Notes under the pieces: generated by a model
Database searches by the model: none
Seen by the model: only the letters and a program-made list of their open reading frames with translations
What the model was told of the DNA's origin: nothing
Translations under genes and position numbers: made by a program
Shown: positions 1 through 64,000 of the stretch, in pieces
How positions within the stretch are numbered: the stretch's first letter is position 1
Layout of the letters: every line of letters begins with the position of its first letter
Assembly: GCA_000690595.2 (NCBI GenBank)
Contig: JHUT02000001.1
Location: 558,001 to 622,000 of the forward strand
Direction: 5' to 3'
Origin: Natrinema mahii
Lineage (GTDB): Archaea > Halobacteriota > Halobacteria > Halobacteriales > Natrialbaceae
Length of the DNA stretch: 64,000 nt

Positions 1-246
1 CGTCAGCGCCGTTCGTTCCGTCGTCGTCGAGTCGTCGTCAGTCGCCGGACTCGAGTCGTTCCCGCCGTCCGTTTCGGGACCGCCCCGCCCGGTCGGCGAC
101 TCGAGGATCGCTCCGATGTCGTCGGCCGTCGACACCGCTCGAACGGCGCGGTCGGTCGCCTGCTCGAGCCGCGGTCGAAGGCGACTCCGTTCGCTTCGAG
201 CATCGATCACGACGACGATCGGTTGTGGGCAGTATCCAGTGGTCAT
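1..246 (-). CDS. N-terminal part of an unidentified protein, cut by the window edge
   Basis: The frame starts at the ATG complementary to 244-246 and stays open to base 1, so only the first 82 residues are visible. They begin with a hydrophobic strand (PIVVVIDAR), then an Arg/Glu-rich helix and a stretch around TADDIGAILE, and then become a Ser/Thr/Asp-rich linker. The strand-helix start resembles a degenerate receiver-like fold, as found at the N-terminus of some haloarchaeal signalling proteins, but no catalytic residue can be seen. The function is unknown. An AT-rich TATA-like stretch near 318-325 could be its promoter. Confidence 0.55.
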   Translation of the reverse strand, partial: MTTGYCPQPIVVVIDARSERSRLRPRLEQATDRAVRAVSTADDIGAILESPTGRGGPETDGGNDSSPATDDDSTTTERTALT

Positions 247-368
247 CCGTATTTCCCCCGTCGCGTCCGCCGACACCGCTACCGCCTCGCTCCTTTCTGT
301 CCCATCGTGACTGTGAAATAAAAGCTTGCTGGTCAAACGCGGTCGATCGGAGCGGACTCGGCCGGCTA

Positions 369-449
369 GAGTAGCCGCTGCAACGAGTCACACACTGATC
401 GCAACGCCGTCGTTCGATTCAGGTGTGCAATGACGTTCAGCGGTTACTA
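369..449. repeat. 80-bp palindromic TA element, copy 1 (diverged)
   Basis: This copy is 81 bp. On the minus strand it begins TAGTAACCGCTGA and ends GCGGCTACTC, and it aligns over its whole length to the copies at 3461-3540 and 61817-61896 with one inserted base. A TA lies at 367-368; the second TA is mutated to TC (450-451 on the plus strand). Its end supplies the last codons and the TGA stop of the MTH865-like gene. Without the element and one TA, that gene would end at a TAG codon immediately after Glu-Leu. It looks like the oldest copy because both terminal bases have drifted. Confidence 0.8.
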
Positions 450-700
450 TCGAGTTCGCCTCGCTCCCGCAACGCTTCGATCAGGTCGTCTACGAGGGGT
501 TCGACGCCCTCGTAGGGGAAGTCACCGCCGTCGGTCTTGGTGTACAGTTCCATCGCGGTCATCGAGAACTCTCCGGCCTCGAATCTCGTGCTCGGGCCGT
601 CGGGGAGCGCCGGAATCAGCGCCATGGGATCCGAAACGGGATAGTCAGCGCCCTCGAACGCGTCGACCAACTGTTCGCGGAGGTCTGCTTCGGCTGCCAT
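437..700 (-). CDS. MTH865-like small protein
   Basis: This 87-residue acidic protein resembles the archaeal MTH865 family, which has a known small helical fold but no assigned biochemical role. The family-like core runs from LREQLVDAFEGADYP through a GGDFPYEGVEPLVDDL segment. The chosen ATG (698-700) gives the usual family length; a longer upstream frame reads through promoter-like sequence. The last residues DSNR and the TGA stop lie inside palindromic element copy 1. I infer that the ancestral protein ended at Glu-Leu with a TAG stop and gained four residues by the insertion. Confidence 0.75.
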   Translation of the reverse strand: MAAEADLREQLVDAFEGADYPVSDPMALIPALPDGPSTRFEAGEFSMTAMELYTKTDGGDFPYEGVEPLVDDLIEALRERGELDSNR

Positions 701-955
701 GGTCTGTCGTGGTCGTTCCGCGGACATTAACTCCCGGGTGCGGTCCCGGTCAGCGCCGGCGCATGAATTCGGGGAGGATCCCCCGCTCGGTCGATTCGCC
801 GGCCGCGGTCGGTTCCGCGCCGCCCCGGTCCGGTTCGGCCTCGCCTCGGAATTCGTCGGACGCGATCCGCTCGCTCCCTCCCGGGCTGGCCGTCCCGGCC
901 GTCGGAGTATCGGCCGGCGTCCGCTCTCGAGGCCCACTCCGCGAGGGGGACAAAT

Positions 956-994
956 ATCGAATATTCGATACGTATTCGAAACAGTGATTAATCA
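956..994. promoter_or_regulatory. Palindrome-rich promoter/operator of the RHH gene
   Basis: Three symmetric motifs lie directly upstream of the ribbon-helix-helix gene. They are the perfect palindrome ATCGAATATTCGAT (956-969), overlapping arms TTCGA/TCGAA (964-968 and 976-980), and the perfect palindrome TGATTAATCA (985-994). The last sits about 26 bases before the ATG, where the TATA box of a leaderless gene belongs. RHH proteins bind short inverted repeats, so autoregulation is a reasonable inference. The rest of the 701-1014 gap shows no other convincing feature. Confidence 0.6.
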
Positions 995-1014
995 GCGGAG
1001 ACGACTGTCCCCAC

Positions 1015-1404
1015 ATGGCGAAGGATACCGTCAGGTACCCCGACGACGTGGTCGAGGAGATCGACGCGCTCGTCGACGACGGTATGTTCGAGAGCAAATC
1101 CGAGTTCTATCGCTTCTCCGCGGAGTACGTCCTGACCCTGATCAACGACGATCACGACGTCAAGACGTTCAATTTCGACGAGATCAAAGGCGAACTCGAC
1201 ATCAGCGACCGCGACCACGCCGAAGCGCTCGGGGCCGACGGCGGGACCTTCTTCCTCGACGCCGTGATCAACGTCCGCAAACACGGGCTGCGGGGCAACT
1301 ACGAGGCCGCGGAACGCTTCATCGACACCCACTACGACGAGACCGACCAGGAGTGTATCATCCTCGAGGAACTGCTCGGCACCTACCGCGACGAGCCGTC
1401 GTAA
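1015..1404 (+). CDS. Ribbon-helix-helix (CopG/Arc-like) transcription regulator
   Basis: The 129-residue protein opens with a short strand (DTVRYPDDVVEEIDALVDD) and two helices containing FESKSEFYRFSAEYVL, the pattern of a ribbon-helix-helix DNA-binding domain. A family-specific acidic C-terminal part follows, with INVRKHGLRGNYEAAERFI. The architecture recalls the longer haloarchaeal RHH proteins such as CdrL, linked to cell-division gene control, but I cannot confirm orthology and no ftsZ gene is nearby. The gene stands alone behind a promoter full of palindromes, which suggests it represses itself. Confidence 0.8.
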   Translation: MAKDTVRYPDDVVEEIDALVDDGMFESKSEFYRFSAEYVLTLINDDHDVKTFNFDEIKGELDISDRDHAEALGADGGTFFLDAVINVRKHGLRGNYEAAERFIDTHYDETDQECIILEELLGTYRDEPS

Positions 1405-1429
1405 TCGGCCGCCAGTCTCTCTTTCCGAC

Positions 1430-3046
1430 TCACTCGGTGAAGGGTTCGCCCAGCGCCGCCAGATCGACGTTCTCGGCGACGAGTCGGGCCGCCCGATCGG
1501 CGGGTGTCGTGCCGGTCGTCTCGGGTTCCCCCGACGGCGGCCCGTCGCCCGCTCCGTTCCCCGGTCGATCGACGCCGGCCGTCTCGGCGACGTGATCGAG
1601 AAACGCCGCTCGGACCGACTCGTTATCGAACAGACCGTGTAGATAGGTCCCCAGCACGCGCCCGCGGGCCGCACTCGAGTCGCCGAGCGGCCGCGTCACG
1701 TCGCCGACAGCCTCCGTCCGGCCCGCGTGGATCTCGTAGCCCGTCGCGGGACCCTCGGCACCGGCAAGCAGCGGCGACGCCGAGCCGTCGACGGGAACCG
1801 CAGTCTGCTCGAGGCGCTTCTCGCCCTCGAAGCGGGTCTCGACCGGTAGCAGGTCCAGTCCCTCGACGACGTCGTCCTCGCCGGTCCCCTCGAGCGCGGC
1901 GTTGGTGATCCGTTCACCCAACAGCTGATAGCCGCCACAGAGGCCGACGATCGGGCCGTCGAAGGCCGCGAGCGCGTCGGCGTAACCGGCCGCCTGCAGC
2001 GCCAGCAGGTCGTCGACCGTGTTCTTCGTCCCGGGGATCACGACCGCGTCGGCGTCGACGCCCGCGAGCGGGTCGGCCCCACCCGGACCCGGATCACCGC
2101 CGTCCCCGTCGACCGGGAGGTACACCACCGAGACGCCCGGCTCCGCCGCCAGCGCCTCGAGGTCGGTCGCGTTCGAGATGCGGGGGAGCCGCGGAACGGC
2201 GATCCGGAGCCGCCGGTCGGCCGCCACGCCGTCGTCGTCGCCGACGACGCCCCGTTCCTCGCTGCCGGGGAGGCCGACGCTGTCCTCCTCGGGGAGCCCG
2301 GGATCGTCGTAGGGCAGCACCCCGAGGATCGGCACGCCCGTTCGGGATTCGATCTCCTCGATGCCGGGCTCGAGCAGGGACGGGTCCCCGCGGAACTTCG
2401 TGATGAGCGCGCCGACGATGCGGTCCCGGAGGTCGTCGGGGACGAGTTCGATCGTGCCGTAGAGGCTGGCGAAGGCCCCGCCGCGTTCGATGTCGACCAG
2501 CAGGAGGATATCGGCGTCGGCGAACTCGGCCGTCTCGACGTTCGCGAGGTCCCGATCGTGGAGGTTGATCTCGCCGATGCTGCCCGCGCCCTCGGCGACG
2601 ATCACGTCGTTGTCGGCCGCCAGTCTGCGGTACGACTCCGCGGCGGCTTCGCGCGCGCGATTCCAGTACTCCTCGTAGTAGGTGCCGGCCGGCACGTGGT
2701 CGTGGGCCTCCCCCTGCAACACCAGCTGGCTCTCGCCGTCGCCGCGCGGTTTGAGCAGGACCGGGTTGCAGTCAGTGGTCGGGGTGGTCCGAGCCGCTCG
2801 AGCCTGGACGAACTGGGAGACGCCGATCTCGCCCCAGCGGTCGCTCCCTTCTGTCGGGTCGCCGTCGGTTCCGTCCTCGCCCTCGGCGTCCGGCCGCACG
2901 ACGACGCGGGCGTTGTTGCTCATGTTCTGGCCCTTGAACGGGGCGACGTCGACCCCGCGGTCGGCGAGCAGGCGACAGAGGCCGGCCGCGACCGTCGACT
3001 TACCGACGTGGCTCGCGGTCCCGGCGACGAGAAGCGTTCGTGTCAT
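1430..3046 (-). CDS. cbiP: Cobyric acid synthase CbiP/CobQ
   Basis: This 538-residue glutamine amidotransferase amidates four side-chain carboxylates of adenosylcobyrinic acid a,c-diamide in cobalamin synthesis, in the cytosol. The N-terminal half is a dethiobiotin-synthetase-like ATPase with [10 protein letters not shown] near residues 9-18 and [10 protein letters not shown] following. The C-terminal half is a class I glutaminase with the nucleophile in [11 protein letters not shown] and the histidine in TYLHGLFDN. It is slightly longer than bacterial CobQ because of acidic and Gly/Pro-rich loops. A second cobalamin gene, an adenosyltransferase, lies at 10.1 kb. The two are not in one operon. 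Confidence 0.95.
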
Positions 3047-3154
3047 CCGCGTTGACGGGAGTGGGAAAGCCGAGGGTATCGTCTTATCGGTTCGCGTTCG
3101 GCGCTTGGTGCCGTCCGACTCGCCGCCGTTTGCAACCGTTCGCAGGACCCCTCG

Positions 3155-3815
3155 TCACGGTAGTTCCGACGTACACTCGCGCAACTCGTCTTCCGTCTCC
3201 CAGACGCAGAGACGATCCCCGTCCGCGAGCATCTCAAAGATCGCCGTTTGCATCCCGCTGTAGGGGTTTTCGGGGTCGGCCTCCGTCTCGAGGTCCGCCG
3301 GTGTCAGGTCCTCGTACGTCCGTTTGAAGACGTCGGTCTTCTCGAAGTACTGCTCGAGCGCGGTGAAATAGCCCTGTTCGACGAGAAACCCGCCGCTGTC
3401 GTGTTCGGACACCCCGACGATGTAATCGGCGTAGTCGGCGAGGAGGCGGAACTTGAGGTATAGTAGCTCTTGAAACGATTTACACACCGATCACAACGCT
3501 GTCCTGCGATCGGGTGTGCATTGACTTTCAAGAGCTACTATAGGTATTCGTCCACTCGTTACGGATGTCGACCATCAGGAACGCGTAGCTGTCCGTCCGT
3601 CGGTTGAGCCGGTCTTTGACGAGTTGCAGGCGGTGGATCTCCGGTCGACCATAGCTGCCGAGAACGAAATACGACCGCCCGGTCGTGAGAAGCGGAGCCA
3701 ACTCCGTGACGCTGTGTTTGAGCGCTTCGTACTCCGCCGGCGTCAGCGACGACTCGTGGAGATACGACTCGGCCTTCGCCGCGAGTTCGTCGACCGTTAC
3801 CGGCTCCTCGCTCAT
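3155..3815 (-). pseudogene. Conserved hypothetical gene split by palindromic element copy 2
   Basis: Two reading frames flank the element: 3543-3815 (91 codons, starting MSEEPVTVDELAAKAESYL) and 3155-3457 (100 codons plus stop). Deleting the 80-bp element and one of its TA copies joins them in frame through a single TAC codon, giving a continuous 192-residue protein across ...NEWTNT-Y-LKFRLLADYAD. As the sequence stands, the first half ends five residues later (YSSS, TGA) inside the element, and the second half could only restart from an internal GTG. The intact protein looks like an acidic cytosolic haloarchaeal family of unknown function. It is classed as a pseudogene, although the N-terminal fragment may still be made. 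Confidence 0.8.
3461..3540. repeat. 80-bp palindromic TA element, copy 2 (best preserved)
   Basis: The element is 80 bp and begins and ends with perfect 15-bp inverted arms (TAGTAGCTCTTGAAA and its complement). TA dinucleotides stand directly outside at 3459-3460 and 3541-3542, as expected for a two-base target duplication. The interior is an imperfect palindrome with an asymmetric centre: CGATTTACACACC on one side and GGGTGTGCATTGAC on the other. It contains no open reading frame for a transposase, so it would be a non-autonomous, MITE-like element if mobile. It interrupts the conserved gene at 3155-3815. Confidence 0.9.
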
Positions 3816-3934
3816 CGCCCGGTTGCACGTCCCTTCGAAACTTCAATTTACCGACCGAAGGGGTGACCGAATCACAGGTAGCCGATTCGTATTTGAGCGA
3901 AACGCCTTTGCACGCACCGGACGAATCCATAGGT

Positions 3935-4345
3935 ATGAGTACCCCGGGCCGGCCGCCGGCGGACCTCCAGCGCGTCCGCGAGCGACTGAACGTCGTGACA
4001 CAGGAGACGCGGTTCGCGCTCGTCCAGGACCTCTTGGGTCACCCCGACGGGCTGCCGACGCTGAAGGAACTGGACTACGTGAACCCCAGCAAGAGTCGGA
4101 CGACGATCCGACAACACCTCCAGCAACTCGTCGAGGCGGACATCGTCGAGGAAGTGACGCTCCCGGACGACCGTCGACGGAACGACCTCCCCTACAAGTT
4201 CTACGGGATCAGCGACGAGGGGCGGGCGTTCCTCGAGGAACACGACCTCCTGCGGGCCGAGGAGACGTTGCGGTCCGTCTACGAACGGGTCGAGAAGACC
4301 GACGAGATCGAGCGATACGAAACCGCACCGCGACCGGAGCGATAG
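3935..4345 (+). CDS. Winged-helix (ArsR-like) transcription regulator
   Basis: About 136 residues from the ATG at 3935. The core TQETRFALVQDLLGHP, then LKELDYVNPSKSRTTIRQHLQQLVEADIVEE and YKFYGISDEGRAFLEEH, reads as a winged helix-turn-helix with a recognition helix around SKSRTTIRQHL and a C-terminal helix. An in-frame ATG 72 bases upstream exists but would extend into non-conserved sequence. The gene is convergent with the ABC exporter operon. It may respond to an unknown ligand; its target cannot be read from the sequence. Confidence 0.8.
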   Translation: MSTPGRPPADLQRVRERLNVVTQETRFALVQDLLGHPDGLPTLKELDYVNPSKSRTTIRQHLQQLVEADIVEEVTLPDDRRRNDLPYKFYGISDEGRAFLEEHDLLRAEETLRSVYERVEKTDEIERYETAPRPER

Positions 4346-4368
4346 GCTCGGTCGGCGTCTCCCGTCAG

Positions 4369-5850
4369 CTACTCCGTTCTGTATCGCGCGTCCCAGCGCG
4401 GCCCGGCACGACTCGAGAGGACGATCCCGACCGCACCCATCACGAGCCCGCCAAGGACGAGGACCGCGGCCAGTTCCACGGACGGCGGGACGACGACGAA
4501 GCCGGCCACGAGCGTCGGGACGAGCGCGACGGCGACGCCGACCGTGAACGTCGCGAAGCGGACGGCGTCGAAGAGGAACTCATTGGGATCGAAGCCGGCG
4601 ATGAAGACGGTGAGTCCGTAGTAGTACAGCGCATAGCCAGCGAGCAGTATCGCGCCGACGACGGCGTCGAGCGGCGTCGTGTCGAACCAGACGACGGCCG
4701 CGAGATACGGGACCGCGGCCGTCGGCGCGCCGACGAGGATAAAGGCCGTCCGCTTGGCCCGGAAGACGTCCGCGATCGAGACGGGGTAGGCAAGGTAGGC
4801 CTCGAGCGAGTCGAACTGGGTGAGCCAGTTGTAGGTGGTAAACGCCGAGAGCCCGAGGACGCCGCCGAAGAAGATCCCCGGGGCGGGCGCGACGCCGGTG
4901 ATCGAGTCGACGACGCCGACCAACGCGGCCACGAGCGCCAGCAGGATCGTCGACGAGACGAACGGCTTCCAGACCCCGCCCGAGGAGCGGGCGAGATCGA
5001 GCAGCGATTTCGTCACGAGGGGCGAATCGGCGACGGGCAGGGCCGCGCTGAGCCGGGCGAACCGGTCGGTCGCGGTCCGCGAGGGCCGGCCGTAGGTCGG
5101 ATCGTACAGCAGGAGCGAGCCCGCCGCGACGACGAGGGTCGCGGCGGCCAGTCCGCCGGCGCCGATCGCCGTCCCCTCGATCGGCACGAGGACGCGCCGG
5201 AGGACCGCACCCGCCTCGAGCGCCCACGAGCCGACGGCGGCGAGACCGATCGCCAGTCCGATACTCCACGGCGGCGCGCCCCGGGTCCGGATGGCGATCG
5301 CGGCGACGGTCGTCGTCATCCCGACGGCAAAGACCAGAAAGAGCGATCCCCAGAACAGGGCGACCGAGAGCGGCGTCGTCGCGGAGAGGCCCTCGGCGAC
5401 CGCGCCCCCCAGCGCCATCGGCAACACGAACGCGACGCCGTAGAACAGCGCGTCCTTCAGGAGAAAGACCCCGAGCAGCCGCCGGCGCGAGAGCGGCAGC
5501 GTCGTCGACGAGGACAGCAACAGCGAGAGCCGGCCGAAGACGTTCTCGAGCATGTCCGAGCCGGCAAAGCCCGCGGTGCCGCTGTAGAGGCCGAAGCCGG
5601 CCGCGAGGACGTGGAGACCGACGACGACCGTCCCCGGGGCGGTGCCGGTCTCGACGAGCGCAACCGAGCCGCCGACCGCGAGGGCGGCGATCACGAACGG
5701 AAAGAGCGCGAACCGCCAGCCCCCGAACAGCTCGGTGTGCATGCGCCACTCCTCGCGAAAGAGGATCGCGAGCAGCCGCCGGGTCGAGAGGCCGGAACCG
5801 GACCGGTTCGGGCTCGTCGGAGCGGTCGGGTCCGTCGTTTCGCCGGTCAT
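4369..5850 (-). CDS. ABC-2 type exporter permease
   Basis: The 493-residue protein is dominated by about ten to twelve hydrophobic segments, starting with FPFVIAALAVGGSVALV near residue 50, after a short cytosolic N-terminus with the motif LLAILFREEWRMHTELFGG. This is the layout of the membrane partner of ABC-2 exporters. The ATG overlaps the stop of the upstream ATPase gene by four bases, so the two are translationally coupled and form one transporter. The substrate is not apparent; related haloarchaeal pairs are annotated only as ABC transporters. Confidence 0.85.
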   Translation of the reverse strand: MTGETTDPTAPTSPNRSGSGLSTRRLLAILFREEWRMHTELFGGWRFALFPFVIAALAVGGSVALVETGTAPGTVVVGLHVLAAGFGLYSGTAGFAGSDMLENVFGRLSLLLSSSTTLPLSRRRLLGVFLLKDALFYGVAFVLPMALGGAVAEGLSATTPLSVALFWGSLFLVFAVGMTTTVAAIAIRTRGAPPWSIGLAIGLAAVGSWALEAGAVLRRVLVPIEGTAIGAGGLAAATLVVAAGSLLLYDPTYGRPSRTATDRFARLSAALPVADSPLVTKSLLDLARSSGGVWKPFVSSTILLALVAALVGVVDSITGVAPAPGIFFGGVLGLSAFTTYNWLTQFDSLEAYLAYPVSIADVFRAKRTAFILVGAPTAAVPYLAAVVWFDTTPLDAVVGAILLAGYALYYYGLTVFIAGFDPNEFLFDAVRFATFTVGVAVALVPTLVAGFVVVPPSVELAAVLVLGGLVMGAVGIVLSSRAGPRWDARYRTE

Positions 5851-6602
5851 GTGTCCAACTGCTCGAGCGTCGGCGTGTCTCGCGCGTCCTCGCCCTCGAC
5901 GCGGTCGAGGAAGACCTCGAGCAGCGACTCGTCGGCCCCATCGTCGGCGACGGACTGCTCCGTGACGAGCTGGCCGTTGGCCACGATGCCGACGCGGGTA
6001 CAGATCTCCTCGGCGACGTCGATGTTGTGCGTCGAGACGAAGACCGCGTTGTCGCCGGCCGCATAGGAGACGAGGAACCGCTTGACCTGCTCCTGGACGA
6101 GTGGATCGAGGTTCGCCAGCGGCTCGTCGATGAAGACCACGTCCGGCTCGTGGAGGAACGCCTGCGCGATCATCACTTTCTGTTGTTGGCCCCGGGAGAG
6201 ATCGGTGTGTAACGTATCGAGCTTGCTCTCGAAGCCGAGCCGTTCGGCCCAGCGGTCGGTTCGCTCGGCGACCCGCTCCGCGTCGAGGTCCCGGACCTCA
6301 CCGACGAACTCGAGGTACTCACGCGGCGTGAGAAAGCTCGGCGGCGACTCCTGTTCCGGGAGGATGCCGACCCGCCGGCGCGTCTCGATCGGGTCGGTCG
6401 TCGGATCGGTCTCGAGGACGCTGACCTCGCCCGAATCGGGCTCGATCTGGCCGGTCAACACCCGGATCGTCGTGGTCTTGCCCGCACCGTTCGGCCCGAG
6501 AAAGCCGTACAGCTCCCCTCGCTCGACGGTGAACTCCATGCCGTCCACGGCGTCGACGGCACCGTAGGACTTCTCGAGTCCGGAGACGTGAATCGCACCC
6601 AT
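5847..6602 (-). CDS. ABC transporter ATP-binding protein
   Basis: The 251-residue protein has a Walker A motif (GPNGAGKTTT near residues 36-45), a Q-loop region GILPEQESPP, a degenerate signature DLSRGQQQKVMIAQAF, Walker B VVFIDEPLANLD, and the switch histidine in VFVSTHNIDVAEEI. It energises the permease encoded directly downstream (four-base overlap). The family is the CcmA/NatA-like exporter ATPases. A TATA-like sequence at about 6626-6635 stands 28 bases before the start, so the operon promoter is probably here and the mRNA leaderless. Confidence 0.93.
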   Translation of the reverse strand: MGAIHVSGLEKSYGAVDAVDGMEFTVERGELYGFLGPNGAGKTTTIRVLTGQIEPDSGEVSVLETDPTTDPIETRRRVGILPEQESPPSFLTPREYLEFVGEVRDLDAERVAERTDRWAERLGFESKLDTLHTDLSRGQQQKVMIAQAFLHEPDVVFIDEPLANLDPLVQEQVKRFLVSYAAGDNAVFVSTHNIDVAEEICTRVGIVANGQLVTEQSVADDGADESLLEVFLDRVEGEDARDTPTLEQLDT

Positions 6603-6625
6603 TGAACGCGAAACCGTTTGGAAGA

Positions 6626-6636
6626 TTTGATAATAA
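6626..6636 (-). promoter_or_regulatory. TATA box of the ABC exporter operon
   Basis: On the minus strand this reads TTATTATCAAA, centred about 28 bases before the ATG of the ATPase gene. The spacing is that of haloarchaeal leaderless promoters. Confidence 0.5.
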
Positions 6637-6729
6637 CTGTGTTGGTAGGGGTATAGTGACAGTAGTAGGTAGCGTGGATTCTTTATTTAGAATTATATCT
6701 GAAACTGAACAAGCCCAGTTCGTAACTAC

Positions 6730-6915
6730 GTGTGCGAACTTAACGCACCCTCACCAAAAACAATATGTGAAGAAATGAGACCGATACCTGCCGATCCAAC
6801 TGCGTCAAAATACTACGATCAAACCGCTGAAAAATGCTACTATGGCGACGGTTGCACGATCGTCTCGACTGGCTCAAAGAGGTCCATTACATCGAGGTTC
6901 AAGAGAGCCAACTAA
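6730..6915 (+). pseudogene. Remnant of a haloarchaeal IS transposase
   Basis: A 61-codon open frame contains PADPTASKYYDQTAEK followed by CYYGDGCTIVSTGSK. From memory this matches a conserved block in haloarchaeal IS4/IS5-type transposases, where a YYGxGCTIVSTG motif is followed by a segment like KIPIAAEFT. Here that segment is degraded to KRSITSRFK and the frame soon stops. The surrounding sequence is AT-richer than the flanking genes. No terminal repeats or other transposase pieces were recognised in 6603-6981, so this is a short fossil beside the repeat-rich surface protein gene. Family assignment is tentative. Confidence 0.5.
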
Positions 6916-6981
6916 AGGACTGTTCGAGGTGACGCCACAGTTGGCGCGGTCGAATCAACCGTTGTCGGGTGTTCGACCGAA

Positions 6982-9708
6982 TCAGGACGCGTTCTTACAC
7001 TTCTGTTTATACTCCTCGTACTCGCGTTTTGCGCGCTCGTAGGCGTGTTTCTTCTTTTTGAGTTGCTTTTTGTTCACCTTGCCCTTCTCGTATTTCTTTT
7101 TGTACTCCTCGTACTCACGCTTTGCACGCTTGTATTTGCGTTTTAGCTTCTTCTTGTTCTTTCCGTCGTCCCCATTCTCGGGTGCCTTCGTAAACTCCAG
7201 AATGTCTCCGTAGACAACCGCGGCACCGACCTGAGCGACCGCTCGGAACTCGTAGGTCGTGCCAGTCTCGAGGTTCATCGCCGTCGCACTGAACGGTCCG
7301 GGTTCGGTGAGGACTGTTTCGTCGGTAAACGTCCACACCTCAGTCCCCTTGACGCGGTACAGGAAGTAGACGGTAACCTCCTCTGCGCCCTCGAGTTCGA
7401 GCAGTTCGCCGTTGAGCGTGGCCGTCGAGCCGTTAACCTCCGTCGCCGGCTTCGTCTCGACGTCCAACTCGTCCGGGCCGAGCTTGGTGAACGAGAGCGT
7501 GGTTCCGAGGAACCGTTCATCGTCTGCTACCATGACCGCCCGGAATTCGTACGTGCTACCGAGTTCGAGGCCTTCGATCCCGGCGCTGAAGTCACCGGAC
7601 TCGTCGAGCGTCTGGGACTCGGTGGTGATCCACTCGTCTGCGCCGAGTTCACGCCACTCGAAAAAGACGTCTGCGGTGTCGAAGTCCCCGAAATCGATTA
7701 ACTCTCCGTTGAGCGTGGCCGTCGAGCCATTGATCTCCGTCGCCGGCTCTGTCTCTACGCTGGGGACGCCGGCCTCATCTTTGGTGAACGAGACGATGGT
7801 TCCTTCCTCACGCGTGCCATTCGCCACGACGACTGCCCGGAATTCGTACGTGTTCCCGGGCTCGAGGCCGGCGATCCCGTCGCTGAAGTCGCCGGGCGCG
7901 TCGAGCATCTGCGTCTCGGTGGTGTTCCACTCCTCCTCACCGAGTTCACGCCACTCGAAGAAGACGTCCACCTCGTCGAAGTCACCGATGTCGATCAACT
8001 CGCCGTTGAGCGTGGCCGTCGAGCCGTTGACCTCCGTCGCCACCTGCGTTTCGACGATAGGTGCGCCGGGTTCGTCTTTGGTGAACGAGATAATAGCCCC
8101 TTCCTCACGCGTGCCATTCGCCACGACGACCGCCCGGAATTCGTACGTGCCGCCGGGTTCGAGGCCCGCGATTTCAGCGCTAAAGTCGCCGGGCGCGTCG
8201 AGCATCTGCGGCGCGGTAGCAGTCCACACGTCCGTGCCGACTTCACGCCACTCGAAGAAGACGTCGACGTCGTCGAAGTCACCGAGATCGAGCAGTTCGC
8301 CGTTGAGCGTGGCCGTCGAGCCGTTGACCTCCGTCGCCGGCTCTGTGATGACCTCCGGCACATCTGGCACTGTTTTGATAATTCGAAGCGTGGCCCCCTC
8401 CACCCGTTCGCCATTCGCCAGTCCGATCGCCCGGAATTCGTACGTGGTGCCGGGCTCGAGACCCGCGATCTCGGCGTCGAAGTCGCCGGGCGCGTTGAGC
8501 GTCTGTGGCGCGGTGGTGTTCCACTCGTCCTCACCGAGTTCACGCCATTCGAAGAAGACGTCGACCTCGGTGGAGTCTCCGAGGTCGGTCAACTCACCGT
8601 TGAGCGTGGCCGTTGAGCCATTGACATCCGTCGCCGGCGTCGTTACGACGTCAGGGATGGCCGAATCGCAACTAATGTCGAGCGTCGTGATGTCGAGACC
8701 GATTGCGATATTGTCGGTCTCGAGCGAGTACGTTCCGTCCGCGAGATTCTCCCACATCGCCGAACCGCCGGCGGGAACCTCCATCGGCTCCTCGTACCCA
8801 CCGGGGCCGGTGACGGTTACCGTCACCGAGACGTCGTTGGGGTTCGTTACCGTAATCTCGCCCTCCTCGTCCACACACGCCGAGTCCACTTTCAGGTCGA
8901 CGAGATCGCAGTCACACCCGGTAACCGTCGCCATCTGAAGATTGACGGCGGTTTGGGCGTACAAACAGCCGTCCACCGTTGCGTCGGTGAGTACGTTGAT
9001 CGCCGTCTGGGCCAGTACGACCCCCGCAAAGTTTGCGTCCGTTCCGATCTCGACGCCGGGACCGCCGGCGACCACCCAGACGATGTTTTCGGCCTGCGCA
9101 CCCCCTTCCAGATTGACGGTCACCCCACTCGCCACGCTGAGGCCTCCCGCGACCTGGAAGATCCAGGTGTCATCCGGACCACCGTCGAGGGTGATATTTC
9201 CATCAATCGAGAGACCAGTGTCCCAATTGTACACTCCTGGAGTCAGTGTTTCTCCGTCAAGATTGCCGCCGCCTACATTTGTAAAGTCTGGTGGGACACG
9301 GCCGTACGCATCGGTGAACGCGGTTTCCATATCGCTCACGGCCGTGGTCAATCTGGACGGGGTCGGCTCCGCATAATCTGCCGCATACACCCGTCCGCCC
9401 ACCTGCGTCGATGTCGCGAAGACGCCCGTCGCATCCAGCGTCAGATCGAATCCGGTTATCGCGGTCGACGCGATCGGACTCACGCCAATATCTCCCGCTA
9501 CGTCGGAATTGGGAACGCTCGATATTCCGGATTTTGCCAGGATGGAAAAATCACAGGCCGTCCCGAGATCGACCGGTGCTGGCCCGTCTTGTTGGATTTG
9601 GACCGGGGGATCTTCACCTTCTTGCGCGGCGCCTATACAGCCGGCAAAACCGGCTGCGAGTAACCCACTCGATGCGATGACCGTTCTTCTTGTCGGATTG
9701 TACTCCAT
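6982..9708 (-). CDS. Ice-binding-like (DUF3494) Tat lipoprotein with five tandem repeats and a lysine-rich tail
   Basis: The 908-residue surface protein starts with a Tat-type signal (RRTVIASSGLLAAGFAGC), whose cysteine suggests lipid anchoring. Residues about 45-265 resemble the ice-binding-like adhesin domain (a beta-helix family also found outside cold habitats), with TPGVYNWDTGLSIDGNITLDG and TWIFQVAGGL. A short beta domain follows (about 270-345), then five 99-residue fibronectin-III-like repeats carrying NGSTATLNGEL and GTTYEFRA motifs. Residues 845-908 are a lysine/arginine/glutamate-rich helix with RAKREYEEYK twice. An adhesive or matrix role is inferred. The basic tail is very unlike the acidic haloarchaeal norm. 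Confidence 0.85.
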   Translation of the reverse strand: MEYNPTRRTVIASSGLLAAGFAGCIGAAQEGEDPPVQIQQDGPAPVDLGTACDFSILAKSGISSVPNSDVAGDIGVSPIASTAITGFDLTLDATGVFATSTQVGGRVYAADYAEPTPSRLTTAVSDMETAFTDAYGRVPPDFTNVGGGNLDGETLTPGVYNWDTGLSIDGNITLDGGPDDTWIFQVAGGLSVASGVTVNLEGGAQAENIVWVVAGGPGVEIGTDANFAGVVLAQTAINVLTDATVDGCLYAQTAVNLQMATVTGCDCDLVDLKVDSACVDEEGEITVTNPNDVSVTVTVTGPGGYEEPMEVPAGGSAMWENLADGTYSLETDNIAIGLDITTLDISCDSAIPDVVTTPATDVNGSTATLNGELTDLGDSTEVDVFFEWRELGEDEWNTTAPQTLNAPGDFDAEIAGLEPGTTYEFRAIGLANGERVEGATLRIIKTVPDVPEVITEPATEVNGSTATLNGELLDLGDFDDVDVFFEWREVGTDVWTATAPQMLDAPGDFSAEIAGLEPGGTYEFRAVVVANGTREEGAIISFTKDEPGAPIVETQVATEVNGSTATLNGELIDIGDFDEVDVFFEWRELGEEEWNTTETQMLDAPGDFSDGIAGLEPGNTYEFRAVVVANGTREEGTIVSFTKDEAGVPSVETEPATEINGSTATLNGELIDFGDFDTADVFFEWRELGADEWITTESQTLDESGDFSAGIEGLELGSTYEFRAVMVADDERFLGTTLSFTKLGPDELDVETKPATEVNGSTATLNGELLELEGAEEVTVYFLYRVKGTEVWTFTDETVLTEPGPFSATAMNLETGTTYEFRAVAQVGAAVVYGDILEFTKAPENGDDGKNKKKLKRKYKRAKREYEEYKKKYEKGKVNKKQLKKKKHAYERAKREYEEYKQKCKNAS
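7180..8664 (-). repeat. Five tandem 297-bp coding repeats
   Basis: The marker GTTGAGCGTGGCCGT (one base differs in the last copy) starts at 7411, 7708, 8005, 8302 and 8599, an exact 297-bp spacing. Each unit encodes one 99-residue Fn3-like domain. The central units are the most alike in DNA, which suggests recent duplication or gene conversion. Because no insertion or deletion has accumulated, copy number could easily change by recombination. Confidence 0.9.
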
Positions 9709-10086
9709 ATCTGATTCTCATCGGTGTAGGATATTGTTTTCAGGGAGTTAATTTTGTATATGTATTCTATATCTTCTCCAAATATTCTTCAAATTCGATT
9801 AGTGAGTCCATTCAGACACGCTGGAAGACCGATCCAGTAGGTGGGGAATGACAATACAAATGTACGTGGGCATTTTGCTCCCAGTACCGCAGATATCGCT
9901 AAACGAGAGTGCCGTTGCAGACGGCACAACAGTGACATTTAGCACATATTATTTAGCACATAGTAATGAATGACTTTTAACAGTCCATCATTGACGTGCT
10001 ATGTCCTTCACCTGTACTGAACAAGAGTTTCACGGACGCGCTTGAATAAAGAAATCGCATTACCTACGGGTAACGAAGCTACAGTA
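9709..10086. other. AT-rich intergenic region with a hairpin and a 14-bp direct repeat
   Basis: No convincing gene is seen. The left side (about 9750-9770) holds TATA-like sequence for the ice-binding-like gene. A perfect 7-bp stem with a five-base loop lies at 9909-9927 (GTGCCGT/ACGGCAC). The 12-mer ATTTAGCACATA occurs twice at 9937 and 9951, a 14-base period, and a partial inverted echo (GTGCTATG) follows near 9996. The low GC content differs from both neighbours. Confidence 0.5.
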
Positions 10087-10776
10087 TCAGAACTCGGTGC
10101 CCTGTCGGGCTCGCTGACCGTCATCGATCGGGTGTTTCACCTTGCGGACGTTCGTGATCAGGTCCGCGCTGTCGGCGAGGTACTCGGGTTCGGTGTGGCT
10201 CCCCGAGAGGACGAGTTCGAGGTCGTCGGGCTTGGCCTCGATCAGTTCCAGCACGTCGTCCTGGGAGAGCAACTCCCGGTCGGCGGCGTAGAGGACCTCG
10301 TCGAGGATGAGCATGTGCATCCCGGCCTCCGGGTCGGCCTCGAGATCGATCGGTGCGCCGAGGTCGGCGTCTTCGGCGGCCGCGAGCAGTTCGCGGGCGC
10401 GCTCGAGGCCGGCCTGGGCTTCGGCCTCGTGGTCGGCCTCGTCGCTGCCGTCGGCCATCCCGTGCCAGCCGTAGTGGCCGAGGTTCTCGTAGCTGAACCC
10501 CGGCAGGGCGGCGATGGCGTTGTACTCGCCCCGGACCGCGTCGACGCTCGAGGCGCCGCCTTTCATGAACTGGAGCATGTGGACCCGGTAGCCGTGGCCC
10601 GCGGCGCGCATGCCCATCCCCAGCGTCGCGGTCGTCTTCCCTTTCCCGTCGCCCCACCAGACCTGCACGCGGCCGAACTCCTCGGGTGCGTCCGGTTCGA
10701 TCCGCTCCGCTTCGGGCGTCCGCCCCTGCCCGGGCGTGTTCTCGATCGCGGACTCGACTGCCTCCTCGTCGCTCAT
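10087..10776 (-). CDS. cobA: Cob(I)alamin adenosyltransferase (CobA/BtuR type)
   Basis: About 229 residues from the ATG at 10774-10776. The enzyme transfers the adenosyl group of ATP to cob(I)alamin or cobinamide. The P-loop WWGDGKGKTTATLG, the FMKGG segment and LILDEVLYAADRELL are diagnostic of the CobA/CobO family. The preceding GQGRTPEAERIEP stretch is usual for haloarchaeal members. An in-frame ATG 63 bases upstream is possible but adds sequence unlike the family. It works in the same pathway as cobyric acid synthase at 1.4-3.0 kb and is transcribed divergently from a small regulator. Confidence 0.92.
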   Translation of the reverse strand: MSDEEAVESAIENTPGQGRTPEAERIEPDAPEEFGRVQVWWGDGKGKTTATLGMGMRAAGHGYRVHMLQFMKGGASSVDAVRGEYNAIAALPGFSYENLGHYGWHGMADGSDEADHEAEAQAGLERARELLAAAEDADLGAPIDLEADPEAGMHMLILDEVLYAADRELLSQDDVLELIEAKPDDLELVLSGSHTEPEYLADSADLITNVRKVKHPIDDGQRARQGTEF

Positions 10777-10888
10777 ACGCTGGCGGTCGGGCCGCGTCCA
10801 CATGTACGTTGCTCCATCGCGGGCGAGATACTGTGACATGCGTAACCAAACGTGTCTTCCGTCCTCGCTCCTAACTCGCGGTCACGCC

Positions 10889-11248
10889 ATGCCTCTCGAG
10901 TTCTCCGCGTCCGACGATACTCCCGGTTTCGGGCGCGTGATCGCCGCGCTCGACGACGGCGCCTGCCGGGAAATCATCGCGATCCTCGAGGAGCCGATGA
11001 CCGTCGAGGAGATCGCCGAGGTGACGGATCGCCCGCTCTCGACGACCTACCGCAAACTCGATTGTCTGACCGAGGCGGGTCTCGCCAAGGAGGCCGTCGG
11101 CGTCCGCGAGGGCCGCCATCGGACGTCCCGGTACGTGGCCAACCTCGAGCGGATCTCGATCGGGCTCGACGCGGACAACGAGTTGCGCGTCGACGTCGAC
11201 CACGCCTCGGGGGCCGAGATCTGGGCCGACCTGCAGGGCGACTACTGA
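10889..11248 (+). CDS. Small winged-helix transcription regulator
   Basis: The 119-residue protein is built around GRVIAALDDGACREIIAILEEPMTVEEIAEVTDRPLSTTYRKLDCLTEAGL, a typical winged-HTH domain with the recognition helix in PLSTTYRKL, followed by a basic wing (GRHRTSRYVANL) and a beta-rich C-terminus. ArsR/TrmB-like haloarchaeal regulators look like this. The start at 10889 gives the family length. It is divergent from cobA, so control of cobalamin metabolism is possible but unproven. Confidence 0.75.
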   Translation: MPLEFSASDDTPGFGRVIAALDDGACREIIAILEEPMTVEEIAEVTDRPLSTTYRKLDCLTEAGLAKEAVGVREGRHRTSRYVANLERISIGLDADNELRVDVDHASGAEIWADLQGDY

Positions 11249-11271
11249 CGCGCTCGCCCGGTCGCCCCGCG

Positions 11272-12489
11272 TTAGCGTTCGACGAGATCCGCGTCCGTCG
11301 GCCCCTGTCCGTCGAACTCCCGGACGAACCCGTCGAGCCGTTCGGGATCGGACGCCGCCGGCAGTCGCTCGTCCGCGGTCGAACAGTCCGCGGCGACCCC
11401 GAGTCGCTCGCAGACGAGGTCCGCGGTCGCCTCGGCCATCCGGCGGTAGGTCGTCAGCTTCCCGCCGACGATGCTACAGCAGTTCTCGACACCCTCGTCG
11501 GCGTGATCGAGCAGGTGGAATCCCCGTGAGATGCCACGACCGCCCCGCGCGGCCTCGTCGGGTTCGTACAGCGGGCGGACACCCCACCACGTCCGGGCGC
11601 GGTCGGCGTCGGCCACCGGCGGGAGCATCGCCGCACACTCCCGGACCGTCTTGGCGATCTCCCAGTCGGCCCGCTCGTAGTCGTCGGGATCGGCGACCGC
11701 CACGCTCGTCGTCCCGAGGACGACCTCGCCGTCGTGGGGGACGACGATGTCCCCGTCGGCCGGCTCGCGACACCGGTTGAGAACCGGCTCGAGGCCCGCG
11801 TATTCGACCGAGATCATGACCCCTCGAGTCGGTCGCATCTCGACGTCGGCGCCGACCATCGCCGCGACCCGACCGGCGTGGGGCCCGGTCGCGTTCACGA
11901 CGTAGTCCGGGCGGAGGGTCGCGTCGGCGTCGCCGCCGAGCGTGACGGTCGCGACCTCGCCATCCTCGGTCGTCATCGACGTGACCGGAGCGTGCGGTCG
12001 AATGCGCGCGCCGTGGTCGCGGGCGTCGACTGCGTTCGCCGCGATCAGTCGGGACGGCACGACGACCCCGTCGGGGACTTCCATCGCGCGGTCGACGTCG
12101 GCCGCGAGCTCCGGGACCGCCTCGCGGGCGGCCGCGTCGTCGACGACGTCGGTCGGAATGCCGACGTCCTCGCAGGCCGCCCGCTTGGCATCGAAATAGG
12201 CCGGATCGTCGGCCGCGAGTTCCACGAAGAGCCCGCCGGTGTCCCGGACGCACTCGCCCGCGATCCGACGCAGAATTTGGTTCTCCTCGAGACACGCCCG
12301 GGCCTCCGGACCGTCGGCCTCGGCGTAGCGCGCGCCGCTGTGTAACAGGCCGTGCGACCGGCCCGAGGTGCCCGACGCGAGCCCGTCGCGCTCGACGAGC
12401 GTGACGTCGACGCCCCTGCGCGCGAGGTCTCTCGCGATTCCCGCCCCGGTCGCGCCGCCGCCGATTACGAGGACTGTGGGTCGCTCCAT
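11272..12489 (-). CDS. GlpA-like FAD-dependent glycerol-3-phosphate dehydrogenase, short form
   Basis: The 405-residue protein has an N-terminal FAD-binding GGGATGAGIARDLARRGVDVTLVERD and the GLLHSGARYAEADGPEARACLEEN block of anaerobic glycerol-3-phosphate dehydrogenase subunit A. A C-terminal SIVGGKLTTYRRMAEATADLVC segment also fits. Typical haloarchaeal GlpA is about 530-580 residues; this one stops soon after the FAD domain, lacking the C-terminal cysteine-containing domain. No glpB, glpC or glpK is adjacent. It may be a soluble paralogue with another 2-hydroxy-acid or polyol substrate. The ATG at 12487-12489 was chosen because the flavin motif begins right after it. Confidence 0.75.
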   Translation of the reverse strand: MERPTVLVIGGGATGAGIARDLARRGVDVTLVERDGLASGTSGRSHGLLHSGARYAEADGPEARACLEENQILRRIAGECVRDTGGLFVELAADDPAYFDAKRAACEDVGIPTDVVDDAAAREAVPELAADVDRAMEVPDGVVVPSRLIAANAVDARDHGARIRPHAPVTSMTTEDGEVATVTLGGDADATLRPDYVVNATGPHAGRVAAMVGADVEMRPTRGVMISVEYAGLEPVLNRCREPADGDIVVPHDGEVVLGTTSVAVADPDDYERADWEIAKTVRECAAMLPPVADADRARTWWGVRPLYEPDEAARGGRGISRGFHLLDHADEGVENCCSIVGGKLTTYRRMAEATADLVCERLGVAADCSTADERLPAASDPERLDGFVREFDGQGPTDADLVER

Positions 12490-12746
12490 ACTCGACCGAC
12501 GGCGGCCAGACTGACGTAGCTTTCTCCGCTCGAGTCGGCGTCCGACGAACGAGCGGGTCGTGGTTCGCTGTCGTGTCTCGAGATGATTGCAACGATCGAT
12601 CGCGATGACGCGTCGATCGACCCAGTCGATGGCCTCACCGCCGCTGTGGCCGGTTGCTCCCCGCAGCACTCCATATTCTTTCGACGGAGATAGCGGCAGT
12701 AGTTTCCGAAACGCCCGAGTCGAGGTATCGCTTGCTCTGGAACCCG

Positions 12747-12757
12747 TCTTTATGCGT
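12747..12757 (+). promoter_or_regulatory. TATA box of the microprotein pair
   Basis: TCTTTATGCGT is centred 28 bases before the ATG at 12779, the spacing of a leaderless haloarchaeal transcript. It supports translation of the very short first frame. Confidence 0.5.
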
Positions 12758-12778
12758 GGGACCGCCTAACCCGGACCC

Positions 12779-12892
12779 ATGACAGCAGACGCGACGAAAA
12801 CACTGGGTTCCCGAGCTGCGGCCGCATCCACTTTGCACGCCGGATCGGCCGCTATCACGCCGGGCCCGCGATCGGAGGTGTCCGGGGAATGA
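12779..12892 (+). CDS. Putative 37-residue microprotein upstream of the WEHL small protein
   Basis: The frame MTADATKTLGSRAAAAS... encodes 37 residues rich in Ala, Ser and Gly, without a clear domain. Its TGA overlaps the next ATG in the four-base ATGA form that marks translational coupling. A TATA-like box stands 28 bases upstream, so the transcript would begin at this ATG. It may be a leader peptide whose translation delivers ribosomes to the next gene, or a functional microprotein. No homologue is recognised, so confidence is moderate. Confidence 0.4.
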   Translation: MTADATKTLGSRAAAASTLHAGSAAITPGPRSEVSGE

Positions 12893-13020
12893 GCGACGCT
12901 TCGGAGTCCGATACTCCGGACGAGGAGTCCGACCGAGACGACGATCACCTCGAGGACGTCGACGTCGGTGCGGGGTGTACCGAGATCTGGGAACACCTCG
13001 CCGAGGAACGCGAGGAGTAG
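12889..13020 (+). CDS. Small acidic haloarchaeal protein with GCTEIWEHLAEER motif
   Basis: The 43-residue frame begins MSDASESDTPDEES and is extremely acidic before ending in the motif VGAGCTEIWEHLAEEREE. Short haloarchaeal proteins sharing this Cys-x-Glu-x-Trp-Glu-His-Leu C-terminus are widespread, as far as I recall, but have no described function. It overlaps the upstream microprotein by ATGA. The single cysteine and conserved tryptophan suggest a binding role. Confidence 0.6.
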   Translation: MSDASESDTPDEESDRDDDHLEDVDVGAGCTEIWEHLAEEREE

Positions 13021-13062
13021 ACCGACGGTCCCGCCGCCTCGGTCCCGACTCGAGCGACCCCG

Positions 13063-13593
13063 CTACTGGTTCGGCGCGATTTTCTCCTCGAACCGCTCGC
13101 GGACCTTCTCGACTTTCGGGGCCGCGTGCATCTGGCAGTAGGCGTCGGTGGGGTTCTTTTCGAAGTAGTCCTGGTGGTTCTCCTCGGCGCGGTAGAACGT
13201 CTCGAGGGGCTCGAGTTCGGTCACCACGTCGTCGTCGTACTCGGCGTCGAGGGCCTCGATGTAGGCCTCGGCCTGCCGGTGTTGCTCGTCGTCGTGAGCG
13301 AGGACGATCGAGCGGTACTGCGTTCCCACGTCGGGCCCCTGTCGGTTGCGCTGGGTCGGGTCGTGCGTGGCGAAAAAGACCTCGAGCAGTTCGTCGTACG
13401 TGATCGCGTCGGGGTCGTACTCGACCTGGACGACCTCGGCGTGACCGGTGTTGCCGGTACAGACCTCCCGATAGGACGGGTCCTCGACGTGGCCGCCGGC
13501 GTAGCCCGAGGTCACGGCGTCGACGCCTTCGAGTTCCTTCATCGCCGCTTCGGTACACCAGAAACAGCCGCCGCCGAACGTGGCTCGTTCCAT
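13063..13593 (-). CDS. msrA: Peptide methionine sulfoxide reductase MsrA
   Basis: The 176-residue cytosolic enzyme reduces the S-diastereomer of methionine sulfoxide in proteins. The catalytic GGGCFWC motif lies at about residues 8-14, followed by GYAGGHVEDPSYREVCTGNTGHAEVVQVEYDP and the family ending YCQMHAAPKVEKVRERF. The length is standard. The ATG complementary to 13591-13593 puts the motif in its usual place. It is a single-gene unit. Confidence 0.96.
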   Translation of the reverse strand: MERATFGGGCFWCTEAAMKELEGVDAVTSGYAGGHVEDPSYREVCTGNTGHAEVVQVEYDPDAITYDELLEVFFATHDPTQRNRQGPDVGTQYRSIVLAHDDEQHRQAEAYIEALDAEYDDDVVTELEPLETFYRAEENHQDYFEKNPTDAYCQMHAAPKVEKVRERFEEKIAPNQ

Positions 13594-13726
13594 ACCCCGC
13601 GATAAGGGACGACCGAGGAAAGGTGTGACGGGTGGGTTCGTTCGGCCCCCGTGACCCGGCCGCTGCTGGCCTCGCGATCCGAACCGCGTGCCAAGGGATT
13701 TGCCGGTGGCCGACGAACCCCGGGGT

Positions 13727-14497
13727 ATGTCCTGGGACACAGTCGACCTCGAGTGGGACGGTGCGGTCGCGACGCTGACCGTCGACCGACCGGACGCCTT
13801 GAACGCCCTGAACGTCGAGACGCTGACGGCGATGGGCGAGGCGATCGAAGACGCGGCCGACGAGGGCGCACGGGCGCTCGTCCTGACGGGAGCCGGCGAC
13901 GCGTTCATCGCCGGCGCGGACATCAAATACATGCGGGATCTCGGTGCCGAGAACGCCCAAGAGTGGGGCGCACTCGGCCACGACGTCGCCGACGCGCTCG
14001 AGGCGTTCCCCGCGCCGACGATCGCCGCGGTCAACGGCTACGCGTTCGGTGGCGGGTGTGAGATGGCGCTGGCCTGCGATCTCCGCGTGGCCGGCGAGTC
14101 GGCGCTGATCGGCAACACCGAGATCGATCTGGGGATCATCCCCGGCTGGGGGGCCACCCAGCGGCTGCCGCGGCTGGTCGGCGACGAGACCGCCCGCCGG
14201 ATGATCTTCCTCGGCGAGCGCCTCGACGCCGAATCGGCCGCCGAGGCGGGGCTGTTCGGCGAGGTCGTCCCGGACGACGACCTCGCGGACGTCGTCGCGG
14301 AACTGGCCGACCGGCTCGCCGCCAAACCGGCCTTCGCGATGCGGACCGCCAAGCGGGCCATCAATCAGGGCCTCGAGGGGTCACAGGAGAGCGGCCTCGC
14401 CTACGAGCGACGCGCCTTCGCGAGCCTCTTCGGGACGCCGGACCAGCGCGAGGGGATGGCCGCGTTCGTCGAGGACCGCGACCCGGAGTTCGAGTGA
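13727..14497 (+). CDS. Enoyl-CoA hydratase/isomerase (crotonase family)
   Basis: The 256-residue protein carries the crotonase oxyanion segment GAGDAFIAGADIKYM, the GYAFGGGCEMALACDLRVA block with the first catalytic glutamate, and GNTEIDLGIIPGWGATQRLPRLVG with the second. Both glutamates needed for hydratase activity are present, so it probably hydrates 2-enoyl-CoA in fatty-acid oxidation or degradation of related acyl-CoAs. The ATG at 13727 matches the family start. It is monocistronic and not beside other beta-oxidation genes. Confidence 0.9.
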   Translation: MSWDTVDLEWDGAVATLTVDRPDALNALNVETLTAMGEAIEDAADEGARALVLTGAGDAFIAGADIKYMRDLGAENAQEWGALGHDVADALEAFPAPTIAAVNGYAFGGGCEMALACDLRVAGESALIGNTEIDLGIIPGWGATQRLPRLVGDETARRMIFLGERLDAESAAEAGLFGEVVPDDDLADVVAELADRLAAKPAFAMRTAKRAINQGLEGSQESGLAYERRAFASLFGTPDQREGMAAFVEDRDPEFE

Positions 14498-14503
14498 CGA
14501 GTA

Positions 14504-15169
14504 CTATCGATCCGCGACCCGCCAGGTGAGTACCACGCCCTCGTCGAGCCGGTCGACGGCCTCGAGCGCGAGTTCGGGGAAGTCGGCGACGAACCCCTCG
14601 CCGTCGGCCAGCGTCGGAGCGTCGCGGCCGCCGATGATCGTCGGGCCGACGAAGACGCGTAGCTCGTCGACCAGCCCGGCCTCGAACAGCGAGAAGATGA
14701 GTTCCCCGCCGCCCTCGACCATGACCCGTTCGATCCCCTCCTCTCGGAGCGCCGCGAACGCTCGCAGGAGGTCGACCCGCTCCTCGCCCGCGGTGACCAA
14801 CTCGGCGACCTCGGCGAGTTCGGCGCGGCGGTCGACGGGCGCGGCCTCGCTCAGACAGCAGTAGGTCGTCGCCGCGTCGTCGACGACCGCCGCGTCCGGC
14901 GGCGTCCGGCCGCTCGAGTCGACCACGACACGAGCGGGGGTTTCCGGCTCGCCCCGCTCGAGCCGTCGCTCGCGCAGCCGTTCGTCCTTGACCGTCAGGT
15001 GCGGATCGTCCGCGAGGACGGTCCCGACGCCGACGACGACGGCGTCGCTTTCGGCCCGGACCCGATCGACGCGGGCGAAGTCCTCGTCGCCGCTGATCGC
15101 GAGTTGTTCCCGGCGTCGCGAGGAGAGTTTGCCGTCCGCGCTCATTGCGGCGTTGACCACGACGTGCAT
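14504..15169 (-). CDS. 2,5-diamino-6-(ribosylamino)pyrimidinone 5'-phosphate reductase
   Basis: The 221-residue protein begins VVVNAAMSADGKLSSRRREQLAISGDEDFARV and has the RibD C-terminal reductase features: VVVGVGTVLADDPHLTVK, a VVVDSSGRTPPDA segment and VMVEGGGELIFSLFEAGLVDE. Archaeal enzymes of this kind reduce the ribosyl side chain early in riboflavin synthesis with NAD(P)H. It lies convergent to the crotonase gene and is probably its own transcript. Confidence 0.9.
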   Translation of the reverse strand: MHVVVNAAMSADGKLSSRRREQLAISGDEDFARVDRVRAESDAVVVGVGTVLADDPHLTVKDERLRERRLERGEPETPARVVVDSSGRTPPDAAVVDDAATTYCCLSEAAPVDRRAELAEVAELVTAGEERVDLLRAFAALREEGIERVMVEGGGELIFSLFEAGLVDELRVFVGPTIIGGRDAPTLADGEGFVADFPELALEAVDRLDEGVVLTWRVADR

Positions 15170-15278
15170 ACCGCTGCTGCGGGCGGCCGGCTAAAGAACT
15201 CCCCGCCTCGCGGCCCGCTCCCGTCGCGTCGGGCGCTGCCGCCGGGGGCCGGCCCGTCTCTCGTGTCGGCTATACGGC

Positions 15279-15309
15279 GCTATATAGCATCGCGTACCCA
15301 ACATATAAA
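15279..15309 (+). promoter_or_regulatory. TATA-rich promoter region of the metallophosphatase gene
   Basis: The palindrome GCTATATAGC (15279-15288) and the TATA-like CATATAAAC (15300-15308) lie before the GTG start at 15349. The downstream box would give a transcript with a leader of roughly 15-20 bases. Confidence 0.4.
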
Positions 15310-15348
15310 CGACTTATCCGGTCTCGCCGGACGATTCGGACGATACGC

Positions 15349-16041
15349 GTGACGACCGCCACCACCCCGTCCGACGACGCGGTATCGTTCGACCACCGCC
15401 ATCTCGACCTCGAGAACCACGACGACGTCTACGTCGTCGGTGACGTTCACGGCTGTCCGGACGCGCTCGACGCGCTGCTCGTGCGACTGGATCTCGGAGG
15501 CAACGACCTCGCCGTGTTCGTCGGCGACCTGGTCCGAAAGGGGCCCGACAGCAAGGCCGTCATCGATCGAGTGCGCCGGTCGCCGCGACTGCTCTCCGTT
15601 CGGGGTAACAACGAGCGGAAACTCATCGAGGGATCGGCCTCGCTGTCGGCGCTGGGACCGATCGACTACCAGTACGTGGAGTCGCTGCCGACCGCGATCT
15701 CGTGGGACGGCGGTCTCGTCGTCCACGGCGGAGTGGATCCGACCCGCTCGCTGGCGACCCAGACCCGCGACGACGTGTTGACGATGCGCTCGCCCGAGGG
15801 GGACGGCTACGACGGCCCCTTCTGGTTCGACGCCTACGAGGGGCCGCCGCGGGTCTTCTTCGGTCACACCGTCCTCGAGACGCCGATCGAACGGGAGTGG
15901 GCGGTGGGGCTCGATACGGGGTGTGTCTACGGCGGCAGCCTCACGGCGTACGACGTCGGGAACGAGCGGTTCGTCAGCGTCGACGGGCCCGATCACGTCG
16001 AGCGGTCGTCGGCGAAGATCGTCACGCCGGACGGATGTTGA
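15349..16041 (+). CDS. Calcineurin-like metallophosphoesterase (PrpE/ApaH type)
   Basis: About 230 residues from a GTG start. The metal-binding set is complete: GDVHG, GDLVRKGP, GNNE, VVHGGVDP and FFGHT. The arrangement resembles serine/threonine-type protein phosphatases and diadenosine tetraphosphatases, so a phosphate monoester or dinucleoside polyphosphate is the likely substrate. It sits only 13 bases before the polyphosphate kinase gene on the same strand, suggesting a shared transcript and a link to phosphate or nucleotide-stress metabolism. The GTG is preferred because no ATG precedes the first motif. Confidence 0.85.
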   Translation: MTTATTPSDDAVSFDHRHLDLENHDDVYVVGDVHGCPDALDALLVRLDLGGNDLAVFVGDLVRKGPDSKAVIDRVRRSPRLLSVRGNNERKLIEGSASLSALGPIDYQYVESLPTAISWDGGLVVHGGVDPTRSLATQTRDDVLTMRSPEGDGYDGPFWFDAYEGPPRVFFGHTVLETPIEREWAVGLDTGCVYGGSLTAYDVGNERFVSVDGPDHVERSSAKIVTPDGC

Positions 16042-16054
16042 TGGGGACTTCGGG

Positions 16055-18496
16055 ATGAACGAACGAGATGCGACAGCCGACGACGAGCGGGGTGTGACTG
16101 CCCCAGGGGAACAGGTAGACGATCAGTCGCCCGCCGACGGCTCCGAGTTCGCGTTCCGATCGCTGCTCGACGACGAGGGTGACGTGGCCGACTCGAGCTC
16201 GAGCGAGCGGACCGGCGATAGCGACGGTTCGGAGACCGGTCGCACCGGCGACGGCTCGGCCTCCACAACGGACACTGCGACGGCGACCGAGTCGGATCCG
16301 GGAGCGGACCCGACCGATCCGGAGGTCGACGACGCCGCGGAAACGGGTGACGACGCGACCGACACGGGAACCGGCTCCGTCGAGGGGACCGACCCGTCGC
16401 TCGATCCAGCCGACGTCGACCTCTCGGATCCCGACTACTACCTGAACCGCGAACTCAGCGAACTCGCGTTCCAGCGGCGGGTCCTCCACGAGGTCCTCGA
16501 TGCTGACAATCCGCTGTTAGAGCGCGTGAAGTTCTGCTCGATCGTCACGCGGAACGTAGACGAGTTCTTCCGCAAGCGCGTCGGCGGCCTGAAACAGGGG
16601 ATCGCCGCCGGCGTCACCGAGGAGACGCCCGACGGCCGCACGCCCCGCGAGCAGTGGGACGCCGTCCTCGAGGCGGCCCGGCCGCTGCTCGAGCGCCAGA
16701 GCGAGTGTTACCGCGAGGAGATTCGCCCGGCACTGGCCGACGCCGGAATCCACATCGTCGACTACGACGACCTGACCGCGGTCGAGCGTGGAACGCTTCG
16801 CGAGTACTTCGAGAGTTCGGTGTTGCCGACCCTGACCCCGCTGACGTTCGATCCGGCCCATCCGTTCCCGTTCATCTCGAACCAGAGCCTCTCGCTGGCG
16901 GTGCTGACGCGGGAACGGCCCGGCGCGGAGCTGACCTTCTCGCGAGTGAAGATCCCGCGCAACCAGCTCCGGTTCGTCCAGCTCGGCGACGAGCGGCGGT
17001 ACGTCCTCCTCGAGGACATCGTCCGGGCGAACCTCGAGTTGCTCTTTCCGGACGTCGAGGTGGTCGACACCGCCCTGTTTCGCGTGACTCGCAACGCCGA
17101 GGTCCGGCGCAACGAGGCGGTCGCCGAGGACCTGATCGAGACCATCGAGGAGGTCATCGAGGAGCGACGCTTCGCCACGGCCGTCCGCCTCGAGATCGAA
17201 CGCGACGCCCCCCGGAAGGTCCGCGAGATCCTCACGCGGGAACTCGAACTCGACGACCGGGAGGTGTTCGAACTCGACGGGCCGCTCGACTATCGGGACT
17301 TCGCGGACCTGACCGACCTCGATCGGCCGGACCTGAAACTCCCTGAGTGGTCGCCACAGCCTCACCCCCGGCTGGGGCGGTGTGACGACGCGACGAACGT
17401 CTTCGACGCGATCAGCGACCGCGACGTCCTCGTCCATCACCCCTACCACTCCTTCGAGGGGACCGTCCAGCGGTTCCTCGAGGCCGCGGCCAACGACCCC
17501 GACGTGCTGGCGATCAAGGCGGCGATCTACCGGACCGCCAGCGACTCACAGATTATCGAGAGCCTGATCGAGGCCGCCCGCAACGGCAAGCAGGTCGCGG
17601 TCATGGTCGAGTTGAAGGCCCGCTTCGACGAGGAGAACAACCTCGAGTGGGCGAAGAAACTCGAGGAGGAGGGGATCCACGTCGCCTACGGAACGATCGG
17701 CTACAAGACTCACACCAAGACCTCGCTGGTCGTCCGCGAGGAGGCCGACGGCGTCCGGCTCTACTCCCACGTCGGGACCGGGAACTACCACTCCGAGACC
17801 GCCAAGCGCTACGAGGACCTGGGGTTATTGACGGCCGATCGGGACATCGGGCAAGACCTCGTCAGGCTGTTCAACTACTTTACCGGCCACTCGATGTACC
17901 GGGAGTACCGGAAGCTGCTGATCGCGCCGGGAAACATGCGCGATCGGTTCGTCGAACTGATCCGGGCCGAGGCCGAGCGGGCCCGCAACGGCGAGGAAGC
18001 GCGGATCGTCGCAAAGATGAATCGCCTCGAGGACCCCGAACTCGTCCGGGAACTCTACGAGGCCTCGATGGCCGGCGTCGACATCGATCTGATCGTCCGC
18101 GACATCTGCCGGCTCCGGCCCGGCCTCGAGGGGATCAGCGAGACGATCGACGTCTACAGCGTCGTCGGTCGCTTTCTCGAACACTCGCGGATCTTCTACT
18201 TCCGGGCCGGCGGCGAGGACCGCTACTACATCGGGTCGGCCGACTGGATGACCCGCAACCTCGACAACCGGGTCGAGGCGGTGACGCCGATCGAGGAGCC
18301 GCGGCTCCGGCGACGGCTCGAGACGATCCTCGAGACGCTGCTCGACGACGACCGGAACAGGTGGGTGATGCGTTCCGACGGCACCTACGACCGCTGTCGC
18401 TCCGCCGAGGGCTCGCGGACCGACGTCCACGAGACGTTCATGCGATCGGCGTTACGCGCTGTCGGTCGGGATCGACGAACCGACTTCGGCGACTGA
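16055..18496 (+). CDS. ppk1: Polyphosphate kinase PPK1
   Basis: The 813-residue enzyme reversibly polymerises the gamma-phosphate of ATP into polyphosphate. After about 125 acidic, low-complexity residues comes the PPK1 body: YYLNRELSELAFQRRVL, HPFPFISNQSLSLAVL, DVLVHHPYHSFEG, the phosphohistidine in SHVGTGNYHSETAKRYEDLG, and SADWMTRNLDNRVEAVTPI near the end. The acidic N-terminal extension is longer than in bacterial PPK1 (about 690 residues) and may be a halophilic linker. It follows a metallophosphatase gene and precedes a PhoU-type regulator, forming a phosphate neighbourhood. Confidence 0.95.
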   Translation: MNERDATADDERGVTAPGEQVDDQSPADGSEFAFRSLLDDEGDVADSSSSERTGDSDGSETGRTGDGSASTTDTATATESDPGADPTDPEVDDAAETGDDATDTGTGSVEGTDPSLDPADVDLSDPDYYLNRELSELAFQRRVLHEVLDADNPLLERVKFCSIVTRNVDEFFRKRVGGLKQGIAAGVTEETPDGRTPREQWDAVLEAARPLLERQSECYREEIRPALADAGIHIVDYDDLTAVERGTLREYFESSVLPTLTPLTFDPAHPFPFISNQSLSLAVLTRERPGAELTFSRVKIPRNQLRFVQLGDERRYVLLEDIVRANLELLFPDVEVVDTALFRVTRNAEVRRNEAVAEDLIETIEEVIEERRFATAVRLEIERDAPRKVREILTRELELDDREVFELDGPLDYRDFADLTDLDRPDLKLPEWSPQPHPRLGRCDDATNVFDAISDRDVLVHHPYHSFEGTVQRFLEAAANDPDVLAIKAAIYRTASDSQIIESLIEAARNGKQVAVMVELKARFDEENNLEWAKKLEEEGIHVAYGTIGYKTHTKTSLVVREEADGVRLYSHVGTGNYHSETAKRYEDLGLLTADRDIGQDLVRLFNYFTGHSMYREYRKLLIAPGNMRDRFVELIRAEAERARNGEEARIVAKMNRLEDPELVRELYEASMAGVDIDLIVRDICRLRPGLEGISETIDVYSVVGRFLEHSRIFYFRAGGEDRYYIGSADWMTRNLDNRVEAVTPIEEPRLRRRLETILETLLDDDRNRWVMRSDGTYDRCRSAEGSRTDVHETFMRSALRAVGRDRRTDFGD

Positions 18497-18669
18497 ACGG
18501 CGGGGCCACCGCCGACTGCTGACTGTCGACTGCCGACCGACGGTACCCGCTTCGATTTCCGAGATGAGTCCCCGCCAGCGAAGCGACTCCGGCCCGCCGA
18601 TACCGAACGGTTCGGGGCCGTACGGATCCCTCAATAGCACAATTAGCAGCGGCTTTGTCGGCTCCGTCG

Positions 18670-18927
18670 ATGGAATCACGTACGCACACCATACCGACCA
18701 TGAACGGATCAACCGGCGGTTACGGCGATCGTTCGACGCGGCACCGGCTCTCGACGGCGACGCAGTACGCGACCGAGACGGCCGCCCTCGAGTCGATCGT
18801 CGTCCGATACGAGGACCGGCCGGATCGATGCACGATCACCCCCCGCGAGTGCCCCGCGGACGATCAGTTGACCACGTGGCTATCGGCCGATGCCGGGACG
18901 TTCGTCGACCTCGAGGACGCCCGCTGA
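18670..18927 (+). CDS. Small conserved haloarchaeal protein (DUF7511-like)
   Basis: The 85-residue protein has a variable N-terminus followed by LESIVVRYEDRPDRCTITPREC and LTTWLSADAGTFVDLEDAR. This compact C-terminal block recurs in many small haloarchaeal proteins of unknown function, catalogued as DUF7511 if I remember correctly. The start is uncertain: ATG at 18670 or 18700, or TTG at 18655. It is a monocistronic gene between ppk1 and the PhoU-type regulator. Confidence 0.7.
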   Translation: MESRTHTIPTMNGSTGGYGDRSTRHRLSTATQYATETAALESIVVRYEDRPDRCTITPRECPADDQLTTWLSADAGTFVDLEDAR

Positions 18928-19137
18928 CGACGACCGTTCCGAGGTCCGTGACCGACTCGAGCCGAGGACTGCTCCGCCGATTGCACCTCTACTATGTACT
19001 TGAATACATTCTATATATCTCTATATTTGGTAACTGTCATCGATGAATTGGTACTGACAACTCATTACCTAATATGGCCAGAATCTATCGTTTGAGGTGT
19101 TTTCTAGTCCATCTCTGCCTCTCTATAGACTAGTAGA

Positions 19138-19146
19138 TTTATATTG
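19138..19146 (+). promoter_or_regulatory. TATA box of the PhoU-type regulator gene
   Basis: TTTATATTG is centred about 26 bases before the ATG at 19168, within an AT-rich spacer (about 18990-19150) that holds no gene. A leaderless transcript is expected. Confidence 0.6.
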
Positions 19147-19167
19147 TTGTAGTCAGAAGCGACCCGT

Positions 19168-20163
19168 ATGGAGACGCGCAAGGTCCAGGTGACCGGTGGG
19201 TCGACGTATACCGTTTCGCTGCCGAAAACGTGGGCGACCGACAACGGCGTCAGCAGCGGGACGACCGTCGAGTTCTATCCCGAAGGTGACGAACTCCTCC
19301 TCACGCCGGAGCGCGAGACGCGCCGACAGGAAGGGTCCCTCGACATCTCCGGCCTCGAGGGCGAACAGCTCACGCGGGCCGTGATGACGATGTACGTCAG
19401 CGGCTTCGACGTCATCTCGCTCGAGGCCGGCCGGATCACGACCGAGCAACGAAGCGCGATCAGGAGCGCGACCCAGCGGCTCGTCGGCGTCGAGGTCTTA
19501 GAGGAGACCGGCGATAGCGTGGTCATTCAGGACCTGCTCGACTCCTCGGAACTCTCGATCGTCAACGCCGTCACGCGCATGCGTCTGATCGCCCAGTCGA
19601 TGCTCGAGGACGCGGTGACGGCGCTGATCGAGAACGACGACGCCATCGCCGAGGACGTGATCGAGCGCGACGACGACGTCGACCGGCTCTGGCTGGTCGT
19701 CTCGCGGATCTTTCGCGCAACGTTGCGCTCGCCGCGTGCCGTCGAGGAGCTCGGCGTCTCCCGCGAGGACTGCTTCGACTTTCACTCGACTGCCCGGCAA
19801 CTCGAGCGGATCGCCGACCACGCGGTCAAGATCAGCGACATCGCGCTCAAACTCGACGACCTCCCGGCCGACGTCGCCGACGCCGTCCACGGGCTCCACG
19901 CCGAGGCCGCGTCGGTCTTCGAACAGTCGACCGACGCGCTGTTCGCCGACGAGACCGACGAGGCAAACCGTCTCGGCCACGCGGCGCTCGAGGCCGTCGT
20001 CGAGATCGACGAATACACCCGCAGAATCGACGACATGTTGCGCGATCTCGAGCCCGCACAGGCCCAGTCGCTGGGGCTGATCGTCGACTCGCTCTCACGG
20101 AGCGCCGATTACGGCGGCAACATCGCGGAGACGGCGCTGCAGAAGGCCGCCCCGCGGCCCTGA
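19168..20163 (+). CDS. AbrB-PhoU fusion phosphate regulator
   Basis: The 331-residue protein joins an N-terminal AbrB/SpoVT-like swapped-hairpin DNA-binding domain (RKVQVTGGSTYTVSLPKTWATDNGV) to two PhoU-like helical repeats with the signature ARQLERIADHAVKISDIAL and RSADYGGNIAETAL near the end. Haloarchaeal proteins of this type are annotated as phosphate uptake regulators. They probably bind DNA and sense phosphate status, in place of bacterial PhoU acting on PhoR. Its position next to ppk1 suggests control of polyphosphate or phosphate transport. No pst transporter genes are in the window. Confidence 0.9.
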   Translation: METRKVQVTGGSTYTVSLPKTWATDNGVSSGTTVEFYPEGDELLLTPERETRRQEGSLDISGLEGEQLTRAVMTMYVSGFDVISLEAGRITTEQRSAIRSATQRLVGVEVLEETGDSVVIQDLLDSSELSIVNAVTRMRLIAQSMLEDAVTALIENDDAIAEDVIERDDDVDRLWLVVSRIFRATLRSPRAVEELGVSREDCFDFHSTARQLERIADHAVKISDIALKLDDLPADVADAVHGLHAEAASVFEQSTDALFADETDEANRLGHAALEAVVEIDEYTRRIDDMLRDLEPAQAQSLGLIVDSLSRSADYGGNIAETALQKAAPRP

Positions 20164-20352
20164 ACGACCCGCGATCGATCACCTCGGGTCAGCGTACTCG
20201 AGGTCGCCCTCGACGGGTCGGGGGCGATCGAGCGGACGAGGCGATCACGCCGGTTCGGAACCCCGAGATCGGGGACGGCTGAGTCGCGCTCGCGGCGAGA
20301 AACGGAGAGCCACGGCTGGCCGCGCTGCCAGCGACGGAAGGGTCTGCGGGCG

Positions 20353-20724
20353 TTACTCGAGGAGAACGGCGTTGACCTGGCCGGTCTGGCCGGGTCGGGA
20401 CGTGACGCGGGCACGGCCCTCGCTCGTCTCGATGACGGCGCCCTTCGTGATGATGTTTCGGCGGACGTAGTTCGGGTTGGCGTCGTTCTCGACGACGTCT
20501 TCGATCTCCGCGGAGACCGTCTCGTCGCCCTCGTTGACGCTCGCGACGTTGGTCGCCAGCGCGCGGGTCTTCGTCTCGTTGCCGCGGGCGTCGACGGTGC
20601 GGAACCGCGGTTCGCCGACCTGCGTCTCGGTCGGCAGCCGACCGAGTTCGTTCTTGCGGCGCTTTCGAACGTTCTTCAGTCGACCGCCGGTTCGCTTGCG
20701 CGTAGAGCGTCCCTGATCCTGCAT
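20353..20724 (-). CDS. rps8e: Small ribosomal subunit protein eS8 (S8e)
   Basis: The 123-residue protein has the basic N-terminus RSTRKRTGGRLKNVRKRRKNELGR and NYVRRNIITKGAVIET characteristic of archaeal S8e, a component of the 30S subunit body. It ends with GQTGQVNAVLLE, as usual. The ATG complementary to 20722-20724 lies 28 bases from a strong TATA box. The gene is monocistronic. Confidence 0.97.
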   Translation of the reverse strand: MQDQGRSTRKRTGGRLKNVRKRRKNELGRLPTETQVGEPRFRTVDARGNETKTRALATNVASVNEGDETVSAEIEDVVENDANPNYVRRNIITKGAVIETSEGRARVTSRPGQTGQVNAVLLE

Positions 20725-20746
20725 ACACGTACCCAGCCCCGGCGCG

Positions 20747-20757
20747 TATTTATATGC
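20747..20757 (-). promoter_or_regulatory. TATA box of rps8e
   Basis: The minus strand reads GCATATAAATA centred 28 bases before the start codon, a near-consensus archaeal TATA element for a leaderless mRNA. Confidence 0.65.
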
Positions 20758-20803
20758 AACGAGATACACCCCGTCGGCGGGGCAACGGACAGTCGCCGCT
20801 CGG

Positions 20804-22234
20804 TCACTCGTCTGCGACCAGACAGTAGGCGCGGCCGGGCTCCTCGAGGGTCGTCTCCTCGTCGCTGTAGTAGTTCGAGAAGACACCGCGCTCGGCGTAG
20901 TAGATCCGCCCGTCGCGGGGGATCGCACCGCTGGTGACGTGACCGCGGTTCGCGACCCGCCAGCGTCGGTCGCCGGTCTCGCGATCGAGCGCGTACAGGT
21001 GCGTGTCGTAGGAGCCGACGAGGATCGTCTCCGCGGTGGCCGTGAGCGAGCCGATGACGTGCCCGCCCACGTCGGCCGCCCACAGCTTCTCGCCGCTGTC
21101 GGTATCGAGTGCGTAGACGTGGTGATCGTCGCCCCCGACGTAGACGATCCCCGCTTCGGGATCGATCGCCGGGTTCGACATGACGACGTCGCCGGTGTCG
21201 AACGACCACTCCTCGCTGCCGTCCGCGAGGTCGAGCCGGTAGAACCGCCCGTCCCACGAGCCGACGAACGCCGCGCCGTCGTAGACCGGGATCGTCCCCT
21301 TGATCTGCGCGCCGAGGTTGAACCGACCGCCGGCCATCGCCTCGCCGTCGGGACCGCCCTCGCCGCCCGCCTGAAACGACCACGCGAACTCGAGGGAGGG
21401 GAACTCCCAGCAGTAGACGACGCCGTCGTTCGACCCCGTGACGAGCCGGCCGGTCTCGCAGTCGATCGCCGGCGAGGGGTGGGGCATTCCCCAGAGGCGG
21501 TCGTCGCTCCAGGTCGGGGTCCCGGTCGCGGCGTCGAGTTGCCACAGCGTTCCGCTGGCGGGGTTTTTGTGTTCGGTGAGCAGGTACAGCGTCCCGTCGA
21601 CGTACGCGGGGCTCGAACCGATCGCGATCGCGCCGCCGAACTCGCGGGCCGTCGTTCGCCAGATGACGTCGCCGGTGTCGATGTCGATGGCATAACAGTC
21701 GCCGTCGTAGCCGCCGATGTACGCGACGCCGTCGACGATCGCCGGCGTGCCGTGAAAGCCCAGGCTCCGGCCGGCACCGGTCTCGAGGTGCCAGCGCTGC
21801 TCGCCGGTCGGCGTGACGGCGTCGATCCGGCCGGTGTCGCTGGCCACGAGGACCGTCTCGCCATCCGGCGTCGGTCGCGGCGTCGACTTGGCCGCGGTGT
21901 GGCCGATCCGGTTCGTCGGGAACGACCAGTCGACTCGAACCGCGTCCGGGACGGTCTCCTCGGGGTAGTAGCCGTACCGGCGCAGGCCCCGACGGAACAT
22001 CGAGACGTCGTCGTCGGCCGGCAGCGGGACGTAGCCGTCCGCGTCGTTCGCGGCGGCGGCGACCGTCGAGCAGTCCGCCCGCGAGCGGTACTGGCGGTCG
22101 GCACAGCCGGCCAGTCCGACGAGACCCGCCGTGCCGGCGGTCCCGAGCAGTTGCCGTCTGGTGACGCGCGCAGCCGCGGCTCTCTCGCCGTCGCGATCGG
22201 CGTCGGCTCGAGGGTCCGCGGCGCGCTCGCTCAC
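20804..22234 (-). CDS. PQQ-type beta-propeller Tat lipoprotein
   Basis: The 476-residue protein begins with a Tat signal and lipobox (RRQLLGTAGTAGLVGLAGC, residues about 26-44), so it is exported folded and anchored by a lipid-modified cysteine. The mature part is made of repeated blades such as WHLETGAGRSLGFHGTPAIV, YAIDIDTGDVIWRT and LYALDRETGDRRWRV, the PQQ/WD-like eight-bladed propeller pattern. Such proteins are scaffolds or quinoprotein-like enzymes. No clear PQQ-ligand set can be assigned. It is separated by a few bases from maeB upstream and may share its transcript. Confidence 0.85.
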   Translation of the reverse strand: MSERAADPRADADRDGERAAAARVTRRQLLGTAGTAGLVGLAGCADRQYRSRADCSTVAAAANDADGYVPLPADDDVSMFRRGLRRYGYYPEETVPDAVRVDWSFPTNRIGHTAAKSTPRPTPDGETVLVASDTGRIDAVTPTGEQRWHLETGAGRSLGFHGTPAIVDGVAYIGGYDGDCYAIDIDTGDVIWRTTAREFGGAIAIGSSPAYVDGTLYLLTEHKNPASGTLWQLDAATGTPTWSDDRLWGMPHPSPAIDCETGRLVTGSNDGVVYCWEFPSLEFAWSFQAGGEGGPDGEAMAGGRFNLGAQIKGTIPVYDGAAFVGSWDGRFYRLDLADGSEEWSFDTGDVVMSNPAIDPEAGIVYVGGDDHHVYALDTDSGEKLWAADVGGHVIGSLTATAETILVGSYDTHLYALDRETGDRRWRVANRGHVTSGAIPRDGRIYYAERGVFSNYYSDEETTLEEPGRAYCLVADE

Positions 22235-22238
22235 GCGT

Positions 22239-24494
22239 CTACTCCTGCTGGGCGTCGACGACCGCCACGCCCGCCAGGTTCACGATGTCTTTGACCTCGT
22301 CGCCCCGCTGGAGGACGTGGACCGGCTCGTCCATGCCAACCAGCATCGGCCCGATGGCGTCGGCCCCGCCTAGCCGCTGGAGCAGCTTGTAGCCGATGTT
22401 GCCGGACTCGAGGTTCGGGAAGACGAGTACGTTTGCGGGCTCCTCGAGTTCGGAGAAGCCGTAGGTGCCCTCGAGGATGTCCTCGACGACGGCGGTGTCG
22501 GCCTGCATCTCGCCGTCGACCGTGAAGTCGACCTCGGGGTCGTCCTGCAGCATACTCGCCGCCTTGCGCGGTTTGCGGGTCCCCTCGTTGTCGACGCTGC
22601 CGAAGTTCGAGTACGAGAGCAAGGCGGCGCGCGGTTCGATGTTGAACCGCCGCGCCAGCTTGCCGGTCTGTTTGGTGACCTCCGCGAGGACCTCCTCGTC
22701 GGGGTCCTGGTTGACTGTCGCGTCGGCGACGAAGATCACGCGGTTCTTGAACGTCAGCATGTAGACGCCGGCAGCGTAGTCGACGTCGTCGTCGGTGCCG
22801 ATCACCTGCAGCGGCGGCCGCAGCGCCGAGGGATAGTGATGCGAAAGGCCGGTCAGCAGGGCGTCGGCGTCGCCTTGCTCGACCATCACGCTACCGAAGT
22901 AGTTCGAGTCGCGCTCGATGAGTTCGCCGGCCTCGCTGCGCGTGATCCCCTTGCGGGCCCGCAGTTCGTGGAGCCGGTCGGCGTACTCCTCGTAGTCGCC
23001 GACCGAGGGGTCGGCGACGGTCGGATCGAAGTCCAGCCCGAGGTTGGCCGACGTCTGCTTGATCTCGTCTTCGTCGCCGATCAGGATCGGCAGGGCGATC
23101 CCCTGCTCTTGGATCTGGTAGGCCGCGCGGATCATCTTCTCGTTTTCGCCCTCCGCCAGGGCGACCGTCTTGGGGTCGCTCTTGGCCTTGTTGAGGACGA
23201 CGCGCATCATCTCGCGTGACTTGCCAAGGCGGGCCTCGAGTTGCTCCTCGTACTCGTCTAAGTCGAGTTCGGTACGGGCGGCACCGGACTCCATCGCGGC
23301 CTCGGCGATCGCCGGCGCGACGCGGAAGAGGACCCGCGGGTCGACGGGCTTGGGAATGATGTAGTCGGGGCCGTACTGGATCGGCTCGTCGCCGTAGGCC
23401 TTGACGACCGCGTCGGGGACGTCCTGCCGGGCGAGCTCGGCCAGCGCCTCGGCGCAGGCGACTTTCATCTCCTCGTTGATCTCGGTCGCGCGCACGTCGA
23501 GGGCCCCCCGGAAGATGAAGGGGAACCCGAGGACGTTGTTGACCTGGTTTGGGTAGTCCGACCGACCGGTGGCCATGATGACGGTGTCGTCGCGGGCCGC
23601 CTTGGCCTCCTCGTAGCCGATCTCGGGATCGGGGTTGGCCATCGCGAAGACGATCGGGTCCGACGCCATCGACTGGATCATCTCCTGGGAGACGATGCCG
23701 CCGATCGAGAGCCCGACGAAGACGTCGGCACCCTCCATCGCGTCCGCGAGTCCGCCCTCGGGCACGTCGCGGGCGAACTGCTGTTTGTACTCGTTGACGT
23801 CGCCGTCCGCGGCGCGGTCCTCGGTGATGATCCCCGAGGAGTCACACATCGTGATGTTCTCCTTCCGGACGCCCAGTGAGACGTAAAAGCGCGCCGTCGC
23901 GATGGCACTCGCCCCGGCTCCCGAGAAGACGACCTCGAGTTCCTCGAGGCTCTTGCCGGCGATGTCGGCGGCATTGAGCAGGGCGGCCCCGGAGATGATC
24001 GCGGTACCGTGCTGGTCGTCGTGGAAGACGGGGATGTCGATCTCCTCACGCAGCCGTTCCTCGACGGTGAAACAGCCGGGTGCTTTGATGTCCTCGAGAT
24101 TGATCCCGCCGAAGGTCGGCTCCATCATCTTGATGGCCTCGACGAGCTTGTCGGGGTCCGAGTCGTCGAGTTCGATGTCGAAGACGTCGATGTCGGCGAA
24201 GCGCTTGAACAGCACGCCCTTGCCCTCCATGACGGGCTTGGAAGCCTGTGCGCCGATGTCGCCCAGCCCGAGAACGGCCGAGCCGTTCGAGACGACGCCG
24301 ACGAGGTTGCCCTTGGCCGTGTACTGGTAGGCGTCGGTCTCGTCCTCGTCGATCTCGAGACACGGCGCGGCGACGCCCGGCGAGTACGCCAGCGAGAGGT
24401 CGCGTTGGGTGTTCGTCGGTTTCGTCGTCGAAATCTCGATCTTGCCCGGTGGATCTGTCCGATGGTACTCGAGTGCGTCCTCGTCTAATCCCAT
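22239..24494 (-). CDS. maeB: NADP-dependent malic enzyme with phosphotransacetylase-like domain
   Basis: The 751-residue protein decarboxylates malate to pyruvate, giving NADPH. The first 430 residues form the malic enzyme: [15 protein letters not shown], the catalytic region [20 protein letters not shown], metal-binding [11 protein letters not shown] and the NADP fold [16 protein letters not shown]. The C-terminal 320 residues are a phosphotransacetylase-like domain with [22 protein letters not shown]. In MaeB proteins that domain is usually regulatory, binding acetyl-CoA. The ATG at 24492-24494 gives the typical MaeB length. Confidence 0.95.
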
Positions 24495-24610
24495 ATCGGG
24501 GACACTGCGGGCGACTACAAAAAACAATGCGAAGGGGAGTTTCGACGGCTGTCGAAATACGCCCGCCCCGCGGCCGCAGTTCGCCCGGACAAAAGACGGG
24601 GATTCGACCG

Positions 24611-24619
24611 TTTTATACC
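24611..24619 (+). promoter_or_regulatory. TATA box of coaD
   Basis: TTTTATACC stands 27 bases before the ATG at 24642 and supports that start for a leaderless transcript. Confidence 0.6.
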
Positions 24620-24641
24620 CTCCGCGGAAGTGTGGTGGGGT

Positions 24642-25109
24642 ATGGACGTCGCGCTTGGTGGGACCTTCGACCCCGTTCATGACGGCCATCGGCGGCTGTT
24701 CGAACGGGCGTTCGAACTCGGGGACGTGACTGTCGGCTTGACCAGCGACGACCTCGCCCCGAAGACACGAGACGTCGACCGGCGGGTCCGGTCGTTCGAC
24801 GAACGGAAACGGAACCTCGAGTCGGAACTCGAGTCGATCGCGGCCGATCACGACCGCGCGTTCGAGGTTCGGCTGCTCGAGTCGCCCACGGGGATCGCAA
24901 CGGAACCGCAGTACGACTATCTCGTCGTTTCGCCGGAGACCCGCGAGGGCGGCACACGGATCAACGAGATCCGCCGCGAACGCGGCCACGACCCCCTCGA
25001 GGTCGTCGTCGTCCCGCACGTCCTGGCCGAGGACGGCGACATCATCTCGAGTACCCGGATCGTCCACGGTGAGATCGACGAACACGGCGCGGTCGTCGAC
25101 GGGGAGTAA
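24642..25109 (+). CDS. coaD: Phosphopantetheine adenylyltransferase (archaeal CoaD)
   Basis: The 155-residue nucleotidyltransferase adenylates 4'-phosphopantetheine to dephospho-CoA. It shows the [18 protein letters not shown] motif (T/HxGH type) at residues 6-23 and, late in the protein, the [11 protein letters not shown] segment that replaces the bacterial ISSTxxR motif. The TATA box supports the chosen ATG rather than one 12 bases upstream. It is divergent from maeB. Confidence 0.94.
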
Positions 25110-25232
25110 TCGCCGTCGCGAGGAGCCATCGCCGGTCGACGATCGATTGCCGTCGGACAGTACCGGACGATACGGCTTCGTATCGTACAGTTACGCCGGG
25201 ACAGTCCCCTTCTGGGTCGCGCTACGAAACGA

Positions 25233-25541
25233 TTACCAGCGCGGCGGCTCGAGGCCCGCCGCCTCGAGCAACTCCTTCCAGCGCGATTGGATCGAGAGCC
25301 GGGAGACGTCGGCGGCGTCGGCGACCGCGCCCTGGGTGCGGCCGTCGCCGGCGACGAGCGAGCCGGCGTAGAGACTGGCGGCCAGGACCGCCTGTTTCGA
25401 CCGATCCGATTCGGGGACGTCGGTCAGAAAGAGGTCGGCCGCACACGAGCGGGCCTCCGTCGAGAGCTCGAGGCGGTCGGCGATCGTCTCGAGTTCCGCG
25501 AGCCACGGCTCGTACTCGACCCGGTCCCGGGCGCTGTGCAT
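25233..25541 (-). CDS. TFIIB-like single cyclin-fold protein
   Basis: The 102-residue protein looks like one cyclin repeat of archaeal TFB: ELETIADRLELSTEARSCAADLFL, then KQAVLAASLYAGSLVAG and the helix-turn-helix-like VADAADVSRLSIQSRWKELLEAAGL. It lacks the zinc ribbon, B-finger and second repeat of the full-length TFB at 44.4 kb, so it cannot replace TFB but could modulate promoter choice or act as a specific DNA-binding protein. A TATA box centred near 25568 supports the start. Confidence 0.8.
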   Translation of the reverse strand: MHSARDRVEYEPWLAELETIADRLELSTEARSCAADLFLTDVPESDRSKQAVLAASLYAGSLVAGDGRTQGAVADAADVSRLSIQSRWKELLEAAGLEPPRW

Positions 25542-25563
25542 ACGTCTGGGTATCGGGCCGGGC

Positions 25564-25573
25564 AGTATAAACG
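25564..25573 (-). promoter_or_regulatory. TATA box of the TFIIB-like gene
   Basis: The minus strand reads CGTTTATACT, centred 27 bases before the ATG of the TFIIB-like gene. Confidence 0.55.
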
Positions 25574-25745
25574 TGCGGTCACGCCGGGTCGGACAGCCGG
25601 CTCTCAACGAGGGACTACCGGCACAACGGGCGGCTACGATTCACGGGGTGTGTGGACCGTTCGCGGTGGATTCGACTAGGAGCCGACTACTAAACGGCGT
25701 GTCGCCCCAACGATCCGTCGACGCGCGGCGTGTCGGGGCCACCAC

Positions 25746-25919
25746 ATGACAGAGCCAACCTGCAAACTCGTCTGTACCGGCTGCGGACTCGAGCTGGCCT
25801 ACCGGGAGCGCTCGCTGGCCGAACGGGCCGCGGAGTTACACCAGCTCCGGGATGCGGAACACGTGACGTTTATCGTCCCGCCGGACTGGTCGCCCGAGGA
25901 GCCGGTGACCCACTGTTGA
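25746..25919 (+). CDS. Small putative zinc-finger protein
   Basis: The 57-residue protein begins MTEPTCKLVCTGCGLELAYRE, with three cysteines in CKLVCTGC, continues with an amphipathic helix (ERAAELHQLRDAEHV) and ends in His-Cys. The Cys set could bind zinc together with the terminal His-Cys. It resembles the many haloarchaeal small zinc-finger proteins that have no assigned partners. It is a single gene next to tRNA-Leu. Confidence 0.65.
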   Translation: MTEPTCKLVCTGCGLELAYRERSLAERAAELHQLRDAEHVTFIVPPDWSPEEPVTHC

Positions 25920-25976
25920 TCGCCGCTTGGCGCGGACCGACAGGTACTTACTCGATTCGTGAAAACTCGAGACCGA

Positions 25977-26061
25977 GCGCGGGTAGCCAAGCTAGGCCAA
26001 CGGCGCAGCGCTTAGGACGCTGTCCCGTAGGGGTCCGCCGGTTCGAATCCGGTCCCGCGCA
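25977..26061 (+). tRNA. tRNA-Leu (anticodon TAG)
   Basis: The 85-base sequence folds as a class II tRNA. The acceptor stem is GCGCGGG/CCCGCGC with discriminator A at 26061. The anticodon stem is CAGCG/CGCTG around the loop CTTAGGA, giving anticodon TAG that reads CUA. It has a long variable arm and the T arm CCGGTTCGAATCCGG. No intron is present and CCA is not encoded. Its 3' end is repeated 114 bases downstream. Confidence 0.95.
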
Positions 26062-26096
26062 TTGCTGTCGCGAGCAAACCCGCGAGCGACAGCAAT
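26061..26096 (+). terminator. Hairpin directly after tRNA-Leu
   Basis: ATTGCTGTCGC at 26061-26071 and GCGACAGCAAT at 26086-26096 form a perfect 11-bp stem with a 14-base loop, starting at the last tRNA base. It may serve in 3' processing or termination, or be part of a recombination site. No T tract follows. Confidence 0.45.
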
Positions 26097-26243
26097 CGCC
26101 GACCGATTCGAACGAGAGAAGACGGACGAAGCGAAGCGAGTCCGTCTTCCCGTTGTTCGAATCCGGTCCCGCGCATCGTTTGTGAACCGGAGGTCGAAGG
26201 TCAGTGGATCTTTGATCTGCGCTACTGTCGCGAGCAAACCCGC
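26065..26243 (+). repeat. Second direct-repeat pair flanking the tRNA copy
   Basis: The 19-mer CTGTCGCGAGCAAACCCGC occurs at 26065-26083 and again at 26225-26243. With the tRNA 3' repeat, the order is tRNA end, repeat B, hairpin, tRNA end, spacer, repeat B, so a unit of about 110-160 bases has been partly duplicated. The rest of 26244-26504 holds no recognisable gene. Confidence 0.6.
26118..26149. repeat. Inverted repeat between the two tRNA 3' copies
   Basis: GAAGACGGAC (26118-26127) and GTCCGTCTTC (26140-26149) form a perfect 10-bp stem around a 12-base loop containing GAAGCGAAGCGA. The second tRNA 3' copy begins five bases later. It could be a recombinase accessory site or a terminator-like fold. 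Confidence 0.5.
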
Positions 26244-26504
26244 TGGCGTCGTGAACGAAGAGTACTGTTGATAGGCATTCCAGATTTCCGATCATCACAC
26301 CGGTTTCGCGACCTGATAGGCGATCGAGATCGAGGGGACACCTCTCAGAACCGGGTTTCGATTTCTCGACGCCGAGACGGCCCGACCGCACACGCAGAGA
26401 CCGGCCGGGCCGTCGGGATAATGGCTACGATATCGAACACGTACTCGCTGATCTCGAGCAAAGCGGCATCGATACCGGCCGATAGAAACCGCCTCCGGGT
26501 CTCG

Positions 26505-26762
26505 CTACTCGTCTGTGGATAACTCACTCGCGTCTAGGTCTCCCTCGAGATACGCCGTCCCCGTGTCGGTAATCACGTAGAATCCGCGCGACGGCCGCTC
26601 GACGAGGCCGTACGAGGCGAGTTTCCGGCAGCGAACACCGATGTAATTGTTGTTTCGGTTGATTTCGTCGGCGATCGATTTGGGGGTCCCAGCGCCCTGC
26701 GCTCCTAGATACTCGAGGATCTCGTCGTCTGCCCGCGTCATCCACTCAGCGCGCTTTCGCAT
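26505..26762 (-). CDS. PhiH1-repressor-like winged-helix protein
   Basis: The 85-residue protein contains WMTRADDEILEYLGAQGAGTPKSIADEINRNNNYIGVRCRKLASYGLVERPSRGFYVITDTGTAYLEGDLDA, a winged HTH closely matching the haloarchaeal family named after the phage phiH1 repressor. Such genes occur both in proviruses and as chromosomal relics. It lies beside a tRNA gene with duplicated 3' ends, in AT-richer sequence, which fits a leftover of an integrated element. The ATG at 26760-26762 gives the family start. Confidence 0.75.
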   Translation of the reverse strand: MRKRAEWMTRADDEILEYLGAQGAGTPKSIADEINRNNNYIGVRCRKLASYGLVERPSRGFYVITDTGTAYLEGDLDASELSTDE

Positions 26763-26983
26763 TGGTAGAGCTATGCTAAGCAGTCCTCCATCAATGTAGG
26801 CTGGAGCGTTGTTATGAGCAACGAACCTCTCTCTAACGAGAGATATCCACTCTTCATAACTGCGTAATACATAGTTTTTTATTAGGAGAAATACATTATC
26901 GGGCACGGGAACGACGTGACCGTATCGCCGACCGGCCACTCAGTGAGCGAACGGCGGTCGGGAACTCGTTCCCACAACGACCA

Positions 26984-27385
26984 ATGCCAACCGACGACTC
27001 GCGGGGGTCCGACACCCCCGATCGACCGGACGAATCGACCGAAACTGACACACGAGCGGCGTCGCTCGAGGGGTACAGCGAACGCCTCGGAGCGATCGAA
27101 GCGATCAGTCGCAACCTGCTGGCGGCGGTCGAGGCGACGCCAGACGCCGGTGATCGCGAGCAGGAGTGGCGACGGGATGCGACCCGGCACCTGCGGGAGA
27201 TCCGCTCCGAAGCCGCGTTCGCCCGGCGAGCACTGGCGGGACGCCCCGTCCGCGAGGGCGTGACAACCGACCGGGACGACGACACCGCGTCGATGATCCG
27301 GACCAGCGGCGGCGGGGGCGCTGCCGTCCACGGCCCCGACCCGATCGCGTACCAACGCGACCACGGCGACGCCGACGAGCAGTAA
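26984..27385 (+). CDS. Hypothetical acidic protein
   Basis: The 133-residue frame MPTDDSRGSDTPDRPDES... has an acidic, low-complexity start, a predicted central helical stretch (YSERLGAIEAISRNLLAAVEATPD, then RRDATRHLREIRSEAAFARRAL) and a Gly-rich tail with DDTASMIRTSGGGGAAVHG. The composition is that of a real haloarchaeal protein, but no family is recognised. It precedes dacZ on the same strand, with about 108 bases between and a separate promoter for dacZ. Confidence 0.5.
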   Translation: MPTDDSRGSDTPDRPDESTETDTRAASLEGYSERLGAIEAISRNLLAAVEATPDAGDREQEWRRDATRHLREIRSEAAFARRALAGRPVREGVTTDRDDDTASMIRTSGGGGAAVHGPDPIAYQRDHGDADEQ

Positions 27386-27460
27386 TCCAACCGACGCCAC
27401 CGATCGTTTCGATCGATAGGCACGGAGAGAAACGACAGACAAGCGTCAGACGCTCCATAA

Positions 27461-27470
27461 CGCTTATTCG
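27461..27470 (+). promoter_or_regulatory. TATA box of dacZ-mscS
   Basis: CGCTTATTCG is centred 29 bases before the ATG at 27494, consistent with a leaderless transcript for the diadenylate cyclase operon. Confidence 0.5.
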
Positions 27471-27493
27471 GGCGGAAATAGGTTGTATTGTCA

Positions 27494-28306
27494 ATGGCTG
27501 GGTTAGACGACGTGTTCGGGGATCTCTTTGCGAGTGTCGATGCGGTCGTACTCTTCTCACCCAGCGGCTCTTACTACGAGCAGTTCATGGAGATCGAGGA
27601 CCTCGACGTGATCGTCGTCGGGACCGAAAACGCCGTCGGCGCGGAGACGTTCGTCGAACTCCCCCTCGAGTTCGGGAACATCTCCGAACGGATCCGGTAC
27701 GGCCTCGAGGGGGCCCTCGAGCAGGGCGTGATCGAGGACGGCGACGAGTTGGCCTGTGCGACCAGCGTCTTCAGCGATGGAATCGATACCGTCTCGCGGG
27801 TGCGGGCCGACGCGGAGACCCGGACGGGAATCTACGACCTGTTCGTCAAGTCCCGGGCCGATCCGGAAGTGGTCAAGTCGGTGTTGGAAGTGGCGATCGA
27901 ACTGGGCAAGAAGGGCCAGAAGGGCAAGCCGGTCGGCGCCTTGTTCGTCGTCGGCGACGCGGGCAAGGTGATGAACAAGTCCCGACCGCTGTCGTACAAC
28001 CCCTTCGAGAAGTCCCACGTCCACGTCGGCGACCCGATCGTCAACGTGATGCTCAAGGAGTTCTCGCGGCTCGACGGCGCCTTTATCATCTCCGACGCGG
28101 GCAAGATCGTCTCGGCGTATCGCTACCTCGAGCCCTCCGCGGAGGGGGTCGACATTCCGAAGGGGTTGGGCGCGCGCCACATGGCCGGCGGCGCGATCAC
28201 GCGGGACACGAACGCGATCGCGATCGTCCTCTCGGAGAGCGACGGCCTCGTCCGGGCGTTCAAGGCCGGAGAACTCATCCTGGAGGTCGATCCGGAGGCG
28301 TACTGA
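27494..28306 (+). CDS. dacZ: Archaeal diadenylate cyclase DacZ
   Basis: The 270-residue enzyme makes cyclic di-AMP from two ATP. The C-terminal DAC domain shows the DGA motif in RLDGAFIISDAGKIV and the RHR-like motif in GLGARHMAGGAIT, both required for catalysis in the family. The N-terminal half (LFSPSGSYYEQFMEI, KKGQKGKPVGALFVVGDAG) is the pyruvate-kinase-like domain of archaeal DacZ. In Haloferax, c-di-AMP is essential and tightly controlled and is linked to osmotic homeostasis. The next gene, one base on, encodes an MscS-type channel, so signal synthesis and an osmotic effector share an operon. Confidence 0.95.
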   Translation: MAGLDDVFGDLFASVDAVVLFSPSGSYYEQFMEIEDLDVIVVGTENAVGAETFVELPLEFGNISERIRYGLEGALEQGVIEDGDELACATSVFSDGIDTVSRVRADAETRTGIYDLFVKSRADPEVVKSVLEVAIELGKKGQKGKPVGALFVVGDAGKVMNKSRPLSYNPFEKSHVHVGDPIVNVMLKEFSRLDGAFIISDAGKIVSAYRYLEPSAEGVDIPKGLGARHMAGGAITRDTNAIAIVLSESDGLVRAFKAGELILEVDPEAY

Positions 28307-28307
28307 T

Positions 28308-29075
28308 ATGGTCGCCTGGCAGTCGCTGTTGAACGAACCGGCCGTCATCGCGGCGGCGGTGCTGGCGCTTGGCCTCGTCGTCGGCTATCTGGTTGGCCGG
28401 CTCAACGAGGAACTGCTCTCGGCGTCGGGCGTCCCGGAGGCCGTCGAGGGGACCCCCTTCGAGCGGACCGCCCAGTCGATCGGCACCTCGACGGTCGAGA
28501 TCGTCGCCCGCCTGAGTTCGTGGTTCATCTACGGCATCGCGGTGTTGACCGCGATCCACATCGCCCAACTGCTCGACACCGACGCCTTCTGGCTGCGGGT
28601 CACCGAGTTCGTCCCGCAGCTGTTTATCGCCGTCCTCGTCCTCATTCTGGGGTTTATCGTCGCGGACAAGACGGAACTGATCGTCAGCGAGTACCTCCGT
28701 GGCGTCAAGCTCCCCGAAGTATCGGTCATCCCGAAAGTGGTCAAGTACTCCGTCCTCTATGTCACCTTCATCATCGCGCTCGGGCAAGTCGGCGTCCACG
28801 TCCTCGCGCTCTTGATCCTGCTGACGGTCTATGCGGTCGGCATCGTCATCGTCGGCACCGTCGCCTTCAAGGACTTCCTCGTCTCGAGTGCGGCGGGGAT
28901 CTATCTGCTGCTGAACCAGCCCTACGGGATCGGCGACGAGATCCGGATCGGCGACCAGACCGGCATCGTTCAGGAGGTCGATCTGTTCGTCACCAAGATC
29001 GAGGACGACTCCGAGGAGTACATCGTCCCCAATCGAAAGGTCTTCGAGGACGGGATCGTCCGGATGCGGGACTGA
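28308..29075 (+). CDS. MscS-family mechanosensitive channel
   Basis: The 255-residue membrane protein has about five hydrophobic segments (AVIAAAVLALGLVVGYLVG, WFIYGIAVLTAIHIAQLL, LFIAVLVLILGFIVAD, VLYVTFIIALGQVGVH, LALLILLTVYAVGIVIVGTVA). The MscS pore-lining/beta-domain junction FKDFLVSSAAGIYLLLNQPYGIGDEIRIGDQTGIVQEV follows. It ends in the beta domain and lacks the large C-terminal cage of E. coli MscS. Its start is one base after the dacZ stop, so cyclic di-AMP may regulate it directly or its expression may follow dacZ. Confidence 0.93.
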   Translation: MVAWQSLLNEPAVIAAAVLALGLVVGYLVGRLNEELLSASGVPEAVEGTPFERTAQSIGTSTVEIVARLSSWFIYGIAVLTAIHIAQLLDTDAFWLRVTEFVPQLFIAVLVLILGFIVADKTELIVSEYLRGVKLPEVSVIPKVVKYSVLYVTFIIALGQVGVHVLALLILLTVYAVGIVIVGTVAFKDFLVSSAAGIYLLLNQPYGIGDEIRIGDQTGIVQEVDLFVTKIEDDSEEYIVPNRKVFEDGIVRMRD

Positions 29076-29096
29076 CTGGGCCGAGACGGGAACCGA

Positions 29097-29918
29097 CTAC
29101 TCGAGCGAGAGGCCGGCGTGCCAGCGGTCGACACCCGCCTCGCGTTTGACGGCGTCCATTTTCGCCAGCAAGTGGGTCGCGAGCGTCGCGGTCTCGGCGG
29201 CCCGGGACTCGCCTTCGGTCCGGAATTCGCCCGTTTCGCGGTTGGCGTAGACGGTACAGACCGCGCCGGCCCGGAGTCCGTAGAGGTTCGCGAGGGTCAG
29301 GATGGCGCTGGCTTCCATCTCGATGTTCTTCACGTTCGCCGCTTTGAGTTCGTCGACTAACTCGTCCGCGCCGGCGGCCTCGAAGCCGTCGAAGCCGGGC
29401 CGGCCCTGCCCGGCGTAGAACGAGTCCGAACTCATCGTCACGCCGGTGTGGTAGTCGTAGCCGAGCCGTTCGGCGGCGGCGACCAGCGCCGAGACGACCT
29501 CGCCGTCTGCGGCGGCCGGGTAGTCCTCGCGGACGTACTCGTCACTGGTCCCCTCCTGGCGGACCGCGCCCGTCGTGATCACCAGATCGCCGACGGCCAT
29601 GTCGGGCTGGATCGCGCCGCAGGAGCCGACCCGGAGGAACGTGTCGACGCCGACTCGGGCCAGTTCCTCGACGGCGATCGCGGCCGACGGGCTACCGATC
29701 CCGGTCGACGTCACCGAGATCGGCGTCCCCTCGTAGCTGCCGGTCGCGGTGCGGTACTCCCGATGGTGGCCGCGGATCTCGTGGTCGTCCCAGAACGCCA
29801 CGATCTTCTCGAGGCGTTCGGGATTGCCGGGCAGCAACACGGTGTCGGCAACGTCCTCGGGGCCGACCTCGAGGTGGTACTGTTCGTCGGCGTTCGGGTC
29901 TTCGCTGTCTCGAGTCAT
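29097..29918 (-). CDS. udp: Uridine phosphorylase-type nucleoside phosphorylase
   Basis: The 273-residue enzyme belongs to the PNP/UDP family that splits nucleosides with phosphate. Signatures are DTVLLPGNPERLEKI, TSTGIGSPSAAIAVEELARVG, LRVGSCGAIQPDMAVGDLVITTGAVR and NIEMEASAILTLANLYGLRAG. Specificity between uridine and purine nucleosides cannot be fixed from motifs alone. The ATG at 29916-29918 is 31 bases from a TATA box shared with the divergent DUF488 gene. A cytidine deaminase gene lies 600 bases away, a coherent pyrimidine-salvage pairing. Confidence 0.9.
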   Translation of the reverse strand: MTRDSEDPNADEQYHLEVGPEDVADTVLLPGNPERLEKIVAFWDDHEIRGHHREYRTATGSYEGTPISVTSTGIGSPSAAIAVEELARVGVDTFLRVGSCGAIQPDMAVGDLVITTGAVRQEGTSDEYVREDYPAAADGEVVSALVAAAERLGYDYHTGVTMSSDSFYAGQGRPGFDGFEAAGADELVDELKAANVKNIEMEASAILTLANLYGLRAGAVCTVYANRETGEFRTEGESRAAETATLATHLLAKMDAVKREAGVDRWHAGLSLE

Positions 29919-29944
29919 CGAATAGCGGCGGTTCGGGGCGACGC

Positions 29945-29955
29945 TGTATATAAAC
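29945..29955. promoter_or_regulatory. Bidirectional TATA element between udp and the DUF488 gene
   Basis: TGTATATAAAC lies 28 bases before the plus-strand ATG at 29978 and about 31 bases before the minus-strand start at 29918. One AT-rich box probably serves both divergent leaderless genes. Confidence 0.5.
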
Positions 29956-29977
29956 CCGGGGCGGCCGTAGCGACGGT

Positions 29978-30403
29978 ATGGCATGCGGGACGCTCACGGA
30001 CACCTATGTCGCGGCGATCCGGCACGACCTGGCGGAGCTGCCGGCCGACGCGACCCGGATCGGCGTCGTTCGTCGGCCGACCTCGTGGTTCCACGCGGCC
30101 GTCGACGAGAACCTGCCCGAACTCGGGCCACCGGAATCGCTCCTCGAGTCGATGCGCGACGCCGAGGAGGACATGAAGATGCAGGGGCTCTGCGAGGAGG
30201 GTGCCCACAACGCCGCGTGGGACCGGGTCGGGTTCGGCGATGCGTATCGTGACCACCTCGAGAGCGACGACAGCGCGAGGGCGGCGGTCGAAACGCTCTC
30301 CAAGCGGTTAGCAGCGGGCGAGTCGCTGGCGCTGGTCTGTGACGAAAACACCGAGAAAAAGCGGTGTCACCGGACGATCCTCCGGGAGTACCTCGAGCAG
30401 TGA
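29978..30403 (+). CDS. DUF488-family protein
   Basis: The 141-residue protein resembles DUF488 members: an N-terminal RIGVVRRPTSWFHAAVDENLPELGPPESLL, a central EEGAHNAAWDRVGFGDAYRDHLES, and a cysteine motif near the end, LALVCDENTEKKRCHRTILREYLE. The C-terminal CxxxxxxxxCHR arrangement is common in this family, whose function is unknown. It is divergent from udp. Confidence 0.75.
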   Translation: MACGTLTDTYVAAIRHDLAELPADATRIGVVRRPTSWFHAAVDENLPELGPPESLLESMRDAEEDMKMQGLCEEGAHNAAWDRVGFGDAYRDHLESDDSARAAVETLSKRLAAGESLALVCDENTEKKRCHRTILREYLEQ

Positions 30404-30481
30404 CGAGGTCGTCTCAGTGCCGGCATCGATCGACCGGCCGCTGCGCCGCGACAGTGGGTTCGACGGCAGTGGTCTATCCCG

Positions 30482-30871
30482 TCACTCGAGCGTCTCCTCG
30501 CTGATCGTGTTCGGCAGCAGTTCACCCAGCGTGTACTCGGTCACGTCGTCGCCGCCCTCGTCACAGATCACGGCGAGGTCGTCGTCGCAGAACTCCGCCA
30601 GCGTCTGGCGACACATTCCACAGGGCGTGACGCCGTCGCGCCGATCGGAACTGACCGCGAGCCGCGAGAACTCGCGGTGGCCGTTCTTGACCGCCTCGGC
30701 GACCGCGACCTCCTCGGCGTGGAGGCTGTTACTGTAGTTGGCGTTCTCGAGGTTACAGCCGGTAAAGACCGCGCCGTCGGCGGTCTCGAGGGCGGCACCG
30801 ACACGGTACTCGGAGTAGGGGACGTGGGCCCGGTCCTGTGCGTCGCGAGCGGCCGCGATCAAGTCGGTCAT
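30482..30871 (-). CDS. cdd: Cytidine deaminase
   Basis: The 129-residue zinc enzyme converts cytidine or deoxycytidine to the uridine form. It has the substrate strand VPYSEYRVGAALETADGAVFTGCNLENANYSNSLHAEEVA, in which HAEE provides the zinc ligand and catalytic glutamate, and the second zinc motif TPCGMCRQTLAEF. The length is that of homotetrameric Cdd. With udp nearby it suggests pyrimidine nucleoside salvage. Confidence 0.95.
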   Translation of the reverse strand: MTDLIAAARDAQDRAHVPYSEYRVGAALETADGAVFTGCNLENANYSNSLHAEEVAVAEAVKNGHREFSRLAVSSDRRDGVTPCGMCRQTLAEFCDDDLAVICDEGGDDVTEYTLGELLPNTISEETLE

Positions 30872-30934
30872 GGGAGTCGGTTCGACCGGCGGGGACCAAA
30901 GGATGTCGGCTCCGACGCCGGTCGTCGACGACCG

Positions 30935-32329
30935 CTACCGGATGTCCTCGATTACCGACTCGATGACCCCGCTCGCCTCGTCGACGAGATCGTCGACCGA
31001 CTCGCTCTCGGCGTAGAGGCGCACGTAGGGTTCGGTGCCGCTCGGGCGGACCAGCAGCCACGAGGCGTCGGCGAACTCGAGGCGGACGCCGTAGTCGGTG
31101 TCGACGGCGGCCTCGGGGAACGCGTCGGGCAGGTCGGTCTCGAGGGTGGTCATGGCGTCGCTTTTGGCCGTGTCGGGACAGTCGAGGCTGACCTTCCGGT
31201 AGGGGCGTTCGGTGACCGGCTCCCGGAGCCGATCAGTGTCGCCGGCTTCGGCGACGAGCGCGGCGGTCGTCGCCGCGCTCGCGACGCCGTCGATCCAGCC
31301 GCCGAAGGCGGTGTGGATGTGTTTCCAGGGTTCGGCAGCGAAGGCGACCTCGGTGTCGGCCGAGCCGCGCTCGCGCTCCCTCGCGATCCCCTCGTGGAGC
31401 GCCCCGAGCCGGACGCGCTCGACCCGGCCGCCGGCCGCGCGGACCCGCTCGTCGATGCGGGCGGAGGCGTTGGGCGTCGTGACGACGACGGGGTCGTCGG
31501 CGTCGCTGTCGGCCGCGTAACGGGCCGCGACCACCGCGAGGACCGTGTCCTCGTGGATCACGTCGCCGTCGGGACCGAGGACGACCAGTCGATCCGCGTC
31601 GCCGTCGTGAGCGAGGCCGAGGTCGAACTCGCCGTCCGCGAGAAACGCCGAGAACGCCGAGAGCGTCTCCGGGGTCGGCTTGCTCCCCCGGCCGGGGAAG
31701 TGGCCGTCGACGGAGGCGTTGACCGCGACGACCGTCGCGCCGAGTCGCTCTAAGACCTGCGGCGTCGCGAGCGCACCGACGCCGTTCCCGCAGTCGACGG
31801 CGATCCGCAGTCCCTCGAGCGGCTCCGTCGAGGTCGCGGCGTCGCCGTCGGTACCGGCGTCGCCGAACCGCGTCCGGACGTAGTCGGTGACCGCGTCGCG
31901 GTACTCCGAGAGGACGGCGAGTCGTTCGCCGTCGCCCCACTTGTCCCAGCGGGCGAGGCCGTCGTCGGCCGCAACGGCCTCGTCGACGGCCCGCTCGGCG
32001 TCGCTGTCGTACTCGACGCCGTCGGCGAAGAGCTTGATCCCGTTGTCAGCGGGCGGGTTGTGGCTGGCGGTGAGCATCACGCCCCGTCGGCCGCGTGAGG
32101 CGTAGGCCAGTGCGGGCGTCGGCACTTGTCCCATGCGGCGCACGTCGGCACCGGCGCTCTCGAGGCCGGCCTCCATCGCCGCCGCGAGCGCGGGTCCGGT
32201 CTCTCGCCCGTCGCGGCCGACGACGAACGTCGCCCCAGGTTCGCCGGCGGCTTGGCCGACGGCAAGCGCGAGCGAGGGCGTTACCTCGTCGACGGGGCCC
32301 CGAATCCCCGCGGTTCCGAAGAGAGTCAT
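30935..32329 (-). CDS. glmM: Phosphoglucosamine/phosphomannomutase
   Basis: The 464-residue alpha-D-phosphohexomutase starts MTLFGTAGIRGPVDEVTP. It has the catalytic serine loop GVMLTASHNPPADNGIK, the metal loop LAHDGDADRLVVLGPDG, a sugar-binding loop in the third domain and the phosphate-binding loop LLVRPSGTEPYVRLYAE. Such archaeal enzymes act on glucosamine-, mannose- or glucose-phosphate, and several paralogues per genome are normal, so the exact substrate is uncertain. It is monocistronic. Confidence 0.9.
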   Translation of the reverse strand: MTLFGTAGIRGPVDEVTPSLALAVGQAAGEPGATFVVGRDGRETGPALAAAMEAGLESAGADVRRMGQVPTPALAYASRGRRGVMLTASHNPPADNGIKLFADGVEYDSDAERAVDEAVAADDGLARWDKWGDGERLAVLSEYRDAVTDYVRTRFGDAGTDGDAATSTEPLEGLRIAVDCGNGVGALATPQVLERLGATVVAVNASVDGHFPGRGSKPTPETLSAFSAFLADGEFDLGLAHDGDADRLVVLGPDGDVIHEDTVLAVVAARYAADSDADDPVVVTTPNASARIDERVRAAGGRVERVRLGALHEGIARERERGSADTEVAFAAEPWKHIHTAFGGWIDGVASAATTAALVAEAGDTDRLREPVTERPYRKVSLDCPDTAKSDAMTTLETDLPDAFPEAAVDTDYGVRLEFADASWLLVRPSGTEPYVRLYAESESVDDLVDEASGVIESVIEDIR

Positions 32330-32413
32330 ATGCGGCCGTTCCGCGAGCAGCCACTTAGCAACGTTGCAACTCGTCGCGGCCGCAAGCGGGGCCCGACGCC
32401 GGGCGAAAAGGGG

Positions 32414-33055
32414 TTACTCCGCGGGCAGGTCGTCGATCAACACGACGGCCTCGCCGTCGATCACGGTCGCGTCGTCGTCCTCGTTGCGGACGACCGTCTC
32501 GAGGCGGTACTGGTCGTTGCCGAGGGCCTCGACGATCTCGACGCGGGCCGACACGCGGTCGCCGATCCCGACGGGACCGCTGAACTCCAGATCCTGCGAG
32601 AGATAGATCGTCAGTCCCGGGAGGCGAGCGAGGGCGGCACTGATGAGGCCGGAGACGAGCGTGCCGTGGACGATGCGCTCGCCGAAGCGGGTGTCTTCGG
32701 CGAAGCCCTCGTCCAGGTGGAGTCGGTTCGTGTCGCCGCTGACCGCGGCGAACGCCCGGACGTCTTCGTCGGTCAGTGCCTTCTCGAAGGTGACGGTGTC
32801 GCCGACGCTGATCCCGTCGGGATCGTCGACGGTGCGGTCGAACCCCCAGTCGAGATCGGAGTACTCGATGGAGGGGATCGGCGGCGCGATCCGGTCGGCG
32901 TCGGCCCCGTGGTCGCCGTCGGCGGCGACGGGGACCATCGCGGAGACGGCCGCACGGTTGGCCGCGGTCGCGGTTCGGAGGAACCCCCGCGTCATCGCCG
33001 ACCAGGCGTCGGTCATGGCGGCGAAGTTCTCACCCCCAGTGTTCTCGTGTGACAT
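32414..33055 (-). CDS. phaJ: MaoC-like (R)-specific enoyl-CoA hydratase, PhaJ type
   Basis: The 213-residue protein has a C-terminal hotdog domain with the MaoC catalytic segment FAAVSGDTNRLHLDEGFAEDTRFGERIVHGTLVSGLISAALARLPG, in which Asp and His activate water, then YLSQDLEFSGPVGIGDRVSARVEI. It is expected to make (R)-3-hydroxyacyl-CoA from enoyl-CoA. The N-terminal 75 residues (an Ala-rich helix with MTDAWSAMTRGFL) may be a granule-binding part. It is divergent from phaRPEC, so it probably supplies monomers for PHA synthase. Confidence 0.88.
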   Translation of the reverse strand: MSHENTGGENFAAMTDAWSAMTRGFLRTATAANRAAVSAMVPVAADGDHGADADRIAPPIPSIEYSDLDWGFDRTVDDPDGISVGDTVTFEKALTDEDVRAFAAVSGDTNRLHLDEGFAEDTRFGERIVHGTLVSGLISAALARLPGLTIYLSQDLEFSGPVGIGDRVSARVEIVEALGNDQYRLETVVRNEDDDATVIDGEAVVLIDDLPAE

Positions 33056-33372
33056 CTACGAGCGGCTAAGCGAGGGACGTATATGACTTCTTTGGCTGGT
33101 TTCCGGCCGAACCAAGCCCGTTTTACCGGCGACAAACCGCCGTAAGACTCGATTACGACCGGGTTGTATTCCGGGGTCGTTCCGTCGTCGAGACGGCCGT
33201 GACCGATGAGCGGTCGGCACTCACGCGGCCCGCTCGAGACGGGGGTGATCGCCCGGGCGGGTTGACGACGCGACCCGGCAGTGACCCGACCCGACCCGCT
33301 TGCCACCACTCAATGGCAACAGATGGTATCTAGTGGAAAGGCTTATCATGTCCGCGATCCAATGTACTGTTG
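33056..33372. promoter_or_regulatory. phaJ-phaR divergent intergenic region with two TATA boxes
   Basis: GTATATGAC at 33079-33087 stands about 27 bases before the phaJ start on the minus strand. GCTTATCATG at 33341-33350 stands 28 bases before the phaR ATG. Both fit leaderless transcripts. The AbrB-type PhaR of Haloferax mediterranei is reported to bind its own promoter, so an operator is likely near 33300-33370, where GGCAACAGATGG and TAGTGGAAAGG lie. No gene is seen between the boxes. Confidence 0.55.
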
Positions 33373-33693
33373 ATGACGGACGACTCCGACCGATCGCCCT
33401 GGTTCCCGCCTGCCATGTTTACCGAGCAGATGCAGGAAGCGGGCGAGCAGGTTGCCCAGTCCCAGCAGGAGATGATGAAACAGTTGCTACAGGCCAGCTC
33501 GGCGAATCCGCTCGAGGATACGTCGGCCTTTGGCCCGATGAACATGGGCACGGCGACGTTCAAGGCCCGCGTCCAGAGCGGCGGTCGGATCAGCATTCCC
33601 GAACCCGAACGGGACGCCCTCGACATCGAGGAGGGCGATATCGTCCAGACGATCGTCGTCCCCGTCAAACGCAACCGAGAGGACCACTCATGA
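33373..33693 (+). CDS. phaR: AbrB-family PHA regulator PhaR
   Basis: The 106-residue protein begins with a helical, Gln/Met-rich segment (FTEQMQEAGEQVAQSQQEMMKQLL) resembling granule-binding helices. It ends with an AbrB/SpoVT swapped-hairpin domain, FKARVQSGGRISIPEPERDALDIEEGDIVQTIVVPV. In Haloferax mediterranei the equivalent gene regulates phaRP and granule formation. The ATG at 33373 is supported by a TATA box; an in-frame TTG three bases upstream is less likely. Its stop overlaps the phaP ATG by four bases. Confidence 0.88.
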   Translation: MTDDSDRSPWFPPAMFTEQMQEAGEQVAQSQQEMMKQLLQASSANPLEDTSAFGPMNMGTATFKARVQSGGRISIPEPERDALDIEEGDIVQTIVVPVKRNREDHS

Positions 33694-34175
33694 CCCAGAA
33701 CCCATTCACCGCAGTCTTCGACGCACAGCGCACCGCACTCGAACAGAGCCAGTCGTTCGCCCACGAGGCCCTCGAGGCCCAGCGCGCCTCGATCAGCGCC
33801 GCCGCCGACGTCGTCGAGACGTCGGGCTCGCTGGCCGAGTCCAACGCCGAACTGACCAAGGGCGCGGTCCACGCCTACTTCGACGCCCTCGAGGCGTCGA
33901 TGCCCGAGGAGGCCGCCGAGTTCGACGACCTCCGCGACCTCGTCGACGAGGGCTTCGACTCGGCCACTGAGGCCCAGTCGCAGTCACTCGAGGCCGTCCT
34001 CGAGGCCCTCGAGGAGTCCGAACTCGCCTACGAGGAGTTCGCCGCGAACTACTCCGAGGTCGTCGATTCGTCGTTCGACGCCGCCCTCGAGGCCCACGAG
34101 CAGGTCGAGGAGAACGTCGAGTCCGTCGCCGAGGACGTCGAGACCGCCGCCGACGAGTTCGACGCGTCGGCCTGA
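33690..34175 (+). CDS. phaP: PHA granule phasin PhaP
   Basis: The 161-residue protein is almost wholly helical and acidic, with repeated Ala/Glu heptad-like stretches ([42 protein letters not shown]), as in haloarchaeal phasins that coat polyhydroxyalkanoate granules. It overlaps phaR by ATGA, ensuring joint translation, and is followed 44 bases later by phaE. The position in the operon is as important for the call as the sequence. Confidence 0.85.
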
Positions 34176-34219
34176 ATTAGGCCCACCCGTTTTTCACCCA
34201 CCATCCCCAATTTCCGTAT

Positions 34220-34768
34220 ATGTCAGACCAACACCAGCCCCAGGCAGGAGACTGGAGCGCGTTCGCCGAACAGTGGAACGAGCAGTTCCTCGACGCACTC
34301 GAGGACAACATGGAAGCCCAGGCCCAGTTCGTCGAGCGCTGGTCCGAAAGCGTCGGCGAACTCAGCGAGGAAGAGGAGCTCTCCGACGGCGTCGAGGGCT
34401 ACGCCCGCGCCTACGAGACGTGGATGAACGCCTCCCAGCAGATGGTCGATCGGATGAACGACCAGCTCGAGGGCGAGGACGTCGACATCGACGAGTTCCG
34501 CGACATCTGGCTCAACACGGCCAACGAGGCGTTCAAGGACGTGATGTCGACGACCGCGTTCGCCAAGATGACCGGCGAGACCGTCGGCGACGTCCTCGAA
34601 CTGCAACAGCAGGCCGACGAGGCGGCTCAGGAGACGCTGCACACGCTCGGCTTCGCGACCGAGGACGACATCGTCGAGGTCGGCGATCGGCTGGTCGAAC
34701 TCGAGCGCCGCCAGCACGCCGTCGAGGAGAAACTCGACCGGGTTCTCGACCACCTAGAGGAGCAATGA
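34220..34768 (+). CDS. phaE: Class III PHA synthase subunit PhaE
   Basis: The 182-residue protein is the haloarchaeal PhaE, the non-catalytic partner of PhaC. It is mainly helical, with [30 protein letters not shown] at the start, a conserved [23 protein letters not shown] block and a terminal coiled coil ([27 protein letters not shown]). It is much shorter than bacterial PhaE, as known for haloarchaea. Its stop overlaps the phaC ATG. Confidence 0.93.
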
Positions 34769-36381
34769 AGAACCCCTTCGCCACCGCCTTGAACATGCAA
34801 CGGCAGGCCTGGGAGGCGACCGCCGACCTGGCCGAGAAAACCGGTGTCGCACCCGACCGGACCGAAACCGTCGAGAACGTCGGCGTCGGGCAAACGCCCA
34901 GCGAGGTCGTCTACGAGGAGAACAAACTCCGACTCCTCCACTACGAGCCGATGACCGAGGAGCAACACGACATCCCCATCCTCGTCGTCTACGCGCTGAT
35001 CAACAAGCCCTACATCCTCGATCTCCAGCCCGATCGGTCCGTGGTCCAGACGCTGCTCGAGGCCGGCTTCGACGTCTACCTGATCGACTGGGGCGAACCC
35101 TCCAAGCTGGACCGGACCCTCGGCCTCGACGACTACGTCAACCGATACATCGACAACTGCGTCGACGTGGTCCGCGAACGATCGGACCGGGAGTCGATCA
35201 ACATCCTCGGCTACTGCATGGGCGGGACGAAATCGGCCATGTACGCCTCCCTGTACCCCGAGAAAGTCGAGAACCTGGCGCTGATGGCTGCCGGGCTCTG
35301 CTTCGACGGCGACGGCGGCGTCCTCGAGCTGTGGGGCAGCGAGGACTACTACGACCCCGAGACGGTCACGGCGACGTTCGACAACGTCCCCGCCGAGTTC
35401 TTGGACGTCGGCTTCGCCCTGATGGACCCGGTCGCGAACAACGTGACGAAGTACGTCCGCTTCTACGACAACATGGAGGACGAGGACTTCGTCGAGAACT
35501 TCGCCCGGATGGAGCGGTGGCTCGACGAGGGGATCGACGTCGCCGGCGAGGCCTACGAGGAGTTCATCCGCGACATCTACCAGGAGAACAAACTCTACGC
35601 AAACGAACTCCGTCTGGGCGGCGAACACGTCGATCTCGGCAACATCGACATGCCCGTCCTCCAGATCGTCGCGGAGTACGACCACCTCATTCCGCCGGCG
35701 GCCTCCAAACCGTTCAACGACGCGATCGCCTCGGACGATACCGAGATCCTCGAGTTCGCGACGGGACACATCGGCATGTCCGTCTCCTCGCGAAGCCACG
35801 CGGAACTCTGGCCGGAGGTCTGTGACTGGTTCGAGGCGCGCTCGAACGGGACGGACGAGGCGTCACGCGCCTCGGACCGGCCGAGCGGCGACGAGCAGCG
35901 AGACGCCGAGTCCGAGCCGACGACCGAATCCGACGCCGCGGACGCGGGGCTGGCCGATGCCGACGCCGGCGACGAATCGGCTGCCAGCGACCTCGCCGAC
36001 GGCGGCATCGACGTCGAGTCGGGGACGGATATCGAGGCCGAGACGAGCGAGTTCCACGGCGAGGACCGCTCGGACACGGAGATCGCCGAACGGGGTGAGG
36101 GATCGGTTCAGGCGGAACCGGCCGAGCCGGGCGAGATGACCGTCGACGAGGACGTCGTCGAGGAGGTCGCTGGCGAGGACGCGGCCTCGGAGATCGCGTC
36201 CGAACGCGACGATCTCACCGATCTCCGTGGCATCGGCGACGCCTACGCAGCGGCGCTCGCCGAGGCCGGGATCGAGACGGTCGCGGAGTTGGCCGACGCT
36301 GACGCCGCCGATCTCGCCGCCGAAACCGGCATCTCGCCGAACCGGATCGAAGACTGGATCGAGCAGGCTCGAGAGCGCTGA
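34765..36381 (+). CDS. phaC: Class III PHA synthase PhaC with C-terminal HhH domain
   Basis: The 538-residue enzyme polymerises (R)-3-hydroxyacyl-CoA. The alpha/beta-hydrolase core spans about residues 40-358 with the lipase-box-like GYCMGG (Cys151 nucleophile), Asp306 in EYDHLI and His335 in TGHIGMS, a complete triad. After it comes an acidic disordered linker of about 120 residues. A helix-hairpin-helix domain follows (residues about 482-538, [20 protein letters not shown] and [13 protein letters not shown]). Class III synthases are usually about 355 residues and haloarchaeal ones up to about 470-490, so the appended HhH is unusual. The upstream phaE stop overlaps its ATG. Confidence 0.95.
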
Positions 36382-36500
36382 GGCCGGTGTCGACGACGGG
36401 CCGCTCGGCTCGTTCCCGGTCGCCCTCCGGTCGTTTGCACCCTCACTGTATTGATAGCTAACAGGTCGTTATTTACCATCGGACGTTGAATGTGTGAGTT

Positions 36501-37244
36501 ATGTCCATGGATGGTCGTACCTGCGTTATTACGGGCTCGGCGAAGGGGATCGGTCGCGGTATCGCCGAGTACCTCGGCGAAGAGGGGGCGAACGTCGTCA
36601 TCAACTACCGGTCATCGGAGGGCGAGGCCTACGAGGCGGTCGACGCCATCGAATCGGCCGGCGGCTCGGCGGTCACGGCCCAGGCCGACGTCTCCGACCG
36701 CGCGGCGGTCGAGAACATGGTCGAGGTCTGCCACGAGGCGTTCGGCCCGGCGGACGTCCTCGTGAACAACGCCGGCATCACGGCCGACAAGCAGTTCACC
36801 GAGATGTCCCCCGAGGAGTGGAACCGCGTGATGGACGTCAATCTGGGCGGCATGTTCAACTGTACGCAACTGTTCTACGACGACCTCTGGAACGCCCAGG
36901 AGGGCCGACTGATCAACATCTCGAGCGTCGTCGGCAAACAGGGCAACTACGGGCAGGCCAACTACGCGGCCGCGAAAAGCGGGATGTTCGGCTTCACGCG
37001 GACGATCGCCCTCGAACTCGCGAAGGGCGGGTCGACGGCCAACTGCGTCGCGCCGGGCTTTACCGCCACCGACATGCTCGAGAGCGTCCCGGACAAAGTG
37101 TTAGACCGGATCATCGCGGGGATCCCCCTCGAGCGACTGGCAGAGGTCGAGGACATCGCGTCGGTGGTCCGATTTCTCGCCAGCGAGGACTCCTCGTACG
37201 TGACCGGCGAAGTGATCGACGTCAACGGCGGGATGGACCTCTAA
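36501..37244 (+). CDS. phaB: Acetoacetyl-CoA reductase PhaB (SDR family)
   Basis: The 247-residue short-chain dehydrogenase has the cofactor loop TGSAKGIGRGIA, the NNAGITADKQF motif also typical of FabG/PhaB, the catalytic Ser in ISSVVGKQGNYGQANYAAAKSG with Tyr and Lys, and the C-terminal GEVIDVNGGMDL. It probably reduces acetoacetyl-CoA with NADPH for PHA synthesis. It follows phaC by 119 bases, with a TTGATAG/GTTATTT-like AT stretch between, so it may have its own promoter. A role as FabG cannot be excluded, but archaea lack standard fatty-acid synthesis. Confidence 0.92.
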   Translation: MSMDGRTCVITGSAKGIGRGIAEYLGEEGANVVINYRSSEGEAYEAVDAIESAGGSAVTAQADVSDRAAVENMVEVCHEAFGPADVLVNNAGITADKQFTEMSPEEWNRVMDVNLGGMFNCTQLFYDDLWNAQEGRLINISSVVGKQGNYGQANYAAAKSGMFGFTRTIALELAKGGSTANCVAPGFTATDMLESVPDKVLDRIIAGIPLERLAEVEDIASVVRFLASEDSSYVTGEVIDVNGGMDL

Positions 37245-37293
37245 CCGCCCGGAGAAATCGCGACGGTCCGTTTTCGATCACCGATACCGCGAC

Positions 37294-38307
37294 TCAGGTG
37301 CGACCGGGAAGGCCCGAGATCGCGTCCCGCGTCTCCGCGACCAGCGACTCGACGACCGCTCCGGCGGACTGGTCCGCGTCTATCAGCCCGACGCTCTGGC
37401 CGGCGAACAATGCCATCGACTCGATATCGCCCTCAACATCGGGCGTCGCGAGCGCCTCGTCGTAGCGCTCGATCGGCTCGCCGTCGCGGGTCGCGACCAC
37501 GTCGCGTTCGCCCGGCCGCTCCCCCGCGGGCGGCCGCCCCTCGCGCTCCCACCGCTCGAGGGTCTCGTTCCCGAGGACCCGATGCGGCGTCCCGGGCCAG
37601 CCCTTGTCGAACAGCGTCGTGTAGGCGGTGTCGGTCTCGTCGCTCTCGCGGAGCCGCCGTCGATACTCGTCGTGAACCCGGGCCTCCTCGGTCGCGACGA
37701 ACCGGGTGCCGAGCCACGCGCCGTCGGCCCCGAGCGCGAGCGCGGCGGCGATCCCGCGCCCGTCGGCGATCCCGCCGGCGGCGATGACCGGCACCTCGTC
37801 GCCGACCGCGTCCGCGACCCGCGGCACGAGCGCCGTCGTCGCCACCTCGCTTTCCACGTGGCCGCCGGCCTCAAGCCCCTGCGTGACGACGGCATCGACG
37901 CCGGCTTCGACGGCGTCGCGGGCCGCCTCGGCGCTGCCGACCGTCTGAGTGACGACCGCGCCCGCGTCGTGGATCCGATCGACGTAGGGAGCGGCGTCGC
38001 CGAACGAGAGGGTGACGATCGGCGCGCCCGACTCGAGGACGGTCTCGAGGTGATCGTCGGTGTCGACGACCGTCGTCGCCTCGTCCAGCGCGAGGTTGAC
38101 CGCGAACGGGTCGTCGGTCAGCTCACGAGTCTCGCGGATCGCCCGCCGCGTCTCCTCGCAGTCGCGCCACGTGACCGCGAGGTGACCGAGCCCGCCGGCC
38201 GCGGAGACGGCGGCCGCGAGTTCGGAGGTCGTCGCGCTGCCGACCGGTGCCTGGACGATCGGGTACTCGATTCCGAGCAGATCGGTGAGTCGCGTCTCGA
38301 GCGTCAT
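37294..38307 (-). CDS. FMN-dependent nitronate monooxygenase / enoyl reductase-like oxidoreductase
   Basis: The 337-residue TIM-barrel flavoprotein begins TRLTDLLGIEYPIVQAPVGSATTSELAAAVSAAGGLG. It has the FMN-binding TQGLEAGGHVESE and VPVIAAGGIADGRGIAAALALGADGAWLGTRFVATEEA, typical of the 2-nitropropane dioxygenase/YrpB family. The physiological substrate in archaea is unknown; nitronate detoxification is one option. The moaC and nnr genes follow upstream on the same strand, separated by only six bases from moaC, so a common transcript is likely. Confidence 0.88.
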   Translation of the reverse strand: MTLETRLTDLLGIEYPIVQAPVGSATTSELAAAVSAAGGLGHLAVTWRDCEETRRAIRETRELTDDPFAVNLALDEATTVVDTDDHLETVLESGAPIVTLSFGDAAPYVDRIHDAGAVVTQTVGSAEAARDAVEAGVDAVVTQGLEAGGHVESEVATTALVPRVADAVGDEVPVIAAGGIADGRGIAAALALGADGAWLGTRFVATEEARVHDEYRRRLRESDETDTAYTTLFDKGWPGTPHRVLGNETLERWEREGRPPAGERPGERDVVATRDGEPIERYDEALATPDVEGDIESMALFAGQSVGLIDADQSAGAVVESLVAETRDAISGLPGRT

Positions 38308-38313
38308 TCGTGA

Positions 38314-38823
38314 TTACGCCCGCCGCTTTTCCTTCTCGAGGACTCGAACGTTTTCGATTCCGGTGTCGGGATACTGGCCGTTCGCGTCCTTCTCGACGGC
38401 CTTGACCATGTCCCAGACGACGTTCAGGCCGGTCGTCACACCCTCGAGGGCCTCCATCTCGCAGCCGGTCTTCCCAGTGGTCTCGACGCCGACCCGGAGT
38501 TCGATCCGATCCCCGCGGAGATCGAACTCGGTGTCGACGTTCGTGATCGGGATCTGGTGACACATCGGGATCGTCTCCCAGGTGTGTTTGACGGCCTGGA
38601 TCGCGCCGACGCGGGCGGTCGCGAGGACGTCGCCTTTGCCGACCTCGTCGGCCCGGATCGCCTCGATCGTCGAGGGCCGGAGCCGAATCTCGCCGGCCGC
38701 GACTGCGCGGCGCTCGCTGTCGGGCTTGTCGCCGACGTCGACCATCTGGACATCCCCGTCCTCGGTGGTGTGCGTGAGGTCGTCGGCGTCGCCCGCACTG
38801 CCGTCCGCTGCGTCCTCACTCAT
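38314..38823 (-). CDS. moaC: Cyclic pyranopterin monophosphate synthase MoaC
   Basis: The 169-residue enzyme forms cyclic pyranopterin monophosphate in molybdenum cofactor synthesis. The MoaC core has VQMVDVGDKPDSERRAVAAGEI, TAGVGAIQAVKHTWETIPMCHQIPIT-like blocks (here ARVGAIQAVKHTWETIP and MCHQIPITNV) and GKTGCEMEALEGVTTGLNVVWDMVKA. An acidic 24-residue N-terminus precedes it. The ATG lies inside the end of the nnr gene, an eight-base overlap, indicating coupling. Confidence 0.95.
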   Translation of the reverse strand: MSEDAADGSAGDADDLTHTTEDGDVQMVDVGDKPDSERRAVAAGEIRLRPSTIEAIRADEVGKGDVLATARVGAIQAVKHTWETIPMCHQIPITNVDTEFDLRGDRIELRVGVETTGKTGCEMEALEGVTTGLNVVWDMVKAVEKDANGQYPDTGIENVRVLEKEKRRA

Positions 38824-40243
38824 CGCCGTCACCCCAGAGGACCGCCGGGAGTTCCCCGACCAGTTCCGACGCGAGGAGGCCGTAGTCGTCGCGCTCGGCG
38901 AGGCGTTCGCCCGCGAGCCCGTTAACCTGAGCGCCCGCCGCGGCGGCCTCGAGCGGATCGGCATGCTCGAGCAATGCCGCGACGATCCCGGCGAGCGTGT
39001 CGCCGGTGCCGCCGACTTTCATGCCGACGGTGCCCGAACGGCTGATCCGCGTTCGCTCGCCGTCGGTGATCACGTCGTTTGCACCCTTCGCGAGGACGAC
39101 GTGTCCCAGATCGGCCGCGAAGGCCTCGATTTCGTCGGCCGCGGCGGCCAGATCGTCGGTGTCCGGGCCGCCCATCCGCGCCAGTTCGCTGCGGTTTGGC
39201 GTACAGACCAGCGTCGCCTCGGTCTCTAACTCGGGGACGACCGCGAGCGCGTCGGCGTCGACGACCGCCCGTCCCGTGTACGACGAGAGGAACTGGCGAG
39301 TCGCCTTGAGGGTCTCGTCTGCGGTCCCGAGGCCGGGGCCGATGACGACGACGTTGTCGTAGCGCTCGGCCGTCTCGAGCAGGTCGTCGGCCACGTCGGG
39401 CGTCAGAACCTCGCTGTCGTAGGGCTGGACGATCAGGTCCTCGCTGTAGCCCTGGATCTGGCTCGCGACGGAGTCGGGCGCGGCGACGAACGCGAGTTCC
39501 GCACTGGCTCGCAGGGCCGCCTGTGCGGCCAGCGCCGGCGCGCCGGTGTAGGGACCGCCGCCGATGACGTTGGGCCGCCCCTCGCGGCCGTCCGGCCGCG
39601 CGAGGGCCACGTCACCGGGGCCGACGAACCGCTCGGCGGCGGCCGGAATGCCGATGTCCGCGACCGTGACCGCCGCGTCGAGATCGTCGAGCCCCGGCTT
39701 CGTCTCGTGGAAGGTGACGACCCGGTCGGCGTCGACGCCGTTGTCGGCGTGATCGCCGCCGTCGGCGTCGAAGCCGGAGGGGACATCGACCGAGACGACT
39801 GTCGCGTCGGCGGCGTTGATCGCCGCGGCCGCGGTCGCGGCCGGCTCCCGCAACTCGCCGCTGATTCCCGTCCCGAGCATCGCATCGACGATTACGTCTG
39901 CATCGGGGAGGGCGACCCCGCTCGAGTCCGAGATTTCGCGCGTCTCGTAGTCGGCCCGCTGGAGGGCCTGCCAGTTCTCGCGGGCGATCTCCGTTCCGAT
40001 CCGCTCGGCCCGGCCCAGCAGCAGCGTCGTCACCTCGTACTCGTCCAGAAACCGCGCGGCGACGAAGGCGTCCCCGCCGTTATTGCCGCGTCCGGCGACG
40101 ACGGCGACGCTCGCCCCCGGTTCCGCCACTTCGCGGACCGCGCGGGCGACGGCGCCCCCGCTCGACTCCATCAGCTGCTTTCGCGGGACGCCAAGCGCCG
40201 CGGCGTTCTCGTCGACGGCGGCCATCCGCTCGCCTGTAATCAT
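38816..40243 (-). CDS. nnr: Bifunctional NAD(P)HX epimerase/dehydratase Nnr
   Basis: The 475-residue repair enzyme converts damaged hydrated NAD(P)H back to the active cofactor. The N-terminal half is the epimerase (VVAGRGNNGGDAFVAARFLDEYEVTTLLLG and DVIVDAMLGTGISGELREP). The C-terminal half is the ADP/ATP-dependent dehydratase (NVIGGGPYTGAPALAAQAALRA, VVIGPGLGTADETL, GTGDTLAGIVAALLEHAD). The length and domain order are the usual ones. It is the first gene of a probable nnr-moaC-oxidoreductase operon. Confidence 0.95.
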   Translation of the reverse strand: MITGERMAAVDENAAALGVPRKQLMESSGGAVARAVREVAEPGASVAVVAGRGNNGGDAFVAARFLDEYEVTTLLLGRAERIGTEIARENWQALQRADYETREISDSSGVALPDADVIVDAMLGTGISGELREPAATAAAAINAADATVVSVDVPSGFDADGGDHADNGVDADRVVTFHETKPGLDDLDAAVTVADIGIPAAAERFVGPGDVALARPDGREGRPNVIGGGPYTGAPALAAQAALRASAELAFVAAPDSVASQIQGYSEDLIVQPYDSEVLTPDVADDLLETAERYDNVVVIGPGLGTADETLKATRQFLSSYTGRAVVDADALAVVPELETEATLVCTPNRSELARMGGPDTDDLAAAADEIEAFAADLGHVVLAKGANDVITDGERTRISRSGTVGMKVGGTGDTLAGIVAALLEHADPLEAAAAGAQVNGLAGERLAERDDYGLLASELVGELPAVLWGDGDE

Positions 40244-40322
40244 GGCTACCGGTTCGACCGGCCGACTGGTGAAGATTGCGGACGACCGGCAGCCTCAAAC
40301 CGCCGCGGCCCCCAGCCACGCC

Positions 40323-40820
40323 GTGAACGTCTTCTGGCTCGACGAGAACCCGCGGAAAGCAGCGCGGTACCACTGCGATCAGCACGTCAACAAGCTGCTG
40401 CTCGAGGCCGCGCAGGTCCTGTGTACCGCCGCCCGCGAGAACGGTCTCGAGGCCGAGTTCCTCTATGGCTCGACCCACGTCGATCACCCCGTCACGAAGT
40501 GGGCCACCGAATCGCGGGCCAACTGGCTCCGGCTGCGCGACCACGCCGAGGCGCTCAACGAGGAATTCGTCGAACGCTACGACAAGGACGAGGCCCACGC
40601 CAGCTGGTCGGTCATCGAACGCATCGACGTCGACGCGATCGCGTTCCCGTCCGACGAGCCGACGCCACGCCCCCAGGCGATGCCCGAGGAGTACAAACGG
40701 CCCGGCGATCCGGTCGCCGCCTACCGCGCCTACTACGCCGGCGAGAAAGCCGACTGGGCCGAGTGGGCGTATACCGATGAACCGCCGTGGCTCGCGGCTC
40801 ATTTGTCCGACGCCGAGTGA
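40323..40820 (+). CDS. Conserved protein of unknown function (HCDQHVNK family)
   Basis: About 165 residues from the GTG at 40323, beginning VNVFWLDENPRKAARYHCDQHVNKLLLEAAQVLCTAA. The LDxNPxxAAxxHCDxHVxK-x-x-xEAAQ pattern also occurs in phage and environmental proteins of unknown function. Trp-rich helices follow (WATESRANWLRLRDHAEALNEEF) and KADWAEWAYTDEPPW comes near the end. An ATG at 40242 in the same frame would overlap the divergent nnr start codon and add a non-conserved stretch. Conserved His, Cys and Asp suggest metal binding, but no activity is assigned. Confidence 0.75.
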   Translation: MNVFWLDENPRKAARYHCDQHVNKLLLEAAQVLCTAARENGLEAEFLYGSTHVDHPVTKWATESRANWLRLRDHAEALNEEFVERYDKDEAHASWSVIERIDVDAIAFPSDEPTPRPQAMPEEYKRPGDPVAAYRAYYAGEKADWAEWAYTDEPPWLAAHLSDAE

Positions 40821-40939
40821 ACCCACGCCGTCTCGAGCGGTCTACTCACCCAGCGGTCCGTGATACGTGTCCTCGCAGCCCGCGGGACCCGGACTCGATA
40901 ACGATTATTCGACTTAATTTCGCCCTGGCAACTCTGAAC

Positions 40940-40948
40940 GCATAAGTA
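40940..40948 (+). promoter_or_regulatory. TATA box of the 52-residue acidic protein
   Basis: GCATAAGTA is centred 26 bases before the ATG at 40970, supporting expression of that short frame. Confidence 0.45.
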
Positions 40949-40969
40949 CTCCCGACCCGTATCGAACAC

Positions 40970-41128
40970 ATGAACACGCTCGAAGCAACCGAGTCGATCG
41001 ACGGCACCGACGACGACTTTCCCGACCCCCCGCTCGCACAACCGGACCCCGACATCCATCTACCCGGAACGCCGACCGTGTCGTTCATCGAGTACGTCGC
41101 GGTCGCTATCCGGACGCTGCGTCGCTGA
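40970..41128 (+). CDS. Small acidic protein, 52 residues
   Basis: The frame MNTLEATESIDGTDDDFPDPPLAQ has an acidic, proline-rich first half and ends with a hydrophobic-basic stretch, VSFIEYVAVAIRTLRR, that could be an amphipathic membrane-associated helix. The codon use and the upstream TATA box support a real gene. No family is recognised. Confidence 0.5.
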   Translation: MNTLEATESIDGTDDDFPDPPLAQPDPDIHLPGTPTVSFIEYVAVAIRTLRR

Positions 41129-41196
41129 ATCGGACCGATGTGGCCGACGTGGCCGCGAAAACGGGGTACCGCTCGACTGAGCGTCCGAGCGACGAT

Positions 41197-41475
41197 TCAG
41201 TACCGGATCTCGAACCCGTCCACGTCTCGAGGGACCTCGTACTCGACCGCGACGTCGTCGACCTCGGCGGCGGGGCTGCCCGCGTGACACCACGCGACCA
41301 TTTCTTCGACGGCGTCGACGGGCCCTTCGAAGACCGCCTCGACGCGACCGTCCTCGAGATTCCTGACCCAGCCGTCGACGTCGTTCTCCCTGGCCGTATC
41401 ACGGGTGTTCGCGCGGTAGTAGACGCCCTGGACCGTTCCGGAGACGAAGACGTGTGCGCGGGTTCGGTCGGTCAT
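41197..41475 (-). CDS. acyP: Acylphosphatase
   Basis: The 92-residue enzyme hydrolyses acyl phosphates such as acetyl phosphate or carbamoyl phosphate. The signature VSGTVQGVYYRANTRDTA contains the catalytic arginine, and GWVRNLEDGRVEAVFEGP the catalytic asparagine. The length is standard. The start was placed at the ATG immediately before the domain. It is monocistronic and converges with the small acidic gene. Confidence 0.95.
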   Translation of the reverse strand: MTDRTRAHVFVSGTVQGVYYRANTRDTARENDVDGWVRNLEDGRVEAVFEGPVDAVEEMVAWCHAGSPAAEVDDVAVEYEVPRDVDGFEIRY

Positions 41476-41564
41476 GTTCGTGGCCTCGAGCGCGACGGGC
41501 AAAAATTCGCGGCCGATCGGTCGGCGAGTGACACGACGACGCGTCGGAACGGCCCCGCCTGTGT

Positions 41565-41882
41565 CTATTGTGACTCTTCGTAGCGGCGAGCGCCGACGAT
41601 CATCCGGGCGGCAAGCCCGACGACGCCGACGACGAAGCCGATCCAGACCGCGTCCGAACCGCCGAACGAATCCGTATACTCCACGGCGGCGACGAGGACC
41701 ACGAGCGCCGCCACGTACAGCGTATTGGTGCCGATGAAGTCCGCCAGCCCTTCCTCGTCGGTCACCCGGTCCGGATCGTAGCCCGCGATCAACCGGACCG
41801 CGCCGACGTACTTGATCAGGACCCCGAGCGTCCCGATGAACCCCGCAGTCACGAGGAGACCGATGACCGAGTCCGTGACCAT
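41565..41882 (-). CDS. Small membrane protein (DUF3784-like)
   Basis: About 105 residues with three hydrophobic segments: VIGLLVTAGFIGTLGVLIKYVG, then TLYVAALVVLVAAVEY and VWIGFVVGVVGLAARMIVGA. A loop with LIAGYDPDRVTDEEGLADFIG between the first two is typical of DUF3784 proteins, whose role is unknown. Two adjacent start codons exist (41880-41882 or three codons upstream). It stands alone. Confidence 0.75.
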   Translation of the reverse strand: MVTDSVIGLLVTAGFIGTLGVLIKYVGAVRLIAGYDPDRVTDEEGLADFIGTNTLYVAALVVLVAAVEYTDSFGGSDAVWIGFVVGVVGLAARMIVGARRYEESQ

Positions 41883-42002
41883 ACCGACCAATTGACACCG
41901 ATCTCACAAAATTCTTCCGCGCATCGGTCCCGGTGACGGGATCGGCACTCACCGGAGCGGCGGGCTCGAGCCGTTATTCACCGGGTCAGCAGGACCGCCC
42001 GG

Positions 42003-42884
42003 TCACTCGCCGGTTCGGAGGTGATGGAAAATGTACGTCTGGGCGTACCCCGCATACTCCCCGCCGAGTCGGTCCCGGATCGCTCGCGAGGTGTCGGCGT
42101 AGGAGCCGCGATCGCAGTCGGGGTAGTACTCCTCGATCGCCGACCTGATCCACGTATCGAGCGGGACGGCTTCGTCGAAGCCCAGCGAGAACAGCAGGAC
42201 GCAGTCGGCGACCTTCTCACCGACACCGACGAACTGTGTCAGATACTCTCGGGCAGCCTCGTACTCGAGGGCCCGCGCTTCGGCCGGGCGGGCCTCGCCG
42301 TCGGCGACCATCTCGGCGGTCCGGACGACATAGGGTGCGCGATATCCCAATCCGAGGTCGCGGAGATCGGTCTCGGTCGCGGCCGCCAGCTGCTCGGGCG
42401 TCGGGAACGCGTGGTAGGTCCCCCCGTCGAATGCGATCTGACTGCCGTATTCCCGAGCCAGCGCCGTGACCATCGAGTGGATGCGGCTCACCCGCATCTG
42501 CGCCGAGCAGATAAACGAGATCAGACAGCCGAAGGGCGGATCCTGCACGAGCCGCAGCCCGCGATGGGCCTCGTAGGCCTCCCGAAGTAAGGGATCGTCC
42601 GGCCCGGCGGCGACGATCGCCTCGAGGTCGTCGTCCAGTCGCAGGAGTCGCCGGACGGTCGCTTCGGCGTCGGTCGTCGATTCCCACTCGAGGCGATCGT
42701 CGCGACGCCGAACGCGGATCACATCGCCGTCGACCACCGTCGAGTACCACGCGTCGGGCGCGGGGTCGCCGCCGTACATCTCGCCGTCCTCGCGTCGCCA
42801 GAGGTAGCTCTGGCCGCTCTCGAGCGTCCGATACAGATCGAGTCCACCGGCGAGTTCCGCGAGTGCGATCGTGCCCGTCGCCAT
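42003..42884 (-). CDS. ogg: 8-oxoguanine DNA glycosylase
   Basis: The 293-residue base-excision repair enzyme has an N-terminal Ogg-type domain (LESGQSYLWRR) and a HhH-GPD domain with PFGCLISFICSAQMRVSRIHSMV. The helix-hairpin-helix is LTQFVGVGEKVADCVLLFSLGFDEAVPLDTWI, where the lysine of GVGEKVADC and the aspartate of PLDTW are the catalytic pair. This bifunctional glycosylase/lyase removes 8-oxoguanine. It is monocistronic and has the normal length. Confidence 0.92.
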   Translation of the reverse strand: MATGTIALAELAGGLDLYRTLESGQSYLWRREDGEMYGGDPAPDAWYSTVVDGDVIRVRRRDDRLEWESTTDAEATVRRLLRLDDDLEAIVAAGPDDPLLREAYEAHRGLRLVQDPPFGCLISFICSAQMRVSRIHSMVTALAREYGSQIAFDGGTYHAFPTPEQLAAATETDLRDLGLGYRAPYVVRTAEMVADGEARPAEARALEYEAAREYLTQFVGVGEKVADCVLLFSLGFDEAVPLDTWIRSAIEEYYPDCDRGSYADTSRAIRDRLGGEYAGYAQTYIFHHLRTGE

Positions 42885-43013
42885 TCGTTGGGGCCTTCGC
42901 GGGGGCGGGCTTTTGCCTTTCGAACCGACCGGGCCGACCCGGCTCGGAAGCGCGTCTCCGCCACTTCCCGGGTCGGGCGAACCTTCTTACTGGAGGCCAC
43001 CCAATGTCTGAGT

Positions 43014-43496
43014 ATGAATTGCAGGGTTGTCGTCGAAGCTGCCGTGCCGGTATTCGACGTCGAAACGCCGGACGAGGCGATCCGTATCGCCATCTCGAAG
43101 ACGGGCGAGATGTTGAACCCTGACCTGAACTACGTCGAGATCAACATGGGCGAGCGGACCTCTCCGTCCGGAGAGGAACTGCCCCCCGCGTTCATCGCGG
43201 CCGACGAGGCACTCGTTGCGCTCGAGTTGGAGATGACCGTCTTCAACGTCGAGCGCGAGGAACACGCTTCCCGAATCGCGCGCAAGGAGATCGGCCAACG
43301 CCTCGAGAACATCCCGCTCGAGGTCACGCAGATCGATGTCCTCGAAGACGACGACGTGGAGGACGACGCGGACGACGACGAATCGGCCGGGACCGAGTCG
43401 GCCGACGACGACGCCGTCGGATCGGCGACCGACGCCGGCGACGACGAGAGCGACGACGAGGAAATCCTCCCCGAGTTCGAGGATCTAGTCGAGTAG
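43014..43496 (+). CDS. DUF555 (UPF0212) protein with acidic tail
   Basis: The 160-residue protein starts MNCRVVVEAAVPVFDVETPDEAIRIAISKTGEMLNPDLNYVEI, the conserved core of archaeal DUF555, followed by ALELEMTVFNVEREEHASRIARKEIGQRLENIP. The final 50 residues are a highly acidic tail unique to haloarchaeal members. The function is unknown; the core is nearly universal in Euryarchaeota. A TATA-like CCTTCTTACT about 28 bases upstream supports this ATG. Confidence 0.85.
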   Translation: MNCRVVVEAAVPVFDVETPDEAIRIAISKTGEMLNPDLNYVEINMGERTSPSGEELPPAFIAADEALVALELEMTVFNVEREEHASRIARKEIGQRLENIPLEVTQIDVLEDDDVEDDADDDESAGTESADDDAVGSATDAGDDESDDEEILPEFEDLVE

Positions 43497-43624
43497 TCGG
43501 TTTCGGAGTCACGTGGCGGCCGGACGGCTGTCCTTCTCGAGTCGCTCGCCGGCGGAGACCGTCGAGTCGAGACACAGATGAGACTCGGTAGGTATTGCGA
43601 CGATCGGAGGATGCGACGAGTGAC

Positions 43625-43864
43625 TCAGTCGGCAGTAGCGGCGACTGCTTCCTGCTCCCCTTCCTCACGCATATTCTTCGTGATGCCCCCAGCGAGTGCA
43701 AAAACAGCGGCCTTGTGGTCGGTCTTCGATTTGTGGATGGATGTCGGTCGGATCCCTTTGGCTTCGTATTCCTCGAGGTCGATCTGACAGTTGTCCCACT
43801 CGGCGCACTGGTTCGATACCTCCGCGAGAAGGCCGTGAAGGTGAATGAGCTCCTGCTTCTTCAT
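43625..43864 (-). CDS. UPF0058 family small protein
   Basis: The 79-residue protein begins MKKQELIHLHGLLAEVSNQC, the hallmark of archaeal UPF0058, and continues with EYEAKGIRPTSIHKSKTDHKAAVFALAGGITKNM. Conserved His and Cys residues suggest metal binding; no function is known. Haloarchaeal genomes carry several paralogues. An upstream ATG two codons earlier is possible. A TATA element and an inverted repeat precede the gene. Confidence 0.85.
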   Translation of the reverse strand: MKKQELIHLHGLLAEVSNQCAEWDNCQIDLEEYEAKGIRPTSIHKSKTDHKAAVFALAGGITKNMREEGEQEAVAATAD

Positions 43865-43886
43865 AACCATGCAGTCCTACCCACTG

Positions 43887-43927
43887 CAGGGTTATATTAT
43901 TATCTTGAGTTGCGTTAACACGCAACT
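43887..43927 (-). promoter_or_regulatory. Promoter and 8-bp inverted repeat before the UPF0058 gene
   Basis: A TATA-like stretch (GATAATAATATAAC on the minus strand, about 43890-43903) stands roughly 29 bases before the start. Immediately upstream, AGTTGCGT (43908-43915) and ACGCAACT (43920-43927) form perfect 8-bp arms around TAAC, in the position of an activator or repressor site. Confidence 0.55.
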
Positions 43928-44121
43928 TGTGACTGTCGAACGGTCTGTCACCGTCCGGTACAGTTCGAATGGGTCACCTACAACGACACGATCACCAGCA
44001 GGGAGCGAGGTAGCCGTTTATTGCTCGTCGTAACAAGGTCTTTCTCCCCAAGTTCCGAGATGCTGACTCCGGAGAGTTAAACGGTGACTACTCGGAGAAC
44101 GACGGCGGGAAACCGGAGGTG

Positions 44122-44301
44122 CTAGCCGAGTTGTTTCAGCGTCTGGAGGTCACGGTCCGTCCGCATGAACTCGGCAGTCCGGTGGGAGGCGTGACAGTTC
44201 GGGCAGTGGAACATCTCCGCAGCTGCGGGGAGTTCGTCCGGAGAGACCTGCCAGTCTTTCGTACATTCGGGACACAGTAACTGGACGGTCGTCGTATCCA
44301 T
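44122..44301 (-). CDS. Small zinc-ribbon protein (DUF7836-like)
   Basis: The 59-residue protein has two CPxC knuckles, LLCPECTKDW and FHCPNCHASH, forming a four-cysteine zinc ribbon, then the conserved tail EFMRTDRDLQTLKQ. This short protein is common in haloarchaea, catalogued as DUF7836 if I recall correctly, with no known partner. The ATG at 44299-44301 is preferred; one five codons upstream is possible. Confidence 0.75.
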   Translation of the reverse strand: MDTTTVQLLCPECTKDWQVSPDELPAAAEMFHCPNCHASHRTAEFMRTDRDLQTLKQLG

Positions 44302-44406
44302 GTGACTCTCTTTCACTGGCGGATAGAAAAGCGTTGCCGCAGTTTCGGACGGTCGAGAATACCACCCGTCCCGAGCCGGCCTGACAGATGACGGTCGCGA
44401 CGGCGC

Positions 44407-45384
44407 TTACGCGGGTGCGGCCGTATCGGAGGCCTCGAGGAGTTCCTTGTAGCGGTTGCGGATGGTGACTTCGGAGATGCTGGCGACGTCGCTGACCTCG
44501 TTCTGGGTAACCTTCTCGTTGGTCAGCAACGCGGCGGCGTACACCGAAGCGGCCGCGAGGCCGACCGGCGACTTGCCGCTGTGGACGCCCTCCTGTCGCG
44601 CGGATTCGAGCAATTCGCGCGCCATGCGTTCGGTCTCGTCCGAGAGATCGAGATCGCTGACGAAACGGGGCACGTAGTGTTCGGGGTCGGCCGGCTTGAC
44701 CTCGAGGCCGAGTTCCCGAATGATATAGCGGTACGTGCGGGTCAGTTCCATCTTCTCGACGCGGCTGACCGCCGAAATCTCGTCGAGACTGCGGGGGGTG
44801 CCGGCCTGGCGGGCGGCGGCGTACAGCGACGCCGTGGCGACGCCCTCGATCGAGCGGCCCGGCAGCAGATCCTCCTCGAGGGCGCGGCGGTAGATGACTG
44901 ACGCGGTCTCGCGGACGTTCTCGGGGAGGCCGAGCGCGCTGGCCATCCGGTCGATCTCGCCCAGCGCCTGCTTGAGGTTGCGCTCTTTGGAGTCACGGGT
45001 ACGGAACCGCTCGTTCCAGGTGCGCAGGCGCTGCATCTTCTGGCGCTGGCGACTCGAGAGCGAGCGGCCGTAGGCGTCCTTGTCCTGCCAGCCGATGTTG
45101 GTCGAGAGCCCCTGGTCGTGCATCATGTTGGTCGTCGGCGCGCCGACGCGGGACTTTTCGTCTTTCTCAGCGGCGTCGAACGCACGCCATTCGGGGCCGC
45201 GGTCGATCTCGTCTTCCTCGACGACGAGGCCACAGTCCGTACAGACCGTCTCGGCGTGTTCGTCGTCGGAAACCAGTCGGCCGCCACACTCAGGGCAGTG
45301 TTCCTGCTCGTCGGATACCGCGGTCTCTTCCTCGCTTTCGGTCTCCCGCTCGTTCGTATAGGTTCGGATGCTCGTATCTGTCAT
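44407..45384 (-). CDS. tfb: Transcription initiation factor TFB
   Basis: The 325-residue archaeal TFIIB homologue recruits RNA polymerase to TBP-bound promoters. After an acidic N-terminus comes a zinc ribbon (CPECGG and CTDCGL), the B-reader/linker region GPEWRAFDAAEKDEKSRVGAPTT, and two cyclin folds with GRSIEGVATASLYAAARQAGTPRSLDEIS and GKSPVGLAAASVYAAALLTNEKVTQNEVSDVASISEVTIRNRYKEL. Haloarchaea have many TFBs; which orthologue this is cannot be told here. Its own promoter contains a palindrome-embedded TATA box. Confidence 0.96.
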   Translation of the reverse strand: MTDTSIRTYTNERETESEEETAVSDEQEHCPECGGRLVSDDEHAETVCTDCGLVVEEDEIDRGPEWRAFDAAEKDEKSRVGAPTTNMMHDQGLSTNIGWQDKDAYGRSLSSRQRQKMQRLRTWNERFRTRDSKERNLKQALGEIDRMASALGLPENVRETASVIYRRALEEDLLPGRSIEGVATASLYAAARQAGTPRSLDEISAVSRVEKMELTRTYRYIIRELGLEVKPADPEHYVPRFVSDLDLSDETERMARELLESARQEGVHSGKSPVGLAAASVYAAALLTNEKVTQNEVSDVASISEVTIRNRYKELLEASDTAAPA

Positions 45385-45466
45385 TGTGTATCGGGTGGGT
45401 TACTCGGGGCTCCCGGGTGGGGTAACCAGAAGAAACCCGGTCGCCTCGGTTAACATAGGGTAAGGC

Positions 45467-45488
45467 CGAAACGCATATAAATGTTTCG
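45467..45488. promoter_or_regulatory. Palindrome-embedded TATA box upstream of tfb
   Basis: CGAAAC (45467-45472) and GTTTCG (45483-45488) flank GCATATAAAT, so the TATA box sits in the centre of a 22-bp inverted repeat. It is about 90 bases before the tfb start, implying a leader of about 65 bases on the minus strand. Because the motif is symmetric it could also fire to the plus side. Confidence 0.55.
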
Positions 45489-45596
45489 CCTACTTTATAA
45501 ACTGACCGTATTTTCTATTATATAGGTTCCGGTTACATAGTGATTAATCGTGTGGGTTTTCCTGCCAGGTCGGGTGCCATCGGGCGGCCCGGATCG

Positions 45597-45884
45597 CTAC
45601 TCGACGGTGAACAGATGGCCCTCTCTCGGAACGTCGAACAGCCCGACCCGGGCACCCGCGTCCAGCCACGCGTGTCCGTACGAAAACGACGCGAGGGCGT
45701 TGACGAGGTCGTCGTGCTCCCGGAAATGGTTGCCGTCGTCCAAGTACGACGCCGCCATCTCGTAGCAGTCGGCGGCCGCCTCGGCCATCGGTGTCCCCTC
45801 GGGCGGCGCGATCGTCGCTTCCTCGAGCGCCTCCGCGAGCAACTCCCCATACCGGTTCGTCTTCTCCTCGAGATCGGCGGCCAT
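45597..45884 (-). CDS. DUF357 family protein
   Basis: The 95-residue helical protein reads MAADLEEKTNRYGELLAEALEE, then MAEAAADCYEMAASYLDDGNHFREHDDLVNALASFSYGHAWLDAGARVGLFDV, matching archaeal DUF357, a small helical-bundle family without known activity. The length is standard. It is divergent from the downstream thioredoxin-reductase fusion. Confidence 0.88.
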   Translation of the reverse strand: MAADLEEKTNRYGELLAEALEEATIAPPEGTPMAEAAADCYEMAASYLDDGNHFREHDDLVNALASFSYGHAWLDAGARVGLFDVPREGHLFTVE

Positions 45885-46115
45885 ATCCGATTCGTCGTCG
45901 CTCGAGTCCGTAAGTGCGTCGCCTCTTCGATCCGTTCGTCCGAACGGTCGACGCGTCGGCGGGGGTTCCGACCACTGTCTCCCGCGAACTCTCGGTGTCA
46001 GTCACGTCCCGGAAATCACTCGAACGGGGCCTGAACGCGCTCAGGGCCGTCGTAGCAAGCGGGAGCGATTGCTGAGAACGCAAGCGGTTTAGGCGCTCTG
46101 CCCCAACCGGAACGC

Positions 46116-47441
46116 ATGAGCGACCACCCGCGCGTCGAGATTTATACGAAGACCGATTGTCCGTATTGTGAGAAGGCAACGGACCTCTTCGACAGCAAGG
46201 GCATCGAGTACGAGACGTACAACGTCACCGACGACGAGGACCGCTTCGAGGAGATGGTCGAGCGCGCCGACGGGCGTCAGACTGCCCCCGAAGTGTTCAT
46301 CGACGACGAACTGATCGGCGGCTGGGACGACACCGCCGCACTGAACGAAACCGGCGAACTCGACGAGAAGTTGGGCATCGCCGAGGAGAACGACGACGAG
46401 ATCGTCGAACACCGCAAACTGATTATCGCCGGCACCGGCATCGCCGGCCTCACCGCTGCCATCTACGCCGGCCGCTCGAACAACGAGCCGCTGGTCATCG
46501 AGGGCGACGAACCCGGCGGGCAGCTCACCCTGACCACCGACGTCGCCAACTACCCCGGCTTCCCCGACGGCATCGGCGGCCCGGAACTGGTCAACAACAT
46601 GAAAGAGCAGGCCAAACAGTTCGGTGCCGACCTGAAAAACGGCATCATCGAGTCGGTCGATGACTCGAGCCGGCCCTTCCGCGTCGAGATGAAAAACGGC
46701 GACGTCTACACCGCCGACGCCGTCATCGCGGCCTCGGGTGCCAGCGCCCGCACGCTCGGGATCCCCGGCGAGGACGAACTCATGGGCTACGGTCTCTCGA
46801 CGTGTGCGACCTGTGACGGCGCGTTCTTCCGCGGCGAGGACATGCTCGTCGTCGGCGGCGGCGACGCCGCTATGGAGGAAGCGACCTTCCTCACGAAGTT
46901 CGCCGACACCGTCTACATCGCCCACCGCCGCGAGGAGTTCCGCGCGGAGGACTACTGGATCGACCGCGTCCAGGAGAAAGTCGACGAGGGCGAGATCGAG
47001 ATCATGAAAAACACCGAACTGATCGAGATCCACGGCTCTCAGGAAGACGGCGTCGACCACGTCACCCTCGTCGAGAACGAGCAGGGCCACCCCACCGACC
47101 GCCTCGACGACCCCGAGACCGAGGAGTTCGACTTCGACGTCGGCGCGGTCTTCTTCGCGATCGGCCACACCCCCAACACCGACTACCTCGAGCACACCGG
47201 CGTCGAAACCGACGCCGACGGCTACCTGAAAACGAAGGGCGGCGACGGCGGCGGCCAGACCGAAACCGACGTCCCCGGTATCTTCGGGGCCGGCGACGTC
47301 GTCGACTACCACTACCAGCAGGCCGTCACCGCGGCCGGCATGGGTTCGAAAGCCGCCCTGGACGCCGACGAGTATCTCGAGGACCTCGAGCGCGCCGAGT
47401 CGACGGCCGAAGAAGCCGAACCCGCTGCGGCCGACGACTGA
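46116..47441 (+). CDS. Glutaredoxin-thioredoxin reductase fusion
   Basis: The 441-residue protein joins an N-terminal glutaredoxin domain (VEIYTKTDCPYCEKATDLF, residues about 7-25; APEVFIDDELIGGWDD) to a thioredoxin-reductase-like flavoprotein. The flavoprotein has an FAD motif IIAGTGIAGLTAAIYAGRS, a redox-active CATC in STCATCDGAFFRG, an NAD(P) motif VVGGGDAAMEEA, and a C-terminal GIFGAGDVVD. The fusion would pass electrons from NAD(P)H through the CATC pair to the CPYC domain in one chain. GTGIAG replaces the usual GSGPAG. A TATA-like GTTTAGGC stands 28 bases upstream. Confidence 0.93.
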   Translation: MSDHPRVEIYTKTDCPYCEKATDLFDSKGIEYETYNVTDDEDRFEEMVERADGRQTAPEVFIDDELIGGWDDTAALNETGELDEKLGIAEENDDEIVEHRKLIIAGTGIAGLTAAIYAGRSNNEPLVIEGDEPGGQLTLTTDVANYPGFPDGIGGPELVNNMKEQAKQFGADLKNGIIESVDDSSRPFRVEMKNGDVYTADAVIAASGASARTLGIPGEDELMGYGLSTCATCDGAFFRGEDMLVVGGGDAAMEEATFLTKFADTVYIAHRREEFRAEDYWIDRVQEKVDEGEIEIMKNTELIEIHGSQEDGVDHVTLVENEQGHPTDRLDDPETEEFDFDVGAVFFAIGHTPNTDYLEHTGVETDADGYLKTKGGDGGGQTETDVPGIFGAGDVVDYHYQQAVTAAGMGSKAALDADEYLEDLERAESTAEEAEPAAADD

Positions 47442-47829
47442 ATCCAACTCGTCGTATCAGTCCCGGGACGGTTGCGGTCGATCGAGCCCGGTCGCTCTTT
47501 TGACGACGCGTTCGCTTCCGATCTGATCACGGGCCATCGACTGTTTGCAGTCGCTTTCGCCGTTGCGCTGCGCTGCTGATTGCCGGTCAGCCATGTCCAG
47601 CACTGTCGCGAGCGACGACCGCAGCTACTCCCGGGCAGTGGAGACACGATGGGCGTCGTCCCTCGAGTCGAGACGGAGCGTCGGCCGATCGGCTCACCGT
47701 CGCCACTGAGACCAGCCTGTCGTGTGGCGCTGTCTCGATGTCGAGCGGTCGGGACCGTCGTTCGATCGGTACCGGCGAACGGCCGTCCGATCGATCGCGC
47801 AATACCCGTCGCTGGTCGGTGTAGCGTCC
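47442..47829. other. Intergenic region without a recognised gene
   Basis: The 388-base spacer between the reductase fusion and the terminator of the surface glycoprotein has only arginine-rich open frames on both strands, unlike the acidic proteins around them. Short palindromes such as CGATCGATCG occur near 47790. Nothing functional was identified. Confidence 0.6.
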
Positions 47830-47877
47830 AATAAAAGAAAACCGCGGAAATTGGAACCGGTGTGATCCGGTGGTTCT
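47830..47877 (-). terminator. Terminator of the S-layer-type gene
   Basis: On the minus strand, just after the stop codon, GAACCACCGG and CCGGTTC (47854-47876) form a stem with a six-base loop. It is followed by a T-rich stretch read TTTTCTTTTATT (about 47830-47841). Hairpin plus T tract suggests efficient termination of a highly expressed gene. Confidence 0.6.
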
Positions 47878-47882
47878 ACAGC

Positions 47883-50177
47883 TTAGTTCTGACGGCGCAG
47901 CGCCAGCATGGCAGCGCCGAGCAGCGCGACGAGAGCGACGCCGACACCGAAGCCGGGCGTACCGTCGTCGCCGCCGTCGTCACCGTCGTCGGAGCCGTCG
48001 TCACCGTCGCCCTTGTCGGGGTCCTCGACGGTGAGCGTGCCGTCTTCGACGACTTCGCCGTTAGCGGTCAGTTCCCACTCGTAGTCGCCAGCGGAGGCGT
48101 TCTCGAGCAGGGTCGCGCCGTCGACGATCGTGTCGGAGGCGCCGCCCTCGAGTTCGACGGTGTCGTTAGCGAGTTCCTCACCGTCGAAGGTGAAGGTGAC
48201 GTCCTCGGACATGGTGTCTTCGGCCGGGTTCTCGGCGGTGATCGTACCGGTCACGTCGTCACCCTTGACGGGCTCGGACGGACTGGTGGAGACATCGTAC
48301 TCGAAGGAGTCAGGGGCGGAACTCTCGCCCTGAACGATGATACCCGAAGCCGAGACTTCTGCATCAGCACCGGTTTCAGTCATGCGGATGTTGTCGATTT
48401 CCTGACCGGCTTCCTGGTCACTGAAGTCCCAGGATGCGGTCGCCATACCGTCCTCACCGACGACAGCTTCGCCGGAGGTGACCTCGGTCGGGAAGCGGAT
48501 ACGGTAGGTGACTTCCGTACCGGGTGCGACGTTCGTTTCGGCCGTGATCTCGGAGTTTTCGCTGTTCTCGATTTCGAGGCGGTCCTCGTCGTCGAGCTCA
48601 CTGGCGAAGTCGATGGAACGCTCCTCAACATCGACTTCCTGGGAGACGAGTTCCTCGTCGTCCGCACTCTGGATGTAGCCGTTCGATTCGTTCACGGAGA
48701 ACGAAACGTTCCACGTTTCGTCGTTGTCAACCATGTCGTGAGCGCCGATGTCAGCGACGACGTAGAACGTGTCGTTTTCGGCGTCTTCAACGATCTGGGC
48801 GTTGTCGCCGAGGTCGTTAACGCCGAACTGGTCAGGCTCGCTGTAGCGCGGGTCGTTCGTGTCGGTGTAGTTGAGGTTCAGACCTTCGCCGACCAGTTCG
48901 CCGGCGTCGTTGGTCATATACCCGTAGACACCAGTGGCCTCGACTTCCGTCACGAGGAGGTCGCCGTTAGCGACCGTGTCGCTCTGAGTTGCATCCTCGA
49001 GGATGGTGTCGATGTCGCTATCGACGTTGTAGCTGGCGGGTGCAGTCCACGTCGTCAGGTCGTCAGTCGAGCGGTCCTCGAGGATCAGGACTGCAGCGTC
49101 CGTCGCGTCGGCCTCGCCTTCGGACGAGTCAGCGACGTATGCCTCTAGCTCGAAGTCAGACGGCAGGAGCCGATTGTTGGCGCCAATGTTGTTCTTCTTG
49201 TCAACTAGTTCAACTTCTCCTTCGTCTGCGGCGGAGAATGAACCAGCGACATCTGTGCTAGCCGTGTACGTGTTGAAGTTGACCGTCACTTCGTCGGCGT
49301 CATCGTAACTGTGGACGCGGAGAACTGCGTGGTAGTTCTCGTCCTCCTCAGTCACGTTGACGTACATCTCGTCGGTCTGGGACGGCTCGAGCGTGAACTG
49401 AGCGACGTCACCGACTTCCTGCTCGTAGGTGTTCGCGTCGAAGTCTGCGCTCGTGTCAGCAGCCGAGGTCAGGTCGATCGACGTGCTGGCTTCGGCACCA
49501 GTGTCGGTCGCCGTGAACGTGAACGTCTGTTCACCGGTGGAGAAGTTGCCTTCATCGAACGCAACGCTCCACTTCTGGCTGCTCTTGACCGATTCGATGG
49601 TGACGACATCGTCAGTGACAGTGACATCGCTATCGCCCTCAACGCCAAGCGCGTGTGCGAGGTTACTACCGCTGATGCCCTCCGCGGTCACGTTCACGTC
49701 GTAACCGTTACGAGCGGACGTGAGCGTCAGGTCTTCCTCGGTGTTGAGCGAGGTCTCGTTGGCACTGAAGCTCGCCTTGAGGTTCTGGTCGTTAACAGTG
49801 AAGTTCACACTGTTGGGGCCAGCCGTTTCACCTTCGAGGGTATACTCCCCGGAGAGTTCACTGGTATCTATGTCGACGTAAAGGCCCGATCCACCCTCAA
49901 TTTTTTCGGTGGGAATCTCCCGGACCAGCGTCCCATCATCGTCGATCAGAGCGACTTCAGTTTCGTCCGAAGCCCAATTGTTACCGTCAATTCCGGAAGC
50001 ATAGAGTTGTTCACCTTTCCAGAAACGATCGCCGTCGTTGATCGTATCTGTCTCACTGCTGTCGACCGCTGCCGCGCCGCCCGCAAACGCTGCGGACATG
50101 GCGACAACGGAGAGGACCATAAGCGCGGCCAGGACTACTGCGCGTCCCTTTTCGCGATAGGTCGTTTCGCTTGTCAT
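47883..50177 (-). CDS. S-layer-type surface glycoprotein with PGF-CTERM anchor
   Basis: The 764-residue exported protein has a Sec signal (KGRAVVLAALMVLSVVAMSAAFAGGAAA, residues about 9-36) in the style of haloarchaeal S-layer glycoproteins. It has a large acidic ectodomain of Ig-like beta domains with many N-x-S/T sequons (for example NFT, NET, NVT, NYT, NDT), an Asp/Gly-rich linker and a C-terminal TPGFGVGVALVALLGAAMLALRRQN. The last is a PGF-CTERM signal, removed and lipid-modified by archaeosortase ArtA. It is probably the main or an accessory S-layer protein. The ATG at 50175-50177 begins the signal peptide; a 14-codon upstream extension is unlikely. Confidence 0.92.
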   Translation of the reverse strand: MTSETTYREKGRAVVLAALMVLSVVAMSAAFAGGAAAVDSSETDTINDGDRFWKGEQLYASGIDGNNWASDETEVALIDDDGTLVREIPTEKIEGGSGLYVDIDTSELSGEYTLEGETAGPNSVNFTVNDQNLKASFSANETSLNTEEDLTLTSARNGYDVNVTAEGISGSNLAHALGVEGDSDVTVTDDVVTIESVKSSQKWSVAFDEGNFSTGEQTFTFTATDTGAEASTSIDLTSAADTSADFDANTYEQEVGDVAQFTLEPSQTDEMYVNVTEEDENYHAVLRVHSYDDADEVTVNFNTYTASTDVAGSFSAADEGEVELVDKKNNIGANNRLLPSDFELEAYVADSSEGEADATDAAVLILEDRSTDDLTTWTAPASYNVDSDIDTILEDATQSDTVANGDLLVTEVEATGVYGYMTNDAGELVGEGLNLNYTDTNDPRYSEPDQFGVNDLGDNAQIVEDAENDTFYVVADIGAHDMVDNDETWNVSFSVNESNGYIQSADDEELVSQEVDVEERSIDFASELDDEDRLEIENSENSEITAETNVAPGTEVTYRIRFPTEVTSGEAVVGEDGMATASWDFSDQEAGQEIDNIRMTETGADAEVSASGIIVQGESSAPDSFEYDVSTSPSEPVKGDDVTGTITAENPAEDTMSEDVTFTFDGEELANDTVELEGGASDTIVDGATLLENASAGDYEWELTANGEVVEDGTLTVEDPDKGDGDDGSDDGDDGGDDGTPGFGVGVALVALLGAAMLALRRQN

Positions 50178-50766
50178 GTGTTGTGTATTATTATCGTGTT
50201 GTGTTTGGTTAGCGCGCAATTCACCTGGAGCGCGAGCCGACCCCAGTACCGTACTGCCGGGTTGATGGGTGGCTCACACCGGGTAGGGGTAATCAGTTCT
50301 TTACACAACTCCGTAATAAGCTTTCTGTCTCACACATAGCCGGAACGACAGGTGCAAAGACGATATTACCGCAGTAGGGAAAGGGGTTGAAGGCGCGACT
50401 GCCACGGCATTTACGCTGTCTGTGACTGTATCGATAGCAGATTATTTCTCAGCGTCGTGGACGACGATAACGCAGTAAGATACGCATACCGACCTCGGAC
50501 CTAACTAGTATTCTCGCGCGGACTCGAGGCGGCGTGACAGTTCGATCGCGATAGCCCCCTCGAGCGACCGAGCCGAGTCACTGCCGACGACCCCGACATC
50601 GGTGTGGGCCGACGGTCCCGGTATCGAGTCGTTCAGGTCGGCGACCGATGACGATCGATTCACGGCTCGACGGGTGATCTCGGAGCGAAGCGACGACGAA
50701 AACGATCGGCTTTCGCGTTGCCCGACCTCGTTCAAATGGATTAAATCCACAGTATGTTCATGGAAA
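50178..50766. promoter_or_regulatory. Upstream region of the surface glycoprotein gene
   Basis: The gap is long and relatively AT-rich. A TATA-like CTTATTACG on the minus strand (about 50309-50318) would give a leader of about 105 bases, similar to known haloarchaeal S-layer genes. A GTG-started frame at 50505-50750 on the minus strand (81 codons, ending AIAIELSRRLESAREY) is possible, but its composition and promoter are unconvincing, so it is not called. Confidence 0.5.
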
Positions 50767-50802
50767 AATAAGCCTCGTGGGTAATAGTGGGTAAGGCTTA
50801 TT
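50767..50802 (+). promoter_or_regulatory. Operator-like repeats before the MazEF-like pair
   Basis: Arms AATAAGCC (50767-50774) and GGCTTATT (50795-50802) form a perfect 8-bp inverted repeat. Between them GTGGGTAA occurs twice, at 50777-50784 and 50787-50794, one helical turn apart. The block lies 25-60 bases before the antitoxin ATG at 50827. It overlaps the expected promoter, as autorepressed toxin-antitoxin operons require. Confidence 0.65.
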
Positions 50803-50826
50803 CAGCAGTGCGTTGTAGTGGGCGAC

Positions 50827-51066
50827 ATGACGAAAGTGGATGCTCGCGACCTACGAACCAACGAAACCGACGATCGAGGTCGAATCTACCTCGGGACGGA
50901 GTACGCCAACAAGCGCGTGACCGTCGCCGTCGTCGAAGTCGAGTCTGACCGGCCCGACGATGAAGAATTGGCCGCCGCGTACCGCGAGGCTTCCGAGAGC
51001 GCCGACCAGCTCACTGAGGAGTGGACGGAGGCATCTGACGAAGCGTGGAACGAACTCGAGGAATGA
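50827..51066 (+). CDS. Antitoxin-like partner of MazF
   Basis: The 79-residue protein starts MTKVDARDLRTNETDDRGRIYLGTEYANKRVTVAVVEVE, a short AbrB-like beta fold (GRIYLGTEYANKRV), followed by an acidic helical C-terminus (AAYREASESADQLTEEWTEASDEAWNELEE) able to wrap a toxin. Its TGA overlaps the toxin ATG by four bases. By position and architecture it is the antitoxin and probable autorepressor of the pair; direct family membership is less certain. ATG 50827 is chosen over GTG 50818. Confidence 0.8.
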   Translation: MTKVDARDLRTNETDDRGRIYLGTEYANKRVTVAVVEVESDRPDDEELAAAYREASESADQLTEEWTEASDEAWNELEE

Positions 51067-51416
51067 GCGATGATACCGAGGTTCGGCGTGGCGATGTCGT
51101 AGTCGTTCGTCTTGACCCTGCCGAAGGCCGTGAAATGAAAAAGACTCGACCTGCAGTGATTGTGCAAAACGATATCGGAAATAGGAACTCCAGTACGACC
51201 ATCGTTGCTCCGGCGACAGGAACGCATCGAGGATACCCGTTCGAGGTGCTGGTCGAAGCGGATGGGTCACCGTTCGAGAAGGACTCCGCAGTTCGTCTCG
51301 ACCAGATTCGCGTCGTCTCTATCGAAAAGCGGATCCACTCGGTTCTCGGAAGTCTGAGCGAGCCGATCATGGACGAGGTGGACGAAGCACTGAAACTGAG
51401 TCTCGGGCTGGATTGA
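51063..51416 (+). CDS. MazF/PemK-type toxin
   Basis: The 117-residue protein has the PemK/MazF core: VRRGDVVVVRLDPAEGREMKKTRPAVIVQNDIGNRNSSTTIVAPAT, then KDSAVRLDQIRVVSIEKRIHSVLGSLSEPIMDEVDEAL. The arginine in the KKTRPAV strand and the Thr/Ser in the STTIVAP strand match catalytic positions of MazF endoribonucleases. It follows the antitoxin with an ATGA overlap. Free toxin would cleave mRNA and arrest growth. Confidence 0.9.
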   Translation: MSDDTEVRRGDVVVVRLDPAEGREMKKTRPAVIVQNDIGNRNSSTTIVAPATGTHRGYPFEVLVEADGSPFEKDSAVRLDQIRVVSIEKRIHSVLGSLSEPIMDEVDEALKLSLGLD

Positions 51417-51526
51417 GTCACCGATCTTCCAACTGCTCATCGACCCCGACGGAACGCGGCAAATTCCCCAGACCGAGTTTCGAATCACTAATCAGGTGAT
51501 ACAGTCCGTAAACCGACTTGAGGCCG

Positions 51527-51853
51527 CTATCGACTCTCTCGCTGCTCGACCTTGTTCAACTCGATCAACAGCCGAAAGATCGCCTTGACGAGGTTCGCGT
51601 CGACGTCGAACTGTTCGGCGTTGTCCCCCGCTCGGTCCATGACCTGCTGTTCCTGTGACTCGTCGGTCGTCGGCAGGTCCTGTTCGTCTTTGACCGCCGC
51701 GATCGTGTCCGCGACGTAGGTCCGCTGGGCGATCAGCTCGACGATCTCTTGATCGATCGAGCGGATCTCTTCGCGGAGTTCGTCGAGGCTCATCTCGTCG
51801 GGCGTGCGGTTCTCATCGTCGTCGGTCGAGTCGTCGGTTGGCTCTCGAGTCAT
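51527..51853 (-). CDS. aroQ: Chorismate mutase (AroQ type)
   Basis: The 108-residue all-helical enzyme converts chorismate to prephenate in tyrosine and phenylalanine synthesis. After an acidic 20-residue start comes MSLDELREEIRSIDQEIVELIAQRTYVADTIAAVKDEQ, with the conserved Arg, Lys and Asp of AroQ. The last helix is NLVKAIFRLLIELNKVEQRES. It overlaps the end of the shikimate kinase gene by ATGA, so the two are coupled. Confidence 0.93.
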   Translation of the reverse strand: MTREPTDDSTDDDENRTPDEMSLDELREEIRSIDQEIVELIAQRTYVADTIAAVKDEQDLPTTDESQEQQVMDRAGDNAEQFDVDANLVKAIFRLLIELNKVEQRESR

Positions 51854-52722
51854 AGTCGTTGCGTACCGTCGGTCCGCGTTTTCAGTAGCCGCGTCCGTCC
51901 GTCCCGGTCGGTCCAGCGCTCCTGTACGGCCTCGAGCGCGTCCCGTTCCCCGACGGCGACGTAGCTCGGGCCGGTGCCGGACAGCGAGACGCCGGCGGCG
52001 TCGGGGAGGGCGTCGAGCATCGGTCCGGTCGGGAACTCGAGGGCCGCGGCGAACGCGAAGCCGTTGACTGTCATGGCCTCGCCGTAGCGGCCGTCGAGTG
52101 CGAGTTCCTCGACGAGTCGGGCCATCGGGGCGACCCGCTCGCAGGCCGAGACGTCGGCGTCGGCGCTGTAGGACTGTTCGGGCGGGGTGTACACGAGCGC
52201 GTGCCAGTCGATCTCCTCGCGGGCGAGCAGGGCGTCGGCCGTGTTGTCGGTGACGGTCACGCCGCCGAGCATGCTGGCGCTGGCGTCGTCGAAGGCACCG
52301 GTGACGGTGACGCCGGCGTCGCGGGCGGCCCGGACGCCGAGTCGGCAGGCCTCGATCCGTTCGACCGCGTCGGCGACCTCGAGCGCGTCGAGCGTCGCGA
52401 GGACCGTCGCGTTCGCGGCGGCGCTGGAACTCTTCAGGCCGGAGGCCATCGGCACGTCGCTCTCGGTCGTCACGCGAGCGCCGACGGTGGACTCGTCTAA
52501 GCCCGCGGCGGCCGCGTACTCGGCGACTGTCAGTTCGACGCAGCGCTCGACGAGCGTCGTATCGGCCTCGGGCCGGCCGGCGACCTCGCCGACGACGTCG
52601 CCGTCGCCCGTGAGTTCGACGCTGGCCGTCGTCTCGAGGTCGATCGCGAACGCCGACCCGGTGCCGGTCGCGAGCGCGTTGAGTACCGTCCCGGCTGCGG
52701 GTGCGACAGCGCGGCCGTCCAT
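51850..52722 (-). CDS. aroK: Archaeal shikimate kinase (GHMP type)
   Basis: The 290-residue kinase phosphorylates shikimate with ATP. It is the archaeal, non-homologous GHMP-fold form, with the phosphate-binding loop VPMASGLKSSSAAANATVLATLDAL, a GTVLNALATGTGSAFAIDLET start and AGVSLSGTGPSYVAVGE near the end. The next gene is chorismate mutase, two steps later in the aromatic pathway's logic, in a four-base overlap. Confidence 0.95.
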   Translation of the reverse strand: MDGRAVAPAAGTVLNALATGTGSAFAIDLETTASVELTGDGDVVGEVAGRPEADTTLVERCVELTVAEYAAAAGLDESTVGARVTTESDVPMASGLKSSSAAANATVLATLDALEVADAVERIEACRLGVRAARDAGVTVTGAFDDASASMLGGVTVTDNTADALLAREEIDWHALVYTPPEQSYSADADVSACERVAPMARLVEELALDGRYGEAMTVNGFAFAAALEFPTGPMLDALPDAAGVSLSGTGPSYVAVGERDALEAVQERWTDRDGRTRLLKTRTDGTQRL

Positions 52723-52896
52723 ACTCGAACACTCTCAGAGGGCGTACTTACGGCTGACGGTCTCGTGGCTACGCGCGTCCGGGCTGGCGGGCAGATTCTC
52801 GAGCGGTCTCGATCATCCCGAGCGCGAACGCCTCGAGCGGCCGCACGGAGGCGACGGAACGCACCCCTTTTCCCCGATCCAACCGAACGGGCGTCT

Positions 52897-53328
52897 ATGA
52901 GCGCGCGCAACGACGTCCCCCCCAGCACGATCGGCGTCGATCTGGTCGACGGCGGCGTCGTCGTCGAGTACCACGACGGCCGGGAGGTATTCTACCATGG
53001 CCCGCCGGAACCGGTCGAGGACGCCGTGACGACCCCGCCCGGCAAGGAGGTCCACGTCCTCGTCACCGATCCCGACGGCGTCGAGGGCGTCATGACCTAC
53101 GTCAACGATCGCAACACCCACGACGACATCCTCGAGTCGACCGGCGTCGGCCGCGTGATGCTCGATCGCAACGACGAGGAGGAACTGTTCCCCGGCGTGA
53201 CCGTCGCCACGGAGGCCTACTCGATCCGCGTCGAGGCGGACCCCTCGGTCGTCGACGGCCGGGTGTTCGTCTTCGCCGAGGACGAGATGAGCGAACACGC
53301 CTACGAACTCGTCGAGGAGGCCGACTGA
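52897..53328 (+). CDS. DUF5796 family protein
   Basis: The 143-residue protein is a compact beta-rich haloarchaeal family: TIGVDLVDGGVVVEYHDGREVFYHGPPEPVEDAVTTPPGKEVHVLVTDP, then GVMTYVNDRNTHDDILESTGVGRVMLDRNDEEELFPG. To my knowledge it is catalogued as DUF5796 and has no known function. The ATG at 52897 follows a weak CCCTTTTCC TATA-like site by 28 bases. Its TGA shares one base with the ATG of the next gene. Confidence 0.8.
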   Translation: MSARNDVPPSTIGVDLVDGGVVVEYHDGREVFYHGPPEPVEDAVTTPPGKEVHVLVTDPDGVEGVMTYVNDRNTHDDILESTGVGRVMLDRNDEEELFPGVTVATEAYSIRVEADPSVVDGRVFVFAEDEMSEHAYELVEEAD

Positions 53329-53573
53329 TGCCGCTGCAGAAGTCCTGGCGCGACCTCGACCGGGACGCGGTCGCGGCCGCACCTGACCGCCCCGGCGTCT
53401 ATGAACTCGGCGACGGGTCGGGGACGGTACTGGCAGTCGACCACGGCGTCCTCCGGGACGAACTCAAGAGCGCACTGGCCTACGGGGACGGTGACCGCGT
53501 CCGGTGGACCGAGGCCCACACGCTCGAGCGGGCCGCGGAACTCGCCGCCGAGCATCGCGACCGACTCGAGTGA
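53328..53573 (+). CDS. Small conserved protein (DUF7508-like)
   Basis: The 81-residue protein MPLQKSWRDLDRDAVAAAPDRPGVYELGDGSGTVLAVDHGVLRDELKSALAYG resembles the N-terminal part of a GIY-YIG-like fold (PGVYELGDG and an acidic continuation), but lacks catalytic Arg/Glu, so nuclease activity is not expected. It overlaps the DUF5796 gene by one base (TGATG) and is always found with it in haloarchaea I can recall. The function is unknown. Confidence 0.75.
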   Translation: MPLQKSWRDLDRDAVAAAPDRPGVYELGDGSGTVLAVDHGVLRDELKSALAYGDGDRVRWTEAHTLERAAELAAEHRDRLE

Positions 53574-53574
53574 C

Positions 53575-53709
53575 CTACTGGATGTAGGACGGATCGCTGT
53601 CGTCGCAGTGTTTCTCGTGGTCGGCGGCGTCTGCCTGCTCGTCGAAGAGCATCCCGCAGGTCTCGCACTCGTACCAGGTGGCGTCGTCGCGTTCGGTCTG
53701 GACGACCAT
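53575..53709 (-). CDS. Small C2H2-like zinc-finger protein (DUF7128-like)
   Basis: The 44-residue protein MVVQTERDDATWYECETCG has CETC, then MLFDEQADAADHEKHCDDSD, giving a CxxC-x12-HxxHC arrangement able to bind zinc as a single finger. Short proteins of this type are frequent in haloarchaea and affect diverse phenotypes, but no target is known. It ends two bases from the plus-strand gene, a convergent arrangement. Confidence 0.75.
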   Translation of the reverse strand: MVVQTERDDATWYECETCGMLFDEQADAADHEKHCDDSDPSYIQ

Positions 53710-53785
53710 GGTAGCTATTGGAACGCGAACGGCAAAAGGCGTTGCTCCGGTTCCATCGCCCGGGAACTGACCCGCAACGCTATGG

Positions 53786-54685
53786 TCAGTTCTCGAGTTC
53801 GGTCAGTTCCTCGACGTCGGGAATCTTCTCACTGGCAGAGGTGATCTGTTGCATGCGCTGTTCGTGTTTCGTGTAGGCGTAGTCGGCCAGTTCGGAGGGG
53901 CTCGGGCCGGGGCCGCTCTCGGCGCTTGCACCGCCGTCACCGGCCAGGCTCTCCTGGACGAGCGGCACCAGTTCGTCGACCGTCTCCCGGAGGAGGTCCG
54001 GCTCGACCTCGCCGTCGCTCACGAGCGACTTGAGTTTCGCCATCCCGAAGCCGACGTGGCGACCCTCGTCGCTGCGGACCAGTTTGAGCCCCTCGACCAG
54101 CCCCGGCAGGTCGGGGAGTTCGGGCTCGTTTTCGCCGTAGGCAAGCGTGAGGCCGTAGTAGCCGGTCTGGGCCAAGATTCCTTCGATCGTCAAGTGATAG
54201 TGACAGTGTGCACGCGCACGGTTTTCGGGAGTATCGTCCTCGAGCAGCCGTGCCATCGCCTGCTCGTTGCGCTCGAACAGTTCGTCGTACGGCTCGTTGA
54301 ACCACTTCTCGTCGGTCGGCGACGACAGCGCCTGCCCGCGGCGCTTCTCCTCGGCGTGGATGACCTCTCGCCAGTAGCGATCGAAGAAGTCCGTGTGTTT
54401 CGACTCCTCGTAGAGCTGGGTCGTGAGGAACATCTGGTCGTCGATGTCCTCGAGGACGACGGCCAGCGGCGCGAGGTCTTCGGTCACCGACTCCTCGCCA
54501 GCGCCGAACAACGCGAGCGACTGTTTGAGCCCCTCGAAGGCCGGCTCGGGGAGTTCGGCCGCTCCCTCGCGGTCCGCCTCGAGATCGACTTCGTGGGGGT
54601 CCCAGTGTTTCTCGACCGCGTTTCGGTAGTAGTTGTGCGAGCGAATTCCCGTATCGAGTTGCATTGCCGGCTCGTCAGCGCTCAT
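53786..54685 (-). CDS. R2-like diiron or Mn/Fe oxidase (ribonucleotide reductase small subunit family)
   Basis: The 299-residue ferritin-like protein has the two metal motifs of the R2 family: EESKH (Glu94-x-x-His97) and EGRH (Glu207-x-x-His210). Glu168 in IEGIL and Glu64 or Glu65 complete the set. It is short for a class I R2 and no large subunit is adjacent. That suggests an R2-like ligand-binding oxidase rather than a ribonucleotide reductase, though annotations vary. It is cytosolic. It is divergent from an HTH regulator, with an inverted repeat between them. Confidence 0.85.
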   Translation of the reverse strand: MSADEPAMQLDTGIRSHNYYRNAVEKHWDPHEVDLEADREGAAELPEPAFEGLKQSLALFGAGEESVTEDLAPLAVVLEDIDDQMFLTTQLYEESKHTDFFDRYWREVIHAEEKRRGQALSSPTDEKWFNEPYDELFERNEQAMARLLEDDTPENRARAHCHYHLTIEGILAQTGYYGLTLAYGENEPELPDLPGLVEGLKLVRSDEGRHVGFGMAKLKSLVSDGEVEPDLLRETVDELVPLVQESLAGDGGASAESGPGPSPSELADYAYTKHEQRMQQITSASEKIPDVEELTELEN

Positions 54686-54714
54686 GTGTGTCCGAACATA
54701 CGCGTCGATTCCCG

Positions 54715-54750
54715 ATGAGACTGTATCTCATGAGTTAGGGCGTTTAAGTA
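54715..54750. promoter_or_regulatory. Inverted repeat and TATA box between the R2-like and HTH genes
   Basis: ATGAGA (54715-54720) and TCTCAT (54726-54731) flank CTGTA, and CTCATGAG adds a second symmetric motif. CGTTTAAGTA (54741-54750) is a TATA-like box 27 bases before the HTH start at 54772. The repeat lies 30 bases before the R2-like start, so one bound factor could control both genes. Confidence 0.5.
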
Positions 54751-54771
54751 TAGTCGGGTCGAACGCGACGT

Positions 54772-55407
54772 ATGGGTCTCATCGCGGAGTTCCAGCATAA
54801 CTCGCCGGACATGCCGCTGACGGACGCCGTCGCGGCCGTCCCGGACGTGACGCTCTATATCGATCGGATCCTCGTCGTCGATCCCGATCGGCCGGTCGTT
54901 CTCTGTCGCGTCATCGGCGACGACGGGGGGTTTTCGGCGGCGCTCGCGGACGATCCGACGGTCGAGACGGCCGAGACGATCGACGGCGTCGGCGGGGAAG
55001 ACGCGATGTACCGAATCAGGCTCCGGGACCCGCCGCTGCCGATCTACCGCAAGTACGTCGAACTCGGGACGACGCCGCTGGGCGGGATCGTGACCGTCGA
55101 CGGCTGGTGGGCACGTGCCCGGTTCCCCGACCGGGAGGCGCTTGCCGAATACCGGGCGTTCTGTACCGAACGGGGCGGCGACTTCAAACTCGAGCGGCTT
55201 ACGCGGGAATCGACGTCCGAGGAGCCGCCGTTCGGCCTCACCCGCGAACAGTACGAGGCCCTCGTCGAGGCCCGTGATGCGGGCTACTTCGCCGTCCCGC
55301 GGGCGGCCTCCACCGAGGAGATCGGCGATCGACTGGGGATCTCGGCCCCGTCGGCCTCCGAGCGGATCCGACGCGGGATCGATCGGTTGCTCGAGAACGC
55401 GCTGTGA
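54772..55407 (+). CDS. Bacterio-opsin-activator-type HTH regulator
   Basis: The 211-residue protein combines an N-terminal beta-rich sensor-like region (MGLIAEFQHNSPDMPLTDAVAAVPDVTLYIDRI) with a C-terminal HTH-10 domain (FGLTREQYEALVEARDAGYFAVPRAASTEEIGDRLGISAPSASERIRRGIDRLL). That is the Bat-type pattern of many haloarchaeal regulators. It precedes a CDC48 paralogue on the same strand and is divergent from the R2-like oxidase. It may control that gene. Confidence 0.88.
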   Translation: MGLIAEFQHNSPDMPLTDAVAAVPDVTLYIDRILVVDPDRPVVLCRVIGDDGGFSAALADDPTVETAETIDGVGGEDAMYRIRLRDPPLPIYRKYVELGTTPLGGIVTVDGWWARARFPDREALAEYRAFCTERGGDFKLERLTRESTSEEPPFGLTREQYEALVEARDAGYFAVPRAASTEEIGDRLGISAPSASERIRRGIDRLLENAL

Positions 55408-55459
55408 GGGCGCTTCCGAGGGGGCAATTCTCAAGGCCACCGGCGCGAAACGAACGGGT

Positions 55460-57694
55460 ATGAGTTCGTCGGAATCGGACGGCGTGACGCTGTCGGTCCG
55501 CGCCGCGGAGAAGGGCGACGCCGGTCGGGGCGTCGCCCGCATCCCCGAGCAGGCGCGGCGACAGCTCGGTGTTCTCAGCGGCGATACCGTAGTGATCGAG
55601 GGCTCGGCGACGACGGTCGCCAAGATGTGGCCGGCCGACGCGTCCGTCCCGGAGACGGCGATCCAGATCGACGGCGATACGCGCGCGAACGCGGGCGTCC
55701 ACGTCGGCGATACGGTCGCCGTCCGGGCCAAGGACAAGTCGACGATCACCGACGCCGATCGCGTGACCCTCGTCGCACCGCCCGGCCTCTCGGACCGCCA
55801 GCAGCGGGCCGCCGAAGCCGACGCGTCGAAGCGACTCCGGAACCGACCGGTGCGCGCTGGGGAACAGATCCGGATCGAGGGGATCGACCAGCAACCGTTC
55901 AGGGTGACCGACACCGATCCGAACGGCGACGTGCGGATCACCGACGAGACGACCGTCCGGATCGTCGGCGCCGACGCGGGATCGGGCGCTGTCGGGTCGA
56001 GCGACGCCGGTTCCGACACTGCTGCCCACGGCGGTTCGGATACCAGCAGCGGGGGAGCCGCGACCGCGCCGGCCGACGACGCGAGCGACCGCGGCGAGCC
56101 CGAGCCGAGTTCGGGCGTCACCTACGAGGACATCGGCGGCTTGGACGAGGAACTCGAGCTCGTCCGCGAGATGATCGAACTCCCGCTGTCGGAGCCGGAG
56201 CTGTTCCGCCGCCTCGGCGTCGAGCCGCCGTCCGGCGTCTTGCTCTACGGCCCGCCGGGCACCGGGAAGACCCTGATCGCACGGGCGGTGGCAAACGAGG
56301 TCGACGCCAATTTCGAGACGATCTCGGGGCCGGAGATCATGTCGAAGTACAAAGGCGAGAGCGAGGAACGGCTTCGCGAGGTCTTCGAGACCGCCGAGGC
56401 GAACGCGCCGACCATTATCTTCTTCGACGAGATCGACTCCATCGCGGGCGCACGAGACGACGAAGGCGACGCCGAAAACCGGATCGTCGGTCAACTGTTG
56501 ACGCTAATGGACGGTCTCGACGCCCGCGGCGAGGTGATCGTCATCGGCGCGACCAACCGCGTCGATACGATCGACCCCGCACTCCGGCGGGGGGGTCGCT
56601 TCGACCGCGAAATTCAGATCGGCGTCCCCGACGAGGAGGGTCGCCGCGAGATCCTCGAGGTCCATACCCGTGGGATGCCGCTTTCCGACGACGTCGACGT
56701 CGACGCCATCGCGCGACGGACTCACGGGTTCGTCGGTGCGGACTTGGACGCCGTCGCGAGCGAGGCCGCGATGGCCGCCATCCGCGATCGGCCGACCGAA
56801 ACCGACGAGCGCCGGGACTGGAACCGGAATCCGACGGTGCGAAAGACCCACTTCGACGCCGCGCTCGCGTCGGTCGAGCCCTCCGCGATGCGCGAGTACG
56901 TCGCCGAGTCGCCGACCACCGACTTCGACGACGTCGGCGGCCTCGAGGCGGCCAAGCAGACGCTCCGGGAATCCGTCGAGTGGCCGCTGACCTACGACCG
57001 ACTCTTCGAGGAGACCAACACCGATCCGCCCTCGGGCGTCCTCCTCCATGGCCCGCCGGGGACCGGCAAGACCCTGCTCGCTCGCGCACTCGCGGGCGAG
57101 ACGGACGTCAACTTCGTCCGCGTCGACGGTCCCGAGATCGTCGACCGCTACGTCGGCGAGAGCGAGAAGGCGATCCGGGAGGTCTTCGAGCGCGCCCGCC
57201 AGTCGGCACCCTCGATCGTCTTCTTCGACGAGATCGACGCGATCACCGCCGCCCGCGGCGAGGGCCACGAGGTCACCGAACGCGTCGTCTCACAACTGCT
57301 AACGGAACTCGACGGGATGCGGGAGAACCCCAACCTCGTCGTGCTGGCCGCGACCAATCGGAAAGACCAGATCGACCCGGCGCTGCTTCGACCCGGCCGC
57401 CTGGACACGCACGTCTTCGTCGGCGAACCGGACCTCGAGGCTCGGAAAAAGATCCTCGCGGTCCACGCCGAGGGCAAGCCGCTCGCCGACGACGTCGACA
57501 TCGACGACCTGGCGGTCGAACTCGAGGGGTACACCGGTGCCGACCTCGAGGCGCTGGTTCGGGACGCCTCGATGCGAGCGATCCGCGACGTCGCGAGCGA
57601 GTACGGGCCGGAAACGGCAAACGAGAAGGCTTCGGAGGTCCGAATCGAGCGCCGGCACATCGAGGCCGCGCGGGACGCGACCGACCGGCCCTAG
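55460..57694 (+). CDS. CDC48/p97-family AAA ATPase, paralogue 1
   Basis: The 744-residue unfoldase has an N domain (LSVRAAEKGDAGRGVARIPEQARRQLG), a Gly/Ser/Ala-rich linker of about 50 residues and two AAA modules. D1 has [13 protein letters not shown] and FFDEIDSIAG; D2 has [13 protein letters not shown] and FFDEIDAITAA, each with its arginine-finger region (PALRRGGRFDRE and PALLRPGRLDTH). It hexamerises and unfolds proteins for degradation or complex disassembly. The expanded linker and the arginine-poor D2 sensor differ from the second copy at 62-64 kb. The ATG at 55460 begins the N domain. Confidence 0.95.
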   Translation: MSSSESDGVTLSVRAAEKGDAGRGVARIPEQARRQLGVLSGDTVVIEGSATTVAKMWPADASVPETAIQIDGDTRANAGVHVGDTVAVRAKDKSTITDADRVTLVAPPGLSDRQQRAAEADASKRLRNRPVRAGEQIRIEGIDQQPFRVTDTDPNGDVRITDETTVRIVGADAGSGAVGSSDAGSDTAAHGGSDTSSGGAATAPADDASDRGEPEPSSGVTYEDIGGLDEELELVREMIELPLSEPELFRRLGVEPPSGVLLYGPPGTGKTLIARAVANEVDANFETISGPEIMSKYKGESEERLREVFETAEANAPTIIFFDEIDSIAGARDDEGDAENRIVGQLLTLMDGLDARGEVIVIGATNRVDTIDPALRRGGRFDREIQIGVPDEEGRREILEVHTRGMPLSDDVDVDAIARRTHGFVGADLDAVASEAAMAAIRDRPTETDERRDWNRNPTVRKTHFDAALASVEPSAMREYVAESPTTDFDDVGGLEAAKQTLRESVEWPLTYDRLFEETNTDPPSGVLLHGPPGTGKTLLARALAGETDVNFVRVDGPEIVDRYVGESEKAIREVFERARQSAPSIVFFDEIDAITAARGEGHEVTERVVSQLLTELDGMRENPNLVVLAATNRKDQIDPALLRPGRLDTHVFVGEPDLEARKKILAVHAEGKPLADDVDIDDLAVELEGYTGADLEALVRDASMRAIRDVASEYGPETANEKASEVRIERRHIEAARDATDRP

Positions 57695-58905
57695 GATCGA
57701 GTCGCGGGCCGACGGTCCGAGGCTGACTCGTCGGCGTCGGCGGCTCGATCGGTGCCGTCAAGAGCATCCGCATCCGGACCCAACGAGCGCAGTTCGGAGA
57801 CGGTGGCGAGGACCGAGAGGTCGTCGCCCGCTCGGAGGGTCAGGTTGTCCGCCGGGAACGGACGGACCTCGCCGTCGCGGACCACGGCGAGGACGGTCCC
57901 CGGAACCCACCCGACGAAGACGTTCTCGAGCGACCCGCCGTCCTCGACGGTGACCGAGCGGACCGTCCCGTCGGCCGCCCGGAGCGCGGCGAGCAGCCGG
58001 AAGCCGTCGTCCGGGGCCTCGGACTGGGCCGCGAGTCGATACCGCGCGTCGGGCTCGGTACCGAGTCGATCGGCGGCATCGGCGTCGACGGCGACGGTCG
58101 CGGTGTCGCCGTCGGTGGCCCACAGTCGCCCGGTCGCGACGAGGCGACTCGAGCCGTCGGCGGTCGCCCAGACTTCGACGGGATCGCCCGCGCCGACGGC
58201 GGGTGCCCGCTCGCCGCGGACCGACACCGCGACGGATCCCGGCGGAATGGTCGCTGCGATCCCCGATCGGGCGCGGCCGACCGCGAGCCGGTCGATCGCC
58301 CCGTCGGCCCCGACCGTGATCGAGACGTGGCCGAGATCGTAATCGCGCTCGAGTCGGCTCTCGAGCCGGGTTCGAAGCGCCGCGTCGGTATCGACCTGCG
58401 GCAACAGGACCGTGCCGCCGGCGAGGTCGCGTTTGATCGACGGCTCGACGGGCGGGTAGCCCGCCGCGTCGTCGATCCGGTCGGGCAGTCGGACGACCGA
58501 CGGGAGCCGCGCCGACCGGACGAGCGCGGCGATCTCGCCGGACGCGCCCAGGCGCTCGATGGCGAAGACGTCACGGGCGATCCGATCGCCCACCCGTCGG
58601 CCACCCTCGGCGCTGAGGGCGCTCGCGGCGATCGTCCCGAGGACGTACGCGGCAGTAGCGTAGTGAACGAGCGGCGTCCCACCGATCATCGTCGACCGGC
58701 CGAGCCCGACCGCGTTCAGCCAGCCGAGGGCGACGCCGAGCCCCGCGAACAGCCCCACGCCGACCGGGAGCGCTCGAGCGCTCGCGACGCGGTAGCCGAA
58801 CGCGACGACCGTCGCGACGAGCCCAGACAGGAGGGCGAGTCCGATGACGTTGCGTACCGCCGTTTCGGTCCACTCGGCGACGACCGCCTGAGCGATGACG
58901 CTCAT
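57691..58905 (-). CDS. Membrane protein with TrkA-C (RCK_C)-type domains, partner 1
   Basis: The 404-residue protein has three hydrophobic segments (AVRNVIGLALLSGLVATVVAFGY, LPVGVGLFAGLGVALGWLNAVGL, ATAAYVLGTIAASALSAEG). A cytosolic part follows with RCK_C-like features such as GSVAVSVRGERAPAVGAGDPVEVWA and VLAVVRDGEVRPFPADNLTLRAGDDLSVLATVSELRSLG. Ligand-binding domains of this type control potassium channels, but no pore filter is present. Its stop overlaps the CDC48 stop on the other strand in CTAG. The ATG overlaps the upstream gene by four bases. Confidence 0.75.
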   Translation of the reverse strand: MSVIAQAVVAEWTETAVRNVIGLALLSGLVATVVAFGYRVASARALPVGVGLFAGLGVALGWLNAVGLGRSTMIGGTPLVHYATAAYVLGTIAASALSAEGGRRVGDRIARDVFAIERLGASGEIAALVRSARLPSVVRLPDRIDDAAGYPPVEPSIKRDLAGGTVLLPQVDTDAALRTRLESRLERDYDLGHVSITVGADGAIDRLAVGRARSGIAATIPPGSVAVSVRGERAPAVGAGDPVEVWATADGSSRLVATGRLWATDGDTATVAVDADAADRLGTEPDARYRLAAQSEAPDDGFRLLAALRAADGTVRSVTVEDGGSLENVFVGWVPGTVLAVVRDGEVRPFPADNLTLRAGDDLSVLATVSELRSLGPDADALDGTDRAADADESASDRRPATRS

Positions 58906-60143
58906 GGCGACACCTCCGTCGCCGTCTCGACGGGCGGCGGTGGCCGCGAGTCGCGATCATCGCCGACGCAGCGCTGGAGGGTGACTTTCTCCCCCGCGAC
59001 GAACACCGACTCCCGTTCCTCGAGTCCCTCCGAATCCGGATCGAGCTGCCACCGGTTCCGGTCGGCAACGGGCTTTGCTTCCGCCGTCTCGATCCCATCT
59101 GCGTCGGCCGGTAAACTCGCCGCAACGGGGTGGATCGAATCGTCGGTCTCGGCCGCCTCGAGCGTCGATGCGATCGCACCGCCGGAGACGTGCCGGACCG
59201 CGTAGCCCGCGCGCTCGAGGCGGGCGATCGCCTCCCGTTCGGGGTCGTGGCCGGCCGCGGGAACGGCAATGCGAACGCGATCCGCGGCCAGTAGCGGCGC
59301 GGCGTCGGTTGCGGGAACGGCGACGGTAACGGCCCCGTACTCGTCGACCGAGTCGTCGGTCCCCGCCCCTCGCCCCGCGCGAGCGTCCCGGTCGGCGGAC
59401 AGGACGGTCCCGGCTGTCGACGCGTCTCGAGCGGAGACCTCGACAGTCGTCCCGGGGTCCAGCTCGGGCGGAGACGGGGCGGAGACCGAAACCGCACGCC
59501 AGCCGTCCGGGACCGACGCGGCGACGCCGTCGGTCGGCGGTGCGGCGGCGACGGTCGCCCGTCCGCGGCCGTCGACCGACACCGACGCGGCCGTCAGGTC
59601 GTACTCGGTGCGGAGCCGGGTCGCCAGCCGGCTCTCGAGGGCCGAAAGCGGCAGGTCCGCGGGCAGTCGCCACGCGTCCGCCTCGATCGCCGCCCGAACG
59701 TCCGGTGATAGCGGCGGGTAGCCGTCGATATCGCGAACGTCGCCGGTCGTCCGGATCTGCACCTGTCCCATGGCATCGACCGCGTCGATGGCAGCGGCCG
59801 ACAGCGACCGCCTCCGGACGGTCGGTCGATCGGCCCCGATCGGGAGTTCCGCGGCGACGCGTTCGCCCTGACTTACCGCGAAAACAGCAAGCAGGGCGAT
59901 GACGATCACCGCGGCCACGAATCGAGGGACCTGCGCCCGGCCGACCCCACCGTCGAAGAGGCCGACGAGATAGCCGTTGCATCCGGCGAGCCCGAGGCCG
60001 ATACCGACGCCGGCCGGAAGCGGGAGTCCCCGATTCCGGCAGTCGGTCACGGCGGCGAGGGCACCGACGGCGATCGCGGGACCGATGCCGACGACGAAAC
60101 CGAACGCGACGCCGACGACGAGTTCCGTCGTGATTTCGATCAT
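58902..60143 (-). CDS. Membrane protein with TrkA-C-like domain, partner 2
   Basis: The 413-residue protein opens with hydrophobic segments (VVGVAFGFVVGIGPAIAVGALAAV, LPAGVGIGLGLAGCNGYLVGLF, RFVAAVIVIALLAVFAVS), then a long soluble region. That region has ADAWRLPADLPLSALESRLATRLRTEYDL, matching the corresponding block of partner 1, and an RCK_C-like end EERESVFVAGEKVTLQRC. Partners 1 and 2 look like diverged duplicates that form a heteromeric membrane complex. They overlap by ATGA. A potassium- or nucleotide-sensing role is inferred only. Confidence 0.7.
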   Translation of the reverse strand: MIEITTELVVGVAFGFVVGIGPAIAVGALAAVTDCRNRGLPLPAGVGIGLGLAGCNGYLVGLFDGGVGRAQVPRFVAAVIVIALLAVFAVSQGERVAAELPIGADRPTVRRRSLSAAAIDAVDAMGQVQIRTTGDVRDIDGYPPLSPDVRAAIEADAWRLPADLPLSALESRLATRLRTEYDLTAASVSVDGRGRATVAAAPPTDGVAASVPDGWRAVSVSAPSPPELDPGTTVEVSARDASTAGTVLSADRDARAGRGAGTDDSVDEYGAVTVAVPATDAAPLLAADRVRIAVPAAGHDPEREAIARLERAGYAVRHVSGGAIASTLEAAETDDSIHPVAASLPADADGIETAEAKPVADRNRWQLDPDSEGLEERESVFVAGEKVTLQRCVGDDRDSRPPPPVETATEVSP

Positions 60144-60162
60144 CGGTGGCCGGTGCCGCCGG

Positions 60163-60678
60163 TCATCGGGAGACCACCCGGATGGTCGGGTTCGGCTGCT
60201 CGTCGATGTAGTTGCTGTCCGACGGCGGGATCACCTCGAGCTGGATCGACCCCATGTCCTGATCGGCCCGCAGGCTCTGGTCGCCGCCGAAATCGAGCTG
60301 TGCGTGATTGTCGTCGCCGGTCGATTCGTCGAGGACGCCGTCGAGCTGTGCCGAGTCGGCGGTCGCGACGATCGTCGCGTCCGAGACGTTGTTCCCGTTC
60401 TCGTCGATCGCGTAGACGTCGACTGTCGCGTCGCTCCCGGTCGCGTCCGCTTCGATCACCTGATCGTCGTCGGCGATCTTCACGGTCACTTCCGTATCGC
60501 CGACGCTGCCGATCCCGCCGAGCATGTTCAGCATGATCGCCAGCGCCGCAACCCCGACGACCAGCGCGATGACCAGTCGGATCGGCAGTCCCTCGATCGC
60601 GCGGTCGTCGCGAGCGAACGACGACGCCGAGCGATGCAGTCCGTCTCTCGAATCGGAATCGGTCCGGTTCGAACTCAT
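60163..60678 (-). CDS. Single-span membrane protein with beta-rich exterior (DUF7382-like)
   Basis: The 171-residue protein has an acidic, Ser-rich cytosolic start, one transmembrane segment (PIRLVIALVVGVAALAIMLNML, residues about 32-53), and an extracytosolic carboxypeptidase-regulatory-like domain (TEVTVKIADDDQVIEADATGSDATVDVYAIDENGNNVSDATIVATADS). The RAIEGLPIRL run before the membrane segment recalls prepilin-like signals of haloarchaeal pilins, but the usual Q/AVS pattern is absent. It lies upstream of the RCK_C pair, close enough to share their transcript. Confidence 0.7.
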   Translation of the reverse strand: MSSNRTDSDSRDGLHRSASSFARDDRAIEGLPIRLVIALVVGVAALAIMLNMLGGIGSVGDTEVTVKIADDDQVIEADATGSDATVDVYAIDENGNNVSDATIVATADSAQLDGVLDESTGDDNHAQLDFGGDQSLRADQDMGSIQLEVIPPSDSNYIDEQPNPTIRVVSR

Positions 60679-60752
60679 GGGCGTGCTGGCCGCGGCTTCC
60701 GTTTTAAACGGTGGGACGCGGGTTCAAATACGAAGCCGCGGGAGTCGGGGGC

Positions 60753-61829
60753 GTGAGCTTCGTACTCGGTCGCGACGCCGACCGCGAGAACGGTCCGGTC
60801 TGCCGGCTCGGTGTCTACCGCGCGCTCGACGGCAGCGACGGCGCCCCGCTCGCACTCGATCTGGACTCCCCGCACGCGATCGCCCTCGTCGGCAAACGCG
60901 GCTACGGCAAGTCCCACACGATGGGCGTGATCGCGGAGGGGCTCGCGCGGGCACGCGGTCTCGCACCAGTCGTCGTCGATCCGATGGGGGCGTTCGCAAC
61001 GCTTGCGGCGTCGGCGGACGGTGAACCGGTCCCGGCGACGGTCGTCGCGGAGCCGACGGTCGCGCCCGCGTCGCTCGATCCCCGGTCGTGGTGTTCCCTG
61101 CTCGGCCTCTCGCCGGAAAGCGCCGCCGGGAGTCTCCTCTGGCGGGCCGCACAGGCCGAATCCACGATCGACGGCATGCGAACGCACGTCGAGTCGGCGG
61201 ACGCGGCACGCGCTGCGAGACGCGCCGCGACGAACCACCTGCGGCTGGCCGACTCGTGGAACGTCTTCGACGCCGACGGGCTCGGTGCTCGAGCGCTCGC
61301 CGGTCCCGAAATAACGGTCGCCGACGTCTCCGGCCTCTCGGCCGCCCCGATGAACGCCGTCTGTCGCGGGATCGCCGAAGCGCTGTACCGCGCCCGCGTC
61401 GACGCCGCGATCGACCGGCTCCCCTGGCTCTTGCTCGACGAGGCCCACACCTTCTTCGACGGCGTGGCCGCACCCGCCCTCGAGACGATCCTGACCCGCG
61501 GCCGCGCGCCCGGCGTCAGCCTCGTGGCCGCGACACAGCGCCCGAGTGCGCTCCCCGATGTCGGGATTTCACAGTCCGACATCCTCGTCTCGCACCGGCT
61601 TACCGCGGGGGACGATCTGGCGGCGCTCGAGGCCGCCCAGCCGACGTACGTCGGCGGCTCGCTGGCCGACGCCGATCGGCTGCCGGAGGCCCCCGGCGAG
61701 GTCCTCGTGATCGACGACGCCACGGAGACGGTCCACGCGGGGCGGGTGCGGGAGCGAGACACACCACACGGCGGCGAGAGCCCGGCCGCGAGCGACGTGG
61801 TCGTTCGTCCCGACTATAGTAGCCACTGA
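60753..61829 (+). CDS. HerA/DUF87-type ATPase
   Basis: About 358 residues from the GTG at 60753 (VSFVLGRDADRENGPVCRLGVYRALDG). The P-loop is VGKRGYGKSHTMGVIAEGL, with a Walker-B-like LPWLLLDEAHTFFDG and the sensor stretch GVSLVAATQRPSALPDVGISQSDILVSHRLT, all typical of HerA/FtsK-like translocases in archaea. Its last residues SSH and its TGA lie in palindromic element copy 3. Without the element the frame would stop at a TAG immediately after Pro-Asp. An upstream GTG at 60711 is less conserved, and a TATA-like TTCAAATA lies about 28 bases before 60753. Confidence 0.88.
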   Translation: MSFVLGRDADRENGPVCRLGVYRALDGSDGAPLALDLDSPHAIALVGKRGYGKSHTMGVIAEGLARARGLAPVVVDPMGAFATLAASADGEPVPATVVAEPTVAPASLDPRSWCSLLGLSPESAAGSLLWRAAQAESTIDGMRTHVESADAARAARRAATNHLRLADSWNVFDADGLGARALAGPEITVADVSGLSAAPMNAVCRGIAEALYRARVDAAIDRLPWLLLDEAHTFFDGVAAPALETILTRGRAPGVSLVAATQRPSALPDVGISQSDILVSHRLTAGDDLAALEAAQPTYVGGSLADADRLPEAPGEVLVIDDATETVHAGRVRERDTPHGGESPAASDVVVRPDYSSH

Positions 61830-61896
61830 AAGTCATTGCACACCCGATCGCACGACGGCTGTGCGACCGGTGTGTAAATCGTTTCAGTTGTTACTA
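61817..61896. repeat. 80-bp palindromic TA element, copy 3
   Basis: Exactly 80 bp, flanked by TA at 61815-61816 and 61897-61898. It begins TAGTAGCCACTGAAAGTC and ends ATCGTTTCAGTTGTTACTA. It is in the same orientation relative to the HerA-like gene as copies 1 and 2 are to theirs. The target before insertion would read GAC TAG, a stop codon. The insertion therefore extended the protein by Tyr-Ser-Ser-His and replaced TAG by the element's own TGA. Confidence 0.85.
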
Positions 61897-61971
61897 TAGC
61901 GACCAAACGGCCGTCTCGCGGTTCCGTAGGGTATCCGACCGGCGAAACAGCGACGAAAAGGGGGATTCGCG

Positions 61972-64000
61972 TTACTGGAAGCCGATCCGGCTGCCGCGAC
62001 GCCCCGTCGGGTCGGGACCGCCGCCGCCACCGCCGCGGAACTCCTCTTCGATCCGCTCGTAGTAGTCGAGGATGTCGTCGGTGATCGTCGGCCGGACGTT
62101 CTCCATGGCCTGCCGGAAGTGTCGCATCTCGACGATGTCGGCCTCCTCGTCCTCGCGCAGCGCCTCGATGGCCGCCTCGCGGGCGATCGACTCGAGGTCG
62201 CTGCCGACGTAGCCGTCCGTGATCTCGGCGATCTCGCGCAGGGTGACGTCGGCGGCCAGCGGCGTGTCCTCGGTGTGGATCTCGAGGATGCGTTCGCGGC
62301 CGTCGACGTCGGGCTGGCCGATCATGACCAGCCGGTCGAAGCGGCCCGAGCGCAGCAGTGCGGGGTCGATCATGTCCGGGCGGTTGGTCGCGCCGATGAC
62401 CATCACGTCGCCCATGTCCTCGAGGCCGTCGAGTTCGGTCAGCAGCTGGTTGACGACCCGCTCGGAGACGTTCGAGCCGGTCTCACCGCCCCGGCCGGGC
62501 GCGAGCGCGTCGAGTTCGTCGAAGAAGATGACCGTCGGCGAGACCTGCCGGGCCTTGCGGAAGGTCTGGCGGATAGCCTTCTCCGACTCACCGACCCACT
62601 TCGAGAGCAGCTGCGGGCCACGCACCGAGATGAAGTTGGCGTTGGTCTCGTTGGCGACGGCTTTTGCCATCAGCGTCTTCCCGGTGCCCGGCGGGCCGTA
62701 CAGCAAGACGCCGGCAGGCGGGTCGACGCCGAGCCGATCGAACCGCTCGGGGTTCGAGAGCGGCCACTCGACCGATTCCTGGACCTGGTCCTTGGCGTCG
62801 TGGAGGCCGCCGACGTCGTCCCAGGAAATCTTCGGTAGCTCCACGAGGACCTCCCGCATCGCCGAGGGTTCGACCTCGTTCAAGGCCCCGCGGAAGTCCT
62901 CCCGTTTGACGATCATCCGGTCGATCAGGCTCGGCGGGATGTCCTCCTCGTCGAGGTCGATCTCGGGGAGGTACCGCCGCAGCGCCTTCATCGCGGCCTC
63001 CTTGGTGAGACTCTCGATGTCGGCTCCGACGAAGCCGTGGGTCTCGTCGGCCAGATGGCCGAGGCTGACGTCGTCGGAGAGGGGCATCCCACGGGTGTGG
63101 ATCTGCAGGATCTCCTCGCGGCCCGTCTCGTCGGGGACGCCGATCTCGATCTCGCGGTCGAACCGGCCCGGGCGACGCAGCGCCGGATCGACGCTGTCGA
63201 CGCGGTTGGTCGCCGCGATGACGATGACCTGCCCCCGGGACTCGAGGCCGTCCATCATCGTCAGGAGTTGGGCGACGACGCGGCGTTCGACCTCGCCGGT
63301 GACGTCCTCACGTTTCGGGGCGATGGAGTCGAGTTCGTCGATGAAGATGATCGAGGGCGATTCCTCGGTCGCGTCCTCGAAGATCTCCCTGAGTTGCTGT
63401 TCGGACTCGCCGTAGTACTTCGAGATGATCTCCGGCCCGGCGATAGAGAAGAAACTGGCGGAGGTCTCGTTGGCGACCGCTTTGGCTAGCAGGGTCTTTC
63501 CGGTGCCCGGCGGCCCGTGCAGCAGGACGCCCTGTGGCGGCTCGATGCCGAGCTTCTTGAAGATCTGCGGGTGTTTCATCGGGAGCTCGACCATCTCCCT
63601 GACCCGCTGGATCTCGTTTTGGAGGCCGCCGATGTCCTCGTAGGTGATCCCGCCACCGGTCTTCTCGAAGCCCGAGATCGGCTCCTCACGGAGTTCGACG
63701 TCGGTGTCCTCGGTGATGAGGACCACCCCCTCGGGCTCGGTCTCGACGGCGATCAGCGGAATCGCCTGTCCGGGCGATCGCATGAACGGATGGTTCGTCG
63801 AGGACATCACCGGGACGATGTCGCGACCGACGACCGGTCGTTTCAAGATCTGGCGTTTCACCATGCCGGCGGCGTCGGAACCGAACTGGACCGACGCCTC
63901 CTCCGGCGGCGCGAGGACGAGCTTGTCGGCTTTCGTCGCCTCGGCCTTGCGGATCGTCACCCGCTCGCCGATGCCGACGTCGGCGTTCTGGCGCGTGAAG
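61972..64000 (-). CDS. CDC48/p97-family AAA ATPase, paralogue 2 (N-terminus outside window)
   Basis: At least 675 residues of the p97-type unfoldase are visible; the frame continues beyond base 64000 through [20 protein letters not shown], which is part of the N domain, so the true start is outside. D1 has [30 protein letters not shown] and D2 [22 protein letters not shown], with [15 protein letters not shown] and [15 protein letters not shown]. The Gly-rich tail GGGGGGPDP precedes a C-terminal SRIGFQ. This is the standard, longer-conserved haloarchaeal CDC48 and lies only four kilobases from paralogue 1. Confidence 0.95.

Follow-up and report, generated by a model that had tools for sequence, protein, structure and literature searches.

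A gene of Natrinema mahii split by an 80-bp MITE, with the empty site preserved in related haloarchaea

We analysed a stretch of 64,000 nucleotides from Natrinema mahii (contig JHUT02000001.1, positions 558,001 to 622,000; hereafter the window), in which a minus-strand gene is interrupted by an 80-bp element flanked on both sides by the dinucleotide TA (Table 1). The gene is bordered by positions 1430–3046, which we take to be a cobyric acid synthase-like gene, and on the other side by an open reading frame (3863–4345) that is presumably helix-turn-helix-like. Together with its flanking TAs (3459–3542) the element reads TATAGTAGCTCTTGAAA...TTTCAAGAGCTACTATA.

Table 1. Features of the interrupted gene, the inserted element and its relatives in the window
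Feature	Position	Strand	Basis or remarks
Interrupted gene, whole extent	3155–3815	–	192 codons plus stop once 82 bp are removed
5' part of gene, 91 codons	3543–3815	–	273 bases; frame now continues to a TGA within the element
3' part of gene, 100 codons plus stop	3155–3457	–	303 bases
MITE of the TCTT subfamily; non-coding imperfect palindrome	3461–3540	.	Sequence, copy family, folding
Terminal inverted repeat TAGTAGCTCTTGAAA	3461–3475	+	15-bp perfect repeat
Terminal inverted repeat TAGTAGCTCTTGAAA	3526–3540	–	15-bp perfect repeat
Target-site duplication TA, first copy	3459–3460	.	Single TA in orthologue L177
Target-site duplication TA, second copy	3541–3542	.	Single TA in orthologue L177
Second family member	61817–61896	–	Inserted at the stop codon (CTAG) of ORF 60711–61829
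Third family member, degenerate, with mutated ends	370–449	+	At the 3' end of minus-strand ORF 437–937

The extents of the two gene parts had been assigned in an earlier note on this DNA and proved exact on recount. Excision of the 80 bp and one TA, as proposed there, reproduces an uninterrupted 192-codon frame with a single TAC codon at the join, made up of base 3458 and one TA. As the locus now stands, translation of the 5' part terminates inside the element (...NTYSSS stop), and the 3' part has an open frame that begins at a GTG within the element (3155–3487). The note further held that any other deletion length near this one breaks the frame. This is wrong, as deletions of 76, 79, 82, 85 and 88 bp, computed on the window, all leave it open. 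Because one deletion length in three preserves the frame, its restoration taken alone is a 1-in-3 coincidence and a weak argument.

The limits of the element and the disruption of the gene are settled by orthologues, which show a natural empty site independently of the frame. In the nearest genome of the same genus (G064, locus L177), window positions 2005–3460 and 3541–4890 align to abutting stretches, and the two flank alignments overlap by exactly two bases, which are TA. The joined flanks align to another locus (L059) over 863 bp with no gap and 95% identity. Empty sites are found in these two loci, in L072 and in others, and at the DNA level all eight orthologous loci compared are gapless across the junction (ACSTACCTCAAR). 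No gap occurs at the corresponding protein junction, NT-Y-LKF, in an alignment of 25 homologues reaching down to 45% identity, and whole-genome searches in the family recovered full-length uninterrupted homologues. Both the empty site and the continuity across the junction had been predicted from the window, and the orthologues show neither extra residues at the junction nor a constant division into two genes, the patterns named beforehand as counting against the prediction. The exact empty site bears out the two-base TA duplication as well. The original observation is therefore confirmed and its interpretation supported; the note leaned too heavily on the frame, an argument that is in any case unneeded.

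We identify the element as a MITE: it is short and non-coding, carries terminal inverted repeats, occurs in many uniform copies, is bounded by a TA duplication and has empty counterparts. The end sequence is TAGTAGCYNYTGAAA. The two arms of 30 nt show 80% complementarity, which is perfect over the outer 15 bp, and as single-stranded DNA the 80 bp folds at -20.7 kcal/mol (z = -6.3 vs shuffles). Comparison with Rfam gave no match for the element or the gene, and no copy of the element was seen in the viral contigs searched, nor any match in a phage collection. This is a textbook MITE insertion and ordinary biology. A search of open papers turned up no description of the family.

At least 58 intact copies are present in this genome under a strict end pattern, compared with none for a reversed-pattern control. 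Eighteen other genomes of the genus carry copies, and across the Natrialbaceae the number of carriers is 34 of 125. Named carriers include Natrinema, Natronorubrum, Natronolimnohabitans, Natrialba and Halostagnicola, and more distant copies reside on plasmids of Haloarcula and Halomicrobium. Among 87 distinct copies taken from fetched loci, 81 are exactly 80 bp long and 73 have TA on both sides; these common limits and flanks independently bear out the boundaries drawn for the copy described here. The target is CTAG in 47 of the 73 TA-flanked copies, vs 18 of the 1097 TAs in the window (1.6%; p ~ 4e-65). Positions 8–10 of the ends covary between both ends across subfamilies (CCACT, CCGCT, CTCTT), with complementarity kept. 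This shows concerted evolution of the two ends, of which the cause may be transposase recognition or palindrome repair. A single base separates the copy within the gene from two others in this genome, and the insertion therefore looks recent. The locus provides, in sister species, a clean pair of filled and empty sites for an archaeal MITE family that is high in copy number and targets CTAG.

Stowaway elements, which are eukaryotic and of Tc1/mariner type, are small TA-duplicating elements moved in trans. The present MITE appears to work alike, although its sequence is unrelated to theirs. Stowaway elements are classed as MITEs in PMC1925063. A nearer likeness in host is offered by the haloarchaeal MITEs of Haloquadratum walsbyi (PMC3119063), which are also short, non-coding and high in copy number, generate a target duplication, have ends resembling those of a known transposon, and insert into genes and other elements. 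However, the family described here differs from them in sequence, in its exact 80-bp length and in host range.

The IS630 family, in particular its ISNma7 group (known from Natrialba magadii and Natrinema), shares with the MITE the TA duplication, the CTAG preference, the outer TAGTA and a similar core. In contrast to the MITE, these elements are about 1,055 bp long and encode a transposase, and their interiors are unrelated to that of the MITE. Two IS630 elements of this group and length are present in this genome, and one of them shares 92% identity with an element of Natrialba magadii whose annotation places it in the ISNma7 family. ISNma7-like elements in the genus (n = 16) have ends like TAGTA(A/G)NCRTTAGAA and TA on both sides, mostly with C before and G after. 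The likeness between these ends and those of the MITE is confined to approximately 11 outer bases, of which the first five were imposed by the search. IS630 reportedly prefers CTAG, to judge by the title of a 1991 study by Tenzen and Ohtsubo. Its mechanism is insertion at TA with duplication (PMC2170065). In both ISNma7-like elements of this genome (L089 and L090) the transposase lies in two overlapping frames around an A run, as if frameshifted or decayed.

Because the MITE combines TA duplication and CTAG targeting with ends similar to those of a co-resident IS630, an IS630-type transposase is the likely mover and the best candidate, and we somewhat favour the ISNma7 group itself. The same insertion could instead have been mobilised by a transposase from outside this group, belonging to an extinct or undetected TA-targeting element. 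This is rather unlikely, given that the outer end, the TA duplication and the CTAG preference are common to the MITE and the ISNma7 group within one genome. However, positions 12–13 of the ends differ between the two, and we found no recognisable IS630 in G065 or G097, which carry 55 and 14 intact MITE copies respectively, when searching for DDE_3 transposase and ISNma7-like DNA. Since these genomes are copy-rich and show no recognisable IS630 transposase, the mover there is either lost or a different element.

A search for a direct autonomous parent, based on the ends of the MITE itself, yielded none. In fetched loci, ends that seemed unpaired are mutated or cut copies, and the ORF between the ends of a 761-bp pair in G065 is unrelated. 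A 7.2-kb end pair in the same genome (L174 291–7527) represents a MITE copy that other transposons have split, and the roughly 7 kb within it hold a tyrosine-recombinase-like gene as well as several genes resembling transposases. In the window itself, a short ORF at 6730–6915 resembles part of a haloarchaeal transposase, with similar words in L174, and is probably a remnant.

Homologues of the interrupted gene occur in 106 of 125 Natrialbaceae genomes. None of the models in Pfam, NCBIfam or PADLOC matches it, and a sequence search of the PDB gave nothing significant. The AlphaFold model of an intact orthologue shows an alpha/beta Rossmann-like fold (mean pLDDT 77), for which the best PDB structure matches include TIR-STING, SPARTA TIR (TIR-APAZ) and DNPH1. 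This unnamed family perhaps has a TIR- or nucleoside-hydrolase-like fold; its function is a guess, because none of the structure matches has E <= 0.001.

Comparison of close species shows purifying selection on the gene (dN/dS 0.03–0.2). Among close orthologues (at least 66% identical, n = 15 including the window), five are broken: that of the window by the MITE, one by an insertion, two by premature stops and one by a frame disruption. In Natrinema thermotolerans DSM 11552 (G075) the orthologue carries an independent break at codon 104, following GATTAC (L175 2016–2120, L176 ~500–770), and its halves lie on two contigs with matching synteny. The insert there has GC-rich palindromic ends and resembles an IS200/IS605-type element. 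Because the gene is also broken in four of the 14 other close orthologues, among which the single-base cases may be sequencing errors, it looks conditionally dispensable. The locus also draws attention to a haloarchaeal gene family that is widespread, unnamed and repeatedly lost. An improbable extension of this picture is that an uncharacterised family with a TIR- or nucleoside-hydrolase-like fold is inactivated again and again, by different routes, as would be expected of a gene that is costly and conditional, for instance a defence factor, with the MITE one of several independent inactivators.

In the course of events that we hold to be highly probable, an IS630/Tc1-mariner-type transposase would have acted in trans on the 80-bp non-autonomous MITE, presumably by cut-and-paste movement. 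The MITE would have entered a TA inside the gene, which would have gained 82 bp including the duplicated TA. Since the 5' half of the frame now ends in the element and the 3' half is left without a start of its own, the gene is very probably inactive. The earlier note had called the gene split and probably inactive. The split is established by the intact orthologues, and inactivity is consistent with the ...NTYSSS stop and with the independent breakage in relatives. It is quite improbable that the split gene still functions through associating fragments or by reinitiation at the element's GTG: although the downstream part is open from that codon and has gathered no additional stops or frameshifts, visible decay is hardly to be expected after so recent-looking an insertion, the insert lies in a conserved stretch immediately before a predicted helix (residues 91–101), and four relatives carry broken versions of the same gene. 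That the two parts are naturally separate genes, or that the 80 bp are an ancestral portion lost in relatives, is already refuted by the empty sites, despite the open frames that persist in both halves: all 25 aligned homologues are continuous, including paralogues at 45–50% identity, the two flank alignments in L177 overlap by TA and no more, and the same 80 bp recur at dozens of unrelated sites.

Recognition of this MITE is useful for the annotation of haloarchaeal genomes in which its copies truncate genes. The second family member in the window prolongs the protein of the ORF that it enters by four codons (YSSH), and this insertion is probably harmless since the gene merely ends four codons later. 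A preference of the copies for stop codons was considered and rejected: TAG ends a frame of at least 100 codons in 19 of 63 copies and at 22 of 84 control CTAG sites, so there is no stop-codon enrichment beyond the choice of CTAG. At a further locus (L045 1972–2131), two copies of the MITE lie head to tail and directly abut one another.
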